Below are positions 1-64,000 of a DNA stretch of 64,000 nt, in pieces; the stretch's first letter is position 1, and every line of letters begins with the position of its first letter. The notes beneath the pieces were generated by a model. The model was not told the DNA's origin. It ran no database searches and was given only the letters and a program-made list of their open reading frames with translations. The position numbers and the translations under genes are program-made. Source of the stretch: Streptomyces parvus (GTDB lineage: Bacteria > Actinomycetota > Actinomycetes > Streptomycetales > Streptomycetaceae); NCBI RefSeq assembly GCF_032121415.1, contig NZ_CP135079.1:2418001-2482000 (forward strand), written 5' to 3'.

Positions 1-658
1 GCGGGATATGGGTGAGGACGAGCCGGCGCGCTCCGGCGCGGGCCGCCGCCTCGCCGGCCTCGCGGCCGTTGAGGTGCAGGTCGGGGATGTCCTCCTTGCC
101 GTCGACGAACGACGCCTCGCAGAGGAAGAGGTCCACGTCCCGGGCCAGGTCCTCCAGCGCCTCGCAGGCCCCCGTGTCGCCGGAGTAGGCGAGGGAGGAG
201 CCGCCGTGCTCGACCCGGATGCCGAAGGTGTCGACGGGGTGGCAGAGCTTCTCCGTACGGACCGAGAACGGGCCGATCTCGAAGGACCCCGGCTTGAGGG
301 TGTGGAAGTCGAAGACCTCGCTCATCGCCCGGTCGTGCGGGGTGTCGCCGTGGGCGGCGGTCAGCCGCTGCTCGGTGCCCTCGGGGCCGTAGACCGGGAG
401 GGGGCGGGGGCGGTCGCCGCCGTGGGGGTAGTAGCGCACGACGAAGTACGCGCACATGTCGATGCAGTGGTCGGCGTGCAGATGGCTGAGGAAGATCGCG
501 TCGAGGTCGTAGAGACCGACGTGGCGCTGCAGCTCGCCGAGGGCGCCGTTGCCCATGTCGAGGAGCAGCCGGAAGCCGTCGGCCTCTACGAGGTAGCTCG
601 AGCATGCCGACCCCTTGGACGGGAACGAGCCGGAGCAGCCGACGACGGTGAGCTTCAT
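1..658 (-). CDS. MBL-fold metal-dependent hydrolase (RNase Z-like), 3' end cut by window edge
   Basis: The reading frame starts at ATG 658 and is still open at base 1, so about 219 residues are visible and the C-terminus is missing. It shows the metallo-beta-lactamase zinc signature SHLHADHCID around residues 65-75, then a conserved GDT motif around residue 157 (SGDTGACE). These are the zinc ligands of the beta-CASP/RNase Z-like branch, so a cytoplasmic hydrolase of phosphodiesters or similar substrates is likely. The substrate cannot be read from sequence. It is divergent from the PemK-like gene at 897, with 238 bases between them that may hold promoters for both; I see no clear promoter there. 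Confidence 0.85.
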   Translation of the reverse strand, partial: MKLTVVGCSGSFPSKGSACSSYLVEADGFRLLLDMGNGALGELQRHVGLYDLDAIFLSHLHADHCIDMCAYFVVRYYPHGGDRPRPLPVYGPEGTEQRLTAAHGDTPHDRAMSEVFDFHTLKPGSFEIGPFSVRTEKLCHPVDTFGIRVEHGGSSLAYSGDTGACEALEDLARDVDLFLCEASFVDGKEDIPDLHLNGREAGEAAARAGARRLVLTHIP

Positions 659-896
659 GGAGCGTGAACCTCCGGGGCGCGGGAACGGGGAGGGTTCGTG
701 CGAGCCGCCGGAGCCTGGTGCCGGTTCCTGCGGGATCGGTTTTGCGGTTCGTCGAGCGTAAGGCGCGAAACTCCACGTCGCTCCTCCGCTGCCCTCCGTT
801 GTGGGGGAACTCACCTGCTCTGTCACCGGTTCGATGGAAGCGCGCCCACGGTCCGGCCCTCGGGGGGCGTTCTCCGCCCGCCGGTACGGTCGGGGG

Positions 897-1424
897 ATGA
901 ACACGTTCTGGTGGGTGGCGCTGGTCGCCGTGGTTCTGCTCGCGCTCGTCGCCGCGGTGGTGGACGGCCGGGGGCGTTCGGACCGGGGGCCCCGGTCTCG
1001 GCGACCCGGGCGGTCGGGGCGGCCGGAGGGGTCGGCCCGGCCCCCGTCGCGGCCCTCGCGGCCTTCACCGTCGTCGCGGCCTTCGCGGCCGGACGGGCGG
1101 GTGCCGCGGGCGGGCGAGGTGTGGTGGGCCGATGTGCCGTACGAGGACGGGCCCGGGTCGAAGGACCGGCCGTGTCTGGTGATCTCGGTACGGGGGCGGG
1201 GCCGGGGGCGTACGGCGCTGGTCGCGAAGATCACCAGCAAGCATCACGAGGAGCGGCCCGGGGTGATCGCGTTGCCGGCCGGGACGGTCGGGGACCGGCG
1301 GGGGCGGCAGAGCTTCCTGGAGACGGATGAGCTGCGGGAGGTGCGGGTCGACGCGTTTCGGCGGCGGGTGGGGGCGGTGGATCCCGGGCTGTGGGAGCGG
1401 GTGCGGAAGTCGGCGGCGGGGTGA
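897..1424 (+). CDS. Membrane-anchored PemK/MazF-like protein without antitoxin
   Basis: 175 residues. Residues about 4-22 form one hydrophobic helix (FWWVALVAVVLLALVAAVV), followed by a roughly 40-residue Arg/Pro/Ser-rich linker and then a PemK/MazF-type fold from about residue 62. Visible family features are the GEVWWADVPY start, the KDRPCLVIS strand and ITSKHHEE. MazF-family proteins are usually 110-120-residue soluble mRNA endonucleases encoded after a short antitoxin. Here there is an N-terminal anchor and no antitoxin gene: upstream is the divergent MBL gene and downstream is convergent cysM. Start ATG 897 keeps the whole helix. Whether the RNase activity survives is unknown. Confidence 0.8.
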   Translation: MNTFWWVALVAVVLLALVAAVVDGRGRSDRGPRSRRPGRSGRPEGSARPPSRPSRPSPSSRPSRPDGRVPRAGEVWWADVPYEDGPGSKDRPCLVISVRGRGRGRTALVAKITSKHHEERPGVIALPAGTVGDRRGRQSFLETDELREVRVDAFRRRVGAVDPGLWERVRKSAAG

Positions 1425-1531
1425 GGGGCGGGGCCCGTTCGGCGCGTTGCCCCTCACCCCGCTCCCCGTTCGCCGGAGGGGCTTGAAGATCCTCCTCGAC
1501 CGCCGGACGGGACGGGATTGCTCCCGAGCGC

Positions 1532-2760
<1,229 letters not shown>

Positions 2761-2858
2761 GGCGTGGGCTCCTGTCGAAAGCGGAGAGGTGGCGTGGGGC
2801 GCGCGTTTCTGCCCCCGCGCGGGGGGTGGTGCGTGTGGGTGGGCGCGCGGACCGCGGC

Positions 2859-2987
2859 TCAGGCCGGGCGGCTCACGGGCAGGCTGCGGGTGGGACAGAT
2901 CGCGCTCGCGAGCCTGCACAGGTCGACGTGCAGCCGCGCGACGAGCAGCGTGCCCGGCGTCTTGTTGCTCACGTCATGGGGAACCAT
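2859..2987 (-). CDS. Cysteine-rich leader peptide (attenuation uORF)
   Basis: A 42-residue ORF from ATG 2987 to TGA 2859, upstream of cysO by 98 bases. It contains RLHVDLCRLASAIC, the core of the short leader peptides found upstream of sulfur-assimilation genes in actinobacteria, with two cysteine codons (residues 24 and 31). Work in mycobacteria has shown such uORFs act as cysteine-responsive attenuators of the downstream genes. Here the ORF precedes a cysteine-synthesis operon, which fits. The family resemblance is direct; regulation in this strain is inferred. Confidence 0.82.
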   Translation of the reverse strand: MVPHDVSNKTPGTLLVARLHVDLCRLASAICPTRSLPVSRPA

Positions 2988-3056
2988 GCGGGCATCGTAT
3001 CGATTCCCTGTGCGGAAACCCGAGTGTGATCCCACATGGTGGATGGTCGGTGGTCG

Positions 3057-3854
3057 CTATGTGGACATGATGGGGTGTCCGGGGCCCTCCGGCAGGTAGA
3101 CGACCGTGGGTGCGCCGGTCTTCGGGTGGGCGCTGACCTCGGCGGCGACGCCGTACACCTCGCCGAGCAGTTCGGCGGTGAGGACCTCTTCCGGGGTGCC
3201 GGAGGCGACGACCCGGCCGTCCTTGAGGACGTAGAGGCGGTCGCAGTAGTAGGCGGCGAGGTTGAGGTCGTGCAGGGCGAGGAGGTTGGTGGTGCCCAGT
3301 TCGCGGACCAGGGAGAGGATCTCCAGCTGGTAGCGGATGTCCAGGTGGTTGGTCGGCTCGTCCAGGACGACCAGCGAGGGCTGCTGGACCAGGGCGCGGG
3401 CGACCAGGGCCCGCTGGCGTTCGCCGCCGGAGAGGGAGGCGAACGCACGGGGTTCGAGTGCGGCGATCCCGACCCGGTCGAGGGCCTCGGTGACCAGGGC
3501 GGTGTCGGCGGCGGTGTCGGCCTCCCAGAACCGCTTGTGCGGGGCGCGGCCCATCGCGACGACCTGGCCGACGGTGAGCTCGAATCCGGCGTGGCCGTCC
3601 TGCGGGACGGTGGCGATGCGCTGGGCGCGGGCCTTCACGGGAAGGGCGGCGAGGTCGTCGCCGTCGAGGAGGACCCGGCCGTGGGTGGGGCGCAGGGTGC
3701 CGTAGACGCAGCGCAGGAGGGTGGTCTTGCCGCTTCCGTTGGGGCCGACGAGGCCGACGGTCTCGCCGTCGGCGGCGGTGAGGTCGACGGCGTCGACGAG
3801 GTGGCGGCCCTCGCCGGTCCCGTACGAGAGGCCTTCGGTGCGCAGGGTGGTCAC
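3057..3854 (-). CDS. Cobalamin-type ABC transporter ATPase (BtuD-like)
   Basis: 265 residues. Walker A GPNGSGKTT spans residues 37-45, the Q-loop lies in VPQDGH, the signature is LSGGERQR, Walker B is LVVLDEPTNHLD and the switch histidine is in LALHDLN. This is the FecE/BtuD subfamily that powers import of iron-siderophores, heme or cobalamin. The substrate call rests on context: it is the last gene of the transporter unit headed by a cobalamin riboswitch. It starts 64 bases after the permease stop. The cytoplasmic ATPase would work as a dimer with the permease at 3919-4959. Confidence 0.9.
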   Translation of the reverse strand: MTTLRTEGLSYGTGEGRHLVDAVDLTAADGETVGLVGPNGSGKTTLLRCVYGTLRPTHGRVLLDGDDLAALPVKARAQRIATVPQDGHAGFELTVGQVVAMGRAPHKRFWEADTAADTALVTEALDRVGIAALEPRAFASLSGGERQRALVARALVQQPSLVVLDEPTNHLDIRYQLEILSLVRELGTTNLLALHDLNLAAYYCDRLYVLKDGRVVASGTPEEVLTAELLGEVYGVAAEVSAHPKTGAPTVVYLPEGPGHPIMST

Positions 3855-3918
3855 GGGTGGGCTCCCTCGGGACGTGGCTTCGTCGTGCCGGCGCTCCCCC
3901 GGCTCGGACGTACGCGCC

Positions 3919-4959
3919 TCATGCCGGTGCTCCTTCGGGCCTGCGCCGCAGCATCCACAGGAAGAACGGGCCGCCGGTCAGGGCCGTGAGCACCCCGACC
4001 GGGATGTCCTGCGGGGCGGCGAGCGTCCGGGCGGCCAGGTCCGCGAGGACCAGGAACACCGCGCCGCCGAGCGCGACGACCGGGAGGAGTGCGCGGTGTG
4101 CGGCGCCGACCGCCATCCGCGCCATGTGCGGGACCATCAGGCCGATGAAGCCGATCGCCCCGCTGTAGGCGACGAGCACCCCCGTCATCAGGGAGGCGAG
4201 GACGAAGACGGCGGCCCGGAAGCGGGCGGTGTCGAGGCCGAGGACGGTCGCGCCCTCCTCCCCCACCAGGAGCAGGTCGAGCGGGCGGGCCAGGGTGAGG
4301 AGGACCGCCGTGCCCGCGACCAGGGTGGTCGCGGGGAGCGCGAGCATGTCCCAGCGGGCGGCGCCGAGGCCGCCGAGGGTCCAGTAGAGGACTTCCTGGA
4401 GGTGGTCGGCGCGGGCGGAGGTGACCAGGATCAGGCTGGTCAGGGCGGAGAGGACGTAGGAGACGGCGACGCCGGCGAGGACGAGGCGGTTGGTCGTGAT
4501 GCCGCCCCCGCCGCGCGCCAGGGTGTAGACGAGCAGCAGGGAGAGCAGGGCGCCGGCGAAGGCGGCGGCGGGGATCGTGACGGTGGTGGCGAGCGACGCG
4601 CCGATACCGAGGACGATGACCAGGACCGCGCCCGTGGAGGCTCCGGAGGAGACGCCGAGGAGGAACGGGTCGGCGAGCTGGTTGCGTACGAGGGCCTGGA
4701 GGACGGTGCCGATGACGGCGAGTCCGGCGCCGACGAGGATGCCGAGCAGGACCCGGGGCAGCCGCACGTCCAGGACGATCGTGCGGAACGGGCTCGCCTC
4801 CGCCCGCCCGGTCAGGATGTCGAGTACCTGGCCGGGCGGGATGCGGACGGAGCCGAGGGCGAGGGCGGCCAGCACGGTCACGGCCAGGAGCGCGGCGAGG
4901 CCGCCGAGCACCAGGACGTAACCGAGCGGCCGCCGCGGGGCGGAGGCGCGGCAGGTCAC
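3919..4959 (-). CDS. Cobalamin-type ABC transporter permease (BtuC/FecCD family)
   Basis: 346 residues from GTG 4959, which overlaps the TGA of the binding-protein gene (GTGA). The protein is strongly hydrophobic with about ten membrane helices. It carries the FecCD-family pattern RLPRVLLGILVGAGLAVIG near residues 70-90 and the ATPase-contact loop GAIGFIGLMVPHMAR. It forms the dimeric membrane channel for the substrate delivered by the lipoprotein encoded just upstream. A longer open frame continues upstream of 4959 but overlaps the binding-protein gene and is not protein-like. Confidence 0.92.
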   Translation of the reverse strand: MTCRASAPRRPLGYVLVLGGLAALLAVTVLAALALGSVRIPPGQVLDILTGRAEASPFRTIVLDVRLPRVLLGILVGAGLAVIGTVLQALVRNQLADPFLLGVSSGASTGAVLVIVLGIGASLATTVTIPAAAFAGALLSLLLVYTLARGGGGITTNRLVLAGVAVSYVLSALTSLILVTSARADHLQEVLYWTLGGLGAARWDMLALPATTLVAGTAVLLTLARPLDLLLVGEEGATVLGLDTARFRAAVFVLASLMTGVLVAYSGAIGFIGLMVPHMARMAVGAAHRALLPVVALGGAVFLVLADLAARTLAAPQDIPVGVLTALTGGPFFLWMLRRRPEGAPA

Positions 4960-5957
4960 GGGGTGGTGGCCGCCTTGCCCGCCTCCGGGTGGAGCTGGGC
5001 CGCGAGCTTGTCGACGGCGGCGGGGACGCGGACGCCGAGTACCGCGTCGGAGAGCGGCATGACGGCGAAGCGCTGGTTCTTGACGGCGGGGACGCCGGCG
5101 AGGGCCGGGTCGGTGAGGAGGCGCTTCTTCTTCTGTTCGACGGTGGTGGCCCCGTAGTCGTAGATCACGATGACTTCGGGCCTGCGGTCGACGACGTTCT
5201 CCCAGGAGGCGTCGCCGAAGGGCTTGTCGAGGTCGGCGAAGACGTTGGTGCCGCCGGCCCGTTCGATCAGCTCGTTGCCGATGCCCTCGCCGCCCGCGGT
5301 GAAGGCGGTCTTGTCGCCGCTGTCGTAGACGAAGACGGAGAGGGGCTTCAGGCCGGCCAGCTTCTTCGCGGTGGCCGAGGTGTCGGCCTTGGCCTGGTCG
5401 ATCCATGCCTCGGCGCGGTCGCTGACGCCGAAGGTGCGGCCGACCTCGCGGATCTCCTCGTAGAGGGTGTCCATGGGCTGGTCGTCCTTGGTGCAGCTCT
5501 CGGTGTTGAGGCGGGTCTCGATGCCGGCCTTCTTGAACGCCTCGCGGCCGCGGCCGTCACCGGCGGTGAAGGCGCTGGCGTAGCCGCCGTAGACGAAGTC
5601 GGGGTTCGCGGCGAGGACCTGCTCGTAGGAGGGGTACTCCTTGGCGAGGACGGGGACGGAGGCGTAGTCCTTCGCGTACTTCGGCAGGACCTGGTCGTCG
5701 AGGTAGGCGGTTCCGACGAGGGACTTCTCCAGGCCCAGTTCCAGCATGATCTCGGTGACGTGCTGGTTCATGGTGACCACGCGCTTCGGCGGGGCCTTGT
5801 ACGTGGTGGTGACACCGCAGTTCTCGACGGTGTACGGGAATCCTTCGCTGGTGGCCGCGGCCTCGGGCTCGGCGTCGGCGTTCTCCGAGGCGGAGCAGGC
5901 GGTGAGGGCGAGCGGGAGCAGCACGGCGGCTATGAGCGCGGGGGTGCGCCAGGTCAT
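4956..5957 (-). CDS. Cobalamin-type ABC transporter substrate-binding lipoprotein (BtuF-like)
   Basis: 333 residues with a lipoprotein signal: a hydrophobic stretch ending in the lipobox LTAC, with acylation predicted at Cys21. The mature protein has the periplasmic-binding-protein type III layout (PKRVVTMNQHVTEIMLELGL, then a long connecting helix, then WENVVDRRPEVIVIYDYG), as in BtuF/FepB proteins. It would sit on the outer face of the membrane and hand its ligand to the permease. The cobalamin riboswitch about 30 bases upstream is the basis for calling the ligand a corrinoid rather than a siderophore. Confidence 0.9.
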   Translation of the reverse strand: MTWRTPALIAAVLLPLALTACSASENADAEPEAAATSEGFPYTVENCGVTTTYKAPPKRVVTMNQHVTEIMLELGLEKSLVGTAYLDDQVLPKYAKDYASVPVLAKEYPSYEQVLAANPDFVYGGYASAFTAGDGRGREAFKKAGIETRLNTESCTKDDQPMDTLYEEIREVGRTFGVSDRAEAWIDQAKADTSATAKKLAGLKPLSVFVYDSGDKTAFTAGGEGIGNELIERAGGTNVFADLDKPFGDASWENVVDRRPEVIVIYDYGATTVEQKKKRLLTDPALAGVPAVKNQRFAVMPLSDAVLGVRVPAAVDKLAAQLHPEAGKAATTP

Positions 5958-5989
5958 GGCGGGGCCTCTCCGGGGGATTTCCGCGTCCC

Positions 5990-6175
5990 CTGGTCGATGC
6001 GAGAAGGCGGCCGGCCAGTTCCTGGCTTCCGGGCCGCCCTCCGGTGCGGTGCGTCCTGTCGGGGACGCGTCCGCGTGGGAGGGGGCCCGGTCACAGTGGC
6101 GGGACCGTGCCGGATTCGCACCGGCTTCCTGGTTCCTGCCGCCTTGATGGGTTCGGGTGCAGTGTGCCAGACCGG
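5990..6175 (-). promoter_or_regulatory. Cobalamin (AdoCbl) riboswitch
   Basis: On the minus strand, 6138-6093 reads as the conserved core: an AGCCGGTGCGAATCCGG-like segment, then ACGGTCCCGCC and the B12 box GCCACTGTGACC. A 3' element GGAAGCCAGGAACTGG follows at about 6033-6018. These match the class-I cobalamin riboswitch consensus closely. It sits between the end of the JAMM protease gene and the start of the btuF-like gene, so high cobalamin should shut the importer down. The outer boundaries are approximate. Confidence 0.93.
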
Positions 6176-6203
6176 TTCGGCGGCTCCGCGCGGCACCTGG
6201 GGC

Positions 6204-6626
6204 TCAGTACGCGTCGACGACCTGGACGTCTTCCTCGGTGATCTCGCCGTCCACGATGCGGTACGAGCGGAACTGGAAGGGGCCCGAGCCGTCGGTGTCG
6301 GCGGTGGAGACCAGGACGTAGTGGGCGCCGGGCTCGTTGGCGTACGTGACGTCGGTGCGGGAGGGGTAGGCCTCGGTCGCCGTGTGCGAGTGGTAGACGA
6401 TCACGGGTTCCTCGTCGCGGTCGTCCATCTCGCGGTAGAGCTTGAGGAGGTCGGCGGAGTCGAACTCGTAGAACGTGGGCGAGCGGGCGGCGTTGAGCAT
6501 CGGGATGAAGCGCTCGGGGCGGTCCGTCCCGGCCGGGCCCGCGACCACTCCGCACGCCTCGTCGGGGTGGTCGGCGCGGGAGTGGGCGACGATCTGGTCG
6601 TAGAGCGTCTGGGTGATGGTCAGCAT
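6204..6626 (-). CDS. mec: JAMM/Mov34 metalloprotease (Mec+-like)
   Basis: 140 residues from ATG 6626. The JAMM zinc site is complete: E23, then HSH with H79 and H81, S89 and D92 (H-x-H-x7-S-x2-D). In mycobacteria Mec+ releases cysteine from the CysO-cysteine adduct formed by CysM. Here it could also remove the Met-Arg tail of the CysO-like carrier. The gene is separated from cysO-cysM by the cobalamin importer. A good -10 (TATCCT, about 6642-6637) ends 10 bases before the ATG, suggesting a leaderless mRNA. Confidence 0.88.
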   Translation of the reverse strand: MLTITQTLYDQIVAHSRADHPDEACGVVAGPAGTDRPERFIPMLNAARSPTFYEFDSADLLKLYREMDDRDEEPVIVYHSHTATEAYPSRTDVTYANEPGAHYVLVSTADTDGSGPFQFRSYRIVDGEITEEDVQVVDAY

Positions 6627-6643
6627 GGCGCCAGGATAAGCAG

Positions 6644-6684
6644 GCGGCCCCCCGCGTACCGGTGGGTGGTACGCGGAGGGCCGC
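6644..6684. terminator. Hairpin terminator after the amino-acid permease
   Basis: The two 17-base arms (6644-6660 and 6668-6684) pair with one mismatch around a 7-base loop. The hairpin lies between the permease stop (6797) and the mec start (6626). It has no U-tract, as is common in Streptomyces. Confidence 0.7.
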
Positions 6685-6796
6685 ATGCTGGACGCCGTCG
6701 GCCTTTGGGGCGGTCGGGGCGGTCCGGGAGGAGGGTGGTCGTGGGGCCCGCCCTCGGGGTCGGTGAGGCTCCCGGGGCGGGCCCCGGCCCTCCGGG

Positions 6797-8248
6797 TCAG
6801 CGGGTCTCGGTCGTGGCCTTCTCCGGCTCCGTGGCGCGCGACCGGAGCACCCGGTAGGAGACGAAGAGGATGAGCGCCCACAGGGGTGCGCAGTAGAGCG
6901 AGATCCGGGCGTCCTTGTCGATCGCCATCATCACGATGACCATGCCGATGAAGCAGAGCGCGAACCAGCTGGTGAACGGGGCGCCCGGGGCCTTGAACGA
7001 GGACTGCGGCAGGAGACCGGCGTCGGCCTTGCGGCGGTAGCGGATCTGGCTGACCAGGATCATGATCCAGGCCCACATGCCGGAGATGGTCGCGAAGGAG
7101 ACGACGTAGTTGAACGCCTCGCCCGGCCACTGGTAGTTGATCCAGACGCCGACGAGCATCAGGGCGGCGGAGAACGTGGTCCCCACCAGCGGCAGGCCGT
7201 TCTTCGTCAGCTTGGTGAAGGCGCGGGGCCCCTGGCCGTTGAGGGCGAGGTCGCGGAGCATGCGGCCGGTGGAGTACATGCCGGAGTTGCAGGAGGAGAG
7301 CGCCGCGGTGAGGACGACGAAGTTGACGATGGCGGCGCCGACGCCGAGCCCCATCTCCTCGAAGGCCTTCACGAACGGGGAGACGCCGGGCTTGAAGGTG
7401 GACCACGGCACGACCGAGAGGATCATGATCAGCGCGCCGACGTAGAAGACGGCGATGCGCCACGGCACGGTGTTGATGGCCTTGGGCAGCACGGTCTCGG
7501 GGTCCTTGGACTCCCCGGCGGTGACGCCGACGAGTTCCACGGCGAGGAAGGCGAACATGACGATCTGGAGCGTCATGAGGGTGCCGGTGATTCCGTTGGG
7601 GAAGAATCCGCCGTCGTTCCAGAGGTTGGAGACGGTCGCGGTCTCACCGGCGTCGGAGAAGCCGATGGTGAGAACGCCCGCGCAGATCAGGATCATGCCG
7701 ATGATGGCGGTGACCTTGACCATGGAGAACCAGAACTCCAGCTCACCGAAGAGCTTCACGGAGATCAGGTTGGCGCCGTAGAGAATGACGGTGAACACCA
7801 GGGCGGACAGCCACTGCGGAATGTTCCACCAGTACGTCATATAGGTGGCGGCGGCGGTGACTTCGGTGATTCCGGTGACGACCCAGAACAGCCAGTAGGT
7901 CCAGCCGGTGACGAATCCGAAGAACGGGCTGATGAATTCGCGGGCGTACTCCGAGAAGGAACCCGAGACGGGGCGGTACATGAGCAGTTCGCCCAGGGCC
8001 CGCATGATGAAGAAGATGACCAGGCCCGCGATGACGTAGGCCAGGATGAGGCTGGGCCCGGCCCGGTCGATGGCTTTGCCCGCGCCGAGGAAGAGCCCGG
8101 TGCCGATGGCTCCGCCGATGGCGATCATCTGAATCTGGCGAGCTCCCAGACCGCGCTGGTATCCCTCACCGCCGGCTCCGGCGTCCCCGGCATTGCCGCC
8201 GGGCTGACCTTTGTCGACCTGTCCCTTGTCGACCTGCGCCGATGTCAT
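6797..8248 (-). CDS. Amino-acid permease (AAT/APC superfamily)
   Basis: 483 residues from ATG 8248 with about twelve membrane helices. The first helix region RGLGARQIQMIAIGGAIGTG is the signature of the amino acid transporter (AAT) family, whose members move GABA, asparagine, proline, or D-serine/D-alanine/glycine by proton symport. The N-terminal 25 residues are Gly/Gln-rich with a short duplicated element (QVDKGQVDKGQ). The substrate is not readable. It is a single-gene unit; a palindrome about 190 bases upstream may be an operator. Confidence 0.92.
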   Translation of the reverse strand: MTSAQVDKGQVDKGQPGGNAGDAGAGGEGYQRGLGARQIQMIAIGGAIGTGLFLGAGKAIDRAGPSLILAYVIAGLVIFFIMRALGELLMYRPVSGSFSEYAREFISPFFGFVTGWTYWLFWVVTGITEVTAAATYMTYWWNIPQWLSALVFTVILYGANLISVKLFGELEFWFSMVKVTAIIGMILICAGVLTIGFSDAGETATVSNLWNDGGFFPNGITGTLMTLQIVMFAFLAVELVGVTAGESKDPETVLPKAINTVPWRIAVFYVGALIMILSVVPWSTFKPGVSPFVKAFEEMGLGVGAAIVNFVVLTAALSSCNSGMYSTGRMLRDLALNGQGPRAFTKLTKNGLPLVGTTFSAALMLVGVWINYQWPGEAFNYVVSFATISGMWAWIMILVSQIRYRRKADAGLLPQSSFKAPGAPFTSWFALCFIGMVIVMMAIDKDARISLYCAPLWALILFVSYRVLRSRATEPEKATTETR

Positions 8249-8436
8249 GGTGGTGCGCCTTTCTCCACGCCGATCCGCGCGCCGTACAAGGCTGCGGATC
8301 AGGTCCTGATCCCCCCGGATATGGATGGAGTGCGACCGGCGTTCGGCCGGTGTGTAGCGCCCCCGGGAAACAGGGGTGGCGTCCCCGGGTGGTCGTGAAG
8401 ATTTATCACGGCCGTCACAGGACACCGTGGGACATT

Positions 8437-8454
8437 CTGTGGTGCACACCACAG
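8437..8454. promoter_or_regulatory. Palindrome upstream of the amino-acid permease
   Basis: CTGTGGTGCACACCACAG has perfect 8-base arms around a 2-base centre. It sits in the 345-base gap between the permease start (8248) and the DUF2017 stop (8593), in a stretch with lower GC than its surroundings. The size suits a GntR- or TetR-type operator; the regulator is unknown. The rest of the gap shows only the hairpin at 8544-8574. Confidence 0.4.
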
Positions 8455-8543
8455 GCAAAAGGGAACGAAAGGCACTGCCCGGCACGAATGACCCGAATGA
8501 CTTGGGGGGATCGTTACTCGGATCTGAGCGTCCGTTGAGCGAA

Positions 8544-8574
8544 GAGCCGCCCACCCCGGCGGGGTGGGCGGCTC
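8544..8574. terminator. Hairpin terminator after DUF2017 gene
   Basis: Perfect 14-base arms (8544-8557 and 8561-8574) around a GGC loop, 20 bases beyond the DUF2017 stop at 8593. The T-run is on the plus-strand side, but the only gene reading into it comes from the minus strand. Confidence 0.75.
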
Positions 8575-8592
8575 GGCTTTTCCGGAGGCTGC

Positions 8593-9210
8593 CTACGGCA
8601 TCAGTGTCTCGACCAGGGATTCCTGGAGGGCGCCGAGCCAGAGGTAGGCCATCACCATGGGCTTGCGCGGATCGGCGTCGGGGAGCCGGTAGAGCGAGCC
8701 CTCCTCGCCCTGGTCCTCGTCGGAGACCTCCAGCCGGGTGCCGATGGTCAGGCGCAGGTCGTTGAGGGAGCGGAGCCAGCTGAGGCACTCGTCGCCGGTG
8801 AGGGTGAGGACGGCCCCGCCCTCCGGGGCCGGCGAGAGCGCGTCCAGGGTGCGGACGACGGCGAGGGCGTCGTCACGCTTGCCGGAGCGCAGGTCCACCT
8901 CGGTGAACCGGCGGAACTCGGCGGCCCGCTCGCGCAGCTCGTGCTCCTCCTCCGGCTTCCCGGCCCCGGCGGACGCCTCGGGCCCGCCGTAGGCGTCGGG
9001 GAAGAGCCGGGCGAGCGCCGGGTCGGTGGGCGGCTTGCTGGGGCCCTCGGCGAAGAGGGCGGCGAGCGGGCCCTCGCCGTCGGCGGGCTGGTCGCCGGGG
9101 CCGATCAGCTCCAGCAGCTGGACGGCGAGGGAGCGCAGGATGGAGATCTCGACCTCGTCGAGCGCGACGGCCGCGCCGCCGCCTGGGGTGGCCTCGAAAT
9201 GGCCGGCCAT
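8593..9210 (-). CDS. DUF2017 family protein
   Basis: 205 residues, acidic, no signal peptide or membrane helix. The pattern (VALDEVEISILRSLAVQLLELI near the N-terminus, LTGDECLSWLRSLNDLRLTIGTRL near residue 145, YLWLGALQESLV at the end) is the actinobacterial DUF2017 family, almost always encoded next to clpS. Function is unknown. The neighbouring clpS start is 52 bases from this gene's ATG and on the same strand, so the two are probably cotranscribed, which hints at a link with N-end-rule proteolysis. Confidence 0.88.
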   Translation of the reverse strand: MAGHFEATPGGGAAVALDEVEISILRSLAVQLLELIGPGDQPADGEGPLAALFAEGPSKPPTDPALARLFPDAYGGPEASAGAGKPEEEHELRERAAEFRRFTEVDLRSGKRDDALAVVRTLDALSPAPEGGAVLTLTGDECLSWLRSLNDLRLTIGTRLEVSDEDQGEEGSLYRLPDADPRKPMVMAYLWLGALQESLVETLMP

Positions 9211-9261
9211 GGATTCTCCGATGGTGGATCGAACGGGGCGGGTGGCGGGGCGGGGGAGGCT

Positions 9262-9579
9262 CTAGTTGCGGTCCTGGGTGAGGGTGGCCCACAGCCCGTA
9301 ACCGTGCATGGCCTGGACGTCGCGTTCCATCTCCTCGCGGCTGCCGCTGGAGACGACGGCGCGGCCCTTCTGGTGCACGTCCAGCATGAGCTTGTGGGCC
9401 TTGTCCTTCGAATAGCCGAAGTAGGCCTGGAAGACGTAGGTCACGTAGCTCATGAGGTTGACCGGGTCGTTGTGGACGAGCGTCACCCACGGGACGTCCG
9501 GCTCGGGGACCGCGAAGGTCTCCTCGGCCGAATCGGGACGTTCGATCTCTAGCGGGGTAGCAACGCTCACCTGTCCCAT
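9262..9579 (-). CDS. clpS: ATP-dependent Clp protease adaptor ClpS
   Basis: 105 residues. The core [17 protein letters not shown] and the helices [23 protein letters not shown] are diagnostic of ClpS, which delivers N-degron substrates to the ClpA/ClpC unfoldase. The HNDPVN segment carries the conserved Asn-Asp of the N-degron pocket. The ATG at 9579 gives the usual actinobacterial length with a short disordered N-terminus. It is first in the clpS-DUF2017 unit and divergent from pncB with 79 bases between. Confidence 0.96.
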
Positions 9580-9658
9580 GCTGCCACCCGGGCGGGCCAG
9601 GCGCACAAACGGACCCCACATCTCGTCACTTTGACGAATAGGGGGTAGCATCCCAGCC

Positions 9659-10987
9659 ATGAACACAGCGGACCTCGGTCGGCGGGTCGGCGTTCCGTCG
9701 ACCGCGCTCTTCACCGACCAGTACGAACTGACCATGGTGCAGGCCGCCCTCAAGGCCGGCACCGCCGACCGCCACTCGGTCTTCGAGGCGTTCACCCGTC
9801 GGCTCCCCGAGGGGCGGCGCTACGGCGTCGTCGCGGGCACCGGGCGGGTGCTGGACGCGGTGGAGAACTTCCACTTCGACGACGAGATGATCGGCTTCCT
9901 GCGCCAGCAGGACATCGTGGACGAGCCGACCCTCGAATGGCTGGCGGGCTACCGCTTCAGCGGTGACATCTGGGGCTACCCGGAGGGCGAGGTCTACTTC
10001 CCCGGCTCCCCGATCCTGCGGGTCGAGGGGTCCTTCGCCGAGTGCGTGCTGCTGGAGACGGTGATCCTCTCCATCCTCAACCACGACTCCGCCATCGCTG
10101 CCGCCGCCTCGCGGATGTCGGCGGCCGCCGGGGGCCGCCGTCTGATCGAGATGGGCGCCCGCCGCACCCACGAGCTCTCCGCGGTCGCCTCCGCCCGTGC
10201 GGCGTACGTCGGCGGCTTCGACGCCACCTCCGACCTGGCGGCGGGGTTCCGCTGGGCGATCCCGACGGTCGGCACCAGCGCGCACGCCTTCACCCTGCTG
10301 CACGACAGCGAGCGCGACGCGTTCCAGGCGCAGGTGGACTCGCTCGGCCGGGGCACGACGCTGCTGGTCGACACGTACGACGTGACCGAGGCGGTCCGGG
10401 CGGCCGTGGAGATCGCCGGACCCGAGCTCGGCGCCGTACGGATCGACTCCGGGGACCTGCTGCTGGTCGCGCACCGGGTGCGGCAGCAGCTGGACGAGCT
10501 GGGGGCGACGGGCACGAAGATCGTGGTGACCTCGGACCTGGACGAGTACGCCATCGCGTCGCTGGCCGCCGCGCCGGTGGACGCGTACGGGGTCGGCACC
10601 CAGCTCGTCACCGGGAGCGGGCACCCCACCTGCTCGATGGTCTACAAGCTGGTGGCCCGCGCCGGCTCGGCGGAGCCGGACGCCCCGCTGGTGCCGGTGG
10701 CCAAGAAGTCGCTCGGCGCGAAGTCGTCGGTCGGCGGTCGCAAGTGGGCCGCGCGCCGGACCGACGGGCACGGCGTCGCCGAGGCCGAGGTGATCGGCAC
10801 CGGCCCGGTCCCCGAGGAGCTGGCCGGCCGGCAGCTGCTGGTGGAGCTGGTGCGGGGCGGCGAGGTGGTCGCCCGCGAGCCGCTGGACGCGGTCCGGGAG
10901 CGGCACGTGGCCGCGCGCGCCGGGCTGCCGATGTCGGCGAGCCAGCTGTCGCGGGGCGAGCCGGTGATCCCGACCGAGTACGCCTGA
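9659..10987 (+). CDS. pncB: Nicotinate phosphoribosyltransferase
   Basis: 442 residues. It makes nicotinate mononucleotide from nicotinate and PRPP in NAD salvage. Family features are the N-terminal [14 protein letters not shown], the EMGARRTHE segment (about residues 162-170, with the catalytic-site His), GTSAHAF, and RIDSGDLL. It starts at ATG 9659 and is divergent from clpS. The downstream nicotinamidase on the same strand supplies its substrate, though the 222-base gap and a separate promoter suggest independent transcription. Confidence 0.96.
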
Positions 10988-11078
10988 GCCGGTCCGCGCA
11001 CGCCCGGCGGACCGGCCCGGGGCCGCGCCGGGCGCGCGGACCGGGCCGGTCCGCAACCGGGGGTTTCGCGGACGGGGC

Positions 11079-11106
11079 TTGATTGTGACGTTCCAGTGCC
11101 TAGGCT
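11079..11106 (+). promoter_or_regulatory. Probable HrdB-type promoter for pncA
   Basis: TTGATT (11079-11084), a 16-base spacer, then TAGGCT (11101-11106), a good match to Streptomyces housekeeping promoters. It lies 104 bases before the pncA start, in the gap after pncB. Nothing else is seen in that gap. Confidence 0.5.
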
Positions 11107-11209
11107 CGAACCCCCGGCAACCTCCCGGAGACCCCGGACCCCCGGGGCCGCCGCTTGACCCCCATCCCCGTCCCCACCCCGCTCCCGCCCCCACCGAAGG
11201 ACACCCGCC

Positions 11210-11800
11210 ATGCACCGCGCATTGATCGTCGTGGACGTTCAGAACGACTTCTGCGAGGGCGGCAGCCTCGCGGTGGCGGGCGGTGCCGACGTCGCCGCCG
11301 CCATCACCGACCTGATCGGTGACGCCCAGCCCGCCTACCGCCATGTGGTCGCCACCCGCGACCACCACATCGACCCGGGCGGCCACTTCTCGCCGACCCC
11401 GGACTACGTCGACTCCTGGCCGGTGCACTGCGTCGCCGGTACGGAGGGCGTCGGCTTCCACCCGAACTTCGCGCCCGCCGTCGCCTCCGGTGCCATCGAC
11501 ACGGTCTTCGACAAGGGGGCGTATTCGGCCGCGTACAGCGGGTTCGAGGGCTCCGACGAGAACGGGACCGGCCTCGCCCAGTGGCTGCGCGACCGGGAGG
11601 TCACCGAGGTCGACGTGGTCGGCATCGCCACCGACCACTGCGTCCGGGCCACCGCGCTGGACGCCGCCCGTGAGGGCTTCGTCACCCATGTGCTCCTGGA
11701 CCTGACCGCGGGCGTCTCCGGGGCCACCACGGAACGGGCCCTGTCGGAGCTGCGGACGGCGGGCGTGAAGCTCTCCGGCACACCCGTCGTCGCGTCCTAG
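11210..11800 (+). CDS. pncA: Nicotinamidase (isochorismatase superfamily)
   Basis: 196 residues. The cysteine-hydrolase triad is visible: D9 (VVDVQNDF), K102 (FDKGAY) and C144 (TDHCV). Metal-ligand candidates D51, H53 and a following His lie in TRDHHIDPGGHF, as in pyrazinamidase/nicotinamidase PncA. It would convert nicotinamide to nicotinate, the substrate of the PncB encoded upstream. The cytoplasmic enzyme has the usual family length. Confidence 0.93.
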   Translation: MHRALIVVDVQNDFCEGGSLAVAGGADVAAAITDLIGDAQPAYRHVVATRDHHIDPGGHFSPTPDYVDSWPVHCVAGTEGVGFHPNFAPAVASGAIDTVFDKGAYSAAYSGFEGSDENGTGLAQWLRDREVTEVDVVGIATDHCVRATALDAAREGFVTHVLLDLTAGVSGATTERALSELRTAGVKLSGTPVVAS

Positions 11801-11838
11801 CCCAGCGGCTCGGGCCGCCGGCCCCGTCCGAGCGAGTC

Positions 11839-12261
11839 CTAGGCTGCCGGGCGGGCCGGTCCGGCGTACCCGCCGGGGCCCAGCAGCGCCCTGATCGGGT
11901 GCCACAGCTCCTGGCACGACCCCGGCGCCGACGCCTGTCGCCCCGGGCCGCCGGGCCGGGCGGCCGGCTCCGCCTGCGGGGCGGCCCGCCACAGCAGACC
12001 GTCCGGATGGTGCAGCACCGCCGTGACCTCGTCCGGCGTCGGCGGCTGGTCGTTGCCGCGCAGATAGACCGCCCGCAGCCCCAGATTGCGCAGCCTGGTC
12101 AGGGCGCGCGCCCGGTTCACCGCGTGCACCAGCACCCGTACCGGAGCCCCGGGCCCCGCTCCCGTACCGCTGCCGGGACCTGTGCCGTCGGCCGGTCTGG
12201 TGAGGGTCAGGGCGACCACCACCGTGCCGTTCGGCAACTTGCAGAAACCTCCGCCTGCCAT
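11839..12261 (-). CDS. Conserved hypothetical protein
   Basis: 140 residues from ATG 12261, chosen because a GGGGGAG ribosome site lies about 9 bases upstream; the frame also has an earlier ATG at 12315. It begins MAGGGFCKLPNGTVVVALTL, then has a low-complexity Gly/Pro/Thr stretch, and a central VRVLVHAVNRARALTRLRNLGLRAVYLRGN followed by a Pro/Gly-rich tail. No membrane helix and no recognised domain. It is convergent with pncA and separated from the protease gene by a terminator. Confidence 0.68.
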   Translation of the reverse strand: MAGGGFCKLPNGTVVVALTLTRPADGTGPGSGTGAGPGAPVRVLVHAVNRARALTRLRNLGLRAVYLRGNDQPPTPDEVTAVLHHPDGLLWRAAPQAEPAARPGGPGRQASAPGSCQELWHPIRALLGPGGYAGPARPAA

Positions 12262-12323
12262 GCTCCACGCTCCCCCGTGAGACGTCGTGTCAATAAGGAT
12301 GTGAACAAGACGCACCTAAACAC

Positions 12324-12359
12324 GATCGGCCGCCGCCCGCTAGAGGGCGACGGCCGATC
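12324..12359. terminator. Hairpin terminator after the secreted protease gene
   Basis: An imperfect inverted repeat of about 16 bases per arm (GATCGGCCG... against ...CGGCCGATC), 27 bases beyond the protease stop at 12386, followed on the minus strand by GTGTTT. Confidence 0.65.
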
Positions 12360-12385
12360 ATGGTTTGACCTGCGGTTTTACTTGA

Positions 12386-14788
12386 TCAGCGGCCCGAGGG
12401 GCTGACCAGGACGCTCATCGTCCGACCGTCCACGGGCTCGTGGACGATGGAGATGCGGGTGTTCGTGTCAGAAACCTTGACACTGCCCGTGGGGTTCTCC
12501 TTGTACCAGTAGGTGCCCTTCCGGTCGTCGAAGACCGGGTTGCCCAGGCTGGGCTTGATGTACAGCGGCACGTCCGCGTTGTGGAGCGTGAAGCCCTTGT
12601 TCGGGTACCAGCTGAACGGGGCGTCGAACGGCTGGATCTTGTTGCGCAGGAGCGAGCCGTCCTTCCACTTGAGCGGCTTGGCGTGCGCGTCGATCGGCAG
12701 GATCAGACCCTGGCCCGGGTGGACGGAGGTGTTGTTGTCCTTCTGGGAGGTGTCCCAGAGCCAGACCAGCAGACCGTTCTGGTACGCGTAGTGCTCGACC
12801 CAGTCCGGACGGGTGCCGGAGAAGCCGAAGTTGTACGGGCCGACCTTCAACGTCTCGTCGTAGGAGACGTACTGGCGGTTCTCCGCGATGTAGTACTGCG
12901 GGTAGTCCTGGGTGAAGGACTCGCCGATCCGCGAGAAGCCCTTGGCGGTCCAGCCGTTGTCGTCGCCCTCGGCGTTGTCCGAGAAGAGCTCGGCGCCGTC
13001 GGCCGTGATGGTGATGGCGTCGGCCGCGAAGCCCTTGCCGCCCGCGCCGCCGTCCGTCTGGTAGCGGAAGCGGAGGTCGACCTTCTTGCCCGCGTAGGCG
13101 TCCAGCGGGAAGGAGAGCTTCTTGTACGCGCCCGAGACGTCGGTCAGGGCCGGCTTGTCACTGGCGTCGCGCGGGATGGCCTTGCCGTCGGCGGTGCCGT
13201 CGAGCGCGGTCCAGCTGGTGCCGCCGTTGTCGGACACCTCGGTGTAGAGGTAGTCGTAGTCGGCCTCGATGTCGTACCAGCCCGAAAGGTCGAGCGCGGC
13301 CTTGGACCTGCCGGTCAGGTCGACCGAGCGGGTCAGGGTGTTCGACAGGTCGTCGCCCATGTCGCTCCACCACTGCTTCGCGCCCTCGGCGGGCTTGACG
13401 ACGGTGGTGGTGACGGCCTTCTTCGGCAGCTCGACGACGAGCGCCTGCGGGTCCTTGGTGTTGTACTCCGAGACGCCCAGCTTGTGCAGCGAGGTCTTGC
13501 CGGCCTTGGCCTTGTCGTAGTCGAGCCAGCCGAGCTGGAGCTTGTCCCACGAGGTCATGTCGCCGGGCAGGTTGCCGATCTCGCCCGTGCCGGTGCCGAG
13601 CCAGGAGCCCGCCGACATCAGGGACCAGAAGCCGACCGAGTTCTCGCCGCCGCCGGAGGTGTCGTACAGGTCCGGCAGACCGAGGTCGTGGGCGTACTCG
13701 TGGGCGAAGACGCCCAGGCCGCCGTTCTCGGGCTGGACGGTGTAGTCGCCGACCCAGATACCCGTGTCGCCGATCTGGGCGCCACCGGCCTTGTTGTTCG
13801 CGGGGCCGGACGCACCGGCGTTGGTGCCGTACGCGTACCAGCGGTGCGCCCAGATGGCGTTGGTGCCCTCGGCGCCACCGCCGGCCGACTCGTCCTCACC
13901 GGCGTGGACCAGCTGGAAGTGGTCGATGTAGCCGTCGGGCTCGTTGAAGTTGCCGTCGCCGTCGAAGTCGTAGCGGTCCCACTCGTCGTACTCGGCGAGG
14001 TTCGCCTTGATCTCGGCGTCGGTGCGGCCCTTGGCCTTCTGGTCGGCGACCCAGGCGTTCACGCCGTCGCGGACCGCGTCCCACACGTTGGCGCAGTTGG
14101 ACTGGCCGCAGTAGTTGGAGCCGTAACGGGCCTCGTTGTAGGGGACCTTGACCCAGTCGGAGACCTCACCCTCGACCGAGTAACGGCCCGAGGAGGTCTT
14201 CTCGTAGTAGGTCTTGAGCGAGTGGACGCCCTTGCCCTCGCCGAAGTAGAGCTCCTGGAAGTGCTCCTGGTTGTAGTCGGACTTCCAGGCGGTGCTGTTG
14301 TCCTTCTCCGGGTCCGGCTTGGCGATCTTGTTGTGCGCCGGGCCCGGGGTGCCGCCGTACTTCTTGACGGGCGGCTTGGGGCCGTCGCCGTCCGGGTCGA
14401 ACATCGTGGTGTCGTCGACCTGGTCGCCGAACTCCAGCAGGATGGTGAAGATCTTGTCGGTCTTCTCCCGGCCGAGCTCCACGTACTTCTTGTCGCCGAG
14501 CTTGACGACCTTGGAGCCGCTCCGGTTCGCCACCTTCTTGTCCCCGGCCAGCACCTGCTCCAGCGCGGCCTCGCGCTGCTCGGCCTGCTGCTCGCTGAAG
14601 GGGCCCTCCAGGTTGTGCTCCACATGCCCCTTGGCCGGCGCCGGGTCACGGCGGTCGACGGTGGAGACACCGGAACCTGATGAGCTGTCATGCGCCTGGG
14701 CGGTGGCGAAGGTCGACGCCGTCGCGGCGGTCGCGGCCATGGCCACGACAACGGCGGCGGCGCGAAGCGCCCGTCTCTGATTGGTCAC
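12386..14788 (-). CDS. Secreted M6-family (immune inhibitor A-like) zinc metalloprotease
   Basis: 800 residues from GTG 14788, which has a GGAGGA ribosome site about 10 bases upstream; an ATG at 14875 lacks this. An N-terminal Sec signal (RRALRAAAVVVAMAATAATAS) is followed by a pro-region. The zinc site HEYAH has ligands H363 and H367 with E364 catalytic, followed by DLGLPDLYD. A calcium-like DFDGDGNFNEPDG loop precedes it. The C-terminal half holds beta-rich MAM/VEG-type domains. Family members degrade extracellular proteins. It forms a single-gene unit with two palindromes about 60-80 bases upstream. Confidence 0.93.
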   Translation of the reverse strand: MTNQRRALRAAAVVVAMAATAATASTFATAQAHDSSSGSGVSTVDRRDPAPAKGHVEHNLEGPFSEQQAEQREAALEQVLAGDKKVANRSGSKVVKLGDKKYVELGREKTDKIFTILLEFGDQVDDTTMFDPDGDGPKPPVKKYGGTPGPAHNKIAKPDPEKDNSTAWKSDYNQEHFQELYFGEGKGVHSLKTYYEKTSSGRYSVEGEVSDWVKVPYNEARYGSNYCGQSNCANVWDAVRDGVNAWVADQKAKGRTDAEIKANLAEYDEWDRYDFDGDGNFNEPDGYIDHFQLVHAGEDESAGGGAEGTNAIWAHRWYAYGTNAGASGPANNKAGGAQIGDTGIWVGDYTVQPENGGLGVFAHEYAHDLGLPDLYDTSGGGENSVGFWSLMSAGSWLGTGTGEIGNLPGDMTSWDKLQLGWLDYDKAKAGKTSLHKLGVSEYNTKDPQALVVELPKKAVTTTVVKPAEGAKQWWSDMGDDLSNTLTRSVDLTGRSKAALDLSGWYDIEADYDYLYTEVSDNGGTSWTALDGTADGKAIPRDASDKPALTDVSGAYKKLSFPLDAYAGKKVDLRFRYQTDGGAGGKGFAADAITITADGAELFSDNAEGDDNGWTAKGFSRIGESFTQDYPQYYIAENRQYVSYDETLKVGPYNFGFSGTRPDWVEHYAYQNGLLVWLWDTSQKDNNTSVHPGQGLILPIDAHAKPLKWKDGSLLRNKIQPFDAPFSWYPNKGFTLHNADVPLYIKPSLGNPVFDDRKGTYWYKENPTGSVKVSDTNTRISIVHEPVDGRTMSVLVSPSGR

Positions 14789-14846
14789 TTGAAGCAGTCC
14801 TCCCCGGGCGTCCGCGCTGCGGCCAGGGGGGTATGGAGAGGGCCGC

Positions 14847-14870
14847 ACGCGTAAACGCGTCACAAGTGAC
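14847..14870. promoter_or_regulatory. Two adjacent palindromes upstream of the protease gene
   Basis: ACGCGTAAACGCGT (14847-14860) and GTCACAAGTGAC (14859-14870) abut, 59-82 bases before the protease GTG. They may be an operator for growth-phase control. The rest of the gap up to 15216 is relatively AT-rich near 14880-14950 and shows no gene. Confidence 0.35.
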
Positions 14871-15216
14871 GACATTTGATCGGAGTAATGAGAGAAAAGA
14901 CAGTCCTTGACTTGAACAGACCAAGTGCACTATGCGGAGCGCTCTTCCGGTATACGGACGGTATGAGAAGGGCATGGGAACGGCAAAGGAGCGTCGACCG
15001 GCCCGGATCCGTCCGGGTCGAACGCTTCGACAGGCGCGTCCCACTGTCCGTTTGGTGAGAGCCGTGACTCCGTGCGCCCCCTGTGCACCGGTACCGTGTG
15101 TTAGGTCACGCTTACTACCGGTCCGGCTCGGGCATCCACCGTCGTAGGGTCGTTCGGCGCGCACGACCGCACCGAACGCCGCCCGCCCATCCGACGTCCC
15201 GAGGACGGAATCCGTC

Positions 15217-15537
15217 ATGCCGCGTCCGACCGCCGCACAGTTCGCCTACGGTTCGGCCACCGTCGTCGCAACGACGCTCGCCCTGCTGCTGCTGTTCCGC
15301 ACGGAGTCCGGTGTGGGGGTGGCCGCCGTCTCCACGACCGCGCTGGCCCTCGGCCTCCTGGTCGCCGTACGCCTGCCGCGCCCCGGCCACCGGACGGCGG
15401 ACGGGTCCCACCGGGCCTCCGCCGCCGCCCGAACGCACCAGGCCCTGGAGGGCATCGGGGCCCGGGAGCGGGTCCCGGCGGCGCGTTCGTCCGCGCGTCC
15501 GTCGGCGCGGAGGAACGAGCACTCGCTGCGTCGCTAG
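15217..15537 (+). CDS. Small membrane protein, conserved hypothetical
   Basis: 106 residues. Two closely spaced hydrophobic segments (about residues 8-28 and 34-52) form a helical hairpin, followed by an Arg/Ala/Ser-rich basic cytoplasmic tail ending NEHSLRR. No domain recognised. It is convergent with the RDD gene at 15546, only 8 bases away. The coding bias is strong, so the gene is likely real, but its role is unknown. Confidence 0.72.
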   Translation: MPRPTAAQFAYGSATVVATTLALLLLFRTESGVGVAAVSTTALALGLLVAVRLPRPGHRTADGSHRASAAARTHQALEGIGARERVPAARSSARPSARRNEHSLRR

Positions 15538-15545
15538 CCGGATCG

Positions 15546-16214
15546 CTAGCGGGCCGCCACGACGACCGTCTTGGCCGCCTTGTCCTGGAGCCCCTGCCGG
15601 TAGGGCTTGTCGGTGAACATCAGCACGATGTTGATCAGCCACCACAGGCACGGGCAGCACAGCAGCGCCGGGGCCCACAGCACGACCGCCCGCATCAGCG
15701 CGGCCCCGGTGTCCGGCACCCGCCCGTCGTTGAGCATGGCGACGCGCAGCTTCAGCAGCCGCTTGCCCAGCGTGCGGCCGTCCTTGTGGGTGAAGTAGGT
15801 GTCGTAGGCGACGTAGACCACCAGGCCGATGATCGACCAGAGGAGCTGGTGCCCGCTGTACCCGCCGGCGACCGCGTCCCCGAACCCGTCGTCGCCGTCC
15901 CCGTTGACGTCGACCGCGCCGCCCCAGGGCAGCGAGATCAGATACAGCGGGATCGAGATGATGAGGAAGTCGATGAGCCGCGCCAGGATCCGCTTCCCCG
16001 GCTCGCCGAGCGGCGGCATCCCGGCCAGCGGGTCGGGCGCCCCGAACCCGCCGCCGCTGCCGTACGGATCGTTCGGCGGGGGCGGAGGCGGCGGGGGCGG
16101 CGGAGCACTGCCGTACGGCTGACCGTCGGACGGCGGCGGGGGCTCCTGCGGCTTCTTGAGGAACGGATCGTCGTCCTCGGGCGGCTGGCCGGGCGTCGGC
16201 TGGTCGTTGCTCAT
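15546..16214 (-). CDS. RDD-family membrane protein with proline-rich N-terminus
   Basis: 222 residues. Residues 1-70 are disordered and include a run of ten prolines and PYGSG elements. The RDD domain follows: GKRILARLIDFLIISIPLYLI with the Arg-Asp signature, then a second and third helix and the conserved TLGKRLLKLRV turn. RDD proteins are three-to-four-helix membrane proteins; some act in ion/compatible-solute transport, most are uncharacterised. It is tandem with a second RDD gene on the same strand, 152 bases from it. Confidence 0.88.
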   Translation of the reverse strand: MSNDQPTPGQPPEDDDPFLKKPQEPPPPSDGQPYGSAPPPPPPPPPPNDPYGSGGGFGAPDPLAGMPPLGEPGKRILARLIDFLIISIPLYLISLPWGGAVDVNGDGDDGFGDAVAGGYSGHQLLWSIIGLVVYVAYDTYFTHKDGRTLGKRLLKLRVAMLNDGRVPDTGAALMRAVVLWAPALLCCPCLWWLINIVLMFTDKPYRQGLQDKAAKTVVVAAR

Positions 16215-16366
16215 GGGGGCAGTGCATCCCGCACCACCGGGGCCCGCAACGGCTCAGGTGCGTTCGGGGGACGCGGGGCGGCATACGAGTCTAGACCGGC
16301 ATGTCGCCACCCGCCCGGCCAGTTCTTCCGATAAGCGGGCGGCGACTCCCGGTTCGCCGGTCCCGC

Positions 16367-18004
16367 TCAGCCCGCCACGAACGTACGGGCCGCCTTGTCG
16401 TGCCAGCACTGGCGCCACGGGCGGTCGAACAGGCACCAGAGGACGTTGACCACACCGAGGACGAGAAGGCCCAGCACGCCGTAGACGAGCCAGCGGCGCA
16501 GGGCCGCTCCCAGGGACGGGGTGTCATGGGACTCGATGTCCCGTACGTCGAGGCCGAAGAGCTTCTTGCCCAGCGTCCGGCCCCATTTGGCCGTCGGCAG
16601 GGCCTCCAGGAGGAAGCCGAGGAGCAGGAACGCGGCGAGCAGCGCCCCCAGCAGGGCGCCGGTGGTGGAGTCCAGCAGCCAGACGGTGACGGTCTGCCCC
16701 GTCTCCTTCGCCGCGGTGATCTTCCGGTCGATGTGGTCGAGCGCCTGCGCCGACAGCGGGACGGCCACCGCTCCGGCGACCGCGCCGAGCACGAGGTTGT
16801 CGACGAGCCGGGCGGCGAACCGCTTGCCGAGCCCGGCGGGGCGGGCCGACGCCTGGTTGCGGGCGAGTTGCTGGAAGGGGTCGTCGACCGGCGGCTTCCA
16901 CGGCACGACGGGCTGGTCCGCACCGGCGGCCGGTCCCGCCGCCGCGACACCCTGGTGCTGGTGGGGAAGCTGTTGCTGCTGCGGTTCGGGCTGGGCCAGT
17001 CGGTGGACCTGCTGCGCCCAGGAGGCCGAGCCGCCGCCCGGACCGGGCGTCAGGGGCGTGTGCAGGGCCGCCGACGGCCCGGCGTCGGAGGACGGCGTGG
17101 GTACGCGAGCGGGAGCCGGGGCCGGGGCGGGAGCCGGCGGCTGGGCCTGCGGAGCGTGCTGGGCCGGTGCGGGAGCCGGCGGCCGGGCCTGCGGAGCGTG
17201 CTGGGCCGGTGCCTGCTGGGCCTGCGGTGCGTGCTGTGCCTGCTGGGGCTGGGCCGGTGCCTGCGCGGCCGGTGCCTGGGCCTGCGCGGGGAGAGCCCGG
17301 GGCGTCGGAGCCGGCGCAAGGCTGTTCGGCGCCGCGCTCACGTTCTGCGGCCCCTGGGGCGTACCGGCGTTCGACGGCGCCGGAGCGGGCTGTACCTCAC
17401 CGGCCGCCGGGGCGCCGCCCCGTACCGCGTCCGGCCGGGGACCCGCCGCACGGATCGTGACCGTCCCGTCCGTCGGCGGACGTGTCCCGGCCTCCTCGGC
17501 GGGCCGGCCGCCGCTCTCCCGCATCCCCGGCAGCGCGCCGCCGGTCGGGTCCTGGGCCAGCGGCGCCCTCGGGTCGGCCGGCGGCGACGGGTGCCCGGGG
17601 CCGGGGCGCGCGGGCTCCTGCGCCGGTGCGCCCCACTCGACCCGGCGGTCCCGTTCGCCGCCGAACCCGTTCTGGCGTGCGGCGTCCGCCTGCCAGACCG
17701 ACGCGCCGTCAGCGGGCCCCGCCGCCCGGTCCGCGACGGAGTCCGGCGAGGCCCCCCGGCCGTCCTGGAGGCCGTCCTCCTCGTCGAAGAAGATCGGCCC
17801 GGTCTCCTCCACCGGCGCGGTCTGCGCACCGGCCGCCGGAGCGGGGGCGGTTGCGGCCGGACCGGTCTGCCGGGGCGCGGGCCGGCTCGTACCGGGGACC
17901 CAGGAAGCGCCGTTCCAGTACCGGACGTAGCCGGGGATGGAGGGGTCGGGGTAGTAGCCCTCGCGGGGGCTTTCGTCACCGGGTGCCGGAGTTGGCGCGC
18001 TCAT
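16367..18004 (-). CDS. RDD-family membrane protein with DUF2510-like head and long disordered linker
   Basis: 545 residues. The N-terminus EGYYPDPSIPGYVRYWNGASW resembles the DUF2510 tryptophan module (P-D-P...R-Y-W-x-G-x-W). Residues about 40-370 are a Pro/Ala/Gln-rich linker with tandem APAQHAPQAQP units. The RDD domain occupies the last 170 residues (AGLGKRFAARLVDNLVLG, then GRTLGKKLFGLDV). The architecture resembles the neighbouring RDD protein but with a much longer cytoplasmic tail, suggesting a membrane anchor plus an interaction arm. No partner can be identified. Confidence 0.88.
   Translation of the reverse strand: MSAPTPAPGDESPREGYYPDPSIPGYVRYWNGASWVPGTSRPAPRQTGPAATAPAPAAGAQTAPVEETGPIFFDEEDGLQDGRGASPDSVADRAAGPADGASVWQADAARQNGFGGERDRRVEWGAPAQEPARPGPGHPSPPADPRAPLAQDPTGGALPGMRESGGRPAEEAGTRPPTDGTVTIRAAGPRPDAVRGGAPAAGEVQPAPAPSNAGTPQGPQNVSAAPNSLAPAPTPRALPAQAQAPAAQAPAQPQQAQHAPQAQQAPAQHAPQARPPAPAPAQHAPQAQPPAPAPAPAPARVPTPSSDAGPSAALHTPLTPGPGGGSASWAQQVHRLAQPEPQQQQLPHQHQGVAAAGPAAGADQPVVPWKPPVDDPFQQLARNQASARPAGLGKRFAARLVDNLVLGAVAGAVAVPLSAQALDHIDRKITAAKETGQTVTVWLLDSTTGALLGALLAAFLLLGFLLEALPTAKWGRTLGKKLFGLDVRDIESHDTPSLGAALRRWLVYGVLGLLVLGVVNVLWCLFDRPWRQCWHDKAARTFVAG
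17129..17212. repeat. 42-bp tandem duplication in the RDD linker
   Basis: Two adjacent 42-base copies (17129-17170 and 17171-17212) differ by one base. They keep the reading frame and encode PAPAPAQHAPQAQ-type units; degenerate copies continue to about 17290. Confidence 0.8.
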
Positions 18005-18237
18005 CAGCGGGTCCCGTATCTCTTCGAGGCCTCAGGCCGTCCCCGCCGGGCGGGCGGACGGCCTCAATACAAGGGTCCACATCTATCAGACAGCCGCCCG
18101 CCCCCGGGCCGGTCCACCTGTTTGGGACCACTTTCGGGACGGCTTGCGGAACCGCCCGAAGTTTTTTCCGGAAGTCGCGTAATAGGTGGCGGGGAGGGCG
18201 CTCTCTCCTTGTGCGGGACGGTCACGGGGACCGGCCC

Positions 18238-18747
18238 ATGAGCACTGGAAGGTCGTGTATTTCGATGATGAGCATCGTGGAACGTGAGCTGGAGCTGAAG
18301 CTGGTCCTGTCCCCCGAGCGGTCCATCCCGGTGCCCGCCCGGCTGACGTACCGCACGAACGACCCGTACGCCGTGCACATCGCCTTCCACATCGGCTCCG
18401 AGTCGCCGGTGCACTGGACGTTCGCCCGGGAGCTGCTGGTGGAGGGCGTGTTCCGGCCGTGCGGGCACGGGGACGTGCGGATCTGGCCGACGAAGGTCGC
18501 GGGCCGCAGCGTCATCTGCGTGGCCCTCACCTCACCCGACGGCAACGCGCTGCTGGAGGTGTCCTCCGCCGCCGTGTCCGCCTGGGTGGAGCGGACCCTG
18601 CGGGTGGTGCCGCCGGGGACCGAGAGCGACCGGCTGGGGATGGACGAGGCGCTGGCGGAACTGCTGGCCCCGCTGCCGGCCGACGACCTGTGGCTCGGCG
18701 ACCCGTGGGCGGCGGACGAGTCGCCGTCCCAGGACGGTGAGGCGTGA
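18238..18747 (+). CDS. ssgG: SsgA-like protein (SALP), probably SsgG
   Basis: 169 residues. It matches the SsgA/SsgB family across its length: LPVPARLTYRTNDPYAVHIAFHIG-like strand, then WTFARELLVEGVFRPCGHGDVRIWP, and the PPGTE near the C-terminus. These proteins occur only in sporulating actinomycetes and control septum placement and wall events during sporulation. The SsgG assignment comes from gene neighbourhood as I recall it in S. coelicolor, so it is less certain than the family. ATG 18238 is used; an in-frame ATG at 18265 is possible. The 233 bases upstream show no clear promoter. Confidence 0.85.
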   Translation: MSTGRSCISMMSIVERELELKLVLSPERSIPVPARLTYRTNDPYAVHIAFHIGSESPVHWTFARELLVEGVFRPCGHGDVRIWPTKVAGRSVICVALTSPDGNALLEVSSAAVSAWVERTLRVVPPGTESDRLGMDEALAELLAPLPADDLWLGDPWAADESPSQDGEA

Positions 18748-18769
18748 GGGCCTCTGCGGGAGGCGGAGG

Positions 18770-20137
18770 TCAGAAGAGCTTGCCGGGGTTGAGGAGGCCG
18801 AGCGGGTCGAAGGCCGCCTTGACGGAGCGCTGCAGTTCGACGCCGGTCTCCCCCAGTTCGCGGGCGAGCCACTCCTTCTTGAGGACACCGACGCCGTGTT
18901 CGCCGGTGATGGTTCCGCCGAGTTCGAGACCGAGCGCCATGATCGCGTCGAAGGACTCGCGGGCCCGCCGGGACTCGTCGGGGTCGTGGGGGTCGAAGCA
19001 GACGACGGGGTGGGTGTTGCCGTCGCCCGCGTGGGCGCAGACGCCGATGGTGAGGTCGTACTCCTCGGCGATGGCCGCCGTGCCCGCGAGCATCGCGCCG
19101 AGCCGGGAGCGCGGTACGCAGACGTCGTCGATCATCGTGGCGGGCCTGACGGTCTCCAGCGCGGTGAGGGACATGCGGCGGGCCTGGAGGAGGAGTTCGG
19201 ACTCGGCGGGGTTATCCGCGGGGACCACCTCGGTGGCCCCGGCGGCGGTGCACAGCTCGCCGACGGCGGCGAGGTCGGCCAGCGGGTCCGGGGTGTCGAA
19301 GGCGCAGAGGAGGAGCGCCTCGGTGGTCTCGGGCAGGCCCATGGAGGCCATCGCGTTGACGGCACGCACGGTCGTACGGTCCATCAGTTCGAGGAGTGAC
19401 GGGGTGTGACCGCGCTCCATGATCCGGCACACAGCGTCACAGGCGGTGGCCGCGGAGGGGAACTCGGCGGCGAGGACGAGCTGCTGGGGCGGCTGCGGTT
19501 TGAGCGCGAGGACGGCTTTGACGACGATCCCGAGGCTGCCCTCGGAGCCGACGAAGAGCCGGGTCAGGTCGTATCCGGCGACGCCCTTGGCGGTGCGGCG
19601 GCCGGTGGTCAGGAGCCGCCCGTCGGCGAGGACGACCTCCAGGCCCAGCACGTATTCGGCGGTGACCCCGTACTTCACGCAGCACAGGCCGCCGGACGCG
19701 GTGCCGATGTTGCCGCCGATGGTGCACGTCTCCCAGCTGGAGGGGTCCGGGGGGTAGTACAGACCGTGTGCGTTGACCGCGCGTGAGAGCACCGCGTTGA
19801 CGACGCCCGGTTCGACGACGGCGATCCGGTCGACCGGGCTGATCTCCAGGATCCGGTCCATCTTCACCAGGGAGAGCACGATGCAGCCGTCCGAGGCGTT
19901 GGCCGCGCCGGAAAGGCCGGTACGGGCGCCCTGCGGGACGACGGGGACGCGGAGCGCGGTGGCGGTGCGCATGACGTGCTGGACCTGTTCGACCGTGCGC
20001 GGGAGCACGACGACGGCCGGGGTGCCGGCCTCGCAGAAGCTCGCCATGTCGTGGGCGTAGGACGCGGTGACGTCCGGATCGGTGATCAGCGCCTCGGGAG
20101 GCAGTCCCGCGCGCAGCCGTTCGAGGAGATCGCTCAT
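18770..20137 (-). CDS. FAD-linked oxidase (GlcD/D-lactate dehydrogenase type)
   Basis: 455 residues. The N-terminal FAD-binding type 4 domain carries VVPQGARTGLSGAAN (pyrophosphate loop) and TIGGNIGTASGG; the C-terminal domain has the family motifs CAHAGDGNTHP and TGEHGVGVLKKEWL. It would oxidise a 2-hydroxyacid such as glycolate or D-lactate, passing electrons to an acceptor not encoded nearby. There is no separate GlcE/GlcF gene. It is convergent with ssgG (22 bases apart) and divergent from the TPR gene. Confidence 0.92.
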   Translation of the reverse strand: MSDLLERLRAGLPPEALITDPDVTASYAHDMASFCEAGTPAVVVLPRTVEQVQHVMRTATALRVPVVPQGARTGLSGAANASDGCIVLSLVKMDRILEISPVDRIAVVEPGVVNAVLSRAVNAHGLYYPPDPSSWETCTIGGNIGTASGGLCCVKYGVTAEYVLGLEVVLADGRLLTTGRRTAKGVAGYDLTRLFVGSEGSLGIVVKAVLALKPQPPQQLVLAAEFPSAATACDAVCRIMERGHTPSLLELMDRTTVRAVNAMASMGLPETTEALLLCAFDTPDPLADLAAVGELCTAAGATEVVPADNPAESELLLQARRMSLTALETVRPATMIDDVCVPRSRLGAMLAGTAAIAEEYDLTIGVCAHAGDGNTHPVVCFDPHDPDESRRARESFDAIMALGLELGGTITGEHGVGVLKKEWLARELGETGVELQRSVKAAFDPLGLLNPGKLF

Positions 20138-20226
20138 GATCCAAGCGTGTCACCCGGGGCCAATGGTGTGAACCCGTGGGCGGGGGGCGATCCCAAGACG
20201 CGGTGTGCTCGTATGACTGACGCAGA

Positions 20227-21930
20227 GTGATGGCCATGGATGTCATGCCGCAGCAGGACCCGGAGTCCCGCCAGCCGCCCGAGCCGTCCCCACCGGACCC
20301 TTGCGGGCTGCCCGCCGAAGGCGCCACCGCCGTACCCCCGCCGCCGCCCACCTTGCGGACGACGCTGCGCCGGGCCGCGTTCGGCGCGGTGGCCGCCGGG
20401 GTGCTGCTGGCCGGGGCGCTGGTGGCGGTGGACGACGGGGACGGGCGGCCGAAGGAGCCGGGGCCGGTCGAACGGGCCGAGGCGGCGGCGACCGCGGGGT
20501 CCTTGGCCTCGCTCTCGGACCTCACCGCGCTGATCGGGGACCGGCAGAAGTGGGTGGAGTCCCACCCGAAGGACGCCCCGTCCCTGGCGACGCTCGGTAC
20601 GGCGTACGTGGAGTGGGCGCGGCGCTCGGCGGACACGGCGTACTACGCCCGCGCCGAGCAGGCCCTGAAGCGTTCGCTGGAGGTTCAGCCGGGCGAGCGC
20701 GGCAACGGGGAGGCGTGGCTGGGTCTGGCGGCCCTGGCCAACGCCCGGCACGACTTCCTCGCGGCGAAGCGGTGGGGCGAGACGGTGAAGAAGCAGCAGC
20801 CGAAGGCCTGGAGCGTGTATCCGGTCCTCATCGACGCCTACACCGGGCTCGGCGACCAGAAGGCGGCGACCGCGGCGACGGAGAAGTTCGGCGAGCTGCG
20901 CAAGGGCGTTCCCGCGCTGGCCCGTACCGCCGACCTCTACCGGGGCAACGGCTGGCGCGAGGACGCGCTGGCCACCGCCCGGGAGGCGGCGGACCGGGCG
21001 ACGCAGCCCGCCGAGAAGGCCGAGGCGCTGCACCGGCTCGGCGAGCTGGCCTGGGAGCGGGGCGAACCGGAGGAGGCGGTGGCGCAGTTCGACGCGGCGC
21101 TGCGCACGGACGCCGCCCAGTACGCCTCGCTGGCGGGCCGGGCCCGGGCCCTGGTGGCGCTGGACCGCACCGACGAGGCGCTGGCCGCCTACCAGAGCGC
21201 GCTGGAGAAGCTGCCGCGCCCGCAGTACGCGCTGGAGCTGGGCGAACTGTACGAGTCGCTGGGACTGGACGGGGACGCGCGCACCCAGTACGCGAAGCTG
21301 CGGGAGATGGTGGCCGCGGCGAAGAAGGACGGCGTCGACGAGTCCCTGGTGCTGGCCCGGTTCGAGGCCGACCACGGGGACCCGGAGGCGGCGGTGGAGC
21401 TGCTGCGGGTCCAGTGGCGGGGGCAGCACCGCAGCGCGGCGGTGGCGGACGCGCTGGGCTGGGCGCTGCACCGGGCGGGGAAGTCCGAGGAGGGCCTGGA
21501 GTACGCGCAGCGGGCCGCCGACACCGGCGTGCGGAACGCCTCGTACGCGTACCACCTCGGCGTGATCCAGCGGGAGCTGGCGGACTTCGGTCCGGCGCGC
21601 CGGAATCTGGAGCAGGCCGTGCGCACCAACCCGGCCTTCTCGCCGCTCGCCGCGCCGCTGGCGCGGGAGGCGCTGGACGCGCTGGGTGAGCCGCCGCCGG
21701 GCGGGCCGGGCGAGATGCAGCCGTCTTCTCCGCCGCCGGCCCCCGAACCGAAGCCCGAGTCGCAGCCGGAGCAGGAGAAGAAGCCGAAGGCCCCGGCCCC
21801 GGCTCCGTCCCGTACGGCCCCCGCGAGGTCCCCGTCGCCCTCCGCGCCGGAGGAGTCGAAGCAGCCGAAGGAGACGCAGCAGGCGGAGGCCGGGTCGGGC
21901 AGCGCGGCACCGGCGGCGACGGGCACGTAG
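20227..21930 (+). CDS. Membrane-anchored tetratricopeptide-repeat protein
   Basis: 567 residues. The frame opens GTG-ATG at 20227/20230 with another ATG at 20236. A Pro-rich N-terminus precedes one hydrophobic helix (about residues 48-68), so the rest is probably outside the membrane. TPR-like helical pairs cover about residues 95-500 (for example GNGEAWLGLAALANARHDFLAAKRW). The last 75 residues are a Pro/Glu/Lys/Ala tail. Likely a protein-interaction scaffold; no enzymatic motif. It is monocistronic, ended by the hairpin at 21959. Confidence 0.85.
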   Translation: MMAMDVMPQQDPESRQPPEPSPPDPCGLPAEGATAVPPPPPTLRTTLRRAAFGAVAAGVLLAGALVAVDDGDGRPKEPGPVERAEAAATAGSLASLSDLTALIGDRQKWVESHPKDAPSLATLGTAYVEWARRSADTAYYARAEQALKRSLEVQPGERGNGEAWLGLAALANARHDFLAAKRWGETVKKQQPKAWSVYPVLIDAYTGLGDQKAATAATEKFGELRKGVPALARTADLYRGNGWREDALATAREAADRATQPAEKAEALHRLGELAWERGEPEEAVAQFDAALRTDAAQYASLAGRARALVALDRTDEALAAYQSALEKLPRPQYALELGELYESLGLDGDARTQYAKLREMVAAAKKDGVDESLVLARFEADHGDPEAAVELLRVQWRGQHRSAAVADALGWALHRAGKSEEGLEYAQRAADTGVRNASYAYHLGVIQRELADFGPARRNLEQAVRTNPAFSPLAAPLAREALDALGEPPPGGPGEMQPSSPPPAPEPKPESQPEQEKKPKAPAPAPSRTAPARSPSPSAPEESKQPKETQQAEAGSGSAAPAATGT

Positions 21931-21958
21931 CGCGTCCGTACCGCGGGGCGGGACGACG

Positions 21959-22004
21959 AACGCCGCCGTGGTCCGGGGTACTGCCTCGGACCACGGCGGC
22001 GTTT
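21959..22004. terminator. Bidirectional hairpin terminator
   Basis: Arms AACGCCGCCGTGGTCCG and CGGACCACGGCGGCGTT pair perfectly, with TTTT on the plus side and AAAA symmetry giving a U-run on the minus side as well. It separates the convergent TPR gene (stop 21930) and hpd (stop 22024). Confidence 0.9.
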
Positions 22005-22023
22005 TCGCACCCGAAGGCGCGGG

Positions 22024-23227
<1,204 letters not shown>

Positions 23228-23291
23228 CATGTTCAGCGAATCGCCATGATGGCTGGACTATCTGTACAGGCTGACCATCGGAGGCAGGCCC

Positions 23292-23765
23292 ATGGCGATC
23301 GATCACCTGGACGGCCGGCTCATCGTGCTGCTCGCACGTGAGCCGCGTATAGGCGTCCTCGAAGCGTCCCGGCGGCTCGGAGTGGCACGCGGGACCGTGC
23401 AGGCGCGCCTGGACCGCCTTCAGTCGAATGGCGTCATCCGGGGGTTCGGCCCCGACGTGGATCCGGCGGCGCTCGGCTATCCGGTCACCGCGTTCGCCAC
23501 GCTGGAGATCAAACAGGGCCAAGGGGCAGACGTACGAGCGCACTTGGGCGGCGTACCGGAGGTGCTGGAGCTGCACACCACGACGGGCCACGGCGACATG
23601 CTGTGCCGGCTCGTCGCCCGCTCCAACGCCGATCTCCAGCGGGTGATCGACCGGGTTGTCGGCTTTGATGGCATTGTCCGGGCCTCCACGACCATCGTCA
23701 TGGAGAACCCGGTTCCGCTGCGCATCATCCCGCTGGTGGAGCAGGCGGCCGAGGACACCGGCTGA
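23292..23765 (+). CDS. AsnC/Lrp-family transcriptional regulator
   Basis: 157 residues. An N-terminal helix-turn-helix (LIVLLAREPRIGVLEASRRLGVARGTVQARLDRL-type, about residues 8-42) is followed by a RAM domain with the effector-binding glycine region (TTTGHGDMLCRLVARSNADLQ). The divergent arrangement with hpd, 122 bases apart, suggests control by an aromatic amino acid or its keto acid. The S. coelicolor hpd neighbourhood has the same pairing as I recall. Confidence 0.93.
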   Translation: MAIDHLDGRLIVLLAREPRIGVLEASRRLGVARGTVQARLDRLQSNGVIRGFGPDVDPAALGYPVTAFATLEIKQGQGADVRAHLGGVPEVLELHTTTGHGDMLCRLVARSNADLQRVIDRVVGFDGIVRASTTIVMENPVPLRIIPLVEQAAEDTG

Positions 23766-23808
23766 GCCGGAGGGCTCAGCGACACCGACGGAGCCGAGGG
23801 AGTGCCGT

Positions 23809-24456
23809 GTGAGCTTCTGGGAGTATCTGAGCACCCGCCACCAGCAGCTCCTCACGGACGCGTTCCAGCACGTCAGCGCGGTCTTCCAGTGCATGGTCAT
23901 CGCCACCCTGCTGGGTGTGGTGATCGGGGTGGTGAGCTATCGCAGCGGCTGGGGCGGCTCGCTGGCGATCACCTCCACGGCGACGGTCCTGACCATTCCG
24001 TCCCTCGCCGCGATCGGTCTGCTGATCCCGCTGGTCGGCCTCGGTGTCGCCCCGACCGTGATCACCCTGACGCTGTACGGGCTGCTGCCGATCGTCCGCA
24101 ACTCCATCGTCGGGCTGCGGGGCGTCGATCCCTCGCTGGTCGACGCGGCGACGGGCATCGGGATGTCGCGCACGGCGCGGCTGCTCCGGGTGGAGCTGCC
24201 GCTCGCCTGGCCGCCGATCCTGACCGGGATCCGGGTCTCCACGCAGATGCTGATGGGCATCGCCGCCATCGCCGCGTACGCCTCCGGGCCCGGTCTCGGC
24301 AACGAGATCTTCCGGGGCATCGCCTCGCTGGGCAGCGCCAACGCGATCAACCAGGTCCTCGCGGGCACGCTCGGCATCGTCATCCTCGCTCTGCTCTTCG
24401 ACGCCGCGTACGTCCTGCTGGGACGGCTGACCATCCCGAGGGGGATCCGTGCCTGA
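23809..24456 (+). CDS. Osmoprotectant ABC transporter permease (OpuCB-like)
   Basis: 215 residues from GTG 23809 (GAGGGAG lies 6 bases upstream). Five to six membrane helices; the binding-protein-dependent transport motif is in VDAATGIGMSRTARLLRVELPLAWP. First of four overlapping genes encoding a glycine betaine/carnitine/choline-type importer. The frame extends upstream of 23809 but overlaps the regulator gene. Confidence 0.9.
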   Translation: MSFWEYLSTRHQQLLTDAFQHVSAVFQCMVIATLLGVVIGVVSYRSGWGGSLAITSTATVLTIPSLAAIGLLIPLVGLGVAPTVITLTLYGLLPIVRNSIVGLRGVDPSLVDAATGIGMSRTARLLRVELPLAWPPILTGIRVSTQMLMGIAAIAAYASGPGLGNEIFRGIASLGSANAINQVLAGTLGIVILALLFDAAYVLLGRLTIPRGIRA

Positions 24457-25708
24457 GACCGAGACCGTAGCCCGGGAGGGGGCCGCGGCCACTTCCGGGG
24501 CCACCATCCAGCTGGAGAACCTCACCAAGAGCTATCCGGGGAACCCGAACCCGGCCGTCGAGAACGTCTCGATGGAGATCAGGGCGGGCGAGACCGTGAT
24601 CTTCGTCGGCCCGTCCGGCTGCGGGAAGTCCACCACGCTGAAAATGATCAACCGGCTGATCGAGCCGACCTCCGGCCGGATCCGGATCGACGACGAGGAT
24701 GTCACGGACATCGACCCGGTGAAGCTGCGCCGCAAGATCGGCTACGCCATCCAGTCCTCCGGGCTCTTCCCGCACATGACGGTCGCGGACAACATCGCCC
24801 TGGTCCCGAAGATGGTCGGCTGGTCCAAGTCCCGGGTGAAGGACCGGGTGGAGGAGATGCTCGATCTGGTGGGTCTGGACCCGCGCGAGTTCCACGGCCG
24901 CTATCCGCGTCAGCTCTCCGGCGGGCAGCAGCAGCGGGTGGGCGTGGCGCGGGCGCTGGCCGCCGACCCTCCCGTCCTGCTGATGGACGAGCCGTTCGGG
25001 GCGGTCGACCCGATCACCCGCGACCACCTCCAGGACGAGCTGATCCGGCTCCAGCACGAACTGCACAAGACGATCGTGTTCGTGACCCACGACTTCGACG
25101 AGGCGATCAAGCTGGGCGACCGGATCGCGGTGCTGCGGGAGCGGTCGCACATCGCGCAGTTCGACACCCCCGAGGCGATCCTCACCAACCCGACGGACGA
25201 CTTCGTCTCCGGTTTCGTCGGAGCGGGCGCGGCGCTCAAGCGCCTCAACCTCACCCGCGTACGGGATGTGGGCATCGCTGACTTCCCGACGGTGACGGTC
25301 GAGGACCCGCTCCAGACGATCTTCAACAAGCTCCGCAACGGCCCGCACAACGAGCTGCTGATGCTGGACCGGAGGAACCGCCCGTACAAGTGGCTGCGGC
25401 GCGGCGATCTGATGCGGGCGCGCGGTTCGCTGGCGCGGGCCGGGCAGCTGGTGCACGACACGGTGACCCGGGACGCCACCCTGCACGACGCGCTGGAGGC
25501 GGTGCTCACCGACAGCGGGGGCCGGGTCGCGGTGACCGGGCGGCGCGGCGAGTTCATCGGGGTCGTCGACATGAAGACGCTGATGGACAACGTGCAGGAG
25601 CTGCTGGAGGCGGACCGGCTGACCGCGATGGAGCACCAGCACGAGCTGGAGGAGCAGCGTGTCCACCAGACGGAGCAGGAGCTGGAGGGGGGTGGCGGCG
25701 GAGTATGA
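24449..25708 (+). CDS. Osmoprotectant ABC transporter ATPase with CBS domains (OpuCA-like)
   Basis: 419 residues from GTG 24449, overlapping the permease by 8 bases. Walker A GPSGCGKST spans residues 54-62; signature LSGGQQQR; Walker B LLMDEPFGAVDP; switch VTHDFDEA. A C-terminal tandem CBS region begins near residue 275 (FPTVTVEDPLQTIF, VAVTGRRGEFIGVVD), the ionic-strength/nucleotide sensor typical of OpuA/OpuC ATPases. Regulated uptake of compatible solutes under osmotic stress is the expected role. Confidence 0.93.
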   Translation: MPETETVAREGAAATSGATIQLENLTKSYPGNPNPAVENVSMEIRAGETVIFVGPSGCGKSTTLKMINRLIEPTSGRIRIDDEDVTDIDPVKLRRKIGYAIQSSGLFPHMTVADNIALVPKMVGWSKSRVKDRVEEMLDLVGLDPREFHGRYPRQLSGGQQQRVGVARALAADPPVLLMDEPFGAVDPITRDHLQDELIRLQHELHKTIVFVTHDFDEAIKLGDRIAVLRERSHIAQFDTPEAILTNPTDDFVSGFVGAGAALKRLNLTRVRDVGIADFPTVTVEDPLQTIFNKLRNGPHNELLMLDRRNRPYKWLRRGDLMRARGSLARAGQLVHDTVTRDATLHDALEAVLTDSGGRVAVTGRRGEFIGVVDMKTLMDNVQELLEADRLTAMEHQHELEEQRVHQTEQELEGGGGGV

Positions 25709-26574
25709 GCCCCAGCCACCGGTCCGGCTCCGGCAAGGGCCCGGCCGCCCCGACCCGCCCGCCGGGCGAACACGACGTCAAGGGCCACGCGTTCCACGAC
25801 GAGGAGAGCGACCCCTCCCCCGCCCCGGCCGCGCCGCAGCGCCGGATCACCTGGCGGAAGCTGGTGCTCCTGCCGGCGGTGCTGGTCGTCATCCTGGTCA
25901 TCACGTACGTCTGGATCACCAACATCCGTCTGGACTCGATCGCGGAGAACTCCCTCTCCGGCGGAAACGTGCAACTGCGCTGGTGGCAGCACGTACGTCT
26001 GACCGCGATCTCGACGTTCTGGGTGCTGATCATCGCGATCCCGCTCGGCATCGCGCTGACCCGGCGGCGGCTGCGGAAGGCGGCCCCGGCGTTCACGGCG
26101 CTGGCCAACATCGGCCAGGCGACCCCGGCGATCGGTCTGCTGGCGCTGCTGGTGATCTGGCTGGGCATCGGGCCGCGCACCGCGATCATCGGCATCGTGA
26201 TCTACGCGGTGCTGCCGGTGCTCTCCAACACGGTGGCAGGGCTGCGGGTGATCGAACCGAACATGATCGAGGCGGCGCGCGGCATGGGGATGTCGGGGCG
26301 CGGCGTCCTGCTGAAGGTGGAGCTGCCGCTCGCGGTCCCGCTGATCCTGGCGGGTGTCCGTACGGCCCTGGTCCTGAACGTGGGCACGGCGACGCTGGCC
26401 ACGTTCGGCGGGGGCGGCGGGCTCGGCGACCTGATCACCTCGGGGATCCAGACCCAGCGGATGCCGGTCCTGATCATCGGCTCGGTGCTGACGGTGGTGC
26501 TGGCACTGCTGGTGGACTGGCTGGCCTCGCTGGCCGAACTGGCGCTGACGCCGCGCGGGCTGGAGGAGCGGTGA
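25705..26574 (+). CDS. Osmoprotectant ABC transporter permease (OpuCD-like)
   Basis: 289 residues from ATG 25705 (ATGA overlap with the ATPase). An N-terminal hydrophilic stretch of about 50 residues, unusual for the family, precedes a lone helix and the five-helix permease core with EAARGMGMSGRGVLLKVELPLAVP. The second half of the heteromeric membrane channel. The extra N-terminus is Pro/His/Glu-rich and of unknown use. Confidence 0.92.
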   Translation: MSPSHRSGSGKGPAAPTRPPGEHDVKGHAFHDEESDPSPAPAAPQRRITWRKLVLLPAVLVVILVITYVWITNIRLDSIAENSLSGGNVQLRWWQHVRLTAISTFWVLIIAIPLGIALTRRRLRKAAPAFTALANIGQATPAIGLLALLVIWLGIGPRTAIIGIVIYAVLPVLSNTVAGLRVIEPNMIEAARGMGMSGRGVLLKVELPLAVPLILAGVRTALVLNVGTATLATFGGGGGLGDLITSGIQTQRMPVLIIGSVLTVVLALLVDWLASLAELALTPRGLEER

Positions 26575-27536
26575 GGAGGAAACTGCTGCTTGCCCTGGTG
26601 CCCGTGCTGCTGCTGGGCGGCTGCGGGCTCAAGAGCGGTTCGCCGATGGTGGACGACGTCTCGCCGGGCTCGGTCGCACAGGGCGAGCCGCTGAAGGGCG
26701 CGACGCTGACGGTGACGTCGAAGAACTTCAGCGAGAACATCATCCTGGGCCAGATGACCGGCCTGGTGTTCAAGGCGGCCGGGGCGGAGGTCCTGGACCG
26801 GACGAACCTGCCGGGCTCGATCAGCGCGCGCGAGGCCATCATCAACGGCGACGCCGACGCCCAGTGGGACTACACCGGCACGGGCTGGATCACCTTCCTG
26901 GGCCACGCGGACCCGATCGTCGACCCGAAGAAGCAGTACGAGGCGGTACGGGACGAGGACAAGGGCAACGGCGTGATCTGGCTGCCGCCGGCCCCGCTCG
27001 ACAACACGTACGCGCTGGCGATCAGCAAGAAGAACAACGCGAAGTACAGGCTCAAGACCCTCTCGGACGTGGCCGCCCTCGCCAAGAGGGACCCGGGCGC
27101 GGTGACGATCTGCGTGGAGAACGAGTTCGCCTCGCGCGACGACGGGCTGCCGGGCATGGAGAAGAAGTACGGGATGAAGATCCCTGCGGGCAACATCCAG
27201 AAGATGGACGCCGGGATCATCTACACCCAGGTGTCCGAGTCCGACTCCTGCCTGCTGGGCGAGGTGTACACCACCGACGGCCGGATCAGGGCGATGAACC
27301 TGGACCTCCTGGAGGACGACAAGCACTTCTTCCCCAACTACAACGCCTCCCCGGTCGTCCACGAGGCCACCTTCGAGAAATACCCGGTGATCGCGGAGCT
27401 GCTGGACCCGCTCGCCCGGAAGCTGACGACCGAGGTCGCGCAGACGCTGAACGCCAAGGTGGACGTGGACGGCGAGGATCCGCACGAGGTGGCGAAGGAG
27501 TGGCTGGTGGAGGAGGGGTTCATCGAGGAGGGGTGA
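26571..27536 (+). CDS. Osmoprotectant-binding lipoprotein (OpuCC-like)
   Basis: 321 residues from GTG 26571 (GTGA overlap). The lipoprotein signal KLLLALVPVLLLGGC gives acylation at about Cys18. OpuAC-family signatures follow: LTVTSKNFSENIILGQM, then INGDADAQWDYTGTGW, which contributes to the quaternary-amine pocket. It would capture glycine betaine or choline outside the cell. Last gene of the four-gene operon. Confidence 0.93.
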   Translation: MRRKLLLALVPVLLLGGCGLKSGSPMVDDVSPGSVAQGEPLKGATLTVTSKNFSENIILGQMTGLVFKAAGAEVLDRTNLPGSISAREAIINGDADAQWDYTGTGWITFLGHADPIVDPKKQYEAVRDEDKGNGVIWLPPAPLDNTYALAISKKNNAKYRLKTLSDVAALAKRDPGAVTICVENEFASRDDGLPGMEKKYGMKIPAGNIQKMDAGIIYTQVSESDSCLLGEVYTTDGRIRAMNLDLLEDDKHFFPNYNASPVVHEATFEKYPVIAELLDPLARKLTTEVAQTLNAKVDVDGEDPHEVAKEWLVEEGFIEEG

Positions 27537-27547
27537 GCGGCGGCCAA

Positions 27548-27606
27548 GAGTTGCAAAGAAAACGTTGCAAAAAAGCCTTGCAAAGTGTTCTCTGCAACTC
27601 TACGGT
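27548..27606 (+). promoter_or_regulatory. Operator-promoter with TTGCAAAG iterons
   Basis: Three direct repeats TTGCAAAR start at 27551, 27565 and 27578. An outer inverted pair GAGTTGCA (27548-27555) and TGCAACTC (27593-27600) encloses them. The third repeat gives the -35 TTGCAA (27578-27583); a 17-base spacer leads to -10 TACGGT (27601-27606), 6 bases before the ATG at 27613, so the transcript is probably leaderless. The region is unusually AT-rich. Autorepression by the downstream regulator is inferred. Confidence 0.6.
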
Positions 27607-27612
27607 CGAGGC

Positions 27613-28248
27613 ATGCCGGAGAACGAGACCGCTCCTCAGGACGAGAAGGCCCCCCTCCCCCACCACCTGGGCGGCGACGACCGGAAGCTGCACACGGTCG
27701 ACGCCCGCACCCTGCGCGCCATCGCCCACCCGCTGCGGATCCGCCTGCTGAACGCGCTGCGCGAGTTCGGCCCGGCGACCGCCTCGAAGCTGGGTGAGCG
27801 GCTGGGCGAGTCGAGCGGCGCGACCAGCTACCACCTGCGCCGGCTGGCGGAGGCCGGGCTCGTCGAGGACGCCCCGGAACTGGGCAAGGGGCGTGAGCGC
27901 TGGTGGCGGGCGGTGCACGAGGGGGCGATCTTCGAGAGCGCGGACTTCCTCGCGCACAACGATCCGGAGGTGCGCGGCGCCATCGGCGTGCTCATGCACG
28001 AGGTGGCCACCACGCACGCCCAGGAGCTGAACACCTGGCTCGGCACGATGAGCGAGTGGCCGCAGGAGTGGCGGCAGAGCTCGGACATGAGCGACTTCAA
28101 GGTGCGCCTCACCCCCGAGCTGGCGCGGGAGCTCTCGGCGAAGCTCCACGCGGTGGTGGAGAGCTACCGCGATGCCGTCCCCGAGGACACCGAGGGCTCG
28201 GCCGTCGTCCGCACCCACCTGCACACCTTCCCACGCCCCTCCGAATGA
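27613..28248 (+). CDS. ArsR-like helix-turn-helix regulator
   Basis: 211 residues from ATG 27613; upstream in-frame codons lie inside the operator. The winged helix-turn-helix covers about residues 28-90 (LRAIAHPLRIRLLNALREFGPATAS and SSGATSYHLRRLAEAGLVED), typical of ArsR-type repressors. The remaining 120 residues form a helical effector/dimerisation part with no metal-site cysteines, so it is not a classic metal sensor. It heads a unit with a small protein and an MFS exporter, consistent with control of drug or metabolite efflux. Confidence 0.88.
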   Translation: MPENETAPQDEKAPLPHHLGGDDRKLHTVDARTLRAIAHPLRIRLLNALREFGPATASKLGERLGESSGATSYHLRRLAEAGLVEDAPELGKGRERWWRAVHEGAIFESADFLAHNDPEVRGAIGVLMHEVATTHAQELNTWLGTMSEWPQEWRQSSDMSDFKVRLTPELARELSAKLHAVVESYRDAVPEDTEGSAVVRTHLHTFPRPSE

Positions 28249-28294
28249 CGGCGCCGCACACCGCCCCTCCCCACCACCCGAAGGGAAGCCCGTT

Positions 28295-28489
28295 ATGCAC
28301 GCCGACGTCCACCACCTCCTGCACACGGCCGAATCGGCCGAACTCCGTCGCAGGGCAGCTGAGTTCCGCCTCCCCCGCACCGGCCTGCGCACCCGGGTCG
28401 GCTGGGCCCTGGTCGAGGTGGGCCTGCGGCTGACGGCCCAGGGCCGCGACACGGCCGCGCCGCGCACCGCCGCTCTCCATCCGGCGTGA
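28295..28489 (+). CDS. Small protein between regulator and MFS exporter
   Basis: 64 residues from ATG 28295, with AAGGGAAG about 7 bases upstream. Basic and helical (ADVHHLLHTAESAELRRRAAEF, then RTRVGWALVEVGLRLTAQG), no membrane helix or recognised domain. It is 46 bases after the regulator stop and 25 before the MFS start, so it is very likely cotranscribed with both. Confidence 0.65.
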   Translation: MHADVHHLLHTAESAELRRRAAEFRLPRTGLRTRVGWALVEVGLRLTAQGRDTAAPRTAALHPA

Positions 28490-28514
28490 CCACCGGCTCG
28501 GGGGAGGAAGAACC

Positions 28515-29954
28515 ATGGGGAACCGCACCCCGCTCGCCGCCACGCTCGTGGCCAACTCCATCTCCACCGCAGGCACTTCACTGACCCTGATCGGCGTCCC
28601 CTGGTTCGTCCTGGAGACGACCGGGAGCGCGGGCCGGGCCGGGGTGGTCGCGTTCTGCGCCACCCTGCCGATCGTCGTCGCCGCGCTGATCGGCGGACCG
28701 GTCATCGACCGGTTCGGCCGCCGCCGGACGGCCGTCGCGTCCGACGCCGTGTGCGCGGCGGCCATCGCCGCGATCCCGCTGCTGCACTTCGCCGGGGTCC
28801 TCGACTTCTGGATGCTGTGCGCGCTCATGGCGCTCAACGGGTTCTCCCACACCCCGGGCAACACCGCGCGCTACGTCCTCATCCCCGACCTGGCCGAGCA
28901 CGCCGGGACCACGCTCCCCCGGGCCGCCAGCCTCTTCGACGCCGTCTCGCGCGGGGCCCGGATGGTCGGCGCGGCCCTCGCCGGGGTCCTCATCGCCTTC
29001 GTCGGCGCGGAGACGGTCCTGCTGCTGGACGCGGCGACCTTCGGGCTGTCCGCTCTGCTGGTCGCCGCAGGGGTACGGGGGGTGCGCGCGGCCGAACCGC
29101 GCACGGCAAAGGCCCCGGTCTCGCTGCGCGCCTACGGCTCCGAACTCCGCGAGGGTTACGCCCACCTGCTCGGCAACCGGCTACTGCTGGCGGTCGTGGT
29201 CATGGTGATGTTCATGAACGGCACCGACCAGGGCTGGAACGCGGTCCTGCTCCCGGTGCACGCCGAGGGCGAGCTGAGCGGCGCGCCCTCCATCGGACTG
29301 CTCACCGCGCTGTTCGGCGCGGGCGGCCTGACCGGGGCGCTGCTGTACGGGGCGGTGGGTCACCGGTTCTCGCGCCGGGCGGTGTTCACGGTGTGCGTGA
29401 TCCTGTGCGGTGCGCCGAGGTTCCTGGTCGCCGCGGTGACCGGGACGACGCTGCCGCTCGCGGTGACGATGCTGCTCGGCGGGGTCGCGGGCGGCGTGCT
29501 GAACCCGATCCTGACGACGGTGATCTACGAGCGCGTTCCGGACCGGCTGCGCAGCCGGGTCTCGGGGGCGCTGACGGCGGGCTGCGAGTTCGCGATGCCG
29601 GTGGGCGGGCTCGCGGCCGGGCTGCTGGTGGAGGGCGCGGGGGCGACGGGGGCGCTGCTGGCGATGGGCGCGGTCTTCTTCCTGGCCACGCTGAGCCCGC
29701 TGGTGTTCCCGTCCTGGCGGACACTGGACGACGTGCCGGGGGCGGGGGCGGTACAGGGCCTCCCGGGCGCCGGGCCCGTACGGGTCGCGCCGGGGGCGGA
29801 GGCGGTACGGCAGGTGGCGGGCGCGGAGCCCGCAAGGCCGGTGGCGGGCGCGGAGCCCGCAAGGCCGGTGGCGGGCGCGGAAGCCGTTCGGGCGGATTTG
29901 GTGCGGCCGCAGGTCAGCAGCTCGGGACCTTCCCGCCCGACTCCAGGGCCTTGA
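28515..29954 (+). CDS. MFS transporter (efflux type) with repetitive tail
   Basis: 479 residues with about twelve membrane helices in residues 1-400 (GGPVIDRFGRRRTAVASD is the loop 2-3 motif). It resembles the enterobactin-exporter/MFS_3 branch that moves drugs or siderophores outwards. GGAGGAAG lies just before the ATG at 28515. The last 75 residues are a Pro/Ala/Val-rich tail that includes a tandem VAGAEPARP repeat and ends inside the 3' part of the convergent Lon-like protease gene (41-base overlap). Confidence 0.88.
   Translation: MGNRTPLAATLVANSISTAGTSLTLIGVPWFVLETTGSAGRAGVVAFCATLPIVVAALIGGPVIDRFGRRRTAVASDAVCAAAIAAIPLLHFAGVLDFWMLCALMALNGFSHTPGNTARYVLIPDLAEHAGTTLPRAASLFDAVSRGARMVGAALAGVLIAFVGAETVLLLDAATFGLSALLVAAGVRGVRAAEPRTAKAPVSLRAYGSELREGYAHLLGNRLLLAVVVMVMFMNGTDQGWNAVLLPVHAEGELSGAPSIGLLTALFGAGGLTGALLYGAVGHRFSRRAVFTVCVILCGAPRFLVAAVTGTTLPLAVTMLLGGVAGGVLNPILTTVIYERVPDRLRSRVSGALTAGCEFAMPVGGLAAGLLVEGAGATGALLAMGAVFFLATLSPLVFPSWRTLDDVPGAGAVQGLPGAGPVRVAPGAEAVRQVAGAEPARPVAGAEPARPVAGAEAVRADLVRPQVSSSGPSRPTPGP
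29814..29886. repeat. 27-bp tandem repeat in the MFS gene tail
   Basis: Two perfect 27-base copies (29814-29840, 29841-29867) and a partial third. They encode VAGAEPARP units in frame. Adjacent related sequence suggests ongoing expansion by slippage. Confidence 0.85.
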
Positions 29955-30702
29955 GCGAGCCGACCGCGTCCTTCAGCGCGGAGACGGGCACGATCCGCAG
30001 CCCGTCGGGCGCCTCGGCCTCCGCCTGACGGCACTCGGCCTTCGGTACGAGGAAGACGCTCGCCCCGTCTCGGTCGGCGCCCTGGACCTTCATCGACACG
30101 CCGCCGACCGCGCCGACCTTGCCGTCCGCGGTGATCGTCCCCGTACCGGCGATGGTGCGGCCGCCGGTGAGATCGCCGCCGGAGCCGTTGCCGTCGAGCT
30201 TGTCGATGATGCCGAGGGAGAGGAAGAGCCCGGCACTGGGGCCGCCGATGTCGCCGAGGTCCACATCGATCCGCATCGAGCCGGGCTCGCGGTCCAGGTA
30301 GTTCAGGGCGGCGTCCACGGCGACGTTCTGCGACTCCCTCATGTCGTCGAGGTTGTGCTTCTCGATCTCCTTCTCGGAGCCACCGGTGGGGTAGACGGCG
30401 TCGCGCGGCATGACCGCCCGGTCGGTCCGGAACCAGCTGTCGAACACCTCGCGGATGCGGACGTCCGCCTTCGGCCCGGTGGCGAGGATCGTCGTCATCC
30501 GCAGCTGCCCGTCGGTGGGCCGGGTCTCGGCGCCGGTGATGGTGATCACCGGCCGCCCGTCGTCCTTGCCGAGCACGTCCGCGGTCACGCCGGGCCGCGC
30601 CAGGGTGAAGGGCAGCGGCGCGAGGGCCGCCGTACCGAACAGGGCGAGGACGGGGAGTGCGCAGAGGGCGAGGACGCGGGGGCGCGAGAGACGAGAGAGC
30701 AC
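29914..30702 (-). CDS. Lon-like (S16 family) secreted or membrane-anchored serine protease, no PDZ domain
   Basis: 262 residues. The N-terminal hydrophobic segment (VLALCALPVLALFGTAALA) is a signal or anchor. The S16 Ser-Lys dyad is seen: Ser in GGPSAGLFLSLGI and Lys in DGKVGAVGGVSMKVQGA. The YlbL/Rv3194c relatives are usually around 340 residues with a PDZ domain between anchor and protease; here that segment is too short to hold one. It would act outside the membrane. The 3' end overlaps the MFS gene. Confidence 0.85.
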   Translation of the reverse strand: MLSRLSRPRVLALCALPVLALFGTAALAPLPFTLARPGVTADVLGKDDGRPVITITGAETRPTDGQLRMTTILATGPKADVRIREVFDSWFRTDRAVMPRDAVYPTGGSEKEIEKHNLDDMRESQNVAVDAALNYLDREPGSMRIDVDLGDIGGPSAGLFLSLGIIDKLDGNGSGGDLTGGRTIAGTGTITADGKVGAVGGVSMKVQGADRDGASVFLVPKAECRQAEAEAPDGLRIVPVSALKDAVGSLKALESGGKVPSC

Positions 30703-30850
30703 GCACCCAATCTAGCCGCCGCACCGGAACGGGAACGCGCCAGGCGTACGCCGCCCGGCACTCCCCTGACCCCGTGCGCCCCGTACGCGTACGGCCCGTA
30801 CGGGCACACCCCGCGCCGGCCCGGGTACGGGGTACAGGCGTGGGTACCGC

Positions 30851-31495
30851 CTACCGCAGCGCGTCCGCCACTTCCCGGGCGGCGTCGAGCACGCGGGGCC
30901 CGACCCGTTCCGGTACGGCGTCGGCGAGCATCACGACACCGACGCTGCCCTCGACGCCCGAGACCCCGACCAGAGGCGCGGCCGCCCCGCTGGCTCCGGC
31001 TTCGAGTTCGCCGTGGGTCAGGGTGTAGCCGGGGTGACCGGACTCGGTGGCCTGCCGGGCGGACAGGATGGCCCGGCCCGCGGCACCCCGGTCCAGGGGG
31101 TGGCGGAAGCCGGCCCGGTAGGCGACGTGGTAGTCGGTCCAGGTGGGCTCGACCACGGCGACCGCGAGGGCGTCGCTGCCGTCGACGAGCGTGAGGTGGG
31201 CGGTGGCCCCTATGTCCTCGGCCAGGGAGCGCAGCGCGGGCAGCGCCGCTTCCCGGACGAGCGGGTGGACCTGTCTGCCGAGCCGCAGCACACCGAGGCC
31301 GACCCGGGCGCGGCCGCCCAGGTCGCGGCGTACCAGAGCATGCTGCTCCAGGGTGGCGAGCAGCCGGTAGACGACGGTCCGGTTGACACCGAGCTTGTTG
31401 GACAGCTCGGTCACGGTCAGGCCGTGGTCGGTGTCGGCGAGCAGTTTGAGGACGCGCAGTCCTCGGTCGAGCGTCTGGGAAGTCTCCGCTGTCAC
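30851..31495 (-). CDS. IclR-family transcriptional regulator
   Basis: 214 residues from GTG 31495, with GAGGAGAGG 6-14 bases upstream. N-terminal HTH (TVTELSNKLGVNRTVVYRLLATLEQH, residues about 25-50) and a C-terminal effector domain (TAHLTLVDGSDALAVAVVEP, RHPLDRGAAGRAIL). The C-terminal domain is on the short side for the family. No adjacent target operon is obvious. The 148 bases after it contain CGTACG-rich palindromes around 30777-30815. Confidence 0.88.
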   Translation of the reverse strand: MTAETSQTLDRGLRVLKLLADTDHGLTVTELSNKLGVNRTVVYRLLATLEQHALVRRDLGGRARVGLGVLRLGRQVHPLVREAALPALRSLAEDIGATAHLTLVDGSDALAVAVVEPTWTDYHVAYRAGFRHPLDRGAAGRAILSARQATESGHPGYTLTHGELEAGASGAAAPLVGVSGVEGSVGVVMLADAVPERVGPRVLDAAREVADALR

Positions 31496-32033
31496 GACGC
31501 CCTCTCCTCTTCGGGGTGAGCGACGACGGCCCTGCTCCGACGGTTGCGACGCCGGTCCCAGCGGCGACGCACGGAGAGGCCGCCGGTCTGGCAAGGCACC
31601 GGCTGCGCTCCGCGGCGGCGTTGCCACGGGGCGTTCATATGGCGGGGACAGTAGCGAGCCAGTCCGCTCAGCGGAAGTCCTCGTCCAGAATCCGGTCCCC
31701 GGACGTGAGGCCCCGGAACGGCGCGCGCATAAGGGCCGGTCAGCGGGGTGACGTCCGGAAAGCGAACATCTACGCGCGTTCACGTGTCACGACTCCGCCG
31801 GGTCGGCGCGTCCACAGATGTGAACCATCGTTAACAACGTGTGAAGGATTTGATACGCGATTCTTTGCGCTTCCCCCTCGAACTCCGGGGGCCGGTGGAT
31901 GCCGGGAGTGCTGACTGTTCGAAGTCTGTGAGGAACAACGGTTCGGGCGTCGTCCGGTCCGCCTGATTGGTAGCTTCCCTGGCACCCGGCCGTCCGCAGT
32001 GAACGGCCGGGCTCACGGGAGGCGTTCGGATCC
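31496..32033. other. 538-base gap upstream of module A
   Basis: No gene is supported here: the open frames lack coding bias and overlap the IclR upstream region. The right part (about 31790-32000) has lower GC than the flanks, as expected for promoter DNA, and a hairpin CCGGCCGTCC...GAACGGCCGG lies near 31986-32010, just before the first module A gene. No confident -35/-10 pair was found. Confidence 0.5.
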
Positions 32034-32486
32034 ATGGCATGGGATGAGTGGGAGCGACTGAAGGCCGAGGCGGCCGACCAGCAGTCGCCCCGGATGCGGT
32101 TGAATCAGGTACCGCCGGAACCGAGTGGTGGAGGCGGCAGCCAGCAGGGGGACCTGGCGGTCAACCAGACGGATCTGGCCGCGATCGGAGACGCCGCCTT
32201 CGAACTCCATCAGGATTTCGGCCGGGTCAGCGAGCACGCCCGAGCCGCTTCCCAGAAGGCAGCCGGAGGGTTGAAGACTCAGGGGTTCGCTCTCGGCGGC
32301 GCGTTGGACCATGTGGCCTCGCGCTGGATCGACCAGTCCAGGTCGTTGCTGGACGCCACCGCCCATATCTCCAACCACCTCGACTTCACCAAGGGTGCCC
32401 ACGCGGGCGACGAGGTCCACATCTCGGGAACGGTCAGCAGCATCGCCACGCTCGACGCGGGCTTCAACGAGAGGAAGGGCGCCTGA
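32034..32486 (+). CDS. Module A adaptor: T7SS-associated small protein
   Basis: 150 residues, mostly helical, no signal peptide. It begins MAWDEWERLKAEAADQQ and ends with DATAHISNHLDFTKGAHAG plus a short beta part. The same ends are found in the 78-residue protein at 41924-42160 (SCAHISNHLDYTKAQHAKG), but the middle about 60 residues (helices around GDAAFELHQDFGRVSEHARA) are present only here. The helical layout and coupling (TGATG overlap) to a WXG-motif protein suggest a chaperone or secretion partner in an ESX/type VII context. Function unproven. Confidence 0.75.
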   Translation: MAWDEWERLKAEAADQQSPRMRLNQVPPEPSGGGGSQQGDLAVNQTDLAAIGDAAFELHQDFGRVSEHARAASQKAAGGLKTQGFALGGALDHVASRWIDQSRSLLDATAHISNHLDFTKGAHAGDEVHISGTVSSIATLDAGFNERKGA

Positions 32487-34786
32487 TGGATCTCGACGCT
32501 CTCCGCTTCGGCAACTTCTCCCAGCTCGGTGAGGCGATCACCGACTGGGAGCAGATGGTCAAGAAGCTGGCAACCCTCAAGAGCGACGCCAAGGACAACC
32601 TGGGGGGCAAGGCGGCAAAGGCACGGTGGGCCGGGGAAAACGCGACCGTGACCCGGTCCTTCGTGGACAAGACCGCGGCGGAGTTCGCCGACGCGCACAC
32701 CCAGGCCCGTACGGTCGCCCGCATCCTCGGCGACACCCGGGACGAGCTGGTCGCCTTCCGCGACGGACTCATCGAGGTGATCTCGCAAGGTGCGAAGAAG
32801 AACCTGACGGTGAGAGACACCGGCGACGGGTCGTTCACCGTGACGATGAATATCCACCCCGACCGTGCCGCCAAAGGCACCACGCTCCCCGAGCACAGCC
32901 AGAGCGACGTGGACGGCCTGCGCGACCAGGTCCAGGCGATCCTGCAGAAGGCCACGCGCAGCGACACCACCGCGTCCGAGGCGCTGCGGCTCATCGTGGA
33001 CCAGGCCAAGCACGGATTCTCCGGGGCCGACTACGCGGACCGGGATTCCGCGGCCAAGGCGATCGCCGAGGCCAAGGCACTCGCCGAGATCCTCAGGAAG
33101 GACCCGACCGACGTCACGACAACCGAGCTGAACACGATCAACACCACACTGGCCAAGTACGGCAAGGATCCGTTGTTCGCGGAGAGACTCGCCACCTCCA
33201 CGGCACCTGAAGGGCTGCTGAAGTTCTACGCCGGGATCGCCGACCCGTACCAGGGCTACGGTGCCGACCCGAAGCGGCTGGAGCAGGCCAAACTCCTCCA
33301 GAAGAACCTGGGCGTCGCCCTGGGCACGGCCACGCTCTCCGACAGCGCCGCCATGCGGTCCTGGGAGCAGAAGATGGTCAAACTGGGGCCGGAAGAGCTG
33401 GGCACGGATCACGCCAACAACCCCCGTGGGTTCGCCGTCATGAGCAATCTCATGCGGTTCGGCGACTACGACGACCAGTTCCTCAACGACTACGGCGAGA
33501 AGCTCGTGGCGTATGACAAGGAACGCAACGTCGAGAACATGAGCCCGTGGATCAACAACTGGAACAACGGCGACCTGAACTTCTACAGCAAGAACGACCG
33601 GGGCCGCGACCCCATGACCGGATTTCTGGAAGCCCTCGGCCACAACCCCGGCGCCGCGACGGACTTCTTCGCCCAGCCGGACGGTGCGGGTGCGGGAGTC
33701 GACAAGGAAGCCGAGCTCAACGAGAACCTGAAGTACCTGACGAAAGACCGTATCTGGCTGTCCGACGCCTACATCATGGGCGGCGACGACAAGGTCATCG
33801 CCGGTCATGACTCCCTCGGCCACGCACTGGAGGCGGCCACCACCGGGTACGTCTACGACGCCGATCCGATGACCGCCAAGGATCCGATGATCCCCGGCAA
33901 TCGCGATATGCGCACCGCGGAGACGGCCGGTGTCATGGAGCAGGTCGTGTTCCTGTACGGAAGCGAGGACGGGCCGAAGATGCTCCACGAACAGTCCCAA
34001 CTCGCCGACAGTCTCGGCAAGATGGGGGCGGCGTACATCGATGACATCGACTACAGCATGTCAGGCGTCGGAGACCGGGCGAAGGACGACGCGCTCTTCC
34101 CGCCGAAGTATCAGGGGCGCGCGGACTTCGGTGAACAAGGGGCCATCAACTTCCTCAGTGTGATCGGTCAGAACGAGACGTCGCACGGAGTCGTCTCGGC
34201 GGCGCAGCACCTGTACACGTTGAGCATGCTCGACGCCCACCCGCCCACCAGCGAGGCGAACATGAACAACGCGCATGACGCCTTGACGACCGGCGGCGAG
34301 GTGCGGGGCATCCTCGACCACTCGCGCGTCCAGCAGGCGGAGGAGACGTACAAGGACGAGGCGGACGAGCAGAACAAGTCACTGGGACGCTCCGGTGACT
34401 GGGTCAAGCTGGGCGCCGGCGTCGTGGTGGGAGGCGGCATCGCCGCTATCCCCCTGCCCGGTTCGACCGCCGCGGCGCTGGTGGTCGCACCGCTGGCCGC
34501 GGACACCGTCGGCAACGCGGTCAACACCTTCATCGGGCACGAGATCGACAAGGGTCTTGAAGGGTCCGAGAAGGACCCGACGGAAAAGGCACAGCTCACC
34601 AGTCAGGAGTTCTACTCCCAGGGAATCCGGCAACAGGCCGACGCCTACGCGACATACATCGGGGCGGACCCCGACGTCAAGAATGACACAAATCTCCGGG
34701 ATTGGCCGCAGCACATCGAAAGCAGCTACTTCGGCACAGGATCCCAACAGAACGACTACCGAGGGCGCCCCGCCTACAAGGACTGA
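32486..34786 (+). CDS. Module A large WXG-motif protein (putative T7SS substrate)
   Basis: 766 residues from ATG 32486. Residues 1-100 form a WXG100/LXG-like helical hairpin: DWEQMVKKLATL, then W48-A49-G50, then FVDKTAAEFADA. A long helical middle of about 550 residues follows (repeated DPYQGYGADP, ANNPRGFAVMSNLM, EALGHNPGAATDFFA elements), possibly related to the DUF6571 proteins. Near residues 640-680 is a Gly/Ala-rich hydrophobic stretch, then a charged tail. No toxin catalytic motif was recognised. The paralogue at 41239-41904 keeps the two ends and lacks the middle. Confidence 0.78.
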   Translation: MDLDALRFGNFSQLGEAITDWEQMVKKLATLKSDAKDNLGGKAAKARWAGENATVTRSFVDKTAAEFADAHTQARTVARILGDTRDELVAFRDGLIEVISQGAKKNLTVRDTGDGSFTVTMNIHPDRAAKGTTLPEHSQSDVDGLRDQVQAILQKATRSDTTASEALRLIVDQAKHGFSGADYADRDSAAKAIAEAKALAEILRKDPTDVTTTELNTINTTLAKYGKDPLFAERLATSTAPEGLLKFYAGIADPYQGYGADPKRLEQAKLLQKNLGVALGTATLSDSAAMRSWEQKMVKLGPEELGTDHANNPRGFAVMSNLMRFGDYDDQFLNDYGEKLVAYDKERNVENMSPWINNWNNGDLNFYSKNDRGRDPMTGFLEALGHNPGAATDFFAQPDGAGAGVDKEAELNENLKYLTKDRIWLSDAYIMGGDDKVIAGHDSLGHALEAATTGYVYDADPMTAKDPMIPGNRDMRTAETAGVMEQVVFLYGSEDGPKMLHEQSQLADSLGKMGAAYIDDIDYSMSGVGDRAKDDALFPPKYQGRADFGEQGAINFLSVIGQNETSHGVVSAAQHLYTLSMLDAHPPTSEANMNNAHDALTTGGEVRGILDHSRVQQAEETYKDEADEQNKSLGRSGDWVKLGAGVVVGGGIAAIPLPGSTAAALVVAPLAADTVGNAVNTFIGHEIDKGLEGSEKDPTEKAQLTSQEFYSQGIRQQADAYATYIGADPDVKNDTNLRDWPQHIESSYFGTGSQQNDYRGRPAYKD

Positions 34787-34826
34787 CGCCCGCCCACTCC
34801 GAATCTCCCTTAAGGCAGCGAATGCC

Positions 34827-35486
34827 ATGCGCAACAGACCGCACTGGGTGCTCTGCGGGGGCCTGATACTCCTCACCGCCACCGCCTGCACCGACGACGG
34901 GAGCGGCAAGGAAGCCACGCTCTCGGCATCACAGGTGTGTGACAGCACACTGACCCCGCCGTCGGCGAAAGCCCTCGAGCACCTGGCATCGACCGAGCGT
35001 TTCACCGAACTCTCCGGCACCGACCAGCAGGGAGAAGCGAACGAGTTCTCTCTGGAACTGGCGGCGAAAAGGCTCCATGGAGAAGTGAAGGAACGCAACA
35101 TCTGCATGGTCTACAAGGCAGGAAATGACAGCGGAATCCCGTTGCTCAAGATCGAGTTCGAGCCGACGGAGAATCATCCCGTCCCGGAGGGGGAAGTGCG
35201 GAAAGCAGACAAGGACCGGATCGTCTTCCCTCTGGGCTCCTATGCCGAAGTCAACGGCGACAGCGGTGCGAACCTGTATTTCGCCTGCTCGACCAGGGGG
35301 CCCGAGGGCACCTCGCCCTTTGTCTGGGCGAGAATGTACTCGTCCGGCGGCCAGCTGGCTCCAGGCTCCTCACCGGAGAACCGGCTGGCCGTCCTCAACG
35401 ACGTCGCCCGCGGCCTGGCCGAGCAGCTGGGCTGCTCGGATGAGGCCGCGCTGCCGGACCGGGTCCCCTCCCCCAAGAACGGCTGA
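34827..35486 (+). CDS. Module A lipoprotein with four conserved cysteines
   Basis: 219 residues from ATG 34827. The signal ends in the lipobox TATAC, acylated near Cys21. The mature domain has cysteines in VCDSTL, NICMVY, YFACST and QLGCSD; the same four contexts occur in the module B lipoprotein (LCGGTA, DICQVF, QFACRS, ELGCEN), so two disulfides are plausible. It should sit on the outer membrane face. It starts 40 bases after the large WXG protein and is the last gene before a strong terminator. Confidence 0.8.
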   Translation: MRNRPHWVLCGGLILLTATACTDDGSGKEATLSASQVCDSTLTPPSAKALEHLASTERFTELSGTDQQGEANEFSLELAAKRLHGEVKERNICMVYKAGNDSGIPLLKIEFEPTENHPVPEGEVRKADKDRIVFPLGSYAEVNGDSGANLYFACSTRGPEGTSPFVWARMYSSGGQLAPGSSPENRLAVLNDVARGLAEQLGCSDEAALPDRVPSPKNG

Positions 35487-35510
35487 CGGCCGGAGCGAAC
35501 GGCAAGCGAG

Positions 35511-35564
35511 GAGGGGGGCGGGGGCGGGACGCGTACACATACGCGTCCCGCCCCCTCCCCCCTC
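35511..35564. terminator. Very long perfect-type bidirectional hairpin
   Basis: 25-base arms (35511-35535 and 35540-35564) with one mismatch and a CACA loop. It sits midway between convergent stops at 35486 and 35584, with no U-tract. Confidence 0.9.
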
Positions 35565-35583
35565 CCTGACCTTGCCTTTCCGC

Positions 35584-37368
35584 TCACTTCATCCGCGTCG
35601 CCCACTCCTGGACCTTCGCGATGCGCGTCTGGATCTGGTGGGCCGTGGCCTCCGCGCTCGGCGGGCCGCCGCAGACGCGGCGCAGTTCGTTGTGGATCAC
35701 GCCGTGCGGCTTGCCGCTCTGGTGGGTGTAGGCGGAGACCATCGTGTTGAGCTGCTTGCGCAGGCTCAGCAGCTGCTTGTGCGTGACCACGGGCCGGGCC
35801 TCGGCGGGCTTCTCCAGGAGGTCGGCCTCCTCGGCCGGCTTCTGGCGGCTGTGGGCGATCTGCCGGCTCTGCCGCTTCTGGAGGAGGAGCTGCACCTGGT
35901 CCGGCTCCAGGAGCCCGGGGATGCCCAGGTAGTCCTGCTCCTCCTCGGAGCCGGGGTGGGCCTGCATGCCGAACTCGGCGCCGTCGTACAGCACCCGGTC
36001 GAAGACGGCGTCGGACTCCAGCGCTTCGAAGGGCAGCTGGTCCTCGGTCTCCTCGTCCTCCAGCCTCTCGGCGTCGGCGAGGAGCTTGTCCTCCTCCGAG
36101 AAGGGGTTCTCCTCGTCGCTGCCCTTCTTCGGCTTGTCGAGCACGTGGTCGCGCTCGACCTCCATCTCGTTGGCGAAGTCGAGGAGCATCGGGATGGTCG
36201 GCAGGAAGACGGAGGCGGTCTCGCCGCGCCTGCGGGACCGCACGAAGCGGCCGACGGCCTGGGCGAAGAAGAGCGGCGTCGAGATGGTGGTCGCGTACAC
36301 GCCGACCGCGAGCCGTGGCACGTCGACGCCTTCGGACACCATCCGGACCGCGACCATCCAGCGCGACTCGTCCCCGCTGAACTGGTCGATCTTCTTCGAG
36401 GCGGCCTTCTCGTCGGAGAGGACCACGGTCGCCGACTCCCCGGTGACCTTCTTCAGGATCTTGGCGTAGGCGCGGGCCGATTCCTGGTCGGTGGCGATGA
36501 CGAGGCCGCCCGCGTCGGGGATGCCCTTGCGGACCTCGGTGAGCCGCTTGTCGGCGGCGGCGAGGACGTTCGGGATCCAGTCGCCGGTGGGCGCGAGCGC
36601 GGTGCGCCAGGCCTGGCCGATGGCGTCCTTGGTCATCGGCTCGCCGAGGCGGGCGGCGATCTCGTCCCCGGCCTTCGTACGCCAGCGCATGTTGCCGCTG
36701 TAGCTGAGGAAGATGACCGGGCGGACGACGCCGTCGGCGAGGGCGTTGCCGTAGCCGTAGGTGTAGTCGGCCGAGGACCGGCGGATGCCGTCGTTGCCCT
36801 CCTCGTACTGGACGAAGGGGATGGGGTTGGTGTCCGACCGGAACGGCGTACCGGTCAGGGCGAGCCGCCGGGTCGCCGGGTCGAACGCCTCCTGGCATGC
36901 CTCGCCCCAGGACTTGGAGTCACCGGCGTGGTGGATCTCGTCGAGGATGACGAGCGTCTTGCGCTGCTCGCAGCGGTTGCGGTGCAGCATCGGGCGGACA
37001 CCGACACCGGCGTACGTCACGGCGACCCCGTGGTACTCCTTGCTCAGCGGACCGGCGCTGTAGTCGGGGTCGAGCTTGATCCCTATCCGGGCGGCAGCCT
37101 CCGCCCACTGCTTCTTGAGGTGCTCGGTCGGGGCGACGACGGTGACCTGCTGCACGACATGGTGGTGCAGCAGCCACGACGCGAGGGTCAGCGCGAACGT
37201 GGTCTTGCCGGCGCCGGGCGTCGCGACGGCGAGGAAGTCGCGCGGCTGCTCCTGGACGTACCTCTCCATGGCGCCTTGCTGCCAGGCTCGCAGCTTGTTG
37301 GCGGTGCCCCAGGGGGCACGGCCGGGGAAGGCGGGTGAGAGGTGGTGGGAGGCGGTGGTAGTAGTCAC
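35584..37368 (-). CDS. DEAD/DEAH-box superfamily II helicase
   Basis: 594 residues. Motif I ATPGAGKTTFA (about residue 50), motif II VILDEIHHAGD, motif III LTGTPFRSD, and motif VI QAVGRFVRSRR identify an SF2 DNA/RNA translocase of the type III restriction/UvrB-like branch. Residues 420-594 are Glu/Lys-rich helices with no known domain. It stands alone, with no methyltransferase or nuclease gene nearby, so a defence role is not supported. The 200 bases upstream contain a TTGACC element but no clear -10. Confidence 0.9.
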   Translation of the reverse strand: MTTTTASHHLSPAFPGRAPWGTANKLRAWQQGAMERYVQEQPRDFLAVATPGAGKTTFALTLASWLLHHHVVQQVTVVAPTEHLKKQWAEAAARIGIKLDPDYSAGPLSKEYHGVAVTYAGVGVRPMLHRNRCEQRKTLVILDEIHHAGDSKSWGEACQEAFDPATRRLALTGTPFRSDTNPIPFVQYEEGNDGIRRSSADYTYGYGNALADGVVRPVIFLSYSGNMRWRTKAGDEIAARLGEPMTKDAIGQAWRTALAPTGDWIPNVLAAADKRLTEVRKGIPDAGGLVIATDQESARAYAKILKKVTGESATVVLSDEKAASKKIDQFSGDESRWMVAVRMVSEGVDVPRLAVGVYATTISTPLFFAQAVGRFVRSRRRGETASVFLPTIPMLLDFANEMEVERDHVLDKPKKGSDEENPFSEEDKLLADAERLEDEETEDQLPFEALESDAVFDRVLYDGAEFGMQAHPGSEEEQDYLGIPGLLEPDQVQLLLQKRQSRQIAHSRQKPAEEADLLEKPAEARPVVTHKQLLSLRKQLNTMVSAYTHQSGKPHGVIHNELRRVCGGPPSAEATAHQIQTRIAKVQEWATRMK

Positions 37369-37568
37369 GGTCTCCGGTTCGGGGCTCTCGGGTACGTGGG
37401 GCGCTGCCCGTACCGCACCCGGCCCGAAGGAACCGGCCCGCGATACGACAACCGGGCCACCTTACCGGGGGCCGGGTCGTGAACCCGTACGAACGGGCCG
37501 TGGTTCGGGCCCGTTGAGACCCTCTTCACAGGTACGGCTACCGGGTCAACCCCTGTTCCGCGGTACCC

Positions 37569-39074
37569 CTACTCCTCCCGTACGAGGACCCTCGTCGCCA
37601 CCCACACGCCCACCAGCGCCACCCCCGCCATCGGCAGGAACACGGCCGCGAAAGCGCCCGGGTGCGAGCCCGAGGCGCCGGTTTGCACCGCCCCGTGCGC
37701 GGCCGCGCCGACCGCCCCGCCGCCCAGCGCCGCGAAGGCCCCGCCGCCGGATGCCAGGAGCAGCACGTTGGAGAGACCGTCGGAGATCTGGAGGGCGGCG
37801 GAGTTGGAGCCCGCCTCCTCGGGGGCCGACAGCTTCAGGAGCAGAACACTGGTTGAGGCGATCACCATGCCCATCCCGAAGCAGCCGAAGGCCCAGGCGA
37901 CGGCGACGATCCAGACGGGGACCCCGTCGATCAGCACGGAGGGCGCGACGGCGATCGAGGCGGCGACGAGCAGCATGCCGGTCACCATCAGCCGCTCGCG
38001 GTGCGCCTCCATGCGCGGCCGGGACTGGACGAACGAACCGAGCGCCCAGGTCGCCCCGCCCACGGCCAGCGACAGCCCGGCCATCGTCGGGGACAGTCCG
38101 CGCTGGGTGACCAGCATCAGCGGTACGAAGGACTCGGCGGCGATGAACGACCCGGCGGCGATCCCACGCAGCAGGACCACGGAGGGCAGCCCGCGCGCGG
38201 CCCGTACGGTCCCGGTGGGCAGCAGTCCGCGGACGGCGGGCACGAGCAGGGCGACACCGACGGCTGCGGGCAGGAGGGCGAGCCAGTTCAGCTCCTGCCC
38301 CGCGTACTGGAGCAGCCCCGCCCCGGCCGAGATCCCGAGGGCGAGCCGGATGCGACGGCGGTCGTACGGCTCGGTGGCGGCGGCCGGGTCGGCGGGCCCG
38401 GAGGCCGTGCGCCGGATCGCCGGGAGGGCCAGGGCGAGCGGGATCACGATGAGGACGGGGATGCCGACGAAGACCCAGCGCCACCCGAGCTGCTCGGTCA
38501 CCGTCCCGGAGGCGAGCGGTCCGACGACGGAGGGGATCACCCAGCTCGCGGCGAAGGCGGCCAGGATCGCGGGCCGGATGTGCTCGGGGTAGGCCCGCCC
38601 GATGACGACGTACAGCGCGACGATCACCAGCCCGCCGCCGAGGCCCTGGACGGCCCGGCCGGCGATGAAGACCCACATGCCCGTGGCCGCCCCGGAGAGC
38701 AGCAGCCCGACGCCGAACGCGGTGATCCCGGTGGCGAGCGGCTGGAGCGGCCCGCGCCGGTCGGCCCACTGCCCGGAGAGGACCATGGCGAAGAGGCTGG
38801 TGGTGAAGTACGCGGAGAAGGCGAACGCGTAGAGGGGGATCCCGTTCAGCTCGCGGGCGGCGACCGGCATCGCGGTGCCGACCGCCGTGGCCTCGAACGC
38901 GATGAGGAACACCACGGACACGATCCCGATGCTCAGCGCCCGGTAGGTGCGCCCGAGGACCCCTTCGACGGCCTCGGCGGGAAGATCGGACAGCGGGTCC
39001 GGGGAGGGGGCGTCGGTCGCGGGCGGCGCGAGGCGTGCGGCATCGGTGCCGTCACGGGGTTCGAGGGCGGTCAT
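37569..39074 (-). CDS. MFS transporter (DHA2-like)
   Basis: 501 residues from ATG 39074. About 13-14 membrane helices; the loop 2-3 motif is GQWADRRGPLQPLA, and motif C-like GPLASGTVTEQLGWRWVFVG marks the proton antiporter drug efflux class. Substrate unknown. The start was chosen because the preceding frame is hydrophilic and crosses a promoter region. Monocistronic. Confidence 0.88.
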   Translation of the reverse strand: MTALEPRDGTDAARLAPPATDAPSPDPLSDLPAEAVEGVLGRTYRALSIGIVSVVFLIAFEATAVGTAMPVAARELNGIPLYAFAFSAYFTTSLFAMVLSGQWADRRGPLQPLATGITAFGVGLLLSGAATGMWVFIAGRAVQGLGGGLVIVALYVVIGRAYPEHIRPAILAAFAASWVIPSVVGPLASGTVTEQLGWRWVFVGIPVLIVIPLALALPAIRRTASGPADPAAATEPYDRRRIRLALGISAGAGLLQYAGQELNWLALLPAAVGVALLVPAVRGLLPTGTVRAARGLPSVVLLRGIAAGSFIAAESFVPLMLVTQRGLSPTMAGLSLAVGGATWALGSFVQSRPRMEAHRERLMVTGMLLVAASIAVAPSVLIDGVPVWIVAVAWAFGCFGMGMVIASTSVLLLKLSAPEEAGSNSAALQISDGLSNVLLLASGGGAFAALGGGAVGAAAHGAVQTGASGSHPGAFAAVFLPMAGVALVGVWVATRVLVREE

Positions 39075-39231
39075 GAGGCCAGCGTAAGGGGCATGGACCG
39101 GTTTGAACCCTGTCGATTTACGGTCCCGGGCTCGGCCCTTGGTCGTAGGTCCAGGGCCCGGATATCCGCCCTGCCCTCCGACCCGGATATGAACGGCGTA
39201 TGGCAGTCGCGTTGCACCGCGGCCGGATTCC

Positions 39232-39260
39232 TTGAGGCGGGGGGCGGGGGCCCGTAACGT
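39232..39260 (+). promoter_or_regulatory. Promoter for tRNA-Cys
   Basis: TTGAGG (39232-39237), an exact 17-base spacer, and TAACGT (39255-39260). The predicted start is near 39267, about 27 bases before the tRNA. Confidence 0.55.
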
Positions 39261-39293
39261 CGAGGACAGAACAGCGGACAGCACCACACCCCC

Positions 39294-39368
39294 GACCGTG
39301 TGCCCGAGAGGCTCAGGGGCTCGACTGCAACTCGAGTTACACCGGTTCGAATCCGGTCACGGTCTCCA
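39294..39368 (+). tRNA. tRNA-Cys (anticodon GCA)
   Basis: A complete cloverleaf can be folded. Acceptor GACCGTG (39294-39300) pairs with CACGGTC (39358-39364). The anticodon stem CTCGA/TCGAG holds loop CTGCAAC, anticodon GCA. The T-arm is ACCGG-TTCGAAT-CCGGT. The D-stem is CCC/GGG with GG in the loop. Discriminator T, and CCA is encoded (39366-39368). It has its own promoter and terminator. Confidence 0.93.
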
Positions 39369-39375
39369 GAACGCG

Positions 39376-39417
39376 GAAGTGGCCGCCCTCACGGCAGGGG
39401 GCGGCCACTTCGTTTTC
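39376..39417 (+). terminator. Rho-independent terminator of tRNA-Cys
   Basis: GAAGTGGCCGCCC pairs with GGGCGGCCACTTC around a short loop, followed by GTTTT. It begins 7 bases after the tRNA CCA. Confidence 0.93.
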
Positions 39418-39490
39418 CCCGAGCGCGATGGCCGGTGCCCGGACGGTCAGCCGGTCTTCAGGGCTTTCATCACCGCGCGCGTGTCGCTGA

Positions 39491-40225
39491 TCAGATCGGT
39501 CCGGTGGGCGAGCATCTCAGGCCGGTCCACCCCGTCGGGCAGACCGTCCCTTTCTTGTCGATGTCCGGAGGAGACATCCAGGAGGACAGGGTGAGCGTCA
39601 CGACGGCACCGCCTTCCATCACCCGCACGCTCATCGATCCGTCTTCCATGACCAGCAGATACGCCAGGTCCCCGAGGTCCGGTACGCGCTCCACCCGGTC
39701 CACTCCCGAACCGTCGATCTCCGTCAGCGTGCTGCTCGCCTCGAACTCGGGGCGCGGGTCGGTCTCCTTGTGCAGCTCGGCCGTGAGGGACGCGTGACAG
39801 CCGGTGACCCAGCCCGAGTCCTCCTCGCCGCCCGGCGTCCTGAGCACTGCCACCGGGAAGTTGACGGTGCAGCTGATGCGGTGGAGGGCGGGATGCTCGA
39901 TCCCGTCCATTTCGGTGGCCGGCTCGGAAGCCGGCGTGCCCAGCGCTCCGGTGAGCTCCTCCAGCTCCATCGCCGCGCAGGAGTCGGACTCCACGCGGTA
40001 GCCTCGCGGATCCGGCTTTCCGTCGCCGCCGACCCCGTAACCGAAGACCGCCGCAGCCCACACCGCCGAGGCCGTCAGCGCCCCGACGAGACCCCAGAGC
40101 GCCCCGTGCCACCGCCGCCGGCCGGCCGCAGCCCCTTGCCGCGGATCGAACCCGCTCACCACGTCCGGGGACGGGCCCGGCCCGTCCTCCCCCACCGACT
40201 CCGGCTCGGAGATCACACCGGGCAC
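39491..40225 (-). CDS. Single-pass membrane protein, probably frameshifted near its C-terminus
   Basis: 244 residues as read. A Pro-rich cytoplasmic start, one membrane helix (about residues 43-65, LWGLVGALTASAVWAAAVFG), then an external domain with cysteines in DSCAAM, RISCTV and TGCHAS. The last residues TGWTGLRCSPTGPI look wrong. Adding one base in the C-run at about 39537-39539 would instead give DGVDRPEMLAHRTDLISDTR and then AVMKALKTG, ending at 39447, a more protein-like end. Either the gene is naturally truncated or this is a homopolymer sequencing error. It lies next to module B but no paralogue is in module A. Confidence 0.6.
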   Translation of the reverse strand: MPGVISEPESVGEDGPGPSPDVVSGFDPRQGAAAGRRRWHGALWGLVGALTASAVWAAAVFGYGVGGDGKPDPRGYRVESDSCAAMELEELTGALGTPASEPATEMDGIEHPALHRISCTVNFPVAVLRTPGGEEDSGWVTGCHASLTAELHKETDPRPEFEASSTLTEIDGSGVDRVERVPDLGDLAYLLVMEDGSMSVRVMEGGAVVTLTLSSWMSPPDIDKKGTVCPTGWTGLRCSPTGPI

Positions 40226-40307
40226 CTCCCCTGGTCAACGGCCACGGTACCGGGCGGGTTTCCAGCTCACGTGGCGGCAGAGAGCGCGGAGGGAATGACG
40301 GGAGGCG

Positions 40308-40442
40308 TCACGCACCCCATCTCATCCGTGACCGATCGGGTGATTCCGCGCGTTCATCGCCTCCCGAACATCCGGAGAGAAGGCCGCTGATGACCAGCAC
40401 CGCGGTGGCCGTCAACCGGCCCGTCCTCTGCGACATCATCAT
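40308..40442 (-). pseudogene. Lipoprotein gene remnant or very small lipoprotein
   Basis: 44 codons from ATG 40442. It has a complete lipoprotein signal (GRLTATAVLVISGLLSGC) followed by GGDERAESPD and then a stop. The post-lipobox GCSGGDE matches the module B lipoprotein (GCSGGDEAP). With only about 20 mature residues it is most likely the start of a decayed duplicate; a genuine micro-lipoprotein cannot be excluded. Confidence 0.4.
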
Positions 40443-40532
40443 CAGGGGTCTGCCTCTGCTCGGCGGCTGACCGGTGGAAGCTCCCGCAGCTCCGGCCCGC
40501 ACCGTCGAGAACGCCTCGCCCGGGCGGCCGGA

Positions 40533-41204
40533 TCACGCGGGGTCCAGTGAGGGCCGCGTCTCCAGCCCTCCGTCATTCTCGCAGCCCAGTTCCTTCGCCA
40601 TGGCCAGGGCGAAGGAATGAGCCACTGTCGCGTAGGCGTCCTTCAGCTTCTCCGGGTCTCCCTCGGGATCCTTGGGCGACCAGCGCTCCACGCCGATGTC
40701 AATGTGAGCCGGCAGGGAGCCGGACAACTTCCCACTCCGGCAGGCGAACTGGACGGCACCGGCGTCCGCGGCGGTCAGGGCACGCTCCCCCATCCGGAGC
40801 ACCGTGAACTTCGACGCAGGTTCACCCTTCGGCGGGCCGCCGGTCAGCTCCCAGGTCACCTCCAGTCGATCACTCAGGGCTGCGTCGTTCGCGAACACCT
40901 GGCAGATGTCCCCGTCTCCGGTGATGGACGAAGTGAACTCCTGCATCAACGACTTCGCCGCATCCGCGACGGTGGACTCCTCGTCCGACTCCTCGAACCG
41001 GGAGGCCCCCGTAATTGTCTTCAACGATTCGGCCGCCGCGGCGGAGACAGCAGTGCCACCGCAGAGCCGAGTCCCCGCGACGAACTTGTCGTCGCCCTTC
41101 GGGGCTTCGTCCCCTCCACTGCAGCCGACAGCTCCGAAAGCCATCGAGCCGACCACGGTTGCGGCGACGAGTCCATCGCGTACAGCCCCGAGGCTGATCA
41201 CCAT
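40533..41204 (-). CDS. Module B lipoprotein with four conserved cysteines
   Basis: 223 residues from ATG 41204, chosen because AGAAGG lies 6 bases upstream; the ATG at 41210 is too close to that site. The signal ends in a lipobox-like AVGC. The mature part has CGGT, DICQVF, QFACRS and ELGCEN, in the same order and similar spacing as the module A lipoprotein at 34827-35486. It follows the WXG-motif gene by 34 bases, the same arrangement as module A. Confidence 0.8.
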   Translation of the reverse strand: MVISLGAVRDGLVAATVVGSMAFGAVGCSGGDEAPKGDDKFVAGTRLCGGTAVSAAAAESLKTITGASRFEESDEESTVADAAKSLMQEFTSSITGDGDICQVFANDAALSDRLEVTWELTGGPPKGEPASKFTVLRMGERALTAADAGAVQFACRSGKLSGSLPAHIDIGVERWSPKDPEGDPEKLKDAYATVAHSFALAMAKELGCENDGGLETRPSLDPA

Positions 41205-41238
41205 CTGCATCCTTCTATCTTTTCGCCCGCCACCGTTC

Positions 41239-41904
41239 TCAGCCGGTCTCCGAGTCATTGCCCTGCTGGTCCTCGCGATCGTTACCGGTGGAATAGCCGA
41301 CCCTCATGGATTCCTTGAGGTCCTGCCCGAATTCACTTCTGACACTCACTCCGTGCTCACGCATGAACTCCTCCATAGGCGACTCCGCCAGGCTCTCACC
41401 AGCGGAATACACCTTTTTCCTCTCTTCCTCGTTGAGGTCTTCGACCTTCTCTTTGTGCTCGTCCACCGAGTTGTCGGAAACGTCACCGATCACCTGTCCG
41501 ATGACTTGCTCCATAGCACCACTGGCCGTGTCAGTGGCCACGGGAATGAGGACGGCGGCGGTGCCTACGGCCGCCGTGGCGGGCAGGAAGGCCACCTCGT
41601 GGTCCCGGATGTTGATGAGGTCGTCCTTGGCCTTCTTGAAGGCCGCGTACCCCTCTTCGAGCAGCGTCCTCACGCCCTTGGCCTCGGCGGCGGCGTCCGC
41701 GAACTCCTTGACGGTCTTGCCGACGAACGCCTTGGTGACCCCCGCGTTGAGGCCTTCCCAGCTCGCCTTGTCCGCCTTCGCCTTCATTCCGTCCGACGCG
41801 TGATCGGCGAGCTTGTCCAGCTTTGCCGTCATTTCCGACCAGTCGTCGGCCGCCGCCTTCAGCTTCCCCAGAGGGGCTTCGACGATGTCCTCGTAACTCA
41901 GCAT
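41239..41904 (-). CDS. Module B short WXG-motif protein (putative T7SS substrate)
   Basis: 221 residues. The N-terminal 95 residues align with the module A large protein: DDWSEMTAKLDKLADHAS, then W49-E50-G51, then FVGKTVKEFADAAAEA. A Gly/Ala/Val-rich hydrophobic stretch (PATAAVGTAAVLIPVATDTA) and a charged tail follow directly, also matching the end of the module A protein. The 550-residue middle is absent, so this looks like a minimal version. No toxin domain recognised. Confidence 0.78.
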   Translation of the reverse strand: MLSYEDIVEAPLGKLKAAADDWSEMTAKLDKLADHASDGMKAKADKASWEGLNAGVTKAFVGKTVKEFADAAAEAKGVRTLLEEGYAAFKKAKDDLINIRDHEVAFLPATAAVGTAAVLIPVATDTASGAMEQVIGQVIGDVSDNSVDEHKEKVEDLNEEERKKVYSAGESLAESPMEEFMREHGVSVRSEFGQDLKESMRVGYSTGNDREDQQGNDSETG

Positions 41905-41923
41905 GTGCGCGCTCCCCCGAGCC

Positions 41924-42160
41924 CTACTTCATGTATTCCGACAGCTTGGAGACCGACGTCAGATCTCCACCGATCTTCACGTCGCCCTTCGCATGCTGCG
42001 CCTTGGTGTAATCCAGGTGATTCGAAATGTGTGCGCAGGAATCCAGCAGCGTCGGCGCACCGGCACCACCGCCGCCCTCGACCGGAGCACTGTTGATCTG
42101 CATGGCACTTCGCCGAGCCGCAGCCGAACGCAGTTCGGCCCATTCCTTCTCGAATGTCAC
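41924..42160 (-). CDS. Module B adaptor, short form
   Basis: 78 residues. N-terminal FEKEWAELRSAAARRSAMQIN and C-terminal SCAHISNHLDYTKAQHAKG correspond to the ends of the 150-residue module A adaptor; the central helices are missing. It is the first gene of module B, 19 bases before the WXG-motif gene. The 337 bases upstream contain no regulator gene. Confidence 0.72.
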   Translation of the reverse strand: MTFEKEWAELRSAAARRSAMQINSAPVEGGGGAGAPTLLDSCAHISNHLDYTKAQHAKGDVKIGGDLTSVSKLSEYMK

Positions 42161-42290
42161 GAATTCCCTCAGGTCTCACCCGTGCGGATAGCCTTCGCGG
42201 CAACGGTACGGTCATGGGCAGAGCACGGAGGAGTGCGATCCGGGCTTCTTGTCGGCCACGAATTCCGGCGAAGAGACGCGCAGCGGTGAT

Positions 42291-42383
42291 ATGTCCGTAG
42301 CCGTCTTCCTGTTCCTCATTGCCGCGGCACTTCTCGTCGTCGCCTCGGCGGGCTCACCGGCCGTACCCGGCGGCCCCGGCTGA
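42291..42383 (+). CDS. Possible 30-residue membrane peptide
   Basis: An ATG frame giving one hydrophobic helix (SVAVFLFLIAAALLVVASAG) and a Gly/Pro end. No good ribosome site. It lies in the 337-base gap between module B and the molybdenum hydroxylase operon. It could be a small membrane protein, a truncated gene or chance. Confidence 0.25.
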   Translation: MSVAVFLFLIAAALLVVASAGSPAVPGGPG

Positions 42384-42416
42384 GGACGGCGGATCCGACC
42401 TCCGGGCCCCCGTCGA

Positions 42417-42459
42417 CGACGGTCCCCGCTGAGCGCTGAACGCCCGAGCGGGACCGTCG
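42417..42459. terminator. Hairpin terminator after the molybdenum hydroxylase operon
   Basis: CGACGGTCCCCGCT and AGCGGGACCGTCG pair with one bulge around a 16-base loop, 39 bases beyond the stop at 42498. Confidence 0.65.
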
Positions 42460-42497
42460 CCGCGGTACGCCCTCAGCCTTGAGGAGCGGCGGGCGTC

Positions 42498-44852
42498 TCA
42501 GGCCTTCGGGGCGGTCGCCACCGCTGCCTGCGGCCTGATCGGCAGGCGGTTCACCGGACGGCCTGTTGCCGAGCGGACCGCTGAGGCCACCGCGGCCGGG
42601 GCCGTGACGACCGGGACGGCCGACGCGGGCTTCGCGCCGAAGGGGGCCACCACGTCGCGTTCCTCGACCAGTTTGACGATGCGGATGTCCGGGGCGTCCA
42701 GTGCCGTCGGGAGCGCGTAGCCCGTCAGGTCGGGGTGGCGGATGAGGCCCTTCGCGGTGCGGAGGTTCTCCGTGAGGGCCGCGCCGATGCCCTGGGTGAT
42801 GCCTGCCTCGATGCGGATGGCCAGCTGGGCCGGGTTCAGGACGCGGCCCACGTCCTGGGCGACCGCCATCTCGACCACTCGGACCGAGCCGAGCTCGATG
42901 TCGACGTCGACCACCGCCCGTACCGCGCAGAAGGCGAGACCGACGAACGCGTCGCCCTGGCCCGCCTCGTCCAGCGGTTCCGTGGGGTGGGGGCGGCACT
43001 GGGCGGTGGCCCAGAGTTCCTTGCCGTCCATGGCCTCCGTGACGGTGGTGGAGAGCACCCCGTCGTACGAGGTGATCTTGCCGTCGGCGATCTGGAGCAG
43101 TTCGGTGGACATGCCGAACTTGTGGGCCAGCGGCTGGAGGAGCTGGGTGCGGACCATCTTCGCCGCGCGTTCCACCGCCCCGCCCGACACCCAGGTGTGG
43201 CGGCCGTGCGTGGCCGGGCCCGCGGGGGGCTGGTCGGTGTCGACCGCCGCTACGTGGACCTCTTCGACGCCCAGGGTCTCCTGGACGATCTGGCGGGCGA
43301 GCGTCGTGAAGCCCTGGCCCGTCTCCACCGCCGCGCAGATGACCGTGGCCACCCCGTCGTGGACCCGGACCGTGGCCGTGGAGACCTCGTCCGTGCCCTC
43401 GGCGCCGAGCATGTGGACCATGCCCAGGCCGTAGCCCACGCCCCGGCGCACCGCCCCCGGCTCCCCCGCGCCCTCGGGGCCGCCCGGCAGCAGCCAGTCG
43501 TCCTCCGGGGCGTCCTTGGGGAGGGCGGGGAGGGGGAAGTCGCGGACCGCGCGGAGCAGTTCGGCCACCGGGGCCGGGCAGGTCACCGTCTGGCCGGTGG
43601 GCAGGATGTCGCCGGTGGACAGCGTGTTGCGCAGGCGCAGCTCGGCCGGGTCGATGCCCAGCTTCGCGGCCAGCTTGTCCATCTGGCCCTCGTACGCCGC
43701 GCAGACCTGCATCGCGCCCTCGCCGCGTACGTGGCCCGAGGGCGGGTTGTTCGTGCGGACCGCCCAGCCCTCGATGAAGGCGTGCGGGACGACGTACGGG
43801 CCGCAGGCGAACGCCACGGCGGCGGCCAGGGATTCGGAGGAGGCGTCGGCGTACGCGCCCGCGTCCAGGAGGATCTGGGCCTCCACCTTGACCAGCCGGC
43901 CCTCCGCGTCCGCGTGGTGGCGGTAGCGCAGGAGGGTGGGGTGGCGGTGGGTGTGGCCGAGGAAGGACTCCTCGCGGCTCGCGGCCAGCTTCACCGGGCA
44001 GCCGGTGCGCAGCGCCAGCAGGCCCAGCGGGATCTGGAAGCCCGGGTCCTCGCGGTCGCCGGTCGCTCCCGGCACCCCGGTCACGACGACCTTGACCCGG
44101 TCCGGCTCCAGGCCGAAGCAGGCCGCGATCAGATCGCGGTCGGTGTGCGGGTCGGTGGAGGCGGTGTAGATCTCGACGCCGCCGTCGGGCCTCGGCACGG
44201 CGAGGCCCGCCTCGGCGCCGATCGGGGCCGGGTCCTGGCGGCCGATGCGGTACAGGCCCTCCACCACGACCTCGCCCGTCGCCTCCGCGTCGCCGTAGCG
44301 CAGCGGGATGTGCCGGATCAGGTTGCCGTCGGGGTGCAGGGGCTCCGCCGCGAACGCCTTCTCCGGGTCCGTGACCGGCTCCAGCACCTCGTACCGTACG
44401 GCGATGGCGGCGGCGGCCAGCCGAGCCGTGTCCGGATGGTCCGCGGCCACCGCGGCGATCGCCTCGCCGTGGTGGCGGACCAGGTCGGAGGCGAACACCG
44501 GGCGGTCCACCACGTGGCGGCCGTAGTTGCTCTCCCCCGGCACGTCCTCGTGCGTGACGACCGCCCGCACCCCGGGCATCTCCTCGGCGCCCGAGGTGTC
44601 GATGGACAGGATCCGCGCGTGCGGGTGCGGGGAGCGCAGCACGGCCGCCCACAGCAGTCCCTCGGCCCAGAGGTCGGCGGCGTACGGGAAGGTGCCCTCG
44701 GTCTTCGCCCGGGCGTCGGCGGCGGGGAGCGACGACCCGAGGCCCATCCGGGGCTGCTCCAGGTCCTGGTCCGGGCCGCCGCCGGATCCGCCGCTCAGCG
44801 CGTCGATCCTGGGCAGACTGGTGCTGGTCGCGTTGGCCGCGTCGCTGCTCAC
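42498..44852 (-). CDS. Molybdenum hydroxylase large subunit (xanthine dehydrogenase/CoxL family) with altered active-site motif
   Basis: 784 residues. Aldehyde oxidase/xanthine dehydrogenase domains are clear: LRSPHPHARILSIDTSGAE, the pterin regions GEGAMQVCAAYEGQMD and AVETGQGFTTLARQIV, and QGIGAALTEN. In the C-terminal signature where family members read GAKGVGEPP, this protein reads FGAKPASAVP (PASA at residues 742-745), so the catalytic glutamate is missing. Partners are the Fe-S and FAD subunits encoded upstream. Substrate and activity are uncertain. Confidence 0.88.
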   Translation of the reverse strand: MSSDAANATSTSLPRIDALSGGSGGGPDQDLEQPRMGLGSSLPAADARAKTEGTFPYAADLWAEGLLWAAVLRSPHPHARILSIDTSGAEEMPGVRAVVTHEDVPGESNYGRHVVDRPVFASDLVRHHGEAIAAVAADHPDTARLAAAAIAVRYEVLEPVTDPEKAFAAEPLHPDGNLIRHIPLRYGDAEATGEVVVEGLYRIGRQDPAPIGAEAGLAVPRPDGGVEIYTASTDPHTDRDLIAACFGLEPDRVKVVVTGVPGATGDREDPGFQIPLGLLALRTGCPVKLAASREESFLGHTHRHPTLLRYRHHADAEGRLVKVEAQILLDAGAYADASSESLAAAVAFACGPYVVPHAFIEGWAVRTNNPPSGHVRGEGAMQVCAAYEGQMDKLAAKLGIDPAELRLRNTLSTGDILPTGQTVTCPAPVAELLRAVRDFPLPALPKDAPEDDWLLPGGPEGAGEPGAVRRGVGYGLGMVHMLGAEGTDEVSTATVRVHDGVATVICAAVETGQGFTTLARQIVQETLGVEEVHVAAVDTDQPPAGPATHGRHTWVSGGAVERAAKMVRTQLLQPLAHKFGMSTELLQIADGKITSYDGVLSTTVTEAMDGKELWATAQCRPHPTEPLDEAGQGDAFVGLAFCAVRAVVDVDIELGSVRVVEMAVAQDVGRVLNPAQLAIRIEAGITQGIGAALTENLRTAKGLIRHPDLTGYALPTALDAPDIRIVKLVEERDVVAPFGAKPASAVPVVTAPAAVASAVRSATGRPVNRLPIRPQAAVATAPKA

Positions 44853-44928
44853 GCCGCCTCCTTGTCGATCACGTGGTGCTGCCGGTTTCGCGTGTGCCGC
44901 TCCGGCACGGCGGGGCCGCGGGCGTGCC

Positions 44929-46548
44929 TCACAGCGCCTCTCCCTCGTGCGGGTGGGGGCCCTGCTGCACGCCGCCGGCGCCCGGCTCGGCCTGGTGCGG
45001 GATGCGCGCCTCGTCCGTGGCCGCCTCGGCGTTCGCCTCGCGCGCCGCGACGACGTCCGCCACCGCGTCGAGGACGCCCCGGTAGCCGGAACAGCGGCAG
45101 AGGTTGCCGCAGAGCGCCTGGCGGGTCTCCAGCTCGCTGGGGGCGTGGTTGCCCTCCAGCAGGTCGTGGACGGTCATCGCCATGCCGGGGATGCAGAAGC
45201 CGCACTGGACGGCTCCGCAGGCGGACAGGGCGCGCTGGACGTCGGACGGTTCGCCGTCGACGGCCAGGCCCTCGACCGTCCGCACCTCGCTGCCCGCCGC
45301 CGTGGCCGCGGGGACCAGGCAGGAGGCGACCAGCCGGCCGTCGACCTGGACGTTGCACGCCCCGCACTCGCCCTGCGAGCAGCCGTCCTTGGCCCCGGCC
45401 AGACCGAGGCGCTCGCGGAGCACGTAGAGCAGGGACTCGCCGATCCAGGCGTCGCTGACCGGGCGGTCCACGCCGTTCACATGGAGCAGGTAGGACGCGG
45501 CGGGGTGCTCGCTCGGTACGTCGGGGAGGGCGGGGGCCTCGTCGGTGGCGGCGGGCGTGCCATCCGCGGGGGCCGTGGAGCCGGCGGTTTCGGTCGCGGT
45601 GAGGCCGGTGTCTGCGACAGCCTCCGCCTCCGCTCCCGCGTTCGGTTCCGCTTCCCCTTCCCCTTCCGGGAGCGGCTCCGCTCCGCCCCCCTCGGATGCG
45701 TTCTCTTCGGCTTCCGGCTCGGCTTCGGGCACCGCGGCCGGGGACACCGCCACCGGTTCCCGCTCCTCGGGCTCCTCCGCCACCGGTACCGGAGCGGCCT
45801 CCGGTACCGGTGCGGCCTCCGGTTCCGGTGCGGCCGGGGTCGCCCAGGGGGCGGGCGCGCCGCCGGGCAGCGTGGCCGGGCGGGCGCTGTCCGCGTACCA
45901 CTGCGGGGTGTGCGCCGACGCCAGGAACTCGCCCGATTCGTCCGGGAGATCCCCGTCCGCGACCGGGATCGTCCACTGACCCGTGTGGCCCGTGTGTGCG
46001 GTGTGACCCGTGTGGGCCGAAGCGTCTGCCTCCCCGGCCGCCTGGGCCGCCTCCGGGGCCGTCGACTCCGGGGCCCGTGCCGGCTCGCCCAGAGCCTCGG
46101 TGAAGTTCCACTGGGCCGTGGCGTGCGAGGTGTCCTGGTAGGGGCCCTGGTAACCGCCCTGTCGGTTCGGGTCGGGCCAGTGGATCGCCCCGGTCTCCCG
46201 GGCGGCGGCCTCGTGCGCGGCGGCAGCCTCCTGGGCGCGCTGCTCCGCCTGCGCCTGCTGGGTCTGCGTCTGGATCACCCAACTGCCCGTCGCCGCCGGG
46301 TCCAGGCCGGCGGCCGGGGTCAGCGGAACGATCATCGGCGGTACGTACCCGTGGCCGGGGGCGGCCAGCGGGATGTTCGCCAGGTCCTCCGGCGACAGGT
46401 GGACGAACGCGGTGGCGTCGGCCGCGGTGGCGTCGGCGTCGAAGCCGTCGCCCTGCGGGGTCGGCTCCCAGCCGCCGTACCGCGGGTCCGGGCCCTCGGA
46501 ATACCCCCCCTGCCCGTGCTGCTGGTGGGGGTTTTCCTCATTGCTCAC
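44929..46548 (-). CDS. [2Fe-2S] subunit of molybdenum hydroxylase with long disordered N-terminus
   Basis: 539 residues from GTG 46548, overlapping the FAD subunit stop. Only the last 170 residues are the normal CoxS/XdhC-type subunit: plant-type cluster DGCSQGECGACNVQVDG with a fourth Cys in VASCLVP, and the second cluster CGAVQCGFC with CGNLCRCSGY. Residues 1-345 are Ala/Pro/Glu/Gln-rich low complexity with AHTGHT repeats. Family members are usually about 160-200 residues. The frame has normal coding bias throughout, so the extension appears to be translated. Confidence 0.88.
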   Translation of the reverse strand: MSNEENPHQQHGQGGYSEGPDPRYGGWEPTPQGDGFDADATAADATAFVHLSPEDLANIPLAAPGHGYVPPMIVPLTPAAGLDPAATGSWVIQTQTQQAQAEQRAQEAAAAHEAAARETGAIHWPDPNRQGGYQGPYQDTSHATAQWNFTEALGEPARAPESTAPEAAQAAGEADASAHTGHTAHTGHTGQWTIPVADGDLPDESGEFLASAHTPQWYADSARPATLPGGAPAPWATPAAPEPEAAPVPEAAPVPVAEEPEEREPVAVSPAAVPEAEPEAEENASEGGGAEPLPEGEGEAEPNAGAEAEAVADTGLTATETAGSTAPADGTPAATDEAPALPDVPSEHPAASYLLHVNGVDRPVSDAWIGESLLYVLRERLGLAGAKDGCSQGECGACNVQVDGRLVASCLVPAATAAGSEVRTVEGLAVDGEPSDVQRALSACGAVQCGFCIPGMAMTVHDLLEGNHAPSELETRQALCGNLCRCSGYRGVLDAVADVVAAREANAEAATDEARIPHQAEPGAGGVQQGPHPHEGEAL

Positions 46549-47441
46549 GACAGTGCCCTCCCCAGCGCGCGTCGGGCGAGCGCGGCGACGGTGCGCCGCA
46601 GGTGCAGGACGGCCGGGGACAGCGGCGGGGCCTCTGACCCGTCGGCCGGTGGTGCGTGGTCCGGGATGCAGGCCGCGGCGACGTACTCGCCGAAGGCGGC
46701 CAGCGCGTCGGGGGCCAGGCCCCGCTCGCCGTCCCAGTCGATCAGCGAGGCGATCCACTGCTCAGCCTCCAGCGGGCGCAGCGGCATCGGGGCGATGGCG
46801 CCGACCGCGCAGCGCACGCCCCTGCGGGCCGGGTCCAGGACGATGGCGACCGAGGCGGTGGCGCGGCCGGGGCCGGTGCGGCCGGTGGCCTTCAGGAAGA
46901 CCTGCGGGGCGTGCAGCAGCGGTACGCGGACGAAGCCGATCAGCTCTGCGGGCTCCAGCAGTTCGCGGCCCGCCAGCAGATGGGAGACGGGGATCTCGCG
47001 GCGGGCGCCCTCGGGGCCCGCGATGACGAGTTCGGCCTCCAGCGCGGCCAGCACCGGCAGGGCGTCGCCGGTGGGCGCGGAGGTGACGATGTTGCCGCCG
47101 AGCGTTCCGGCGTTGCGGATCTGGGGCGGGCCCGCGGCGCGGGCGGAGGCGGCGAGGGCGGGGATGAGGGCGGCGAAGTCCGGGCGTCCCATCCGGGCGT
47201 GGGTGAGTCCGGCGCCCAGGAGCGCGTGGCCGTCCTGGTAGTGCCAGCCGCGCAGCTCGCTGATCCGGCCGAGGCCGACCAGCCCCGAGGGGCGCAGCAG
47301 CCCCTTGTTGACGGCTGCCATCAGGTCCGTGCCCCCTGCAACCGGAACGGCTGCGGGCATGGCGCCGAGAGCCGCCACGGCCTCGTCCAACGAGGCCGGC
47401 AGCGTCACCGACTGCGTCGCCTGCGGTGCGTGCGTGGTCAA
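46545..47441 (-). CDS. FAD-binding subunit of molybdenum hydroxylase (CoxM-like)
   Basis: 298 residues if translation begins at TTG 47441, which has GAAGGGG about 8 bases upstream; upstream GTG and ATG codons give longer, less family-like N-termini. FAD motifs PVAGGTDLMAAVNKG and RNAGTLGGNIVTSAPTGDALPVL are present. First gene of a three-gene unit (FAD, Fe-S, Mo subunits) that transfers electrons from the Mo site through Fe-S to FAD. Confidence 0.85.
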   Translation of the reverse strand: MTTHAPQATQSVTLPASLDEAVAALGAMPAAVPVAGGTDLMAAVNKGLLRPSGLVGLGRISELRGWHYQDGHALLGAGLTHARMGRPDFAALIPALAASARAAGPPQIRNAGTLGGNIVTSAPTGDALPVLAALEAELVIAGPEGARREIPVSHLLAGRELLEPAELIGFVRVPLLHAPQVFLKATGRTGPGRATASVAIVLDPARRGVRCAVGAIAPMPLRPLEAEQWIASLIDWDGERGLAPDALAAFGEYVAAACIPDHAPPADGSEAPPLSPAVLHLRRTVAALARRALGRALS

Positions 47442-47766
47442 CCCAGCTGCCCCTTCCCGGTCTCCCGGCTGTCTGGCCTGTTCCGCCGTACGGTACGTGT
47501 TCACAGCCCGGACGTGGCAACTCTGGCACATCTTCCGATCGGACCGGAGCGAGGGTCCGCGAAGGACGGTTCCGTCCCTGACCTGCGGGATGTTCCGGTT
47601 TCGCATGTCTTCGGCGGGGAAGGTGAATTGCCACTCTTCAGCGAGGCTTGTACGACTTACGCCCTTCGTTCCCTCGCTCCGTTCCGGGCCGGCGGCGGCA
47701 CCGCACGCGCGTCGGCCGCAGCGGTCCCGGAGGACGGCTGCGGCCGACGGGGGCCGGGGCGCGGGG
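47442..47766. other. Gap between hydroxylase operon and hexosaminidase
   Basis: 325 bases. The part near 47490-47530 probably holds the hydroxylase promoter (minus-strand TTGCCA near 47517), but no convincing -10 is seen. A perfect-arm hairpin lies at 47711-47748. No gene is supported. Confidence 0.5.
47711..47748. terminator. Hairpin terminator after hexosaminidase
   Basis: GTCGGCCGCAG pairs with CTGCGGCCGAC around a 16-base loop, 19 bases beyond the stop at 47767. Confidence 0.75.
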
Positions 47767-49470
47767 TCACACCACCGGAGGCTCCCCCTCCAGCGGGCGG
47801 CCGAGGATGCCGGGGCGCTGGTGGCGGGGGTAGGGGCCGCCCGGCGGGCGGTAGTCGACACCGAGGGCGTCGAGGCGGGCGTAGTGGGCCCGCATCCGGG
47901 CTTCGAAGGCGGCGAAGTCCCGGTCGGCCGGGGCGGGCAGGGTCGACCAGGCGACCTCGGCGAAGGCGGCGAGGCGCGGGAAGACCTGGTAGTCGACGCG
48001 GGCCCGGTTCTGCATGACCTCGGTCCACACGTTGGCCTGGGTGCCCAGGATGTGACGGGCCGCCTCCTCGCTCAGGCCCGGCGGGACGGGCTCGAAGCGG
48101 TAGACGTCCTCCAGGGTCCGTACGTATCCGATGGGCATCGGCTCGTGGGGGCCGCCGTCCTGACGGTGGTCCAGGTACACCTGCTGCTCGGGGCACATGA
48201 CGACGTCGTGCCCGGCCTCGGCGGCCGCGATGCCGCCGCCGTAACCGCGCCAGGAGGAGACCGCGGCCCCTTCGGCGAGGCCGCCTTCGAGGATCTCGTC
48301 CCAGCCGATGAGGCGGCGGCCACGGGCGGTGAGCCAGGCGTCGAAGTGGCGGATGAACCAGGACTGGAGGCCGTCCTCGTCCTTCACGCCGAGTTCGGCG
48401 ATCCGGGCCTGGGCGAGCGGGGACTCCTTCCACTGGTCCTTGGGGCACTCGTCGCCGCCCATGTGGACGAAGGGCGAGATCTCGGCGGGGAAGAGCTCCA
48501 GCACCTCCTCCAGGACGCCCTCGAAGAAGCGCAGGGTGGTGTCGGTGGGGGCGAGTACGTTCGGGTTGACGCCCCAGGTGTCCCAGACGGAGAGGGTGGT
48601 GGTGTCGATGACGTCGGTGTTGCCCAGCTCGGGGTAGGCGCTGATCGCGGCCTGCGAGTGGCCCGGGATGTCGATCTCGGGGACGACCCGGATGTGCCGC
48701 TCGGCGGCGTAGGCGACGATCTCGCGGATGTCGTCCTGGGTGTAGAAGCCGCCGTAGGGCGTCTCGTCCCACAGCTCGGAGGCCCGGTGGCCGTACTTGG
48801 TGCGCGAGCGCCAGGAGCCGACCTCGGTGAGGCGCGGGTAGCGCTTGATCTCGATGCGCCAGCCCTGGTCGTCGGTGAGGTGGAAGTGGAAGACGTTCAG
48901 CTTGTGGGCGGCCAGCAGGTCCAGGTAGCGCAGGACGTCGTCCTTGGGCAGGAAGTGCCGGGAGACGTCGAGCATCATTCCGCGCCAGCCGAAGCGGGGT
49001 TCGTCCTCGACGACGACCGGCGGGACCTCCCAGGTGCGGCCGGGGGCGAGGGGGGCGCGGCGGAAGGCGTCCGCGCCGAGGAGCTGACGGAGGGTCTGCG
49101 CGCCGCGGAAGACGCCTGCCGCGGTGCCGCCCGTGATGCGTACGGCGTTGGCCTCGACGGCCAGGCGGTATCCCTCGGGGGCGAGCGACTCGTCGAGCGC
49201 CAGCACGATGCCACGCCCGGTCGAGCCGGAGCCGTCGCCCGCGCCCGTGCCGGTGCCGTCGCCTTCGGGCAGGGGCAGTCCGGTGGGCGGGCCGAGGGTG
49301 GCGCGCAGCCAGCGGGCGACGCCCTCGGTGCCCGGTGCGGCGGTCAGCGGGGTCGTGTAGCCGAGCGGATACGGCCCGGCGGCGGCCGCGGTCAGGGTGC
49401 GCGGGGCCGGGACCAGGCCGAGGGCTGAGGTGTCCACGGCTCCCGCGGGGGCGGGATTCTGGGGGGTCAT
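47767..49470 (-). CDS. Beta-N-acetylhexosaminidase (GH20)
   Basis: 567 residues. The GH20 catalytic pair D340-E341 is in VHMGGDECPKDQW; FHFHLTDDQGWR and the MLDVSRHF motif precede it, and the substrate tryptophans lie in GTQANVWTE. It releases terminal GlcNAc from chito-oligosaccharides or wall fragments. No signal peptide is visible, so it probably acts in the cytoplasm on imported oligosaccharides. It follows the sugar ABC transporter genes by 4 bases and is likely cotranscribed with them. Confidence 0.95.
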   Translation of the reverse strand: MTPQNPAPAGAVDTSALGLVPAPRTLTAAAAGPYPLGYTTPLTAAPGTEGVARWLRATLGPPTGLPLPEGDGTGTGAGDGSGSTGRGIVLALDESLAPEGYRLAVEANAVRITGGTAAGVFRGAQTLRQLLGADAFRRAPLAPGRTWEVPPVVVEDEPRFGWRGMMLDVSRHFLPKDDVLRYLDLLAAHKLNVFHFHLTDDQGWRIEIKRYPRLTEVGSWRSRTKYGHRASELWDETPYGGFYTQDDIREIVAYAAERHIRVVPEIDIPGHSQAAISAYPELGNTDVIDTTTLSVWDTWGVNPNVLAPTDTTLRFFEGVLEEVLELFPAEISPFVHMGGDECPKDQWKESPLAQARIAELGVKDEDGLQSWFIRHFDAWLTARGRRLIGWDEILEGGLAEGAAVSSWRGYGGGIAAAEAGHDVVMCPEQQVYLDHRQDGGPHEPMPIGYVRTLEDVYRFEPVPPGLSEEAARHILGTQANVWTEVMQNRARVDYQVFPRLAAFAEVAWSTLPAPADRDFAAFEARMRAHYARLDALGVDYRPPGGPYPRHQRPGILGRPLEGEPPVV

Positions 49471-49474
49471 GACA

Positions 49475-50371
49475 TCAGTCCTTAACCGCTCCGCCCAGTC
49501 CGGAGACGAGGCGTCGCTGTACGAGTACGAAGAAGACCAGTACGGGGATGGTCATCACCGTCGAGGCTGCCATGATCCCTCCCCAGTCGTTCTCGTCCGG
49601 CTTGAAGAAGACCAGCAGCGCCATCGGCAGCGTCGACTGGGAGGTGTCGCTGATGATGAACGACTTCGCGAACAGGAAGTCGTTCCACGTGGTGATGAAG
49701 GAGAAGACGCTGGTGGCGACCAGGCCCGGGAAGACCAGCGGGAAGAGGATCTGCCACAGGAACCGCGTACGGCTGGCCCCGTCGATGTAGGCGGCCTCCT
49801 CCAGGGCCTCGGGGACGGCCTTGACGAAGCCGCGCAGCATCCAGATGGCGAACGGCAGTGAGAAGGCGAGGTGGGGCAGGATCAGCGAGCCGAGCGTGTT
49901 CAGCTGGCCGAAGTCCCGCATCAGGAAGAACAGCGGGATGGCCAGCGCCTCCACCGGCACCATCTGTGCGACCAGGAACATGATCAGCAAGGTGGTGCGG
50001 AACCTGAAGCGGAAGCGGGTCACGGCGGTGGCGGCCAGGAACGCGACCAGCGCGGAGAGGATGACGACCGTGCCCGCCACCAGCAGGCTGTTGAGGAAGT
50101 AGCGGCCGAAGTCCTGCTGTTCGAAGACCCGGCGGAACGAGTCGAGCGAGGGCGCCAGCGTCCAGGGGCGGGCGTCGGTGGACTGGATCTCCCCGGCCGG
50201 TTTGAAGGCGGAGAGCACCATCCAGTACAGCGGGAAGGCGACCGCGACGGCGATGAGCAGGGCGGCGGCCTCGGCGGCCAGCCTGCCGGGACGCTTGACG
50301 CGGAGCAGCGCCCGTACGCCACCGCCTCCTCCGGGACGTGTCCGTACGGCGCTGCCGGTCGTCGCGCTCAC
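49475..50371 (-). CDS. Carbohydrate ABC transporter permease 2 (MalG-like)
   Basis: 298 residues from GTG 50371 (GTGA overlap with the first permease). Six membrane helices and the EAA loop EALEEAAYIDGASRTRFLWQILFPL. Second membrane subunit of the amino-sugar importer; the ATPase is not encoded here, as in Streptomyces sugar importers that share MsiK. Confidence 0.92.
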   Translation of the reverse strand: MSATTGSAVRTRPGGGGGVRALLRVKRPGRLAAEAAALLIAVAVAFPLYWMVLSAFKPAGEIQSTDARPWTLAPSLDSFRRVFEQQDFGRYFLNSLLVAGTVVILSALVAFLAATAVTRFRFRFRTTLLIMFLVAQMVPVEALAIPLFFLMRDFGQLNTLGSLILPHLAFSLPFAIWMLRGFVKAVPEALEEAAYIDGASRTRFLWQILFPLVFPGLVATSVFSFITTWNDFLFAKSFIISDTSQSTLPMALLVFFKPDENDWGGIMAASTVMTIPVLVFFVLVQRRLVSGLGGAVKD

Positions 50372-51354
50372 AGTTCCTCCCCCTGGCGCCTCACCAGGCG
50401 CAGATAGACCAGCGTGACGGCCAGCAGGATCACCAGCATCACGACGCCGATCGCGGATCCGAGGCTGTACTGCGAGGACGCGAACGCCTTCTGGTACGCG
50501 TACACGTTGAGCACCAGGTTCTGGCCGGCGATGCCGCCGCCGTTGGTCATGACGTAGATCTGGGTGAAGACCTTGAAGTCCCAGATGATCGACTGGATGG
50601 TGACGACGATCAGGATGGGCTTGAGCATCGGCGCCATGATGGTGCGCCAGATCCGCCACTGGGACGCGCCGTCCAGCGAGGCGGCCTCCAGCACCTCGGT
50701 GGGGATGGCCCGGATGCCCGCGTACACGGTGACCATCACGAACGGGAAGGAGCACCACAGGACTTCGAGGAGCACGAGCGCGAAGGCGCTGTAGCGGCCG
50801 TACGTCCAGGAGAAGTCGCCGAGTCCGAGCACCTTGTTGACCGGTCCGAAGTCGGGGTCGAAGAGGAAGACCCAGACGGTGGAGCCGGTGATCGCGGGGG
50901 TCGCCCAGGCGCCGAGCGCCGCCATCATCAGCGCGAGCCGGGGCAGGGCGCGGATGCGGGTGAGCAGGACGGCGAGCGCGCAGCCGACGACCAGGGTGGA
51001 GACCACGCAGGCCGCGGCGAAGAGCACGGTGGCGAGGAGGACCTGCCAGAACTGGCTGTCGTTGAAGAGCGTCGCGTAGTTGCCGAACCCCTGGAAAGTG
51101 GTGGGTTCGCCGCCGCTGACCTGGGCCTGGGTGTATTCCAGGAACGAGATCAGGCCGAGCTGGTAGATCGGGTAGACCAGCAGTCCGGCGAGCAGGACGA
51201 GCGCCGGCAGGAGGTAGAGCCACGGGGTCCAGCCGGAGCGGTTCGCGGGCGAGGCGGACCGGGTGCGCCGGGGCGGGCGGGCGGCCGGGGTGGCGCCGCC
51301 CGCCCCGGCCGCGCCCGGGGGCGGGGCCTTGAGCGGAGAGGGGTGGGTGGTCAT
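50368..51354 (-). CDS. Carbohydrate ABC transporter permease 1 (MalF-like)
   Basis: 328 residues. A Pro/Ala-rich 40-residue start, six helices and the EAA loop EVLEAASLDGASQWRIWRTIMAP. It starts 2 bases after the binding-protein stop and overlaps permease 2. Confidence 0.92.
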   Translation of the reverse strand: MTTHPSPLKAPPPGAAGAGGATPAARPPRRTRSASPANRSGWTPWLYLLPALVLLAGLLVYPIYQLGLISFLEYTQAQVSGGEPTTFQGFGNYATLFNDSQFWQVLLATVLFAAACVVSTLVVGCALAVLLTRIRALPRLALMMAALGAWATPAITGSTVWVFLFDPDFGPVNKVLGLGDFSWTYGRYSAFALVLLEVLWCSFPFVMVTVYAGIRAIPTEVLEAASLDGASQWRIWRTIMAPMLKPILIVVTIQSIIWDFKVFTQIYVMTNGGGIAGQNLVLNVYAYQKAFASSQYSLGSAIGVVMLVILLAVTLVYLRLVRRQGEEL

Positions 51355-51356
51355 CG

Positions 51357-52661
51357 TCAGCCGGCTTCGGTGAAGGCCGCGTCCATCTTCTTCGCCGCGT
51401 CGTCCGAGGCCTTCGCCACGCCCTTACGGCCGGAGACGATCTCCTGGAACATCGTCGGCAGGACCAGCGAGGCGTCGATCTGGCCCCAGGCGGGCGAGGC
51501 GGGGACGAACTTGGCGCCCGCGCCGAGGGTCTGGACGAACGGGGCGACGAAGGGCTCCTTCTTCGCGGCGTTGTCCAGGACGTCGGTGTAGGTGGGCAGG
51601 AACCCCATCGCGTCGAACATCTGGGCCTGGGTCTTCTTGCCGGACAGCGACTTCATCAGGTCGACGGCGAGGGTGCGGTGCGAACTGCTCTTGAGGACGC
51701 CGAGGTTGTTGCCGCCCGCGAAGGCCGGGGCGATGGAACCCTCGGCGACGCCCGGCAGGGGGACGACGGCGTATTTGCCCTTGACCGCGCCCGCTTCGAC
51801 GGCCGCGTGGCTGAAGTCGCCGCCGATGGCCATGGCGGCCTTGCCGGAGGCGAAGGCGGTCACGGTGGCGTTGCCGCCCATGGAGGCGCACTTGGCGGCC
51901 GGGCAGTTGTCGTCGCCGAAGAGGGAGGTGTACGCCTCGATGCCCTTGCGGGACTTCTCGCTGTTGATGCCGGAGGTGAACTTCCCGCCGGTCTCGCCGG
52001 CGAGTTCGCCGCCGTTGGCCCAGATGAAGGGCATCGCGCCGTAGGTGTACGCGCCGCCGACCGCGAGGCCGTAGAGGTCGGGCTTCGCCTTGCGGATCTT
52101 CTTGGCGGTGGAGATCAGTTCGGCCTGGGACTTGGGGGGATCGATGCCGAGGTCCTTGAAGACGTCGGTGCGGTAGTAGAGGGCCCGGACGCCGACGAAG
52201 AAGGGCGCGCCGTAGACCTTGCCGTCCACGGTGACGGACTGCTTGGCGATCGGGTCGGTGTCCTTGGCCTCGCCCCAGGCGCCGAACTCCTCGGTGACAT
52301 CGGCGAGTCCGCCGTCCTTGACGTATCCGGCGGTGTCGCTGTTGCCGTACTCGATGAGGTCCGGGGCGCTCTCGGGGTCGTTGAACGCCGCCTTGATGCG
52401 CTGCGCCCGGGTGTCGACGGGTATGTACTCGACCTCGACCTTCGCACCCTTGTGGGCCTTCTCGAAGTCGGCGACGGCCGCGTCGACGACCTTCTCCTTG
52501 GGTTTGTTGCCGACCTCCTGGAAGAGCCAGACACGGAGCGTGCCGCTCTTGTCGTCACCCTTCGCACTGGTGTCGGAGGTCTGCGGCGCACAGGCGGTGG
52601 CGGTAAGGCCGGCCAGCACAAGCGCCGCAGCCGGGGTGGCAATTCGGGCAGAAAGCTTCAT
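51357..52661 (-). CDS. Sugar-binding lipoprotein of ABC transporter (chito-oligosaccharide/GlcNAc type)
   Basis: 434 residues. Lipobox LTATAC with acylation at about Cys24, then an extracellular solute-binding family 1 fold (RVWLFQEVGNK, WANGGELAGETGG, AIGGDFSHAAVEAG). The ligand is inferred from the cotranscribed hexosaminidase and the dre-like site upstream: GlcNAc oligomers or a related amino sugar. First gene of a four-gene operon. Confidence 0.92.
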   Translation of the reverse strand: MKLSARIATPAAALVLAGLTATACAPQTSDTSAKGDDKSGTLRVWLFQEVGNKPKEKVVDAAVADFEKAHKGAKVEVEYIPVDTRAQRIKAAFNDPESAPDLIEYGNSDTAGYVKDGGLADVTEEFGAWGEAKDTDPIAKQSVTVDGKVYGAPFFVGVRALYYRTDVFKDLGIDPPKSQAELISTAKKIRKAKPDLYGLAVGGAYTYGAMPFIWANGGELAGETGGKFTSGINSEKSRKGIEAYTSLFGDDNCPAAKCASMGGNATVTAFASGKAAMAIGGDFSHAAVEAGAVKGKYAVVPLPGVAEGSIAPAFAGGNNLGVLKSSSHRTLAVDLMKSLSGKKTQAQMFDAMGFLPTYTDVLDNAAKKEPFVAPFVQTLGAGAKFVPASPAWGQIDASLVLPTMFQEIVSGRKGVAKASDDAAKKMDAAFTEAG

Positions 52662-52681
52662 CCGGAACCCCTACCGGTCAA

Positions 52682-52702
52682 ACGTTGCATCATGTGCAAC
52701 GT
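52682..52702. promoter_or_regulatory. ACGTTGCA-N5-TGCAACGT operator palindrome
   Basis: Perfect 8-base arms, 21-41 bases before the binding-protein ATG, at a position expected to block transcription or translation. It resembles LacI- or ROK-type sites; no such regulator gene is in the window. Confidence 0.5.
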
Positions 52703-52756
52703 GCGTTTCGTTCTGCACAACTGGCAGGAGAGTAGATCCGCGTTCCGGCGACGACA

Positions 52757-52772
52757 AGTGGTCTCGACCACT
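52757..52772. promoter_or_regulatory. dre-like DasR-binding site
   Basis: AGTGGTCTCGACCACT matches the Streptomyces DasR responsive element (consensus ACTGGTCTAGACCAGT) in the two TGGTCT/GACCA half-sites. It is 96 bases before the binding-protein start. DasR represses chitin/GlcNAc genes and is released by amino-sugar phosphates, which suits this operon. Confidence 0.75.
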
Positions 52773-52838
52773 CTGTGACCAGCGGATGCAGCCCGTGCAA
52801 CGCGACCGCGCGGTCACCTTCCGTGAGCGGGCAGGCGA

Positions 52839-52880
52839 AAGGCCCCCGGGGCGTGCGGTGTCGCACGCCCCGGGGGCCTT
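52839..52880. terminator. Perfect 19-base stem terminator after DUF3039 gene
   Basis: Arms 52839-52857 and 52862-52880 pair completely around a 4-base loop, 21 bases beyond the stop at 52902. Confidence 0.9.
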
Positions 52881-52901
52881 CGGCAGGGGTGGGGGCCGGA
52901 C

Positions 52902-53198
52902 CTACTTCTTGTCCTTGCCGCCGCCCTTGCCCTTGTCCTTGTCGCCGCCGGCGCCCATGGACTCGTAGATCTCCTTGCACATGGGACAGACCGGGTACTT
53001 CTTGGGGTCGCGCCCCGGTACCCAGACCTTTCCGCACAGCGCGACCACGGGAGTGCCCTCCAGGGCGCTCGCCATGATCTTGTCCTTCTGGACGTAATGG
53101 GCGTAGCGCTCGTGGTCGCCGTCGCCCCTCGACACCTGCGGCGTCGGCTCGACGAGGGTCCCCGTACCTGCCCCGCGATCGGGCTCAAGAGTGCTCAT
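52902..53198 (-). CDS. DUF3039 family zinc-ribbon-like protein
   Basis: 98 residues from ATG 53198. The core DHERYAHYVQKDKIMASALEG, then VALCGKVWVPGRDP and a CPMC pair, is the actinobacterial DUF3039 family; the three cysteines suggest metal binding. The tail is a Lys/Asp/Gly repeat (GGDKDKGKGGGKDKK). Function unknown. Conserved next to yqgE and murA. Confidence 0.88.
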   Translation of the reverse strand: MSTLEPDRGAGTGTLVEPTPQVSRGDGDHERYAHYVQKDKIMASALEGTPVVALCGKVWVPGRDPKKYPVCPMCKEIYESMGAGGDKDKGKGGGKDKK

Positions 53199-53228
53199 AA
53201 CCGCCAAGGGTACTGAAAGAGACGGGCA

Positions 53229-53789
53229 TCAGTTGAGCGAAGGGTCGTCCGGATACGTGGCGATCATCGCGAGCTCGCTGCGCTGGCGGCGGAGCACCGC
53301 ACGCCAGAGGTGTTCGGGGCGCGGGGACGAGACGTCACCGGGCTCGGACTCGACCACGTACCACGCACCCCCGGTCAGCTCGCCCTCCAGCTGACCGGGG
53401 CCCCACCCCGCGTACCCGGCGAAGATCCGCAGCGAGCCGATGGCGGGGCCGAGCAGCTCCGGCGGGGTCTCCAGATCGACCAGGCCGATCGCCCCGTGCA
53501 CCCGCCGCCAGCCGAGCGGCCCCTCGTCGCCGGGGATCACCGCCACGCCGAGCGCGGAGTCGAGCGAGACCGGGCCGCCCTGGAAGACGACGCCCGGTTC
53601 ACCGGTCAGGGCGGCCCAGGACGCGAGGATGTCGCCGACGCCGACCGGGGTCGGGCGGTTGAGGACCACGCCGAGGGAGCCCTCCTCGTCGTGGTCGAGG
53701 AGCAGCACCACCGCGCGGTCGAAATTCGGGTCCGTGAGCGCGGGTGCGGCCACGAGCAGTCGCCCTGTGAGCGAGGACACCTCGGTCAT
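53229..53789 (-). CDS. YqgE/AlgH family protein
   Basis: 186 residues. Family motifs: GRLLVAAPALTDPNFDRAVVLLLDH at the start, GVVLNRPT, VFQGGPV and FAGYAGWGPGQLEGEL. Cytoplasmic, function not established. It starts 287 bases from murA, transcribed away from it. Confidence 0.93.
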   Translation of the reverse strand: MTEVSSLTGRLLVAAPALTDPNFDRAVVLLLDHDEEGSLGVVLNRPTPVGVGDILASWAALTGEPGVVFQGGPVSLDSALGVAVIPGDEGPLGWRRVHGAIGLVDLETPPELLGPAIGSLRIFAGYAGWGPGQLEGELTGGAWYVVESEPGDVSSPRPEHLWRAVLRRQRSELAMIATYPDDPSLN

Positions 53790-53933
53790 GGCACGAATGA
53801 TCCCGCATCTTCGCCCTTCGCGGGGGACGCGTGCCCGTGATGCCGCCCTCAGGAGAGCGAGCGCAGCTCAGGGCGCACGGAGGCACGGGGAGCGCACCGC
53901 CGGGCGGGGACGCCGTGGGCCATCCGGACGGTA

Positions 53934-53963
53934 ACCCTCCGCAAGATCGGATGTGCGGAGGGT
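53934..53963. other. Hairpin in the yqgE-murA intergenic region
   Basis: ACCCTCCGC (53934-53942) pairs with GCGGAGGGT (53955-53963), about 110 bases before the murA ATG, in the 287-base divergent gap. It might be part of the murA leader or an operator. No promoter is certain in this gap. Confidence 0.4.
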
Positions 53964-54076
53964 GTTGTGGCGGATTCATGACGTTCGTACACCCCCCTTC
54001 GCCTTACGGAACGGGGGTAGGAGGCCATTACCCTTTTCGTTGGCCCCCTGCCCGACCACTCCGGAACGCGAGATAC

Positions 54077-55417
54077 ATGACCGGCACAGACGATGTCCTG
54101 CTTGTCCACGGCGGCACCCCGCTGGAGGGCGAGATCCGCGTCCGAGGCGCCAAGAACCTGGTGCCGAAGGCCATGGTCGCCGCGCTGCTCGGCAGCGGGC
54201 CCAGCCGCCTCCGCAACGTTCCCGACATCCGTGACGTACGGGTGGTCCGGGGACTCCTCCAGCTGCACGGCGTCACCGTCCGCCCCGGCGACGAGCCGGG
54301 CGAACTGATCCTCGACCCCTCGCACGTCGAGTCGGCGAACGTCGCCGACATCGATGCCCACGCGGGTTCTTCGCGCATCCCGATCCTGTTCTGCGGCCCC
54401 CTGCTGCACCGCCTCGGCCACGCCTTCATCCCGGGCCTGGGCGGCTGCGACATCGGCGGCCGGCCGATCGACTTCCACTTCGAGGTGCTGCGCCAGTTCG
54501 GCGCGACCATCGAGAAGCGGGCCGACGGCCAGTACCTGGAGGCCCCGCAGCGGCTGCGCGGCACCAAGATCCGGCTGCCGTACCCGTCGGTGGGCTCCAC
54601 CGAGCAGGTGCTGCTCACCGCCGTCCTCGCCGAGGGCGTCACCGAGCTGTCCAACGCGGCCGTCGAGCCGGAGATCGAGGACCTCATCTGCGTACTGCAG
54701 AAGATGGGCGCGATCATCTCCATGGACACCGACCGGACCATCCGGATCACCGGTGTCGACAGGCTCGACGGGTACACCCACCGGGCGATCCCGGACCGCC
54801 TGGAGGCGGCCTCCTGGGCGTCGGCGGCGCTGGCGACCGAGGGCAACATCTATGTGCGCGGCGCCCAGCAGCGCTCGATGATGACCTTCCTGAACACCTA
54901 CCGCAAGGTCGGCGGCGCCTTCGAGATCGACGACGAGGGCATCCGCTTCTGGCACCCGGGCGGCGCGCTCAACGCCATCGCGCTGGAGACGGACGTGCAC
55001 CCCGGCTTCCAGACCGACTGGCAGCAGCCGCTGGTCGTGGCGCTGACGCAGGCCGCGGGCCTGTCGATCGTCCACGAGACGGTGTACGAGTCGCGGCTCG
55101 GCTTCACCTCCGCGCTCAACCAGATGGGCGCGCACATCCAGCTCTACCGCGAGTGCCTGGGCGGTTCGGACTGCCGCTTCGGCCAGCGCAACTTCCTGCA
55201 CTCGGCGGTCGTCTCCGGACCGACCAAGCTGCAAGGCGCGGACCTGGTCATCCCGGACCTCCGGGGCGGCTTCTCGTACCTGATCGCGGCGCTGGCGGCG
55301 CAGGGCACCTCCCGGGTGCACGGCATCGACCTGATCAACCGCGGTTACGAGAACTTCATGGAGAAGCTGGAGAAGCTCGGCGCGAAGGTGGAGCTGCCGG
55401 GCGGTTCCCTGGTCTGA
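54077..55417 (+). CDS. murA: UDP-N-acetylglucosamine 1-carboxyvinyltransferase
   Basis: 446 residues from ATG 54077. MurA/EPSP synthase fold; substrate loop RVRGAKNLVPKAMVAALL and the PEP-adding cysteine C124 in GLGGCDIGGRP. Cys rather than Asp at this position is the usual fosfomycin-sensitive form. First committed step of peptidoglycan synthesis. Streptomyces carries more than one murA-like gene; which one this is cannot be told from the window alone. Confidence 0.95.
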   Translation: MTGTDDVLLVHGGTPLEGEIRVRGAKNLVPKAMVAALLGSGPSRLRNVPDIRDVRVVRGLLQLHGVTVRPGDEPGELILDPSHVESANVADIDAHAGSSRIPILFCGPLLHRLGHAFIPGLGGCDIGGRPIDFHFEVLRQFGATIEKRADGQYLEAPQRLRGTKIRLPYPSVGSTEQVLLTAVLAEGVTELSNAAVEPEIEDLICVLQKMGAIISMDTDRTIRITGVDRLDGYTHRAIPDRLEAASWASAALATEGNIYVRGAQQRSMMTFLNTYRKVGGAFEIDDEGIRFWHPGGALNAIALETDVHPGFQTDWQQPLVVALTQAAGLSIVHETVYESRLGFTSALNQMGAHIQLYRECLGGSDCRFGQRNFLHSAVVSGPTKLQGADLVIPDLRGGFSYLIAALAAQGTSRVHGIDLINRGYENFMEKLEKLGAKVELPGGSLV

Positions 55418-56345
55418 CGCCGCCCAGTGCTGCCGCACACAGCACTGCGCACCCGGCGCCCCGGTCCCCTCGCCGAGGGGGCCGGGGCGCCGGGTTTTCC
55501 CTTCGCAGGCCACCGCCCGGCCCCTCACAGGCCCGGGGAAGCCCACGCGAACGCGCGAACCGGCCCGGCGTGGTGCCCGCGATCCGCTTGAAGTGCCGGG
55601 TGAGGTGGGACTGGTCGTGGAAGCCGACCGCGACGGCCGCCTCTCCCGGCGGCATGCCCTCCAGCAGCAGGCGGCGGGCGTGGTCCACCCGGCGGGCCGT
55701 CACGTACTGGTGCGGCGGCATCGCGTAGGCGGCGCTGAAGGCCCGTACGAGATGGGTCGGGTGCGCGTGGACCAGCCCGGCGGCCTCGGCGAGCGTGACG
55801 CCCTCCCGCAGCCGCTCGTCCAGCAGCTCGCGCAGGTCCCGCGCTACGCCCGGACCGGGCCGGGTGCGCTCCGGGGCTTCCACGGGCCGCAGATGGCCGC
55901 GCAGCCGCTCCCCGACGAACGCCAGGCGGCTCTCCGCCTCCAGCGCGTCACCCGGGTCGGCGAGGGCGGTGTGCAGCCGGGCGACGCGGGAGCGCAGCAG
56001 CGGGTCGGCCAGGTCCGGGGTGTCCACGGCGGGGCCGATGAGGCTCGCGTCGAGCTGGCTCATGTCCAGATAGAGCACCCGTTTGCGGAACCCCTCCGGG
56101 GTGGCGGGCGAACCGTTGTGCGGGACCTGCGGCGGCAGCAGGCTGACGGTGCCGTCCGGGGTGCCGTGCTGGTGGCGGTCCAAGTCGTAGCGGACGGCCC
56201 CGTCGTCGACGATCAGGAGCGTCCAGGCGTCGTGGACGTGCATGGGGTAGGCGTGCTCGGTGAAGCGGGCATGGAAGACCTCCACGACCCCGGCGACGGA
56301 CGGTCGCCAGGCCGAGATCTCCTGCGGGCGGCTCACGCGGGTCAC
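55356..56345 (-). CDS. AraC-family transcriptional regulator with run-on C-terminus
   Basis: 329 residues from GTG 56345 (GTG 56336 is an alternative; neither has a good ribosome site). An N-terminal cupin (FTEHAYPMHVHDAWTLLIVDDGAVRYD) binds the effector; two HTH motifs follow (VTLAEAAGLVHAHPTHLVRAF and GEAAVAVGFHDQSHLTRHFKR, about residues 190-265). The family normally ends near TPGRFARSRG; here about 55 more Arg/Pro/Gly-rich residues continue through the murA terminator and 62 bases into murA antisense, suggesting a lost stop or frameshift near the end. Confidence 0.82.
   Translation of the reverse strand: MTRVSRPQEISAWRPSVAGVVEVFHARFTEHAYPMHVHDAWTLLIVDDGAVRYDLDRHQHGTPDGTVSLLPPQVPHNGSPATPEGFRKRVLYLDMSQLDASLIGPAVDTPDLADPLLRSRVARLHTALADPGDALEAESRLAFVGERLRGHLRPVEAPERTRPGPGVARDLRELLDERLREGVTLAEAAGLVHAHPTHLVRAFSAAYAMPPHQYVTARRVDHARRLLLEGMPPGEAAVAVGFHDQSHLTRHFKRIAGTTPGRFARSRGLPRACEGPGGGLRRENPAPRPPRRGDRGAGCAVLCAAALGGVRPGNRPAAPPSRRASPASP
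55452..55498 (+). terminator. murA rho-independent terminator
   Basis: CCCGGCGCCCCGG (55452-55464) pairs perfectly with CCGGGGCGCCGGG (55482-55494), followed by TTTT, 34 bases beyond the murA stop. Confidence 0.9.
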
Positions 56346-56394
56346 GCCAAGAACGTACAAGACGCTCCGGCGGGACGGCGGCCAGTCTCGAACC

Positions 56395-56850
56395 ATGGGA
56401 AACACGCACGAGAACGCGAGCGGCGACGAGACCCCGCCCGTCCGTTTCGACACGAAGATCGCGGTGCTGCTCCGCGACGACCTGGAGACCTGGCAGCGGC
56501 TGAATGTGACCGCCTTCCTGGTGAGCGGCCTGGGGACGGCGGCGCCGGAGGTGATCGGCGAGCCCTACGAGGACGCCGACGCGACCGCGTACCTGCCGAT
56601 GCTGCGGCAGCCGGTGCTGGTCTTCGAGGGGGCGAAGGAGACGCTGACCGGCGCGCACACGAAGGCGCTCTCCCGGTCCCTGAAGGTGGCCGTGTTCACC
56701 TCGGACCTGTTCGGCACGGGCAACGACCGGGACAACCGCGCGGCGGTGCGGGCCGTGGGGCGGGACTCGCTGGACCTGGTGGGTCTGGCCGTGTACGGCC
56801 CGCGGAACGCCGTGGACAAGGTCCTGAAGGGCTCACGGATGCATCCGTGA
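56395..56850 (+). CDS. DUF2000 family protein
   Basis: 151 residues from ATG 56395. RFDTKIAVLLRDDLETWQRLNVTAFLVSGLG and the C-terminal LDLVGLAVYGPRNAVDKVLKG are typical of the DUF2000 (PTH2-like fold) family, small cytoplasmic proteins of unknown role. Divergent from the AraC-type gene with 49 bases between, a pairing often seen, so it is the probable target of that regulator. Confidence 0.88.
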   Translation: MGNTHENASGDETPPVRFDTKIAVLLRDDLETWQRLNVTAFLVSGLGTAAPEVIGEPYEDADATAYLPMLRQPVLVFEGAKETLTGAHTKALSRSLKVAVFTSDLFGTGNDRDNRAAVRAVGRDSLDLVGLAVYGPRNAVDKVLKGSRMHP

Positions 56851-56911
56851 GCCCCTGGGGCCCCGGCGTACCGGCGGGGCTGTACGGGGCGCATGTGCCC
56901 CTGGCATGCGT

Positions 56912-56947
56912 AAGGGCGGCCCCTCCTGGTCGGGAGGGGCCGCCCTT
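56912..56947. terminator. Bidirectional hairpin between DUF2000 and hup
   Basis: AAGGGCGGCCCCTCC pairs with GGAGGGGCCGCCCTT around a short loop, between convergent stops at 56850 and 56961. Confidence 0.88.
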
Positions 56948-56960
56948 GTCGCGCCGTGGG

Positions 56961-57242
56961 TTACTTGCCCTTGGCGGCTTCCTTGAGCTTCGAGCCCGCG
57001 GAGACCTTCACGCTGTAGCCGGCGGGGATGTTGATCGGGTCGCCGGTCTGCGGGTTGCGCGCGGTGCGAGCGGCACGGTGGGTGCGCTCGAAGGTCAGGA
57101 AACCGGGGATGGTGACCTTCTCGTCGCCCTTGGCGACGATCTCACCGACGGTCTCGGCGAGCGCGGCCAGCACGGCGTCGGCGTCCTTGCGAGTCACCTC
57201 GGCGCGGTCGGCCAGGGCGGCCACCAGCTCACTGCGGTTCAT
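56961..57242 (-). CDS. hupA: DNA-binding protein HU
   Basis: 93 residues. The N-terminal MNRSELVAALADRAEVTRKDADAVL helices and the DNA arm GFLTFERTHRAARTARNPQTG with the conserved RNPQTG are the HU signature. A nucleoid protein of the vegetative type, lacking the long lysine-rich tail of the sporulation-type HU. The start context is ACGGGAGTAACAACATG. Confidence 0.97.
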   Translation of the reverse strand: MNRSELVAALADRAEVTRKDADAVLAALAETVGEIVAKGDEKVTIPGFLTFERTHRAARTARNPQTGDPINIPAGYSVKVSAGSKLKEAAKGK

Positions 57243-57618
57243 GTTGTTACTCCCGTGTTCTTCTTGCCTGTGAGGCGTGAGATCGAAGCCGATGCTGCCA
57301 GGGCCCTCTGACAGTCCCCGGACCCGGGTCTGATGTCAGACCCTCTCGCCCGATTACGCATCCTGCCCCCACCAGCGGCGGGAAAGCCAATCCGGAACCC
57401 TTCGGGGCCGATGAAAAGCGCCACGGTTTGCTCGTGGTGACGCTCCGTCGACTTGGCCGAGCGGTCCGCAGCGGATGCCGGGCCCCGCAGGGCCCACTGC
57501 CCGCCCACCCTAAAGGGGCGTTTGGGGCGCCGCGACCCGCGACGCGCCGTACGGCACGGGCGGGTGCGGCCCGGGGTAACTCGCGCCTACCCCCCGAAAG
57601 GACCTCGAAACGGCCGGG
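57243..57618. other. 376-base gap between hup and malic enzyme genes
   Basis: Holds the hup leader and the palindrome at 57326-57343. The part near 57440-57600 is GC-rich and would contain the end of the malic enzyme transcript; a CCCTAAAGGGGCG element near 57508 is a weak hairpin. No gene is supported. Confidence 0.5.
57326..57343. promoter_or_regulatory. Palindrome upstream of hup
   Basis: GGGTCTGATGTCAGACCC, perfect 8-base arms, 84 bases before the hup ATG. A further TCTGACAG half-like element lies at 57307-57314. Possible operator for HU expression. Confidence 0.45.
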
Positions 57619-59055
57619 TCAGAGGGTCGCGGAGGGGGCGACCGCGGTGACGCCGGCGGCCTTCGCGGCGGCCCGGACGGCTCCGGCGACCGCGCCCGCG
57701 ACCTTGTCGTTGAAGACCGAGGGGATGATGTAGTTCGCGTTGACCTCGTCCTCGGCGACCACATCGGCCAGGGCGCCGGCGGCGGCGAGCATCATCTCCG
57801 TGTTGACGGTTCGGGACTGAGCGTCCAGCAGACCGCGGAAGACACCCGGGAAGACCAGCACGTTGTTGATCTGGTTGGGGAAGTCCGAGCGCCCGGTGGC
57901 GACGACCGCGGCCGTCTGGCGGGCGATCGCGGGGTCGACCTCGGGGTCCGGATTCGCGAGCGCGAACACGATCGCGTCGTCCGCCATCGCGGCGACGTCG
58001 TCGCCGTTCAGCACGTTCGGCGCGGAGACGCCGATGAAGACGTCGGCGCCGACGACGGCCTCCTTGAGGGTGCCGGTGACGCCCTCGGGGTTGGTGTTGT
58101 CGGCGATCCAGCGCAGCGGCGAGTCGGGGTCGGCCGCGACCAGGTCCTCGCGTCCGGCGTGCACCACTCCGTGGATGTCGGCGACCACCGCGTGCTTGAC
58201 GCCCGCGGCGATGAGCAGCTTCAGGATGGCCGTACCGGCCGCTCCCGCGCCGGACATGACGACCCGCACGTCGCCGATGTTCTTGCCCACCACGCGCAGG
58301 GCGTTGGTGAGGGCGGCGAGCACGACGATGGCGGTGCCGTGCTGGTCGTCGTGGAAGACGGGGATGTCGAGGGCCTCGCGCAGCCGGGCCTCGATCTCGA
58401 AGCAGCGCGGCGCGGAGATGTCCTCCAGGTTGATGCCCGCGAAGCCGGGGGCGATGGCCTTGACGATCTCGACGATGGCGTCGGTGTCCTGGGTGTCCAG
58501 GCAGATCGGCCAGGCGTCGATGCCGGCGAAGCGCTTGAAGAGGGCCGCCTTGCCCTCCATGACGGGCAGCGCGGCCTTCGGGCCGATGTTGCCGAGGCCG
58601 AGCACCGCGGAGCCGTCCGTCACAACTGCGACGGAGTTGCGCTTGATGGTCAGGCGGCGGGCGTCCTCGGGGTTCTCGGCGATGGCCATGCAGACCCGGG
58701 CGACGCCGGGGGTGTAGATCATCGAGAGGTCGTCACGGTTGCGGATGGGGTGCTTGGACGCCATCTCGATCTTGCCGCCGAGGTGCATGAGGAACGTACG
58801 GTCGGAGACCTTGCCCAGCACGACGCCCTCGATGTCGCGCAGACCTTCGACGATCTCGTCCGCGTGCGAGGTGGAGGTGGCGGCGATGGTGACGTCGATC
58901 CGCAGCTTCTCGTGGCCGGACGCGGTCACGTCGAGGCCGGTGACCGAGCCCCCGGAGGACTCGACGGCCGTGGTGAGCTGGGAGACCGCGGTGCCGCTCG
59001 CGGGCACCTCCAGCCGGACCGTCATCGAGTACGAGACGCTGGGCGCCGTTGCCAT
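57619..59055 (-). CDS. NAD(P)-dependent malic enzyme with N-terminal ACT domain
   Basis: 478 residues from ATG 59055, with GAAGGA 7 bases upstream (an ATG at 59085 is less well placed). Residues 1-80 form an ACT-like regulatory domain ([19 protein letters not shown]). The catalytic part has the malate/metal site ([11 protein letters not shown], the lysine region [13 protein letters not shown], and [11 protein letters not shown]) and the Rossmann motif [15 protein letters not shown]. It converts malate to pyruvate and CO2, linking the TCA cycle to lipid precursors. The matching S. coelicolor protein (SCO2951, as I recall) prefers NAD. Confidence 0.93.
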
Positions 59056-59468
59056 GGCCGAGTCCTTCGCTTTCCTTAGCTTCATTGCCGCACATCCGGA
59101 GCGTGGGTTCCGGATGCGCTCCCCGATCGTCGCACCTACCGACTGGTAGCCGGTAATGGCTGCCGCCTTTCGGAAAGTAGTTTCCACCATACGAGAAATC
59201 ACCCGTTCGGCGGAACCCCCAACGGGCGGGATGCGGTCGGTGGGACCCCCGCAACGAGAACAGACCCGCGCCACCGGGAGGTGACGCGGGTCTGTCTTTT
59301 CCGTTGAGACGGCACCGACCCGCCATGCTCGCCTCGCGGCAAGTGGTCGCTCGAAGCGACGAAGGTTGGGCCCGGGGGCTTGGATCGAGCCGGTGCCAGT
59401 ACCAAGGTAACAAAGACCTCGGAAAAGTGATTCCCGTGCGCCGGGTTGACTCGCGGAAACCCGCCGCG
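59056..59468. other. 413-base gap with terminator
   Basis: Contains the malic enzyme promoter region (an AT-richer stretch near 59160-59210) and the hairpin at 59260-59300. A weaker inverted repeat ATCCGGA...TCCGGAT lies near 59095-59117. No gene is supported. Confidence 0.5.
59260..59300. terminator. Hairpin terminator downstream of HelD-like helicase
   Basis: ACAGACCCGCGCCACC pairs with GGTGACGCGGGTCTGT with one mismatch, T-run on the plus side. It is about 170 bases beyond the helicase stop at 59469 and before the malic enzyme start. Confidence 0.7.
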
Positions 59469-61850
59469 TCAGTCCCTGAGCAGGTCCGGCACCCCGTCCT
59501 CGTCCGGCATGTCCCGCTCCCCCGAGACCACCGTGAGCTGCTGCGTCGCCCGGGTCAGCGCCACGTACAGCACCCGCAGTCCGGCCGGGGACTCGTCGGC
59601 GATCTCCGCGGGCGAGAGAACCACCGTGGCGTCGTACTCCAGCCCCTTGGCCTCCAGGCTGCCCAGCGCCACCACCCGCTCCCCCAGCTCCGCGAGCCAC
59701 TCGCGGGCCTGGGCTCGCCGGTTCATCGCGACGACCACGCCGACCGTGCCGTCCACCTGCGCCAGCAGCCGGGCGGCCTCCTCGCGGACCGTGGCGGCCA
59801 GGTCCCCGTCACGTACCTGCTCGAAGCGCGGCACCACCCCGGTCGAGCGGACCGCCGCCGGGGACTCCATGCCCGGCATGGCCAGCGCCAGCACTTTGGC
59901 GGCCAGCTCCGCGATCTCCGCCGGGTTGCGGTAGTTGACGGTGAGGGTGAAGCGGCGGCGCGGCCGGGAGCCGAGCGCCTCGTCCCGGGCGGCGGCCGCC
60001 TCGTCCGGGTCGGACCAGGAGGACTGGGCCGGGTCGCCGACGATCGTCCAGGTGGCGTGCCGGCCGCGGCGGCCGACCATGCGCCACTGCATCGGGGTGA
60101 GGTCCTGCGCCTCGTCGACGATGACGTGCGCGTACTCCGTGCGCTCCGCCGCGAGCCGCTCGGCCCGCTCCCACTGGGTCTCCTCGCGCTGCGGCATCAG
60201 CTCATCGAGCCCGGTGAGCTGGTCCAGCGGATCGGCCTCGCGCTTGCGCTTGGGCCGGTTCGGGGTGCCCAGCAGCGCCTGGAGCTCGTCCAGGAGCGCC
60301 ACGTCGTGGACGGAGAGCGGACCGTTGCCCTCCGCGTCCAGGCGCTTCAGGGAGCGGGCCAGGCGGCGCACCTCGCCCTGGTTGAGGATGCGCCGTGACC
60401 AGCGGGCAAGGCGCCGTTCGTCCGCCATCGCGGCCAGCACCCGGCGGGGCGTCAGCTCGGGCCACCAGGCGTCGAGGAACTCCAGGAACGGGGTCTCGGT
60501 GGAGACGTCCTCGTCGAACGAGGACCGCAGCTCCGCGATCAGTTCCGGGTCGGTGTAGCGGCCGCGCCCGGAAGACTTGTTCCACAGGGCGTCCAGCAGC
60601 AGCTTGCGGGCGCGCGGGCGCAGCAGGTTGACCGGGGCGGTGCCGCCCAGGGCGTTGTGCCGGATACGCCGCAGCTCCTCGGCCTCCAGCTCGATCCGGG
60701 CCCCGAAGGCGACGACGCGCAGCCGGTCCGGGGGCGTCGCGGCGCCCTGCCGCCCGGGCTCCTCGCCGAAGGCGAGCTGGCCCGCCTCCTCGCGGGGCGC
60801 GGCCGGCCGGCCCTGTTCCAGGGCGCCCCGGGCCGCCTTGCGCAGCACGGGGAGCATCCGGGAGGAGCCCTTGACCCGCGCCACGGCCGGTTCGTCGTAT
60901 GCGGTGGCCCCTTCGAGGCCCGCCGCGTCGTCGGAGAGCGAGCCGATCGCGCGGATGGCGACCTGGCCCTCCTCACCGAGCGAGGGCAGCACCCCTTCGG
61001 TGTACGCGACCAGGAGCGGGGTGGGCGAGACGATCAGGATGCCGCCCGCGTACCGCCGCCGGTCCTGGTAGAGCAGATACGCCGCCCGGTGCAGGGCGAC
61101 CGCGGTCTTGCCGGTGCCGGGGCCGCCGGTGACCTCGGTGACGGAGGCGGCGGGGGCCCGGATGACCAGGTCCTGTTCGGCCTGGATGGAGGAGACGATG
61201 TCCCGCATGGTGTGGCTGCGGGCCTGGCCGAGCGCCGCCATCAGCGCGCCGTCCCCGATCACCGGCAGCCTCTCGCCGCCCAGGTACGCCGTCAGCTCCG
61301 GGCGCATCAGGTCGTCCTCGACCCCGAGGACCTTGCGTCCCTTGGAGCGGATGACCCGGCGGCGTACGACACGGCCCGGGTCCTTCGGGGTGGAGCGGTA
61401 GAACGGGGCGGCGGCCGGGGCCCGCCAGTCGATCACCAGCGGCGCGTAGTCGGAGTCCAGGACACCGATCCGGCCGATGTGGAGCGTCTCCGCGATATCG
61501 GCGGTGGTGTCGTCGCGTACGGAGTCGTCGGCCGGCTCCACGGAGGTGTAGGCGCCGTCCGGGCCGCGCTCCCCGTCCTTGCCGAGCAGCAGGTCGATCC
61601 GCCCGAAGAGGAAGTCCTCGAACTCGCTGTTCAGCCGGTTGAGGTGGATCCCCGCCCGGAACACCTGGGCGTCCCGCTCCGCGAGCGCGCCGGGGGTACC
61701 GACCTGCCCGCGCTTGACGGCGTCGTTCATGAGGAATTCCGCCTCGTGGATCTTCTCTTCGAGGCGGTGATAAACACGGTCGAGATGCTCTTGCTCGACA
61801 CCGATTTCCCGGTCCCGCAGCGATTCGACAGCGGCATCCTGCGCGGCCAC
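59469..61850 (-). CDS. HelD/UvrD-like superfamily I helicase (RNA polymerase-associated type)
   Basis: 793 residues. An N-terminal coiled-coil (EQEHLDRVYHRLEEKIHEAEFLM) precedes Walker A GGPGTGKTAVALHRAAYLLY; Walker B is HVIVDEAQDLTPMQW, followed by IVGDPAQ, and motif VI is LYVALTRATQQL. This layout matches actinobacterial HelD proteins that remove or recycle stalled RNA polymerase; one subgroup (HelR) gives rifamycin tolerance. I found no rifamycin-associated element upstream. A weak TTGACG...TAAGAA promoter lies at 61884-61864 on the minus strand. Confidence 0.9.
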   Translation of the reverse strand: MAAQDAAVESLRDREIGVEQEHLDRVYHRLEEKIHEAEFLMNDAVKRGQVGTPGALAERDAQVFRAGIHLNRLNSEFEDFLFGRIDLLLGKDGERGPDGAYTSVEPADDSVRDDTTADIAETLHIGRIGVLDSDYAPLVIDWRAPAAAPFYRSTPKDPGRVVRRRVIRSKGRKVLGVEDDLMRPELTAYLGGERLPVIGDGALMAALGQARSHTMRDIVSSIQAEQDLVIRAPAASVTEVTGGPGTGKTAVALHRAAYLLYQDRRRYAGGILIVSPTPLLVAYTEGVLPSLGEEGQVAIRAIGSLSDDAAGLEGATAYDEPAVARVKGSSRMLPVLRKAARGALEQGRPAAPREEAGQLAFGEEPGRQGAATPPDRLRVVAFGARIELEAEELRRIRHNALGGTAPVNLLRPRARKLLLDALWNKSSGRGRYTDPELIAELRSSFDEDVSTETPFLEFLDAWWPELTPRRVLAAMADERRLARWSRRILNQGEVRRLARSLKRLDAEGNGPLSVHDVALLDELQALLGTPNRPKRKREADPLDQLTGLDELMPQREETQWERAERLAAERTEYAHVIVDEAQDLTPMQWRMVGRRGRHATWTIVGDPAQSSWSDPDEAAAARDEALGSRPRRRFTLTVNYRNPAEIAELAAKVLALAMPGMESPAAVRSTGVVPRFEQVRDGDLAATVREEAARLLAQVDGTVGVVVAMNRRAQAREWLAELGERVVALGSLEAKGLEYDATVVLSPAEIADESPAGLRVLYVALTRATQQLTVVSGERDMPDEDGVPDLLRD

Positions 61851-61951
61851 CGAGGCCCCCTTCTTAACGGCACTGGGCAGCCGTCAACCCTATAGCGAAG
61901 GGGGCCCGGGCGCACCTGCCGACCAGCGGGCGGTCGCGCGTCGCGCCCTGC

Positions 61952-62902
61952 TCAGGCCCCGATCTCCACCAGCCGCTCCCCGTCGAAGGTCCGCACCTCG
62001 AAGCGGGCGATGTCCTCGCGGTCCATCGCCGCGCCGCCGTGCACGTACAGCGGGGCCTTGGCCGTCGGGTTCGTCGCGTCCTCGATGCCGTACCCCCACT
62101 GCGGGACGGACCAGGAGGTGACCACCTCCTCCTCGCCGGTTTTGGAGACGGCGACCAGCGTGCACTTCTGCGGTCCCTTGACGTTCTTCAGCTCCAGGAC
62201 CGTGTGGGTGCCCCAGGCCTTCTCCTCCATGCCGACGGTCGCGCCGACCCGGGTGGTGGGGTCGGTCGCCGAGACCTTCTCCGTCATGTGCTCGAAGAAG
62301 GCGTCCTCGGCCGGGCTTGTGGGGTGCGGCTCGCCCACGGCCACCGACCCGCCGCCGCGGTCGTCGCCCGCCGTGACCGCGAACGCGGCGACCGGGCCGC
62401 CGACGATCAGGGCGGCGGCCGCGGCGACCCAGTACCGGCTGCGCCGGGTGCGGCGGTGCCGTTTGCGCGCGACCTCGTCCATCAGTCCGCCGAGCAGCCG
62501 GGGCGCGGGCTTCTCGGGCACGTGCGGTACGGGGCGGGCTCCGGGCACGGCGGACGGGGCCTCGGAGAGCATCGCCAGCATCGGCTCCATCCCCGCGAAC
62601 TCGTCGAGATGCGCGGCGCACCGGGCGCAGCCGGCGAGATGGGTTTCGAAGTCGCTCGCCTGCGCGTCGTCGAGGATGCCGAGGACGTACGCGGCGGCCG
62701 CGTCGTGCTCGGAACCTTCGGAGCCAGCGGCCCCCGGGCCGGGTCCGGCGCCGAAGCGGCCGGGCGGACCGGGGACCCCTGCGAGGTGAGCGGGCCCTGA
62801 GGGGTGTGCAGGACCCGCCGTATACGGGGGACTTGAGGGACCGGACGGCGTGCGGTGACCGGGAGGCCGGGGCCCGAACGGCTGCCACTGCTGGTCGCTC
62901 AT
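61952..62902 (-). CDS. rsuA: Zinc anti-sigma factor (RsuA-like)
   Basis: 316 residues. The ZAS motif is H88-x3-C92-x2-C95 in a helical N-terminal region, followed by one membrane helix at about residues 150-172 and an extracytoplasmic domain. The first 65 residues are Pro/Gly-rich and disordered, which is longer than usual. ATGA overlap with the sigma gene shows translational coupling. It should hold the partner sigma at the membrane until a signal is sensed. In S. coelicolor loss of RsuA disturbs differentiation and secretion. Confidence 0.88.
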   Translation of the reverse strand: MSDQQWQPFGPRPPGHRTPSGPSSPPYTAGPAHPSGPAHLAGVPGPPGRFGAGPGPGAAGSEGSEHDAAAAYVLGILDDAQASDFETHLAGCARCAAHLDEFAGMEPMLAMLSEAPSAVPGARPVPHVPEKPAPRLLGGLMDEVARKRHRRTRRSRYWVAAAAALIVGGPVAAFAVTAGDDRGGGSVAVGEPHPTSPAEDAFFEHMTEKVSATDPTTRVGATVGMEEKAWGTHTVLELKNVKGPQKCTLVAVSKTGEEEVVTSWSVPQWGYGIEDATNPTAKAPLYVHGGAAMDREDIARFEVRTFDGERLVEIGA

Positions 62903-63486
62903 GCCGTGATCCCCCTCTCTTCGAGTGCGAGCTTCATCGAACGCAGTGCGTAGAACACGCGGGACCGCACGGTCCCGCTGGGGACTCCGAGCGCTTCGGC
63001 GGCCTCGTTGACCGTACGCCCCTTGAAGTAGGTCTCGACCAATGCTTCCCGGTGCGCGGGGGTCAAATCTTCGAGCGCGTCCGAGAGCGTCATCAGCCAC
63101 AGCGCCTTGTCGATCTCGTCCTCCGCGGGAATGACCTCCAGCGGCGACGGATCGACCTCGCGCGGCCGGGCCTGCCGGCTGCGGTGGTTGTCGATGACGA
63201 TGCGCCGGGCGACCGTCACCAGCCAGGGTCGGACGGAGCCGGTGGCCCGGTTGAGCCGGCCGGCGTTCTTCCAGGCACGGATGAGCGTCTCCTGCACCAC
63301 GTCCTCGGCCCGCTGGCGGTCGCCCGCGACGAGTCGGAGGACGTACGCGAGCAGCGGCCCGGCGTGTTCGCGGTACAGCGCCCGCATCAGCTCCTCGTCC
63401 GGTATCCCGGAAGGGGACGGGGGCGGCTCACTGCGATGTCGAGCCCTGTGCGGACGGTCATCGGCCACGGCCGCATCCTTGCGCAC
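62899..63486 (-). CDS. sigU: ECF RNA polymerase sigma factor (SigU-like)
   Basis: 195 residues from GTG 63486. Region 2 is LMRALYREHAGPLLAYVLRL with the DVVQETLIRAWKN core-binding segment; region 4 is LTPAHREALVETYFKGRTVNEAAEALGVPSGTVRSRV. The ECF class and the downstream zinc anti-sigma point to the SigU group. No match to a strong autoregulated promoter is obvious in the 66 bases upstream, where the CGNR gene ends, so the two may be cotranscribed. Confidence 0.9.
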   Translation of the reverse strand: MRKDAAVADDRPHRARHRSEPPPSPSGIPDEELMRALYREHAGPLLAYVLRLVAGDRQRAEDVVQETLIRAWKNAGRLNRATGSVRPWLVTVARRIVIDNHRSRQARPREVDPSPLEVIPAEDEIDKALWLMTLSDALEDLTPAHREALVETYFKGRTVNEAAEALGVPSGTVRSRVFYALRSMKLALEERGITA

Positions 63487-63552
63487 CCGAACCTCCCGGT
63501 CGAGACCTCTGAAACGAGCTCCTGGACCATCGATACGGGGGCGGGCGCCGGT

Positions 63553-64000
63553 TCATTCAACGCCGGGCGGATTTTCTTTCCCCGGGCCGGACGAGCCGGG
63601 GTCTCCCGGGTCGTACGCGCCGGTCGTTCCCGAGGTCCGGCGCCGGTGGCGGGCGACCCGTTCGCGGTTGCCGCATACCTCGCCGGAGCACCAGCGCCGC
63701 CGCCCGCCGCGCGAGGTGTCGAGGTAGAGGCGGTGGCAGGCCTCCCCCTGGCAGCGGCGCAGGGCCGCCCGCGCGACCGGGTCGGTGAGCAGGTCCACCG
63801 CGTCCCGGGCGACGACGGCGAGGAGACCCGCGCAGTCGGGCGCGGCGCTCAGGGCCCGCACCAGGTCTCCGTCCGCACCGCGCACCGCGCGGGGGCCCGG
63901 AGGCGCGCCGGAGGCGAGGGAGTTGATCCGCTCCAGGGCACCGTCGGCCGACGGGCCGCCGAGCTGAGCATCCATCAAGCGACCGACGTCGGAGCGCAGT
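63553..64000 (-). CDS. CGNR zinc-finger protein, 5' end beyond window
   Basis: The C-terminal CGNR zinc finger is clear: CQGEACHRLYLDTSRGGRRRWCSGEVCGNRERV. The frame is open to base 64000 (codons upstream of the TTG/ATG at 63978/63975 continue without a stop), so the start is outside the window; family members are about 180-200 residues with an N-terminal ABATE domain. A probable DNA-binding regulator. Confidence 0.85.
   Translation of the reverse strand, partial: LRSDVGRLMDAQLGGPSADGALERINSLASGAPPGPRAVRGADGDLVRALSAAPDCAGLLAVVARDAVDLLTDPVARAALRRCQGEACHRLYLDTSRGGRRRWCSGEVCGNRERVARHRRRTSGTTGAYDPGDPGSSGPGKENPPGVE

Follow-up and report, generated by a model that had tools for sequence, protein, structure and literature searches.

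The window, a 64,000-nucleotide stretch of the Streptomyces parvus genome, encodes a molybdenum (Mo) subunit homologue of the xanthine oxidase family together with [2Fe-2S] and FAD partner subunits, and the Mo-subunit homologue has alanine at residue 745, where molybdenum hydroxylases carry the glutamate that acts as their general base. With moderate confidence, and judging from sequence, we favor the interpretation that the three genes encode a conserved pseudo-molybdenum-hydroxylase, which would most likely be an Fe-S/FAD redox complex independent of Mo. The strongest evidence comes from eight Streptomyces genomes in which the chaperone XdhC was not found: the orthologue, with unaltered motifs, was the sole Mo subunit of the xanthine oxidase family detected there.

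The Mo-subunit gene, reported in the earlier note without its strand, is indeed an open frame of 784 codons, and it lies on the minus strand. The [2Fe-2S] and FAD genes are located upstream on the same strand, and the inferred GTG start of the [2Fe-2S] gene overlaps the stop of the FAD gene by 4 nt (Table 1). All three Pfam domains of the Mo-subunit homologue scored above the Pfam cut-offs, and the best NCBIfam model was TIGR03196 (pucD), at 654.1 bits, below the equivalog cut-off of 783.65. When the neighborhoods of 80 named loci among the matches listed were searched by tblastn, the Fe-S subunit was found at 79, the FAD subunit at 75, the GH20 gene at 74, an ABC permease at 61, and a sugar-binding protein at 59, with part of the misses due to contig ends. 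Downstream of the operon is a small gene (41239 to 41904) that belongs to no Pfam family and is variable, being present at 26 of 80 named loci among the matches listed, often displaced and inverted once.

Table 1. Features of the operon and its conserved neighbor, in window coordinates
Feature	Coordinates	Strand	Remarks
Mo-subunit homologue, 784 aa, Ala745 in place of the general-base Glu	42498..44852	-	Pfam Ald_Xan_dh_C, MoCoBD_1, MoCoBD_2
FGAKPASAVP motif, residues 738-747	42612..42641	-	Codon 745 is GCC (Ala), 42618-42620
SGHVRGEGAMQ loop, residues 372-382	43707..43739	-	Glu378 (43719-43721) in place of Phe of canonical RGFG
TGVPGATGDRED loop, residues 258-269	44046..44081	-	Canonical GVGGAFGGRED; Phe replaced by Thr264, Gly by Pro261
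Ala344 codon, canonical Asn	43821..43823	-	
[2Fe-2S] subunit, 539 aa, inferred GTG start	44929..46548	-	Cluster cysteines retained
N-terminal extension of [2Fe-2S] subunit, about 345 residues	45516..46548	-	Low complexity by eye, conserved short motifs
FAD subunit, about 298 aa, inferred TTG start	46545..47441	-	FAD motifs retained
GH20 hexosaminidase, upstream of operon	47767..49470	-	Conserved neighbor; functional link hypothetical

The general-base position and the molybdenum pocket

The earlier note had proposed from the FGAKPASAVP motif that the catalytic Glu is missing, and alignment bore this out. HMMER alignment blocks without gaps place Ala745 opposite the Glu of D. gigas aldehyde oxidoreductase (869 as counted from the alignment) and that of 4-hydroxybenzoyl-CoA reductase, whose motif reads GAKEASE, so that the GVG preceding the Glu is itself not universal. 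Among 225 loci examined, 166 gave orthologue rows with an identity of 70% or more, representing 154 distinct sequences, none of which was dropped for length. Residue 745 was Ala in 153 of these and Ser in one, and the equivalent position was Glu in all 30 canonical-type relatives, a set picked for comparison. Conservation among Streptomyces homologues, the check that the note had suggested, thus came out in favor of a fixed substitution, and the strain-specific error that it thought homologues retaining Glu would indicate did not hold up among the orthologues, although an outlying relative, 55% identical, in genome G025 retains Glu. A sequencing error in the strain, or chance, is ruled out, since none of the 154 distinct orthologues has Glu745. 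Mutation of that Glu alone abolishes activity in mouse AOX1, where, according to the available part of PMC2671166, the E1265Q variant is inactive with a Mo cofactor content of 60%, compared to 70% in the wild type, and we count this in favor of a pseudo-hydroxylase.

The same note had described the rest of the protein, including the pterin-binding motifs, as intact, and this proved wrong, as the Mo pocket has been rebuilt. All 154 distinct orthologues have Glu at residue 378 and Ala at residue 344, where all 30 canonical-type relatives have Phe and Asn, respectively. At residue 264, where the 30 again have Phe, 142 of the 154 have Thr and just one has Phe; the aromatic residues of the canonical GAFG and RGFG loops (264 and 378) are therefore not retained. 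We take residue 344 to map to the position of the bovine substrate Arg and the loop carrying Glu378 to be a substrate-pocket loop. In addition, Gln513 of the pterin-binding GQG motif (43314 to 43316) is Ser in 20 of the 154. With near-constant defined as 95% of orthologues and 90% of canonical-type relatives, 185 alignment columns were near-constant and identical between the groups and 37 were near-constant in both groups yet with different residues. Of the latter, 21 fall within residues 205 to 213, 261, 344, 372 to 378, 509 to 552, and 738 to 745, stretches that we presume from known structures to line the Mo site or to contact the substrate. Retained in the distinct orthologues are Q206 (149/154), E268 (149/154), and R376 (154/154), and Q206 and R376 presumably adjoin the Mo site. 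AlphaFold prediction, made from the protein of the window aligned with 27 of its close orthologues to look for a substitute Glu, gave a model of unusably low confidence (mean pLDDT, 38.5; pTM, 0.24).

Partner subunits, distribution, and ancestry

The partner subunits, also reported in the earlier note, are present and keep their cofactor motifs. The small subunit contains Fer2 and Fer2_2 domains, corresponding to two [2Fe-2S] clusters; its Fe-S core motif was found at all 79 named loci among the matches listed, and the cysteine patterns of 76 named loci among those matches contain the eight ligands, where the assignment of particular cysteines as ligands is our assumption. The GGTDLM FAD motif was found in 74 of 75 FAD subunits among the matches listed, the remaining row being uncovered at the motif.

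The N-terminal extension of the [2Fe-2S] subunit is missing from the canonical-type copies compared (L233 and L225). This arm, which from its composition is probably disordered, bears conserved short motifs that contain Trp and Pro. Over 79 loci among the matches listed, ATAFV was found at 67, GYVPP-type motifs at 64, TGQWTIP-type motifs at 63, and ATLPGGAPAPWA-type motifs at 60, several of the misses being incomplete loci. Counted from the upstream stop codon, the residues preceding the Fe-S domain number up to about 560 in the G025 relative (L222), which thus already has a long stretch there, and up to about 1940 in G059, where the small-subunit frame (L234) spans 2117 codons. The arm is short or missing in G247 and G187 and hence is not strictly required. 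In a search for further copies in the genome, a 241-aa piece of the arm matched itself only. A DATAFV-type regular expression run over the locus set gave 44 matches, 42 of them in flagged Fe-S subunits, and the other two were L183, the context of which resembles the same arm, and one in a very short frame.

The orthologue was found in 24 of 25 same-genus genomes, its own included, and the exception, G008, retains a canonical-type copy. The best match was of the orthologue type in every one of the 230 Streptomycetaceae genomes sampled (E of 2.2e-244 or better, where canonical-type copies in the family score about 1e-190 to 1e-205), a typing made mostly by score and not by reading of sequences. 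A canonical-motif paralogue, about 43 to 44% identical to the Mo-subunit homologue, is encoded elsewhere in the same genome. The orthologue in one record, L098, is typical of Streptomyces (87% identity), although the record is titled Microtetraspora glauca NRRL B-3735, a name that may be out of date or mistaken.

In a 54-row tree of selected rows, the Streptomycetaceae sequences formed a clade whose sister group (100/99) consisted of degenerate copies from genomes of a different family in the order, with deep placements left unsure by the long branches of L003 and L054. By alignment, these relatives have Asp or Arg at 745, Gly378, and Glu344; we guess that their family is Catenulispora-like, and from their residues they appear to have lost the same site by different routes. 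At L227, L228, L229, and L260, another family of the order carries a more degenerate three-subunit relative. The G025 relative keeps Glu745, has His378, and fell outside both clades with weak support (86/33).

We presume from annotation and gene order that SCO2940 is the probable S. coelicolor orthologue. The available part of PMC3770449 includes SCO2940, a putative xanthine dehydrogenase, among the genes for which protein and mRNA were both measured and flags it as different between growth and stationary phase by the combined test and by neither data set alone. SCO2939 is in a sigma-E regulon list from among PMC6627660, PMC12771579, PMC13118837, and PMC6767563, the available parts of which hold nothing further on the locus.

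Genomes in which XdhC was not found

XdhC is the chaperone that sulfurates and inserts the Mo cofactor of the xanthine oxidase family. As described in the available part of PMC2997495, sulfido-Mo enzymes of the family usually need XdhC, and in an R. capsulatus xdhC mutant, xanthine dehydrogenase lacked Mo-MPT and kept Fe-S and FAD. Among the best 14 or 16 first-look candidates of each genome, XdhC_C (PF13478) went undetected in 6 of the 245 genomes searched across the order, and XdhC_CoxI (PF02625) in 9 of 392 Streptomyces genomes. Because only those candidates, out of several dozen or more per genome, were scored, we word absence as "not found"; true XdhC matches elsewhere score about 1e-43 (PF13478) or about 1e-25 (PF02625) and are expected to rank first. 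MoaA was found in 244 of the 245 genomes of the order.

Together, the two models flagged 11 Streptomyces genomes as lacking XdhC, and exactly one MoCoBD_2 protein was found in each of eight: G064 (tested with PF13478 only), G547, G605, G624, G733, and G783 (PF02625 only), and G180 and G227 (both). In all eight, that single protein is the orthologue, with E378, Ala or Ser at 745, and the Fe-S core; the FAD subunit was seen in six, and the contigs of G605 and G624 stop before the FAD gene. Two of the eight, G733 and G783, are single-contig assemblies. At least five changes of XdhC status were counted on a 45-row tree with G642 taken as XdhC negative, and the eight remain spread over four separate places when G642 is left out, with weak support at some forks. 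G642 itself, where XdhC was not found, has the orthologue and a canonical-like copy (L280) that matched in part only and is possibly a decaying remnant. Four MoCoBD_2 places were found in G554 (82% complete, 1770 contigs), and the one examined with its flanks (L281) is not of the family. In G113 (910 contigs), the orthologue and a canonical-type copy were found and XdhC_C was not, indicating that fragmentation of an assembly can cause XdhC to be missed. The sole MoCoBD_2 protein found in G033 and G035, genomes of the same order in which XdhC_C was not found, is a degenerate relative. The genome from which the window comes has XdhC, and XdhC-bearing genomes, that one included, give no information on XdhC dependence.

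MocA (TIGR03310), taken as a further marker of cofactor maturation, gave no match above the cut-off in any of 12 genomes searched. Near-full-length matches (E of 2.3e-27 or better) were obtained in G000, G065, G089, G105, and G059, and only weaker ones (E of 2.2e-14 or worse) in G064, G180, G227, G113, G129, G033, and G035; since G129 has XdhC, the marker is suggestive only. On the XdhC searches, the orthologue is not confined to XdhC-bearing genomes, being kept in eight Streptomyces genomes in which XdhC was not found, and its retention there suggests that it probably functions without a matured Mo cofactor. The genomes in which XdhC was not found represent a natural experiment on Mo independence.

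Interpretation and known systems

We propose that the complex descends from a xanthine dehydrogenase of the PucD type, the Mo pocket of which would have been rebuilt before the Streptomycetaceae diversified. The residues suggest that base-assisted sulfido-Mo hydroxylation was given up, and genome content points to a complex that probably does not depend on a matured Mo cofactor. What remains would be an Fe-S/FAD electron-transfer complex, its motifs observed and its redox activity predicted from them, in which the two [2Fe-2S] clusters most likely relay electrons between FAD and a non-Mo partner. The vestigial Mo subunit may remain as a scaffold for dimerization and ligand binding, and the small-subunit arm might, speculatively, recruit partners. 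Several points count against a Mo-free complex: retention of Q206 and R376, the presumed Mo-site residues, would be odd if no cofactor were bound; Mo-cofactor synthesis persists at the level of MoaA, such that plain Mo-MPT could still load; and XdhC was looked for among the scored candidates only and, as in G113, can be overlooked.

Glu378 could instead have replaced Glu745 as a relocated base in an active Mo enzyme that acts on a different substrate or by a different reaction. The invariable pairing of Glu378 with loss of Glu745 (154/154 distinct orthologues) and the retention of Q206, E268, and R376 fit such an enzyme, but keeping the gene in the eight genomes where XdhC was not found does not. 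Opposite residue 378, D. gigas aldehyde oxidoreductase has a Tyr (535 by count) that we take to line the pocket, and the G025 relative, with His378 and Glu745, is a possible intermediate; the Catenulispora-like relatives, on the other hand, have neither Glu, and the substitution of Gln513 by Ser in 20 of 154 orthologues is likewise unfavorable. On these sequences, a relocated base seems to us unlikely.

A non-redox scaffold or regulator, which would bind a small molecule or a partner and signal while its clusters were purely structural, is considerably harder to accept, as the Fe-S core and the FAD motif, kept at nearly all loci among the matches listed, would be superfluous for a pure scaffold. 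The Fe-S cysteines are kept even in the Catenulispora-like degenerate copies examined, although the lost catalytic residues and the long arm with its conserved short motifs would suit that role. Loss of active-site residues could also mean that the gene is being lost or was misread when the strain was sequenced, which is scarcely credible: the absence of Glu from all 154 orthologues, the open frames, and the conserved operon refute it at the genus level, as does dN/dS, which was 0.11 to 0.38 in six comparisons of orthologues and 0.16 to 0.47 in six of the canonical-type paralogue, with five genomes in common. Purifying selection is thus comparable to that on the paralogue and the family is not decaying, in agreement with the earlier opinion that the change is not simple decay.

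The Mo-independent Fe-S/FAD complex thus remains our preferred reading. We extend it only tentatively, from the same sequences and a little short of what we would call probable, to a "molybdenum-free molybdoenzyme." On this view, an old complex shared by nearly all Streptomyces would have arisen by conversion of a xanthine dehydrogenase into a Mo-independent Fe-S/flavin redox machine with an empty or re-liganded Mo subunit as scaffold and a small subunit with a long, motif-bearing arm. If true, the xanthine oxidase family would here have its first pseudoenzyme branch that fulfils a selected role in the cell; we know of no other, and no Glu-less molybdenum hydroxylase was found among the papers listed in literature searches, as judged by titles and abstract openings. 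If Mo independent, the complex would show re-use of a complete multi-cofactor redox enzyme after loss of its catalytic metal site. The gene, automatically annotated as xanthine dehydrogenase across Streptomyces, is probably not one, and pathway models and knock-out readings that count it as xanthine dehydrogenase activity may be wrong.

Among known systems, D. gigas aldehyde oxidoreductase (1sij/1vlb) has homologous Mo domains (E of 1.2e-60) and keeps the Glu that is Ala here. 4-Hydroxybenzoyl-CoA reductase (1rm6) is homologous over its full length, its GAKEASE resembles the GAKPASA of the window protein, and it too lacks the Phe at residue 378, having His there, but it keeps the Glu. The Catenulispora-like relatives (L052, L053, L228, and L054) have likewise lost canonical Mo-site residues and keep the Fe-S cysteines in those examined; they differ in having Asp or Arg at 745, Gly378, and Glu344, L227 and L228 are without the long arm, and no GH20 gene was found near these relatives within the flanking stretches examined. 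The PucD-type xanthine dehydrogenases (PucCDE of B. subtilis and XdhABC of Streptomyces) have the same three subunits, with FAD, two [2Fe-2S] clusters, and a Mo-domain protein. Compared to these, the complex described here lacks the catalytic Glu, the pocket Phe residues, and Asn344, scores below the pucD cut-off, is kept where XdhC was not found, and carries a long small-subunit arm.
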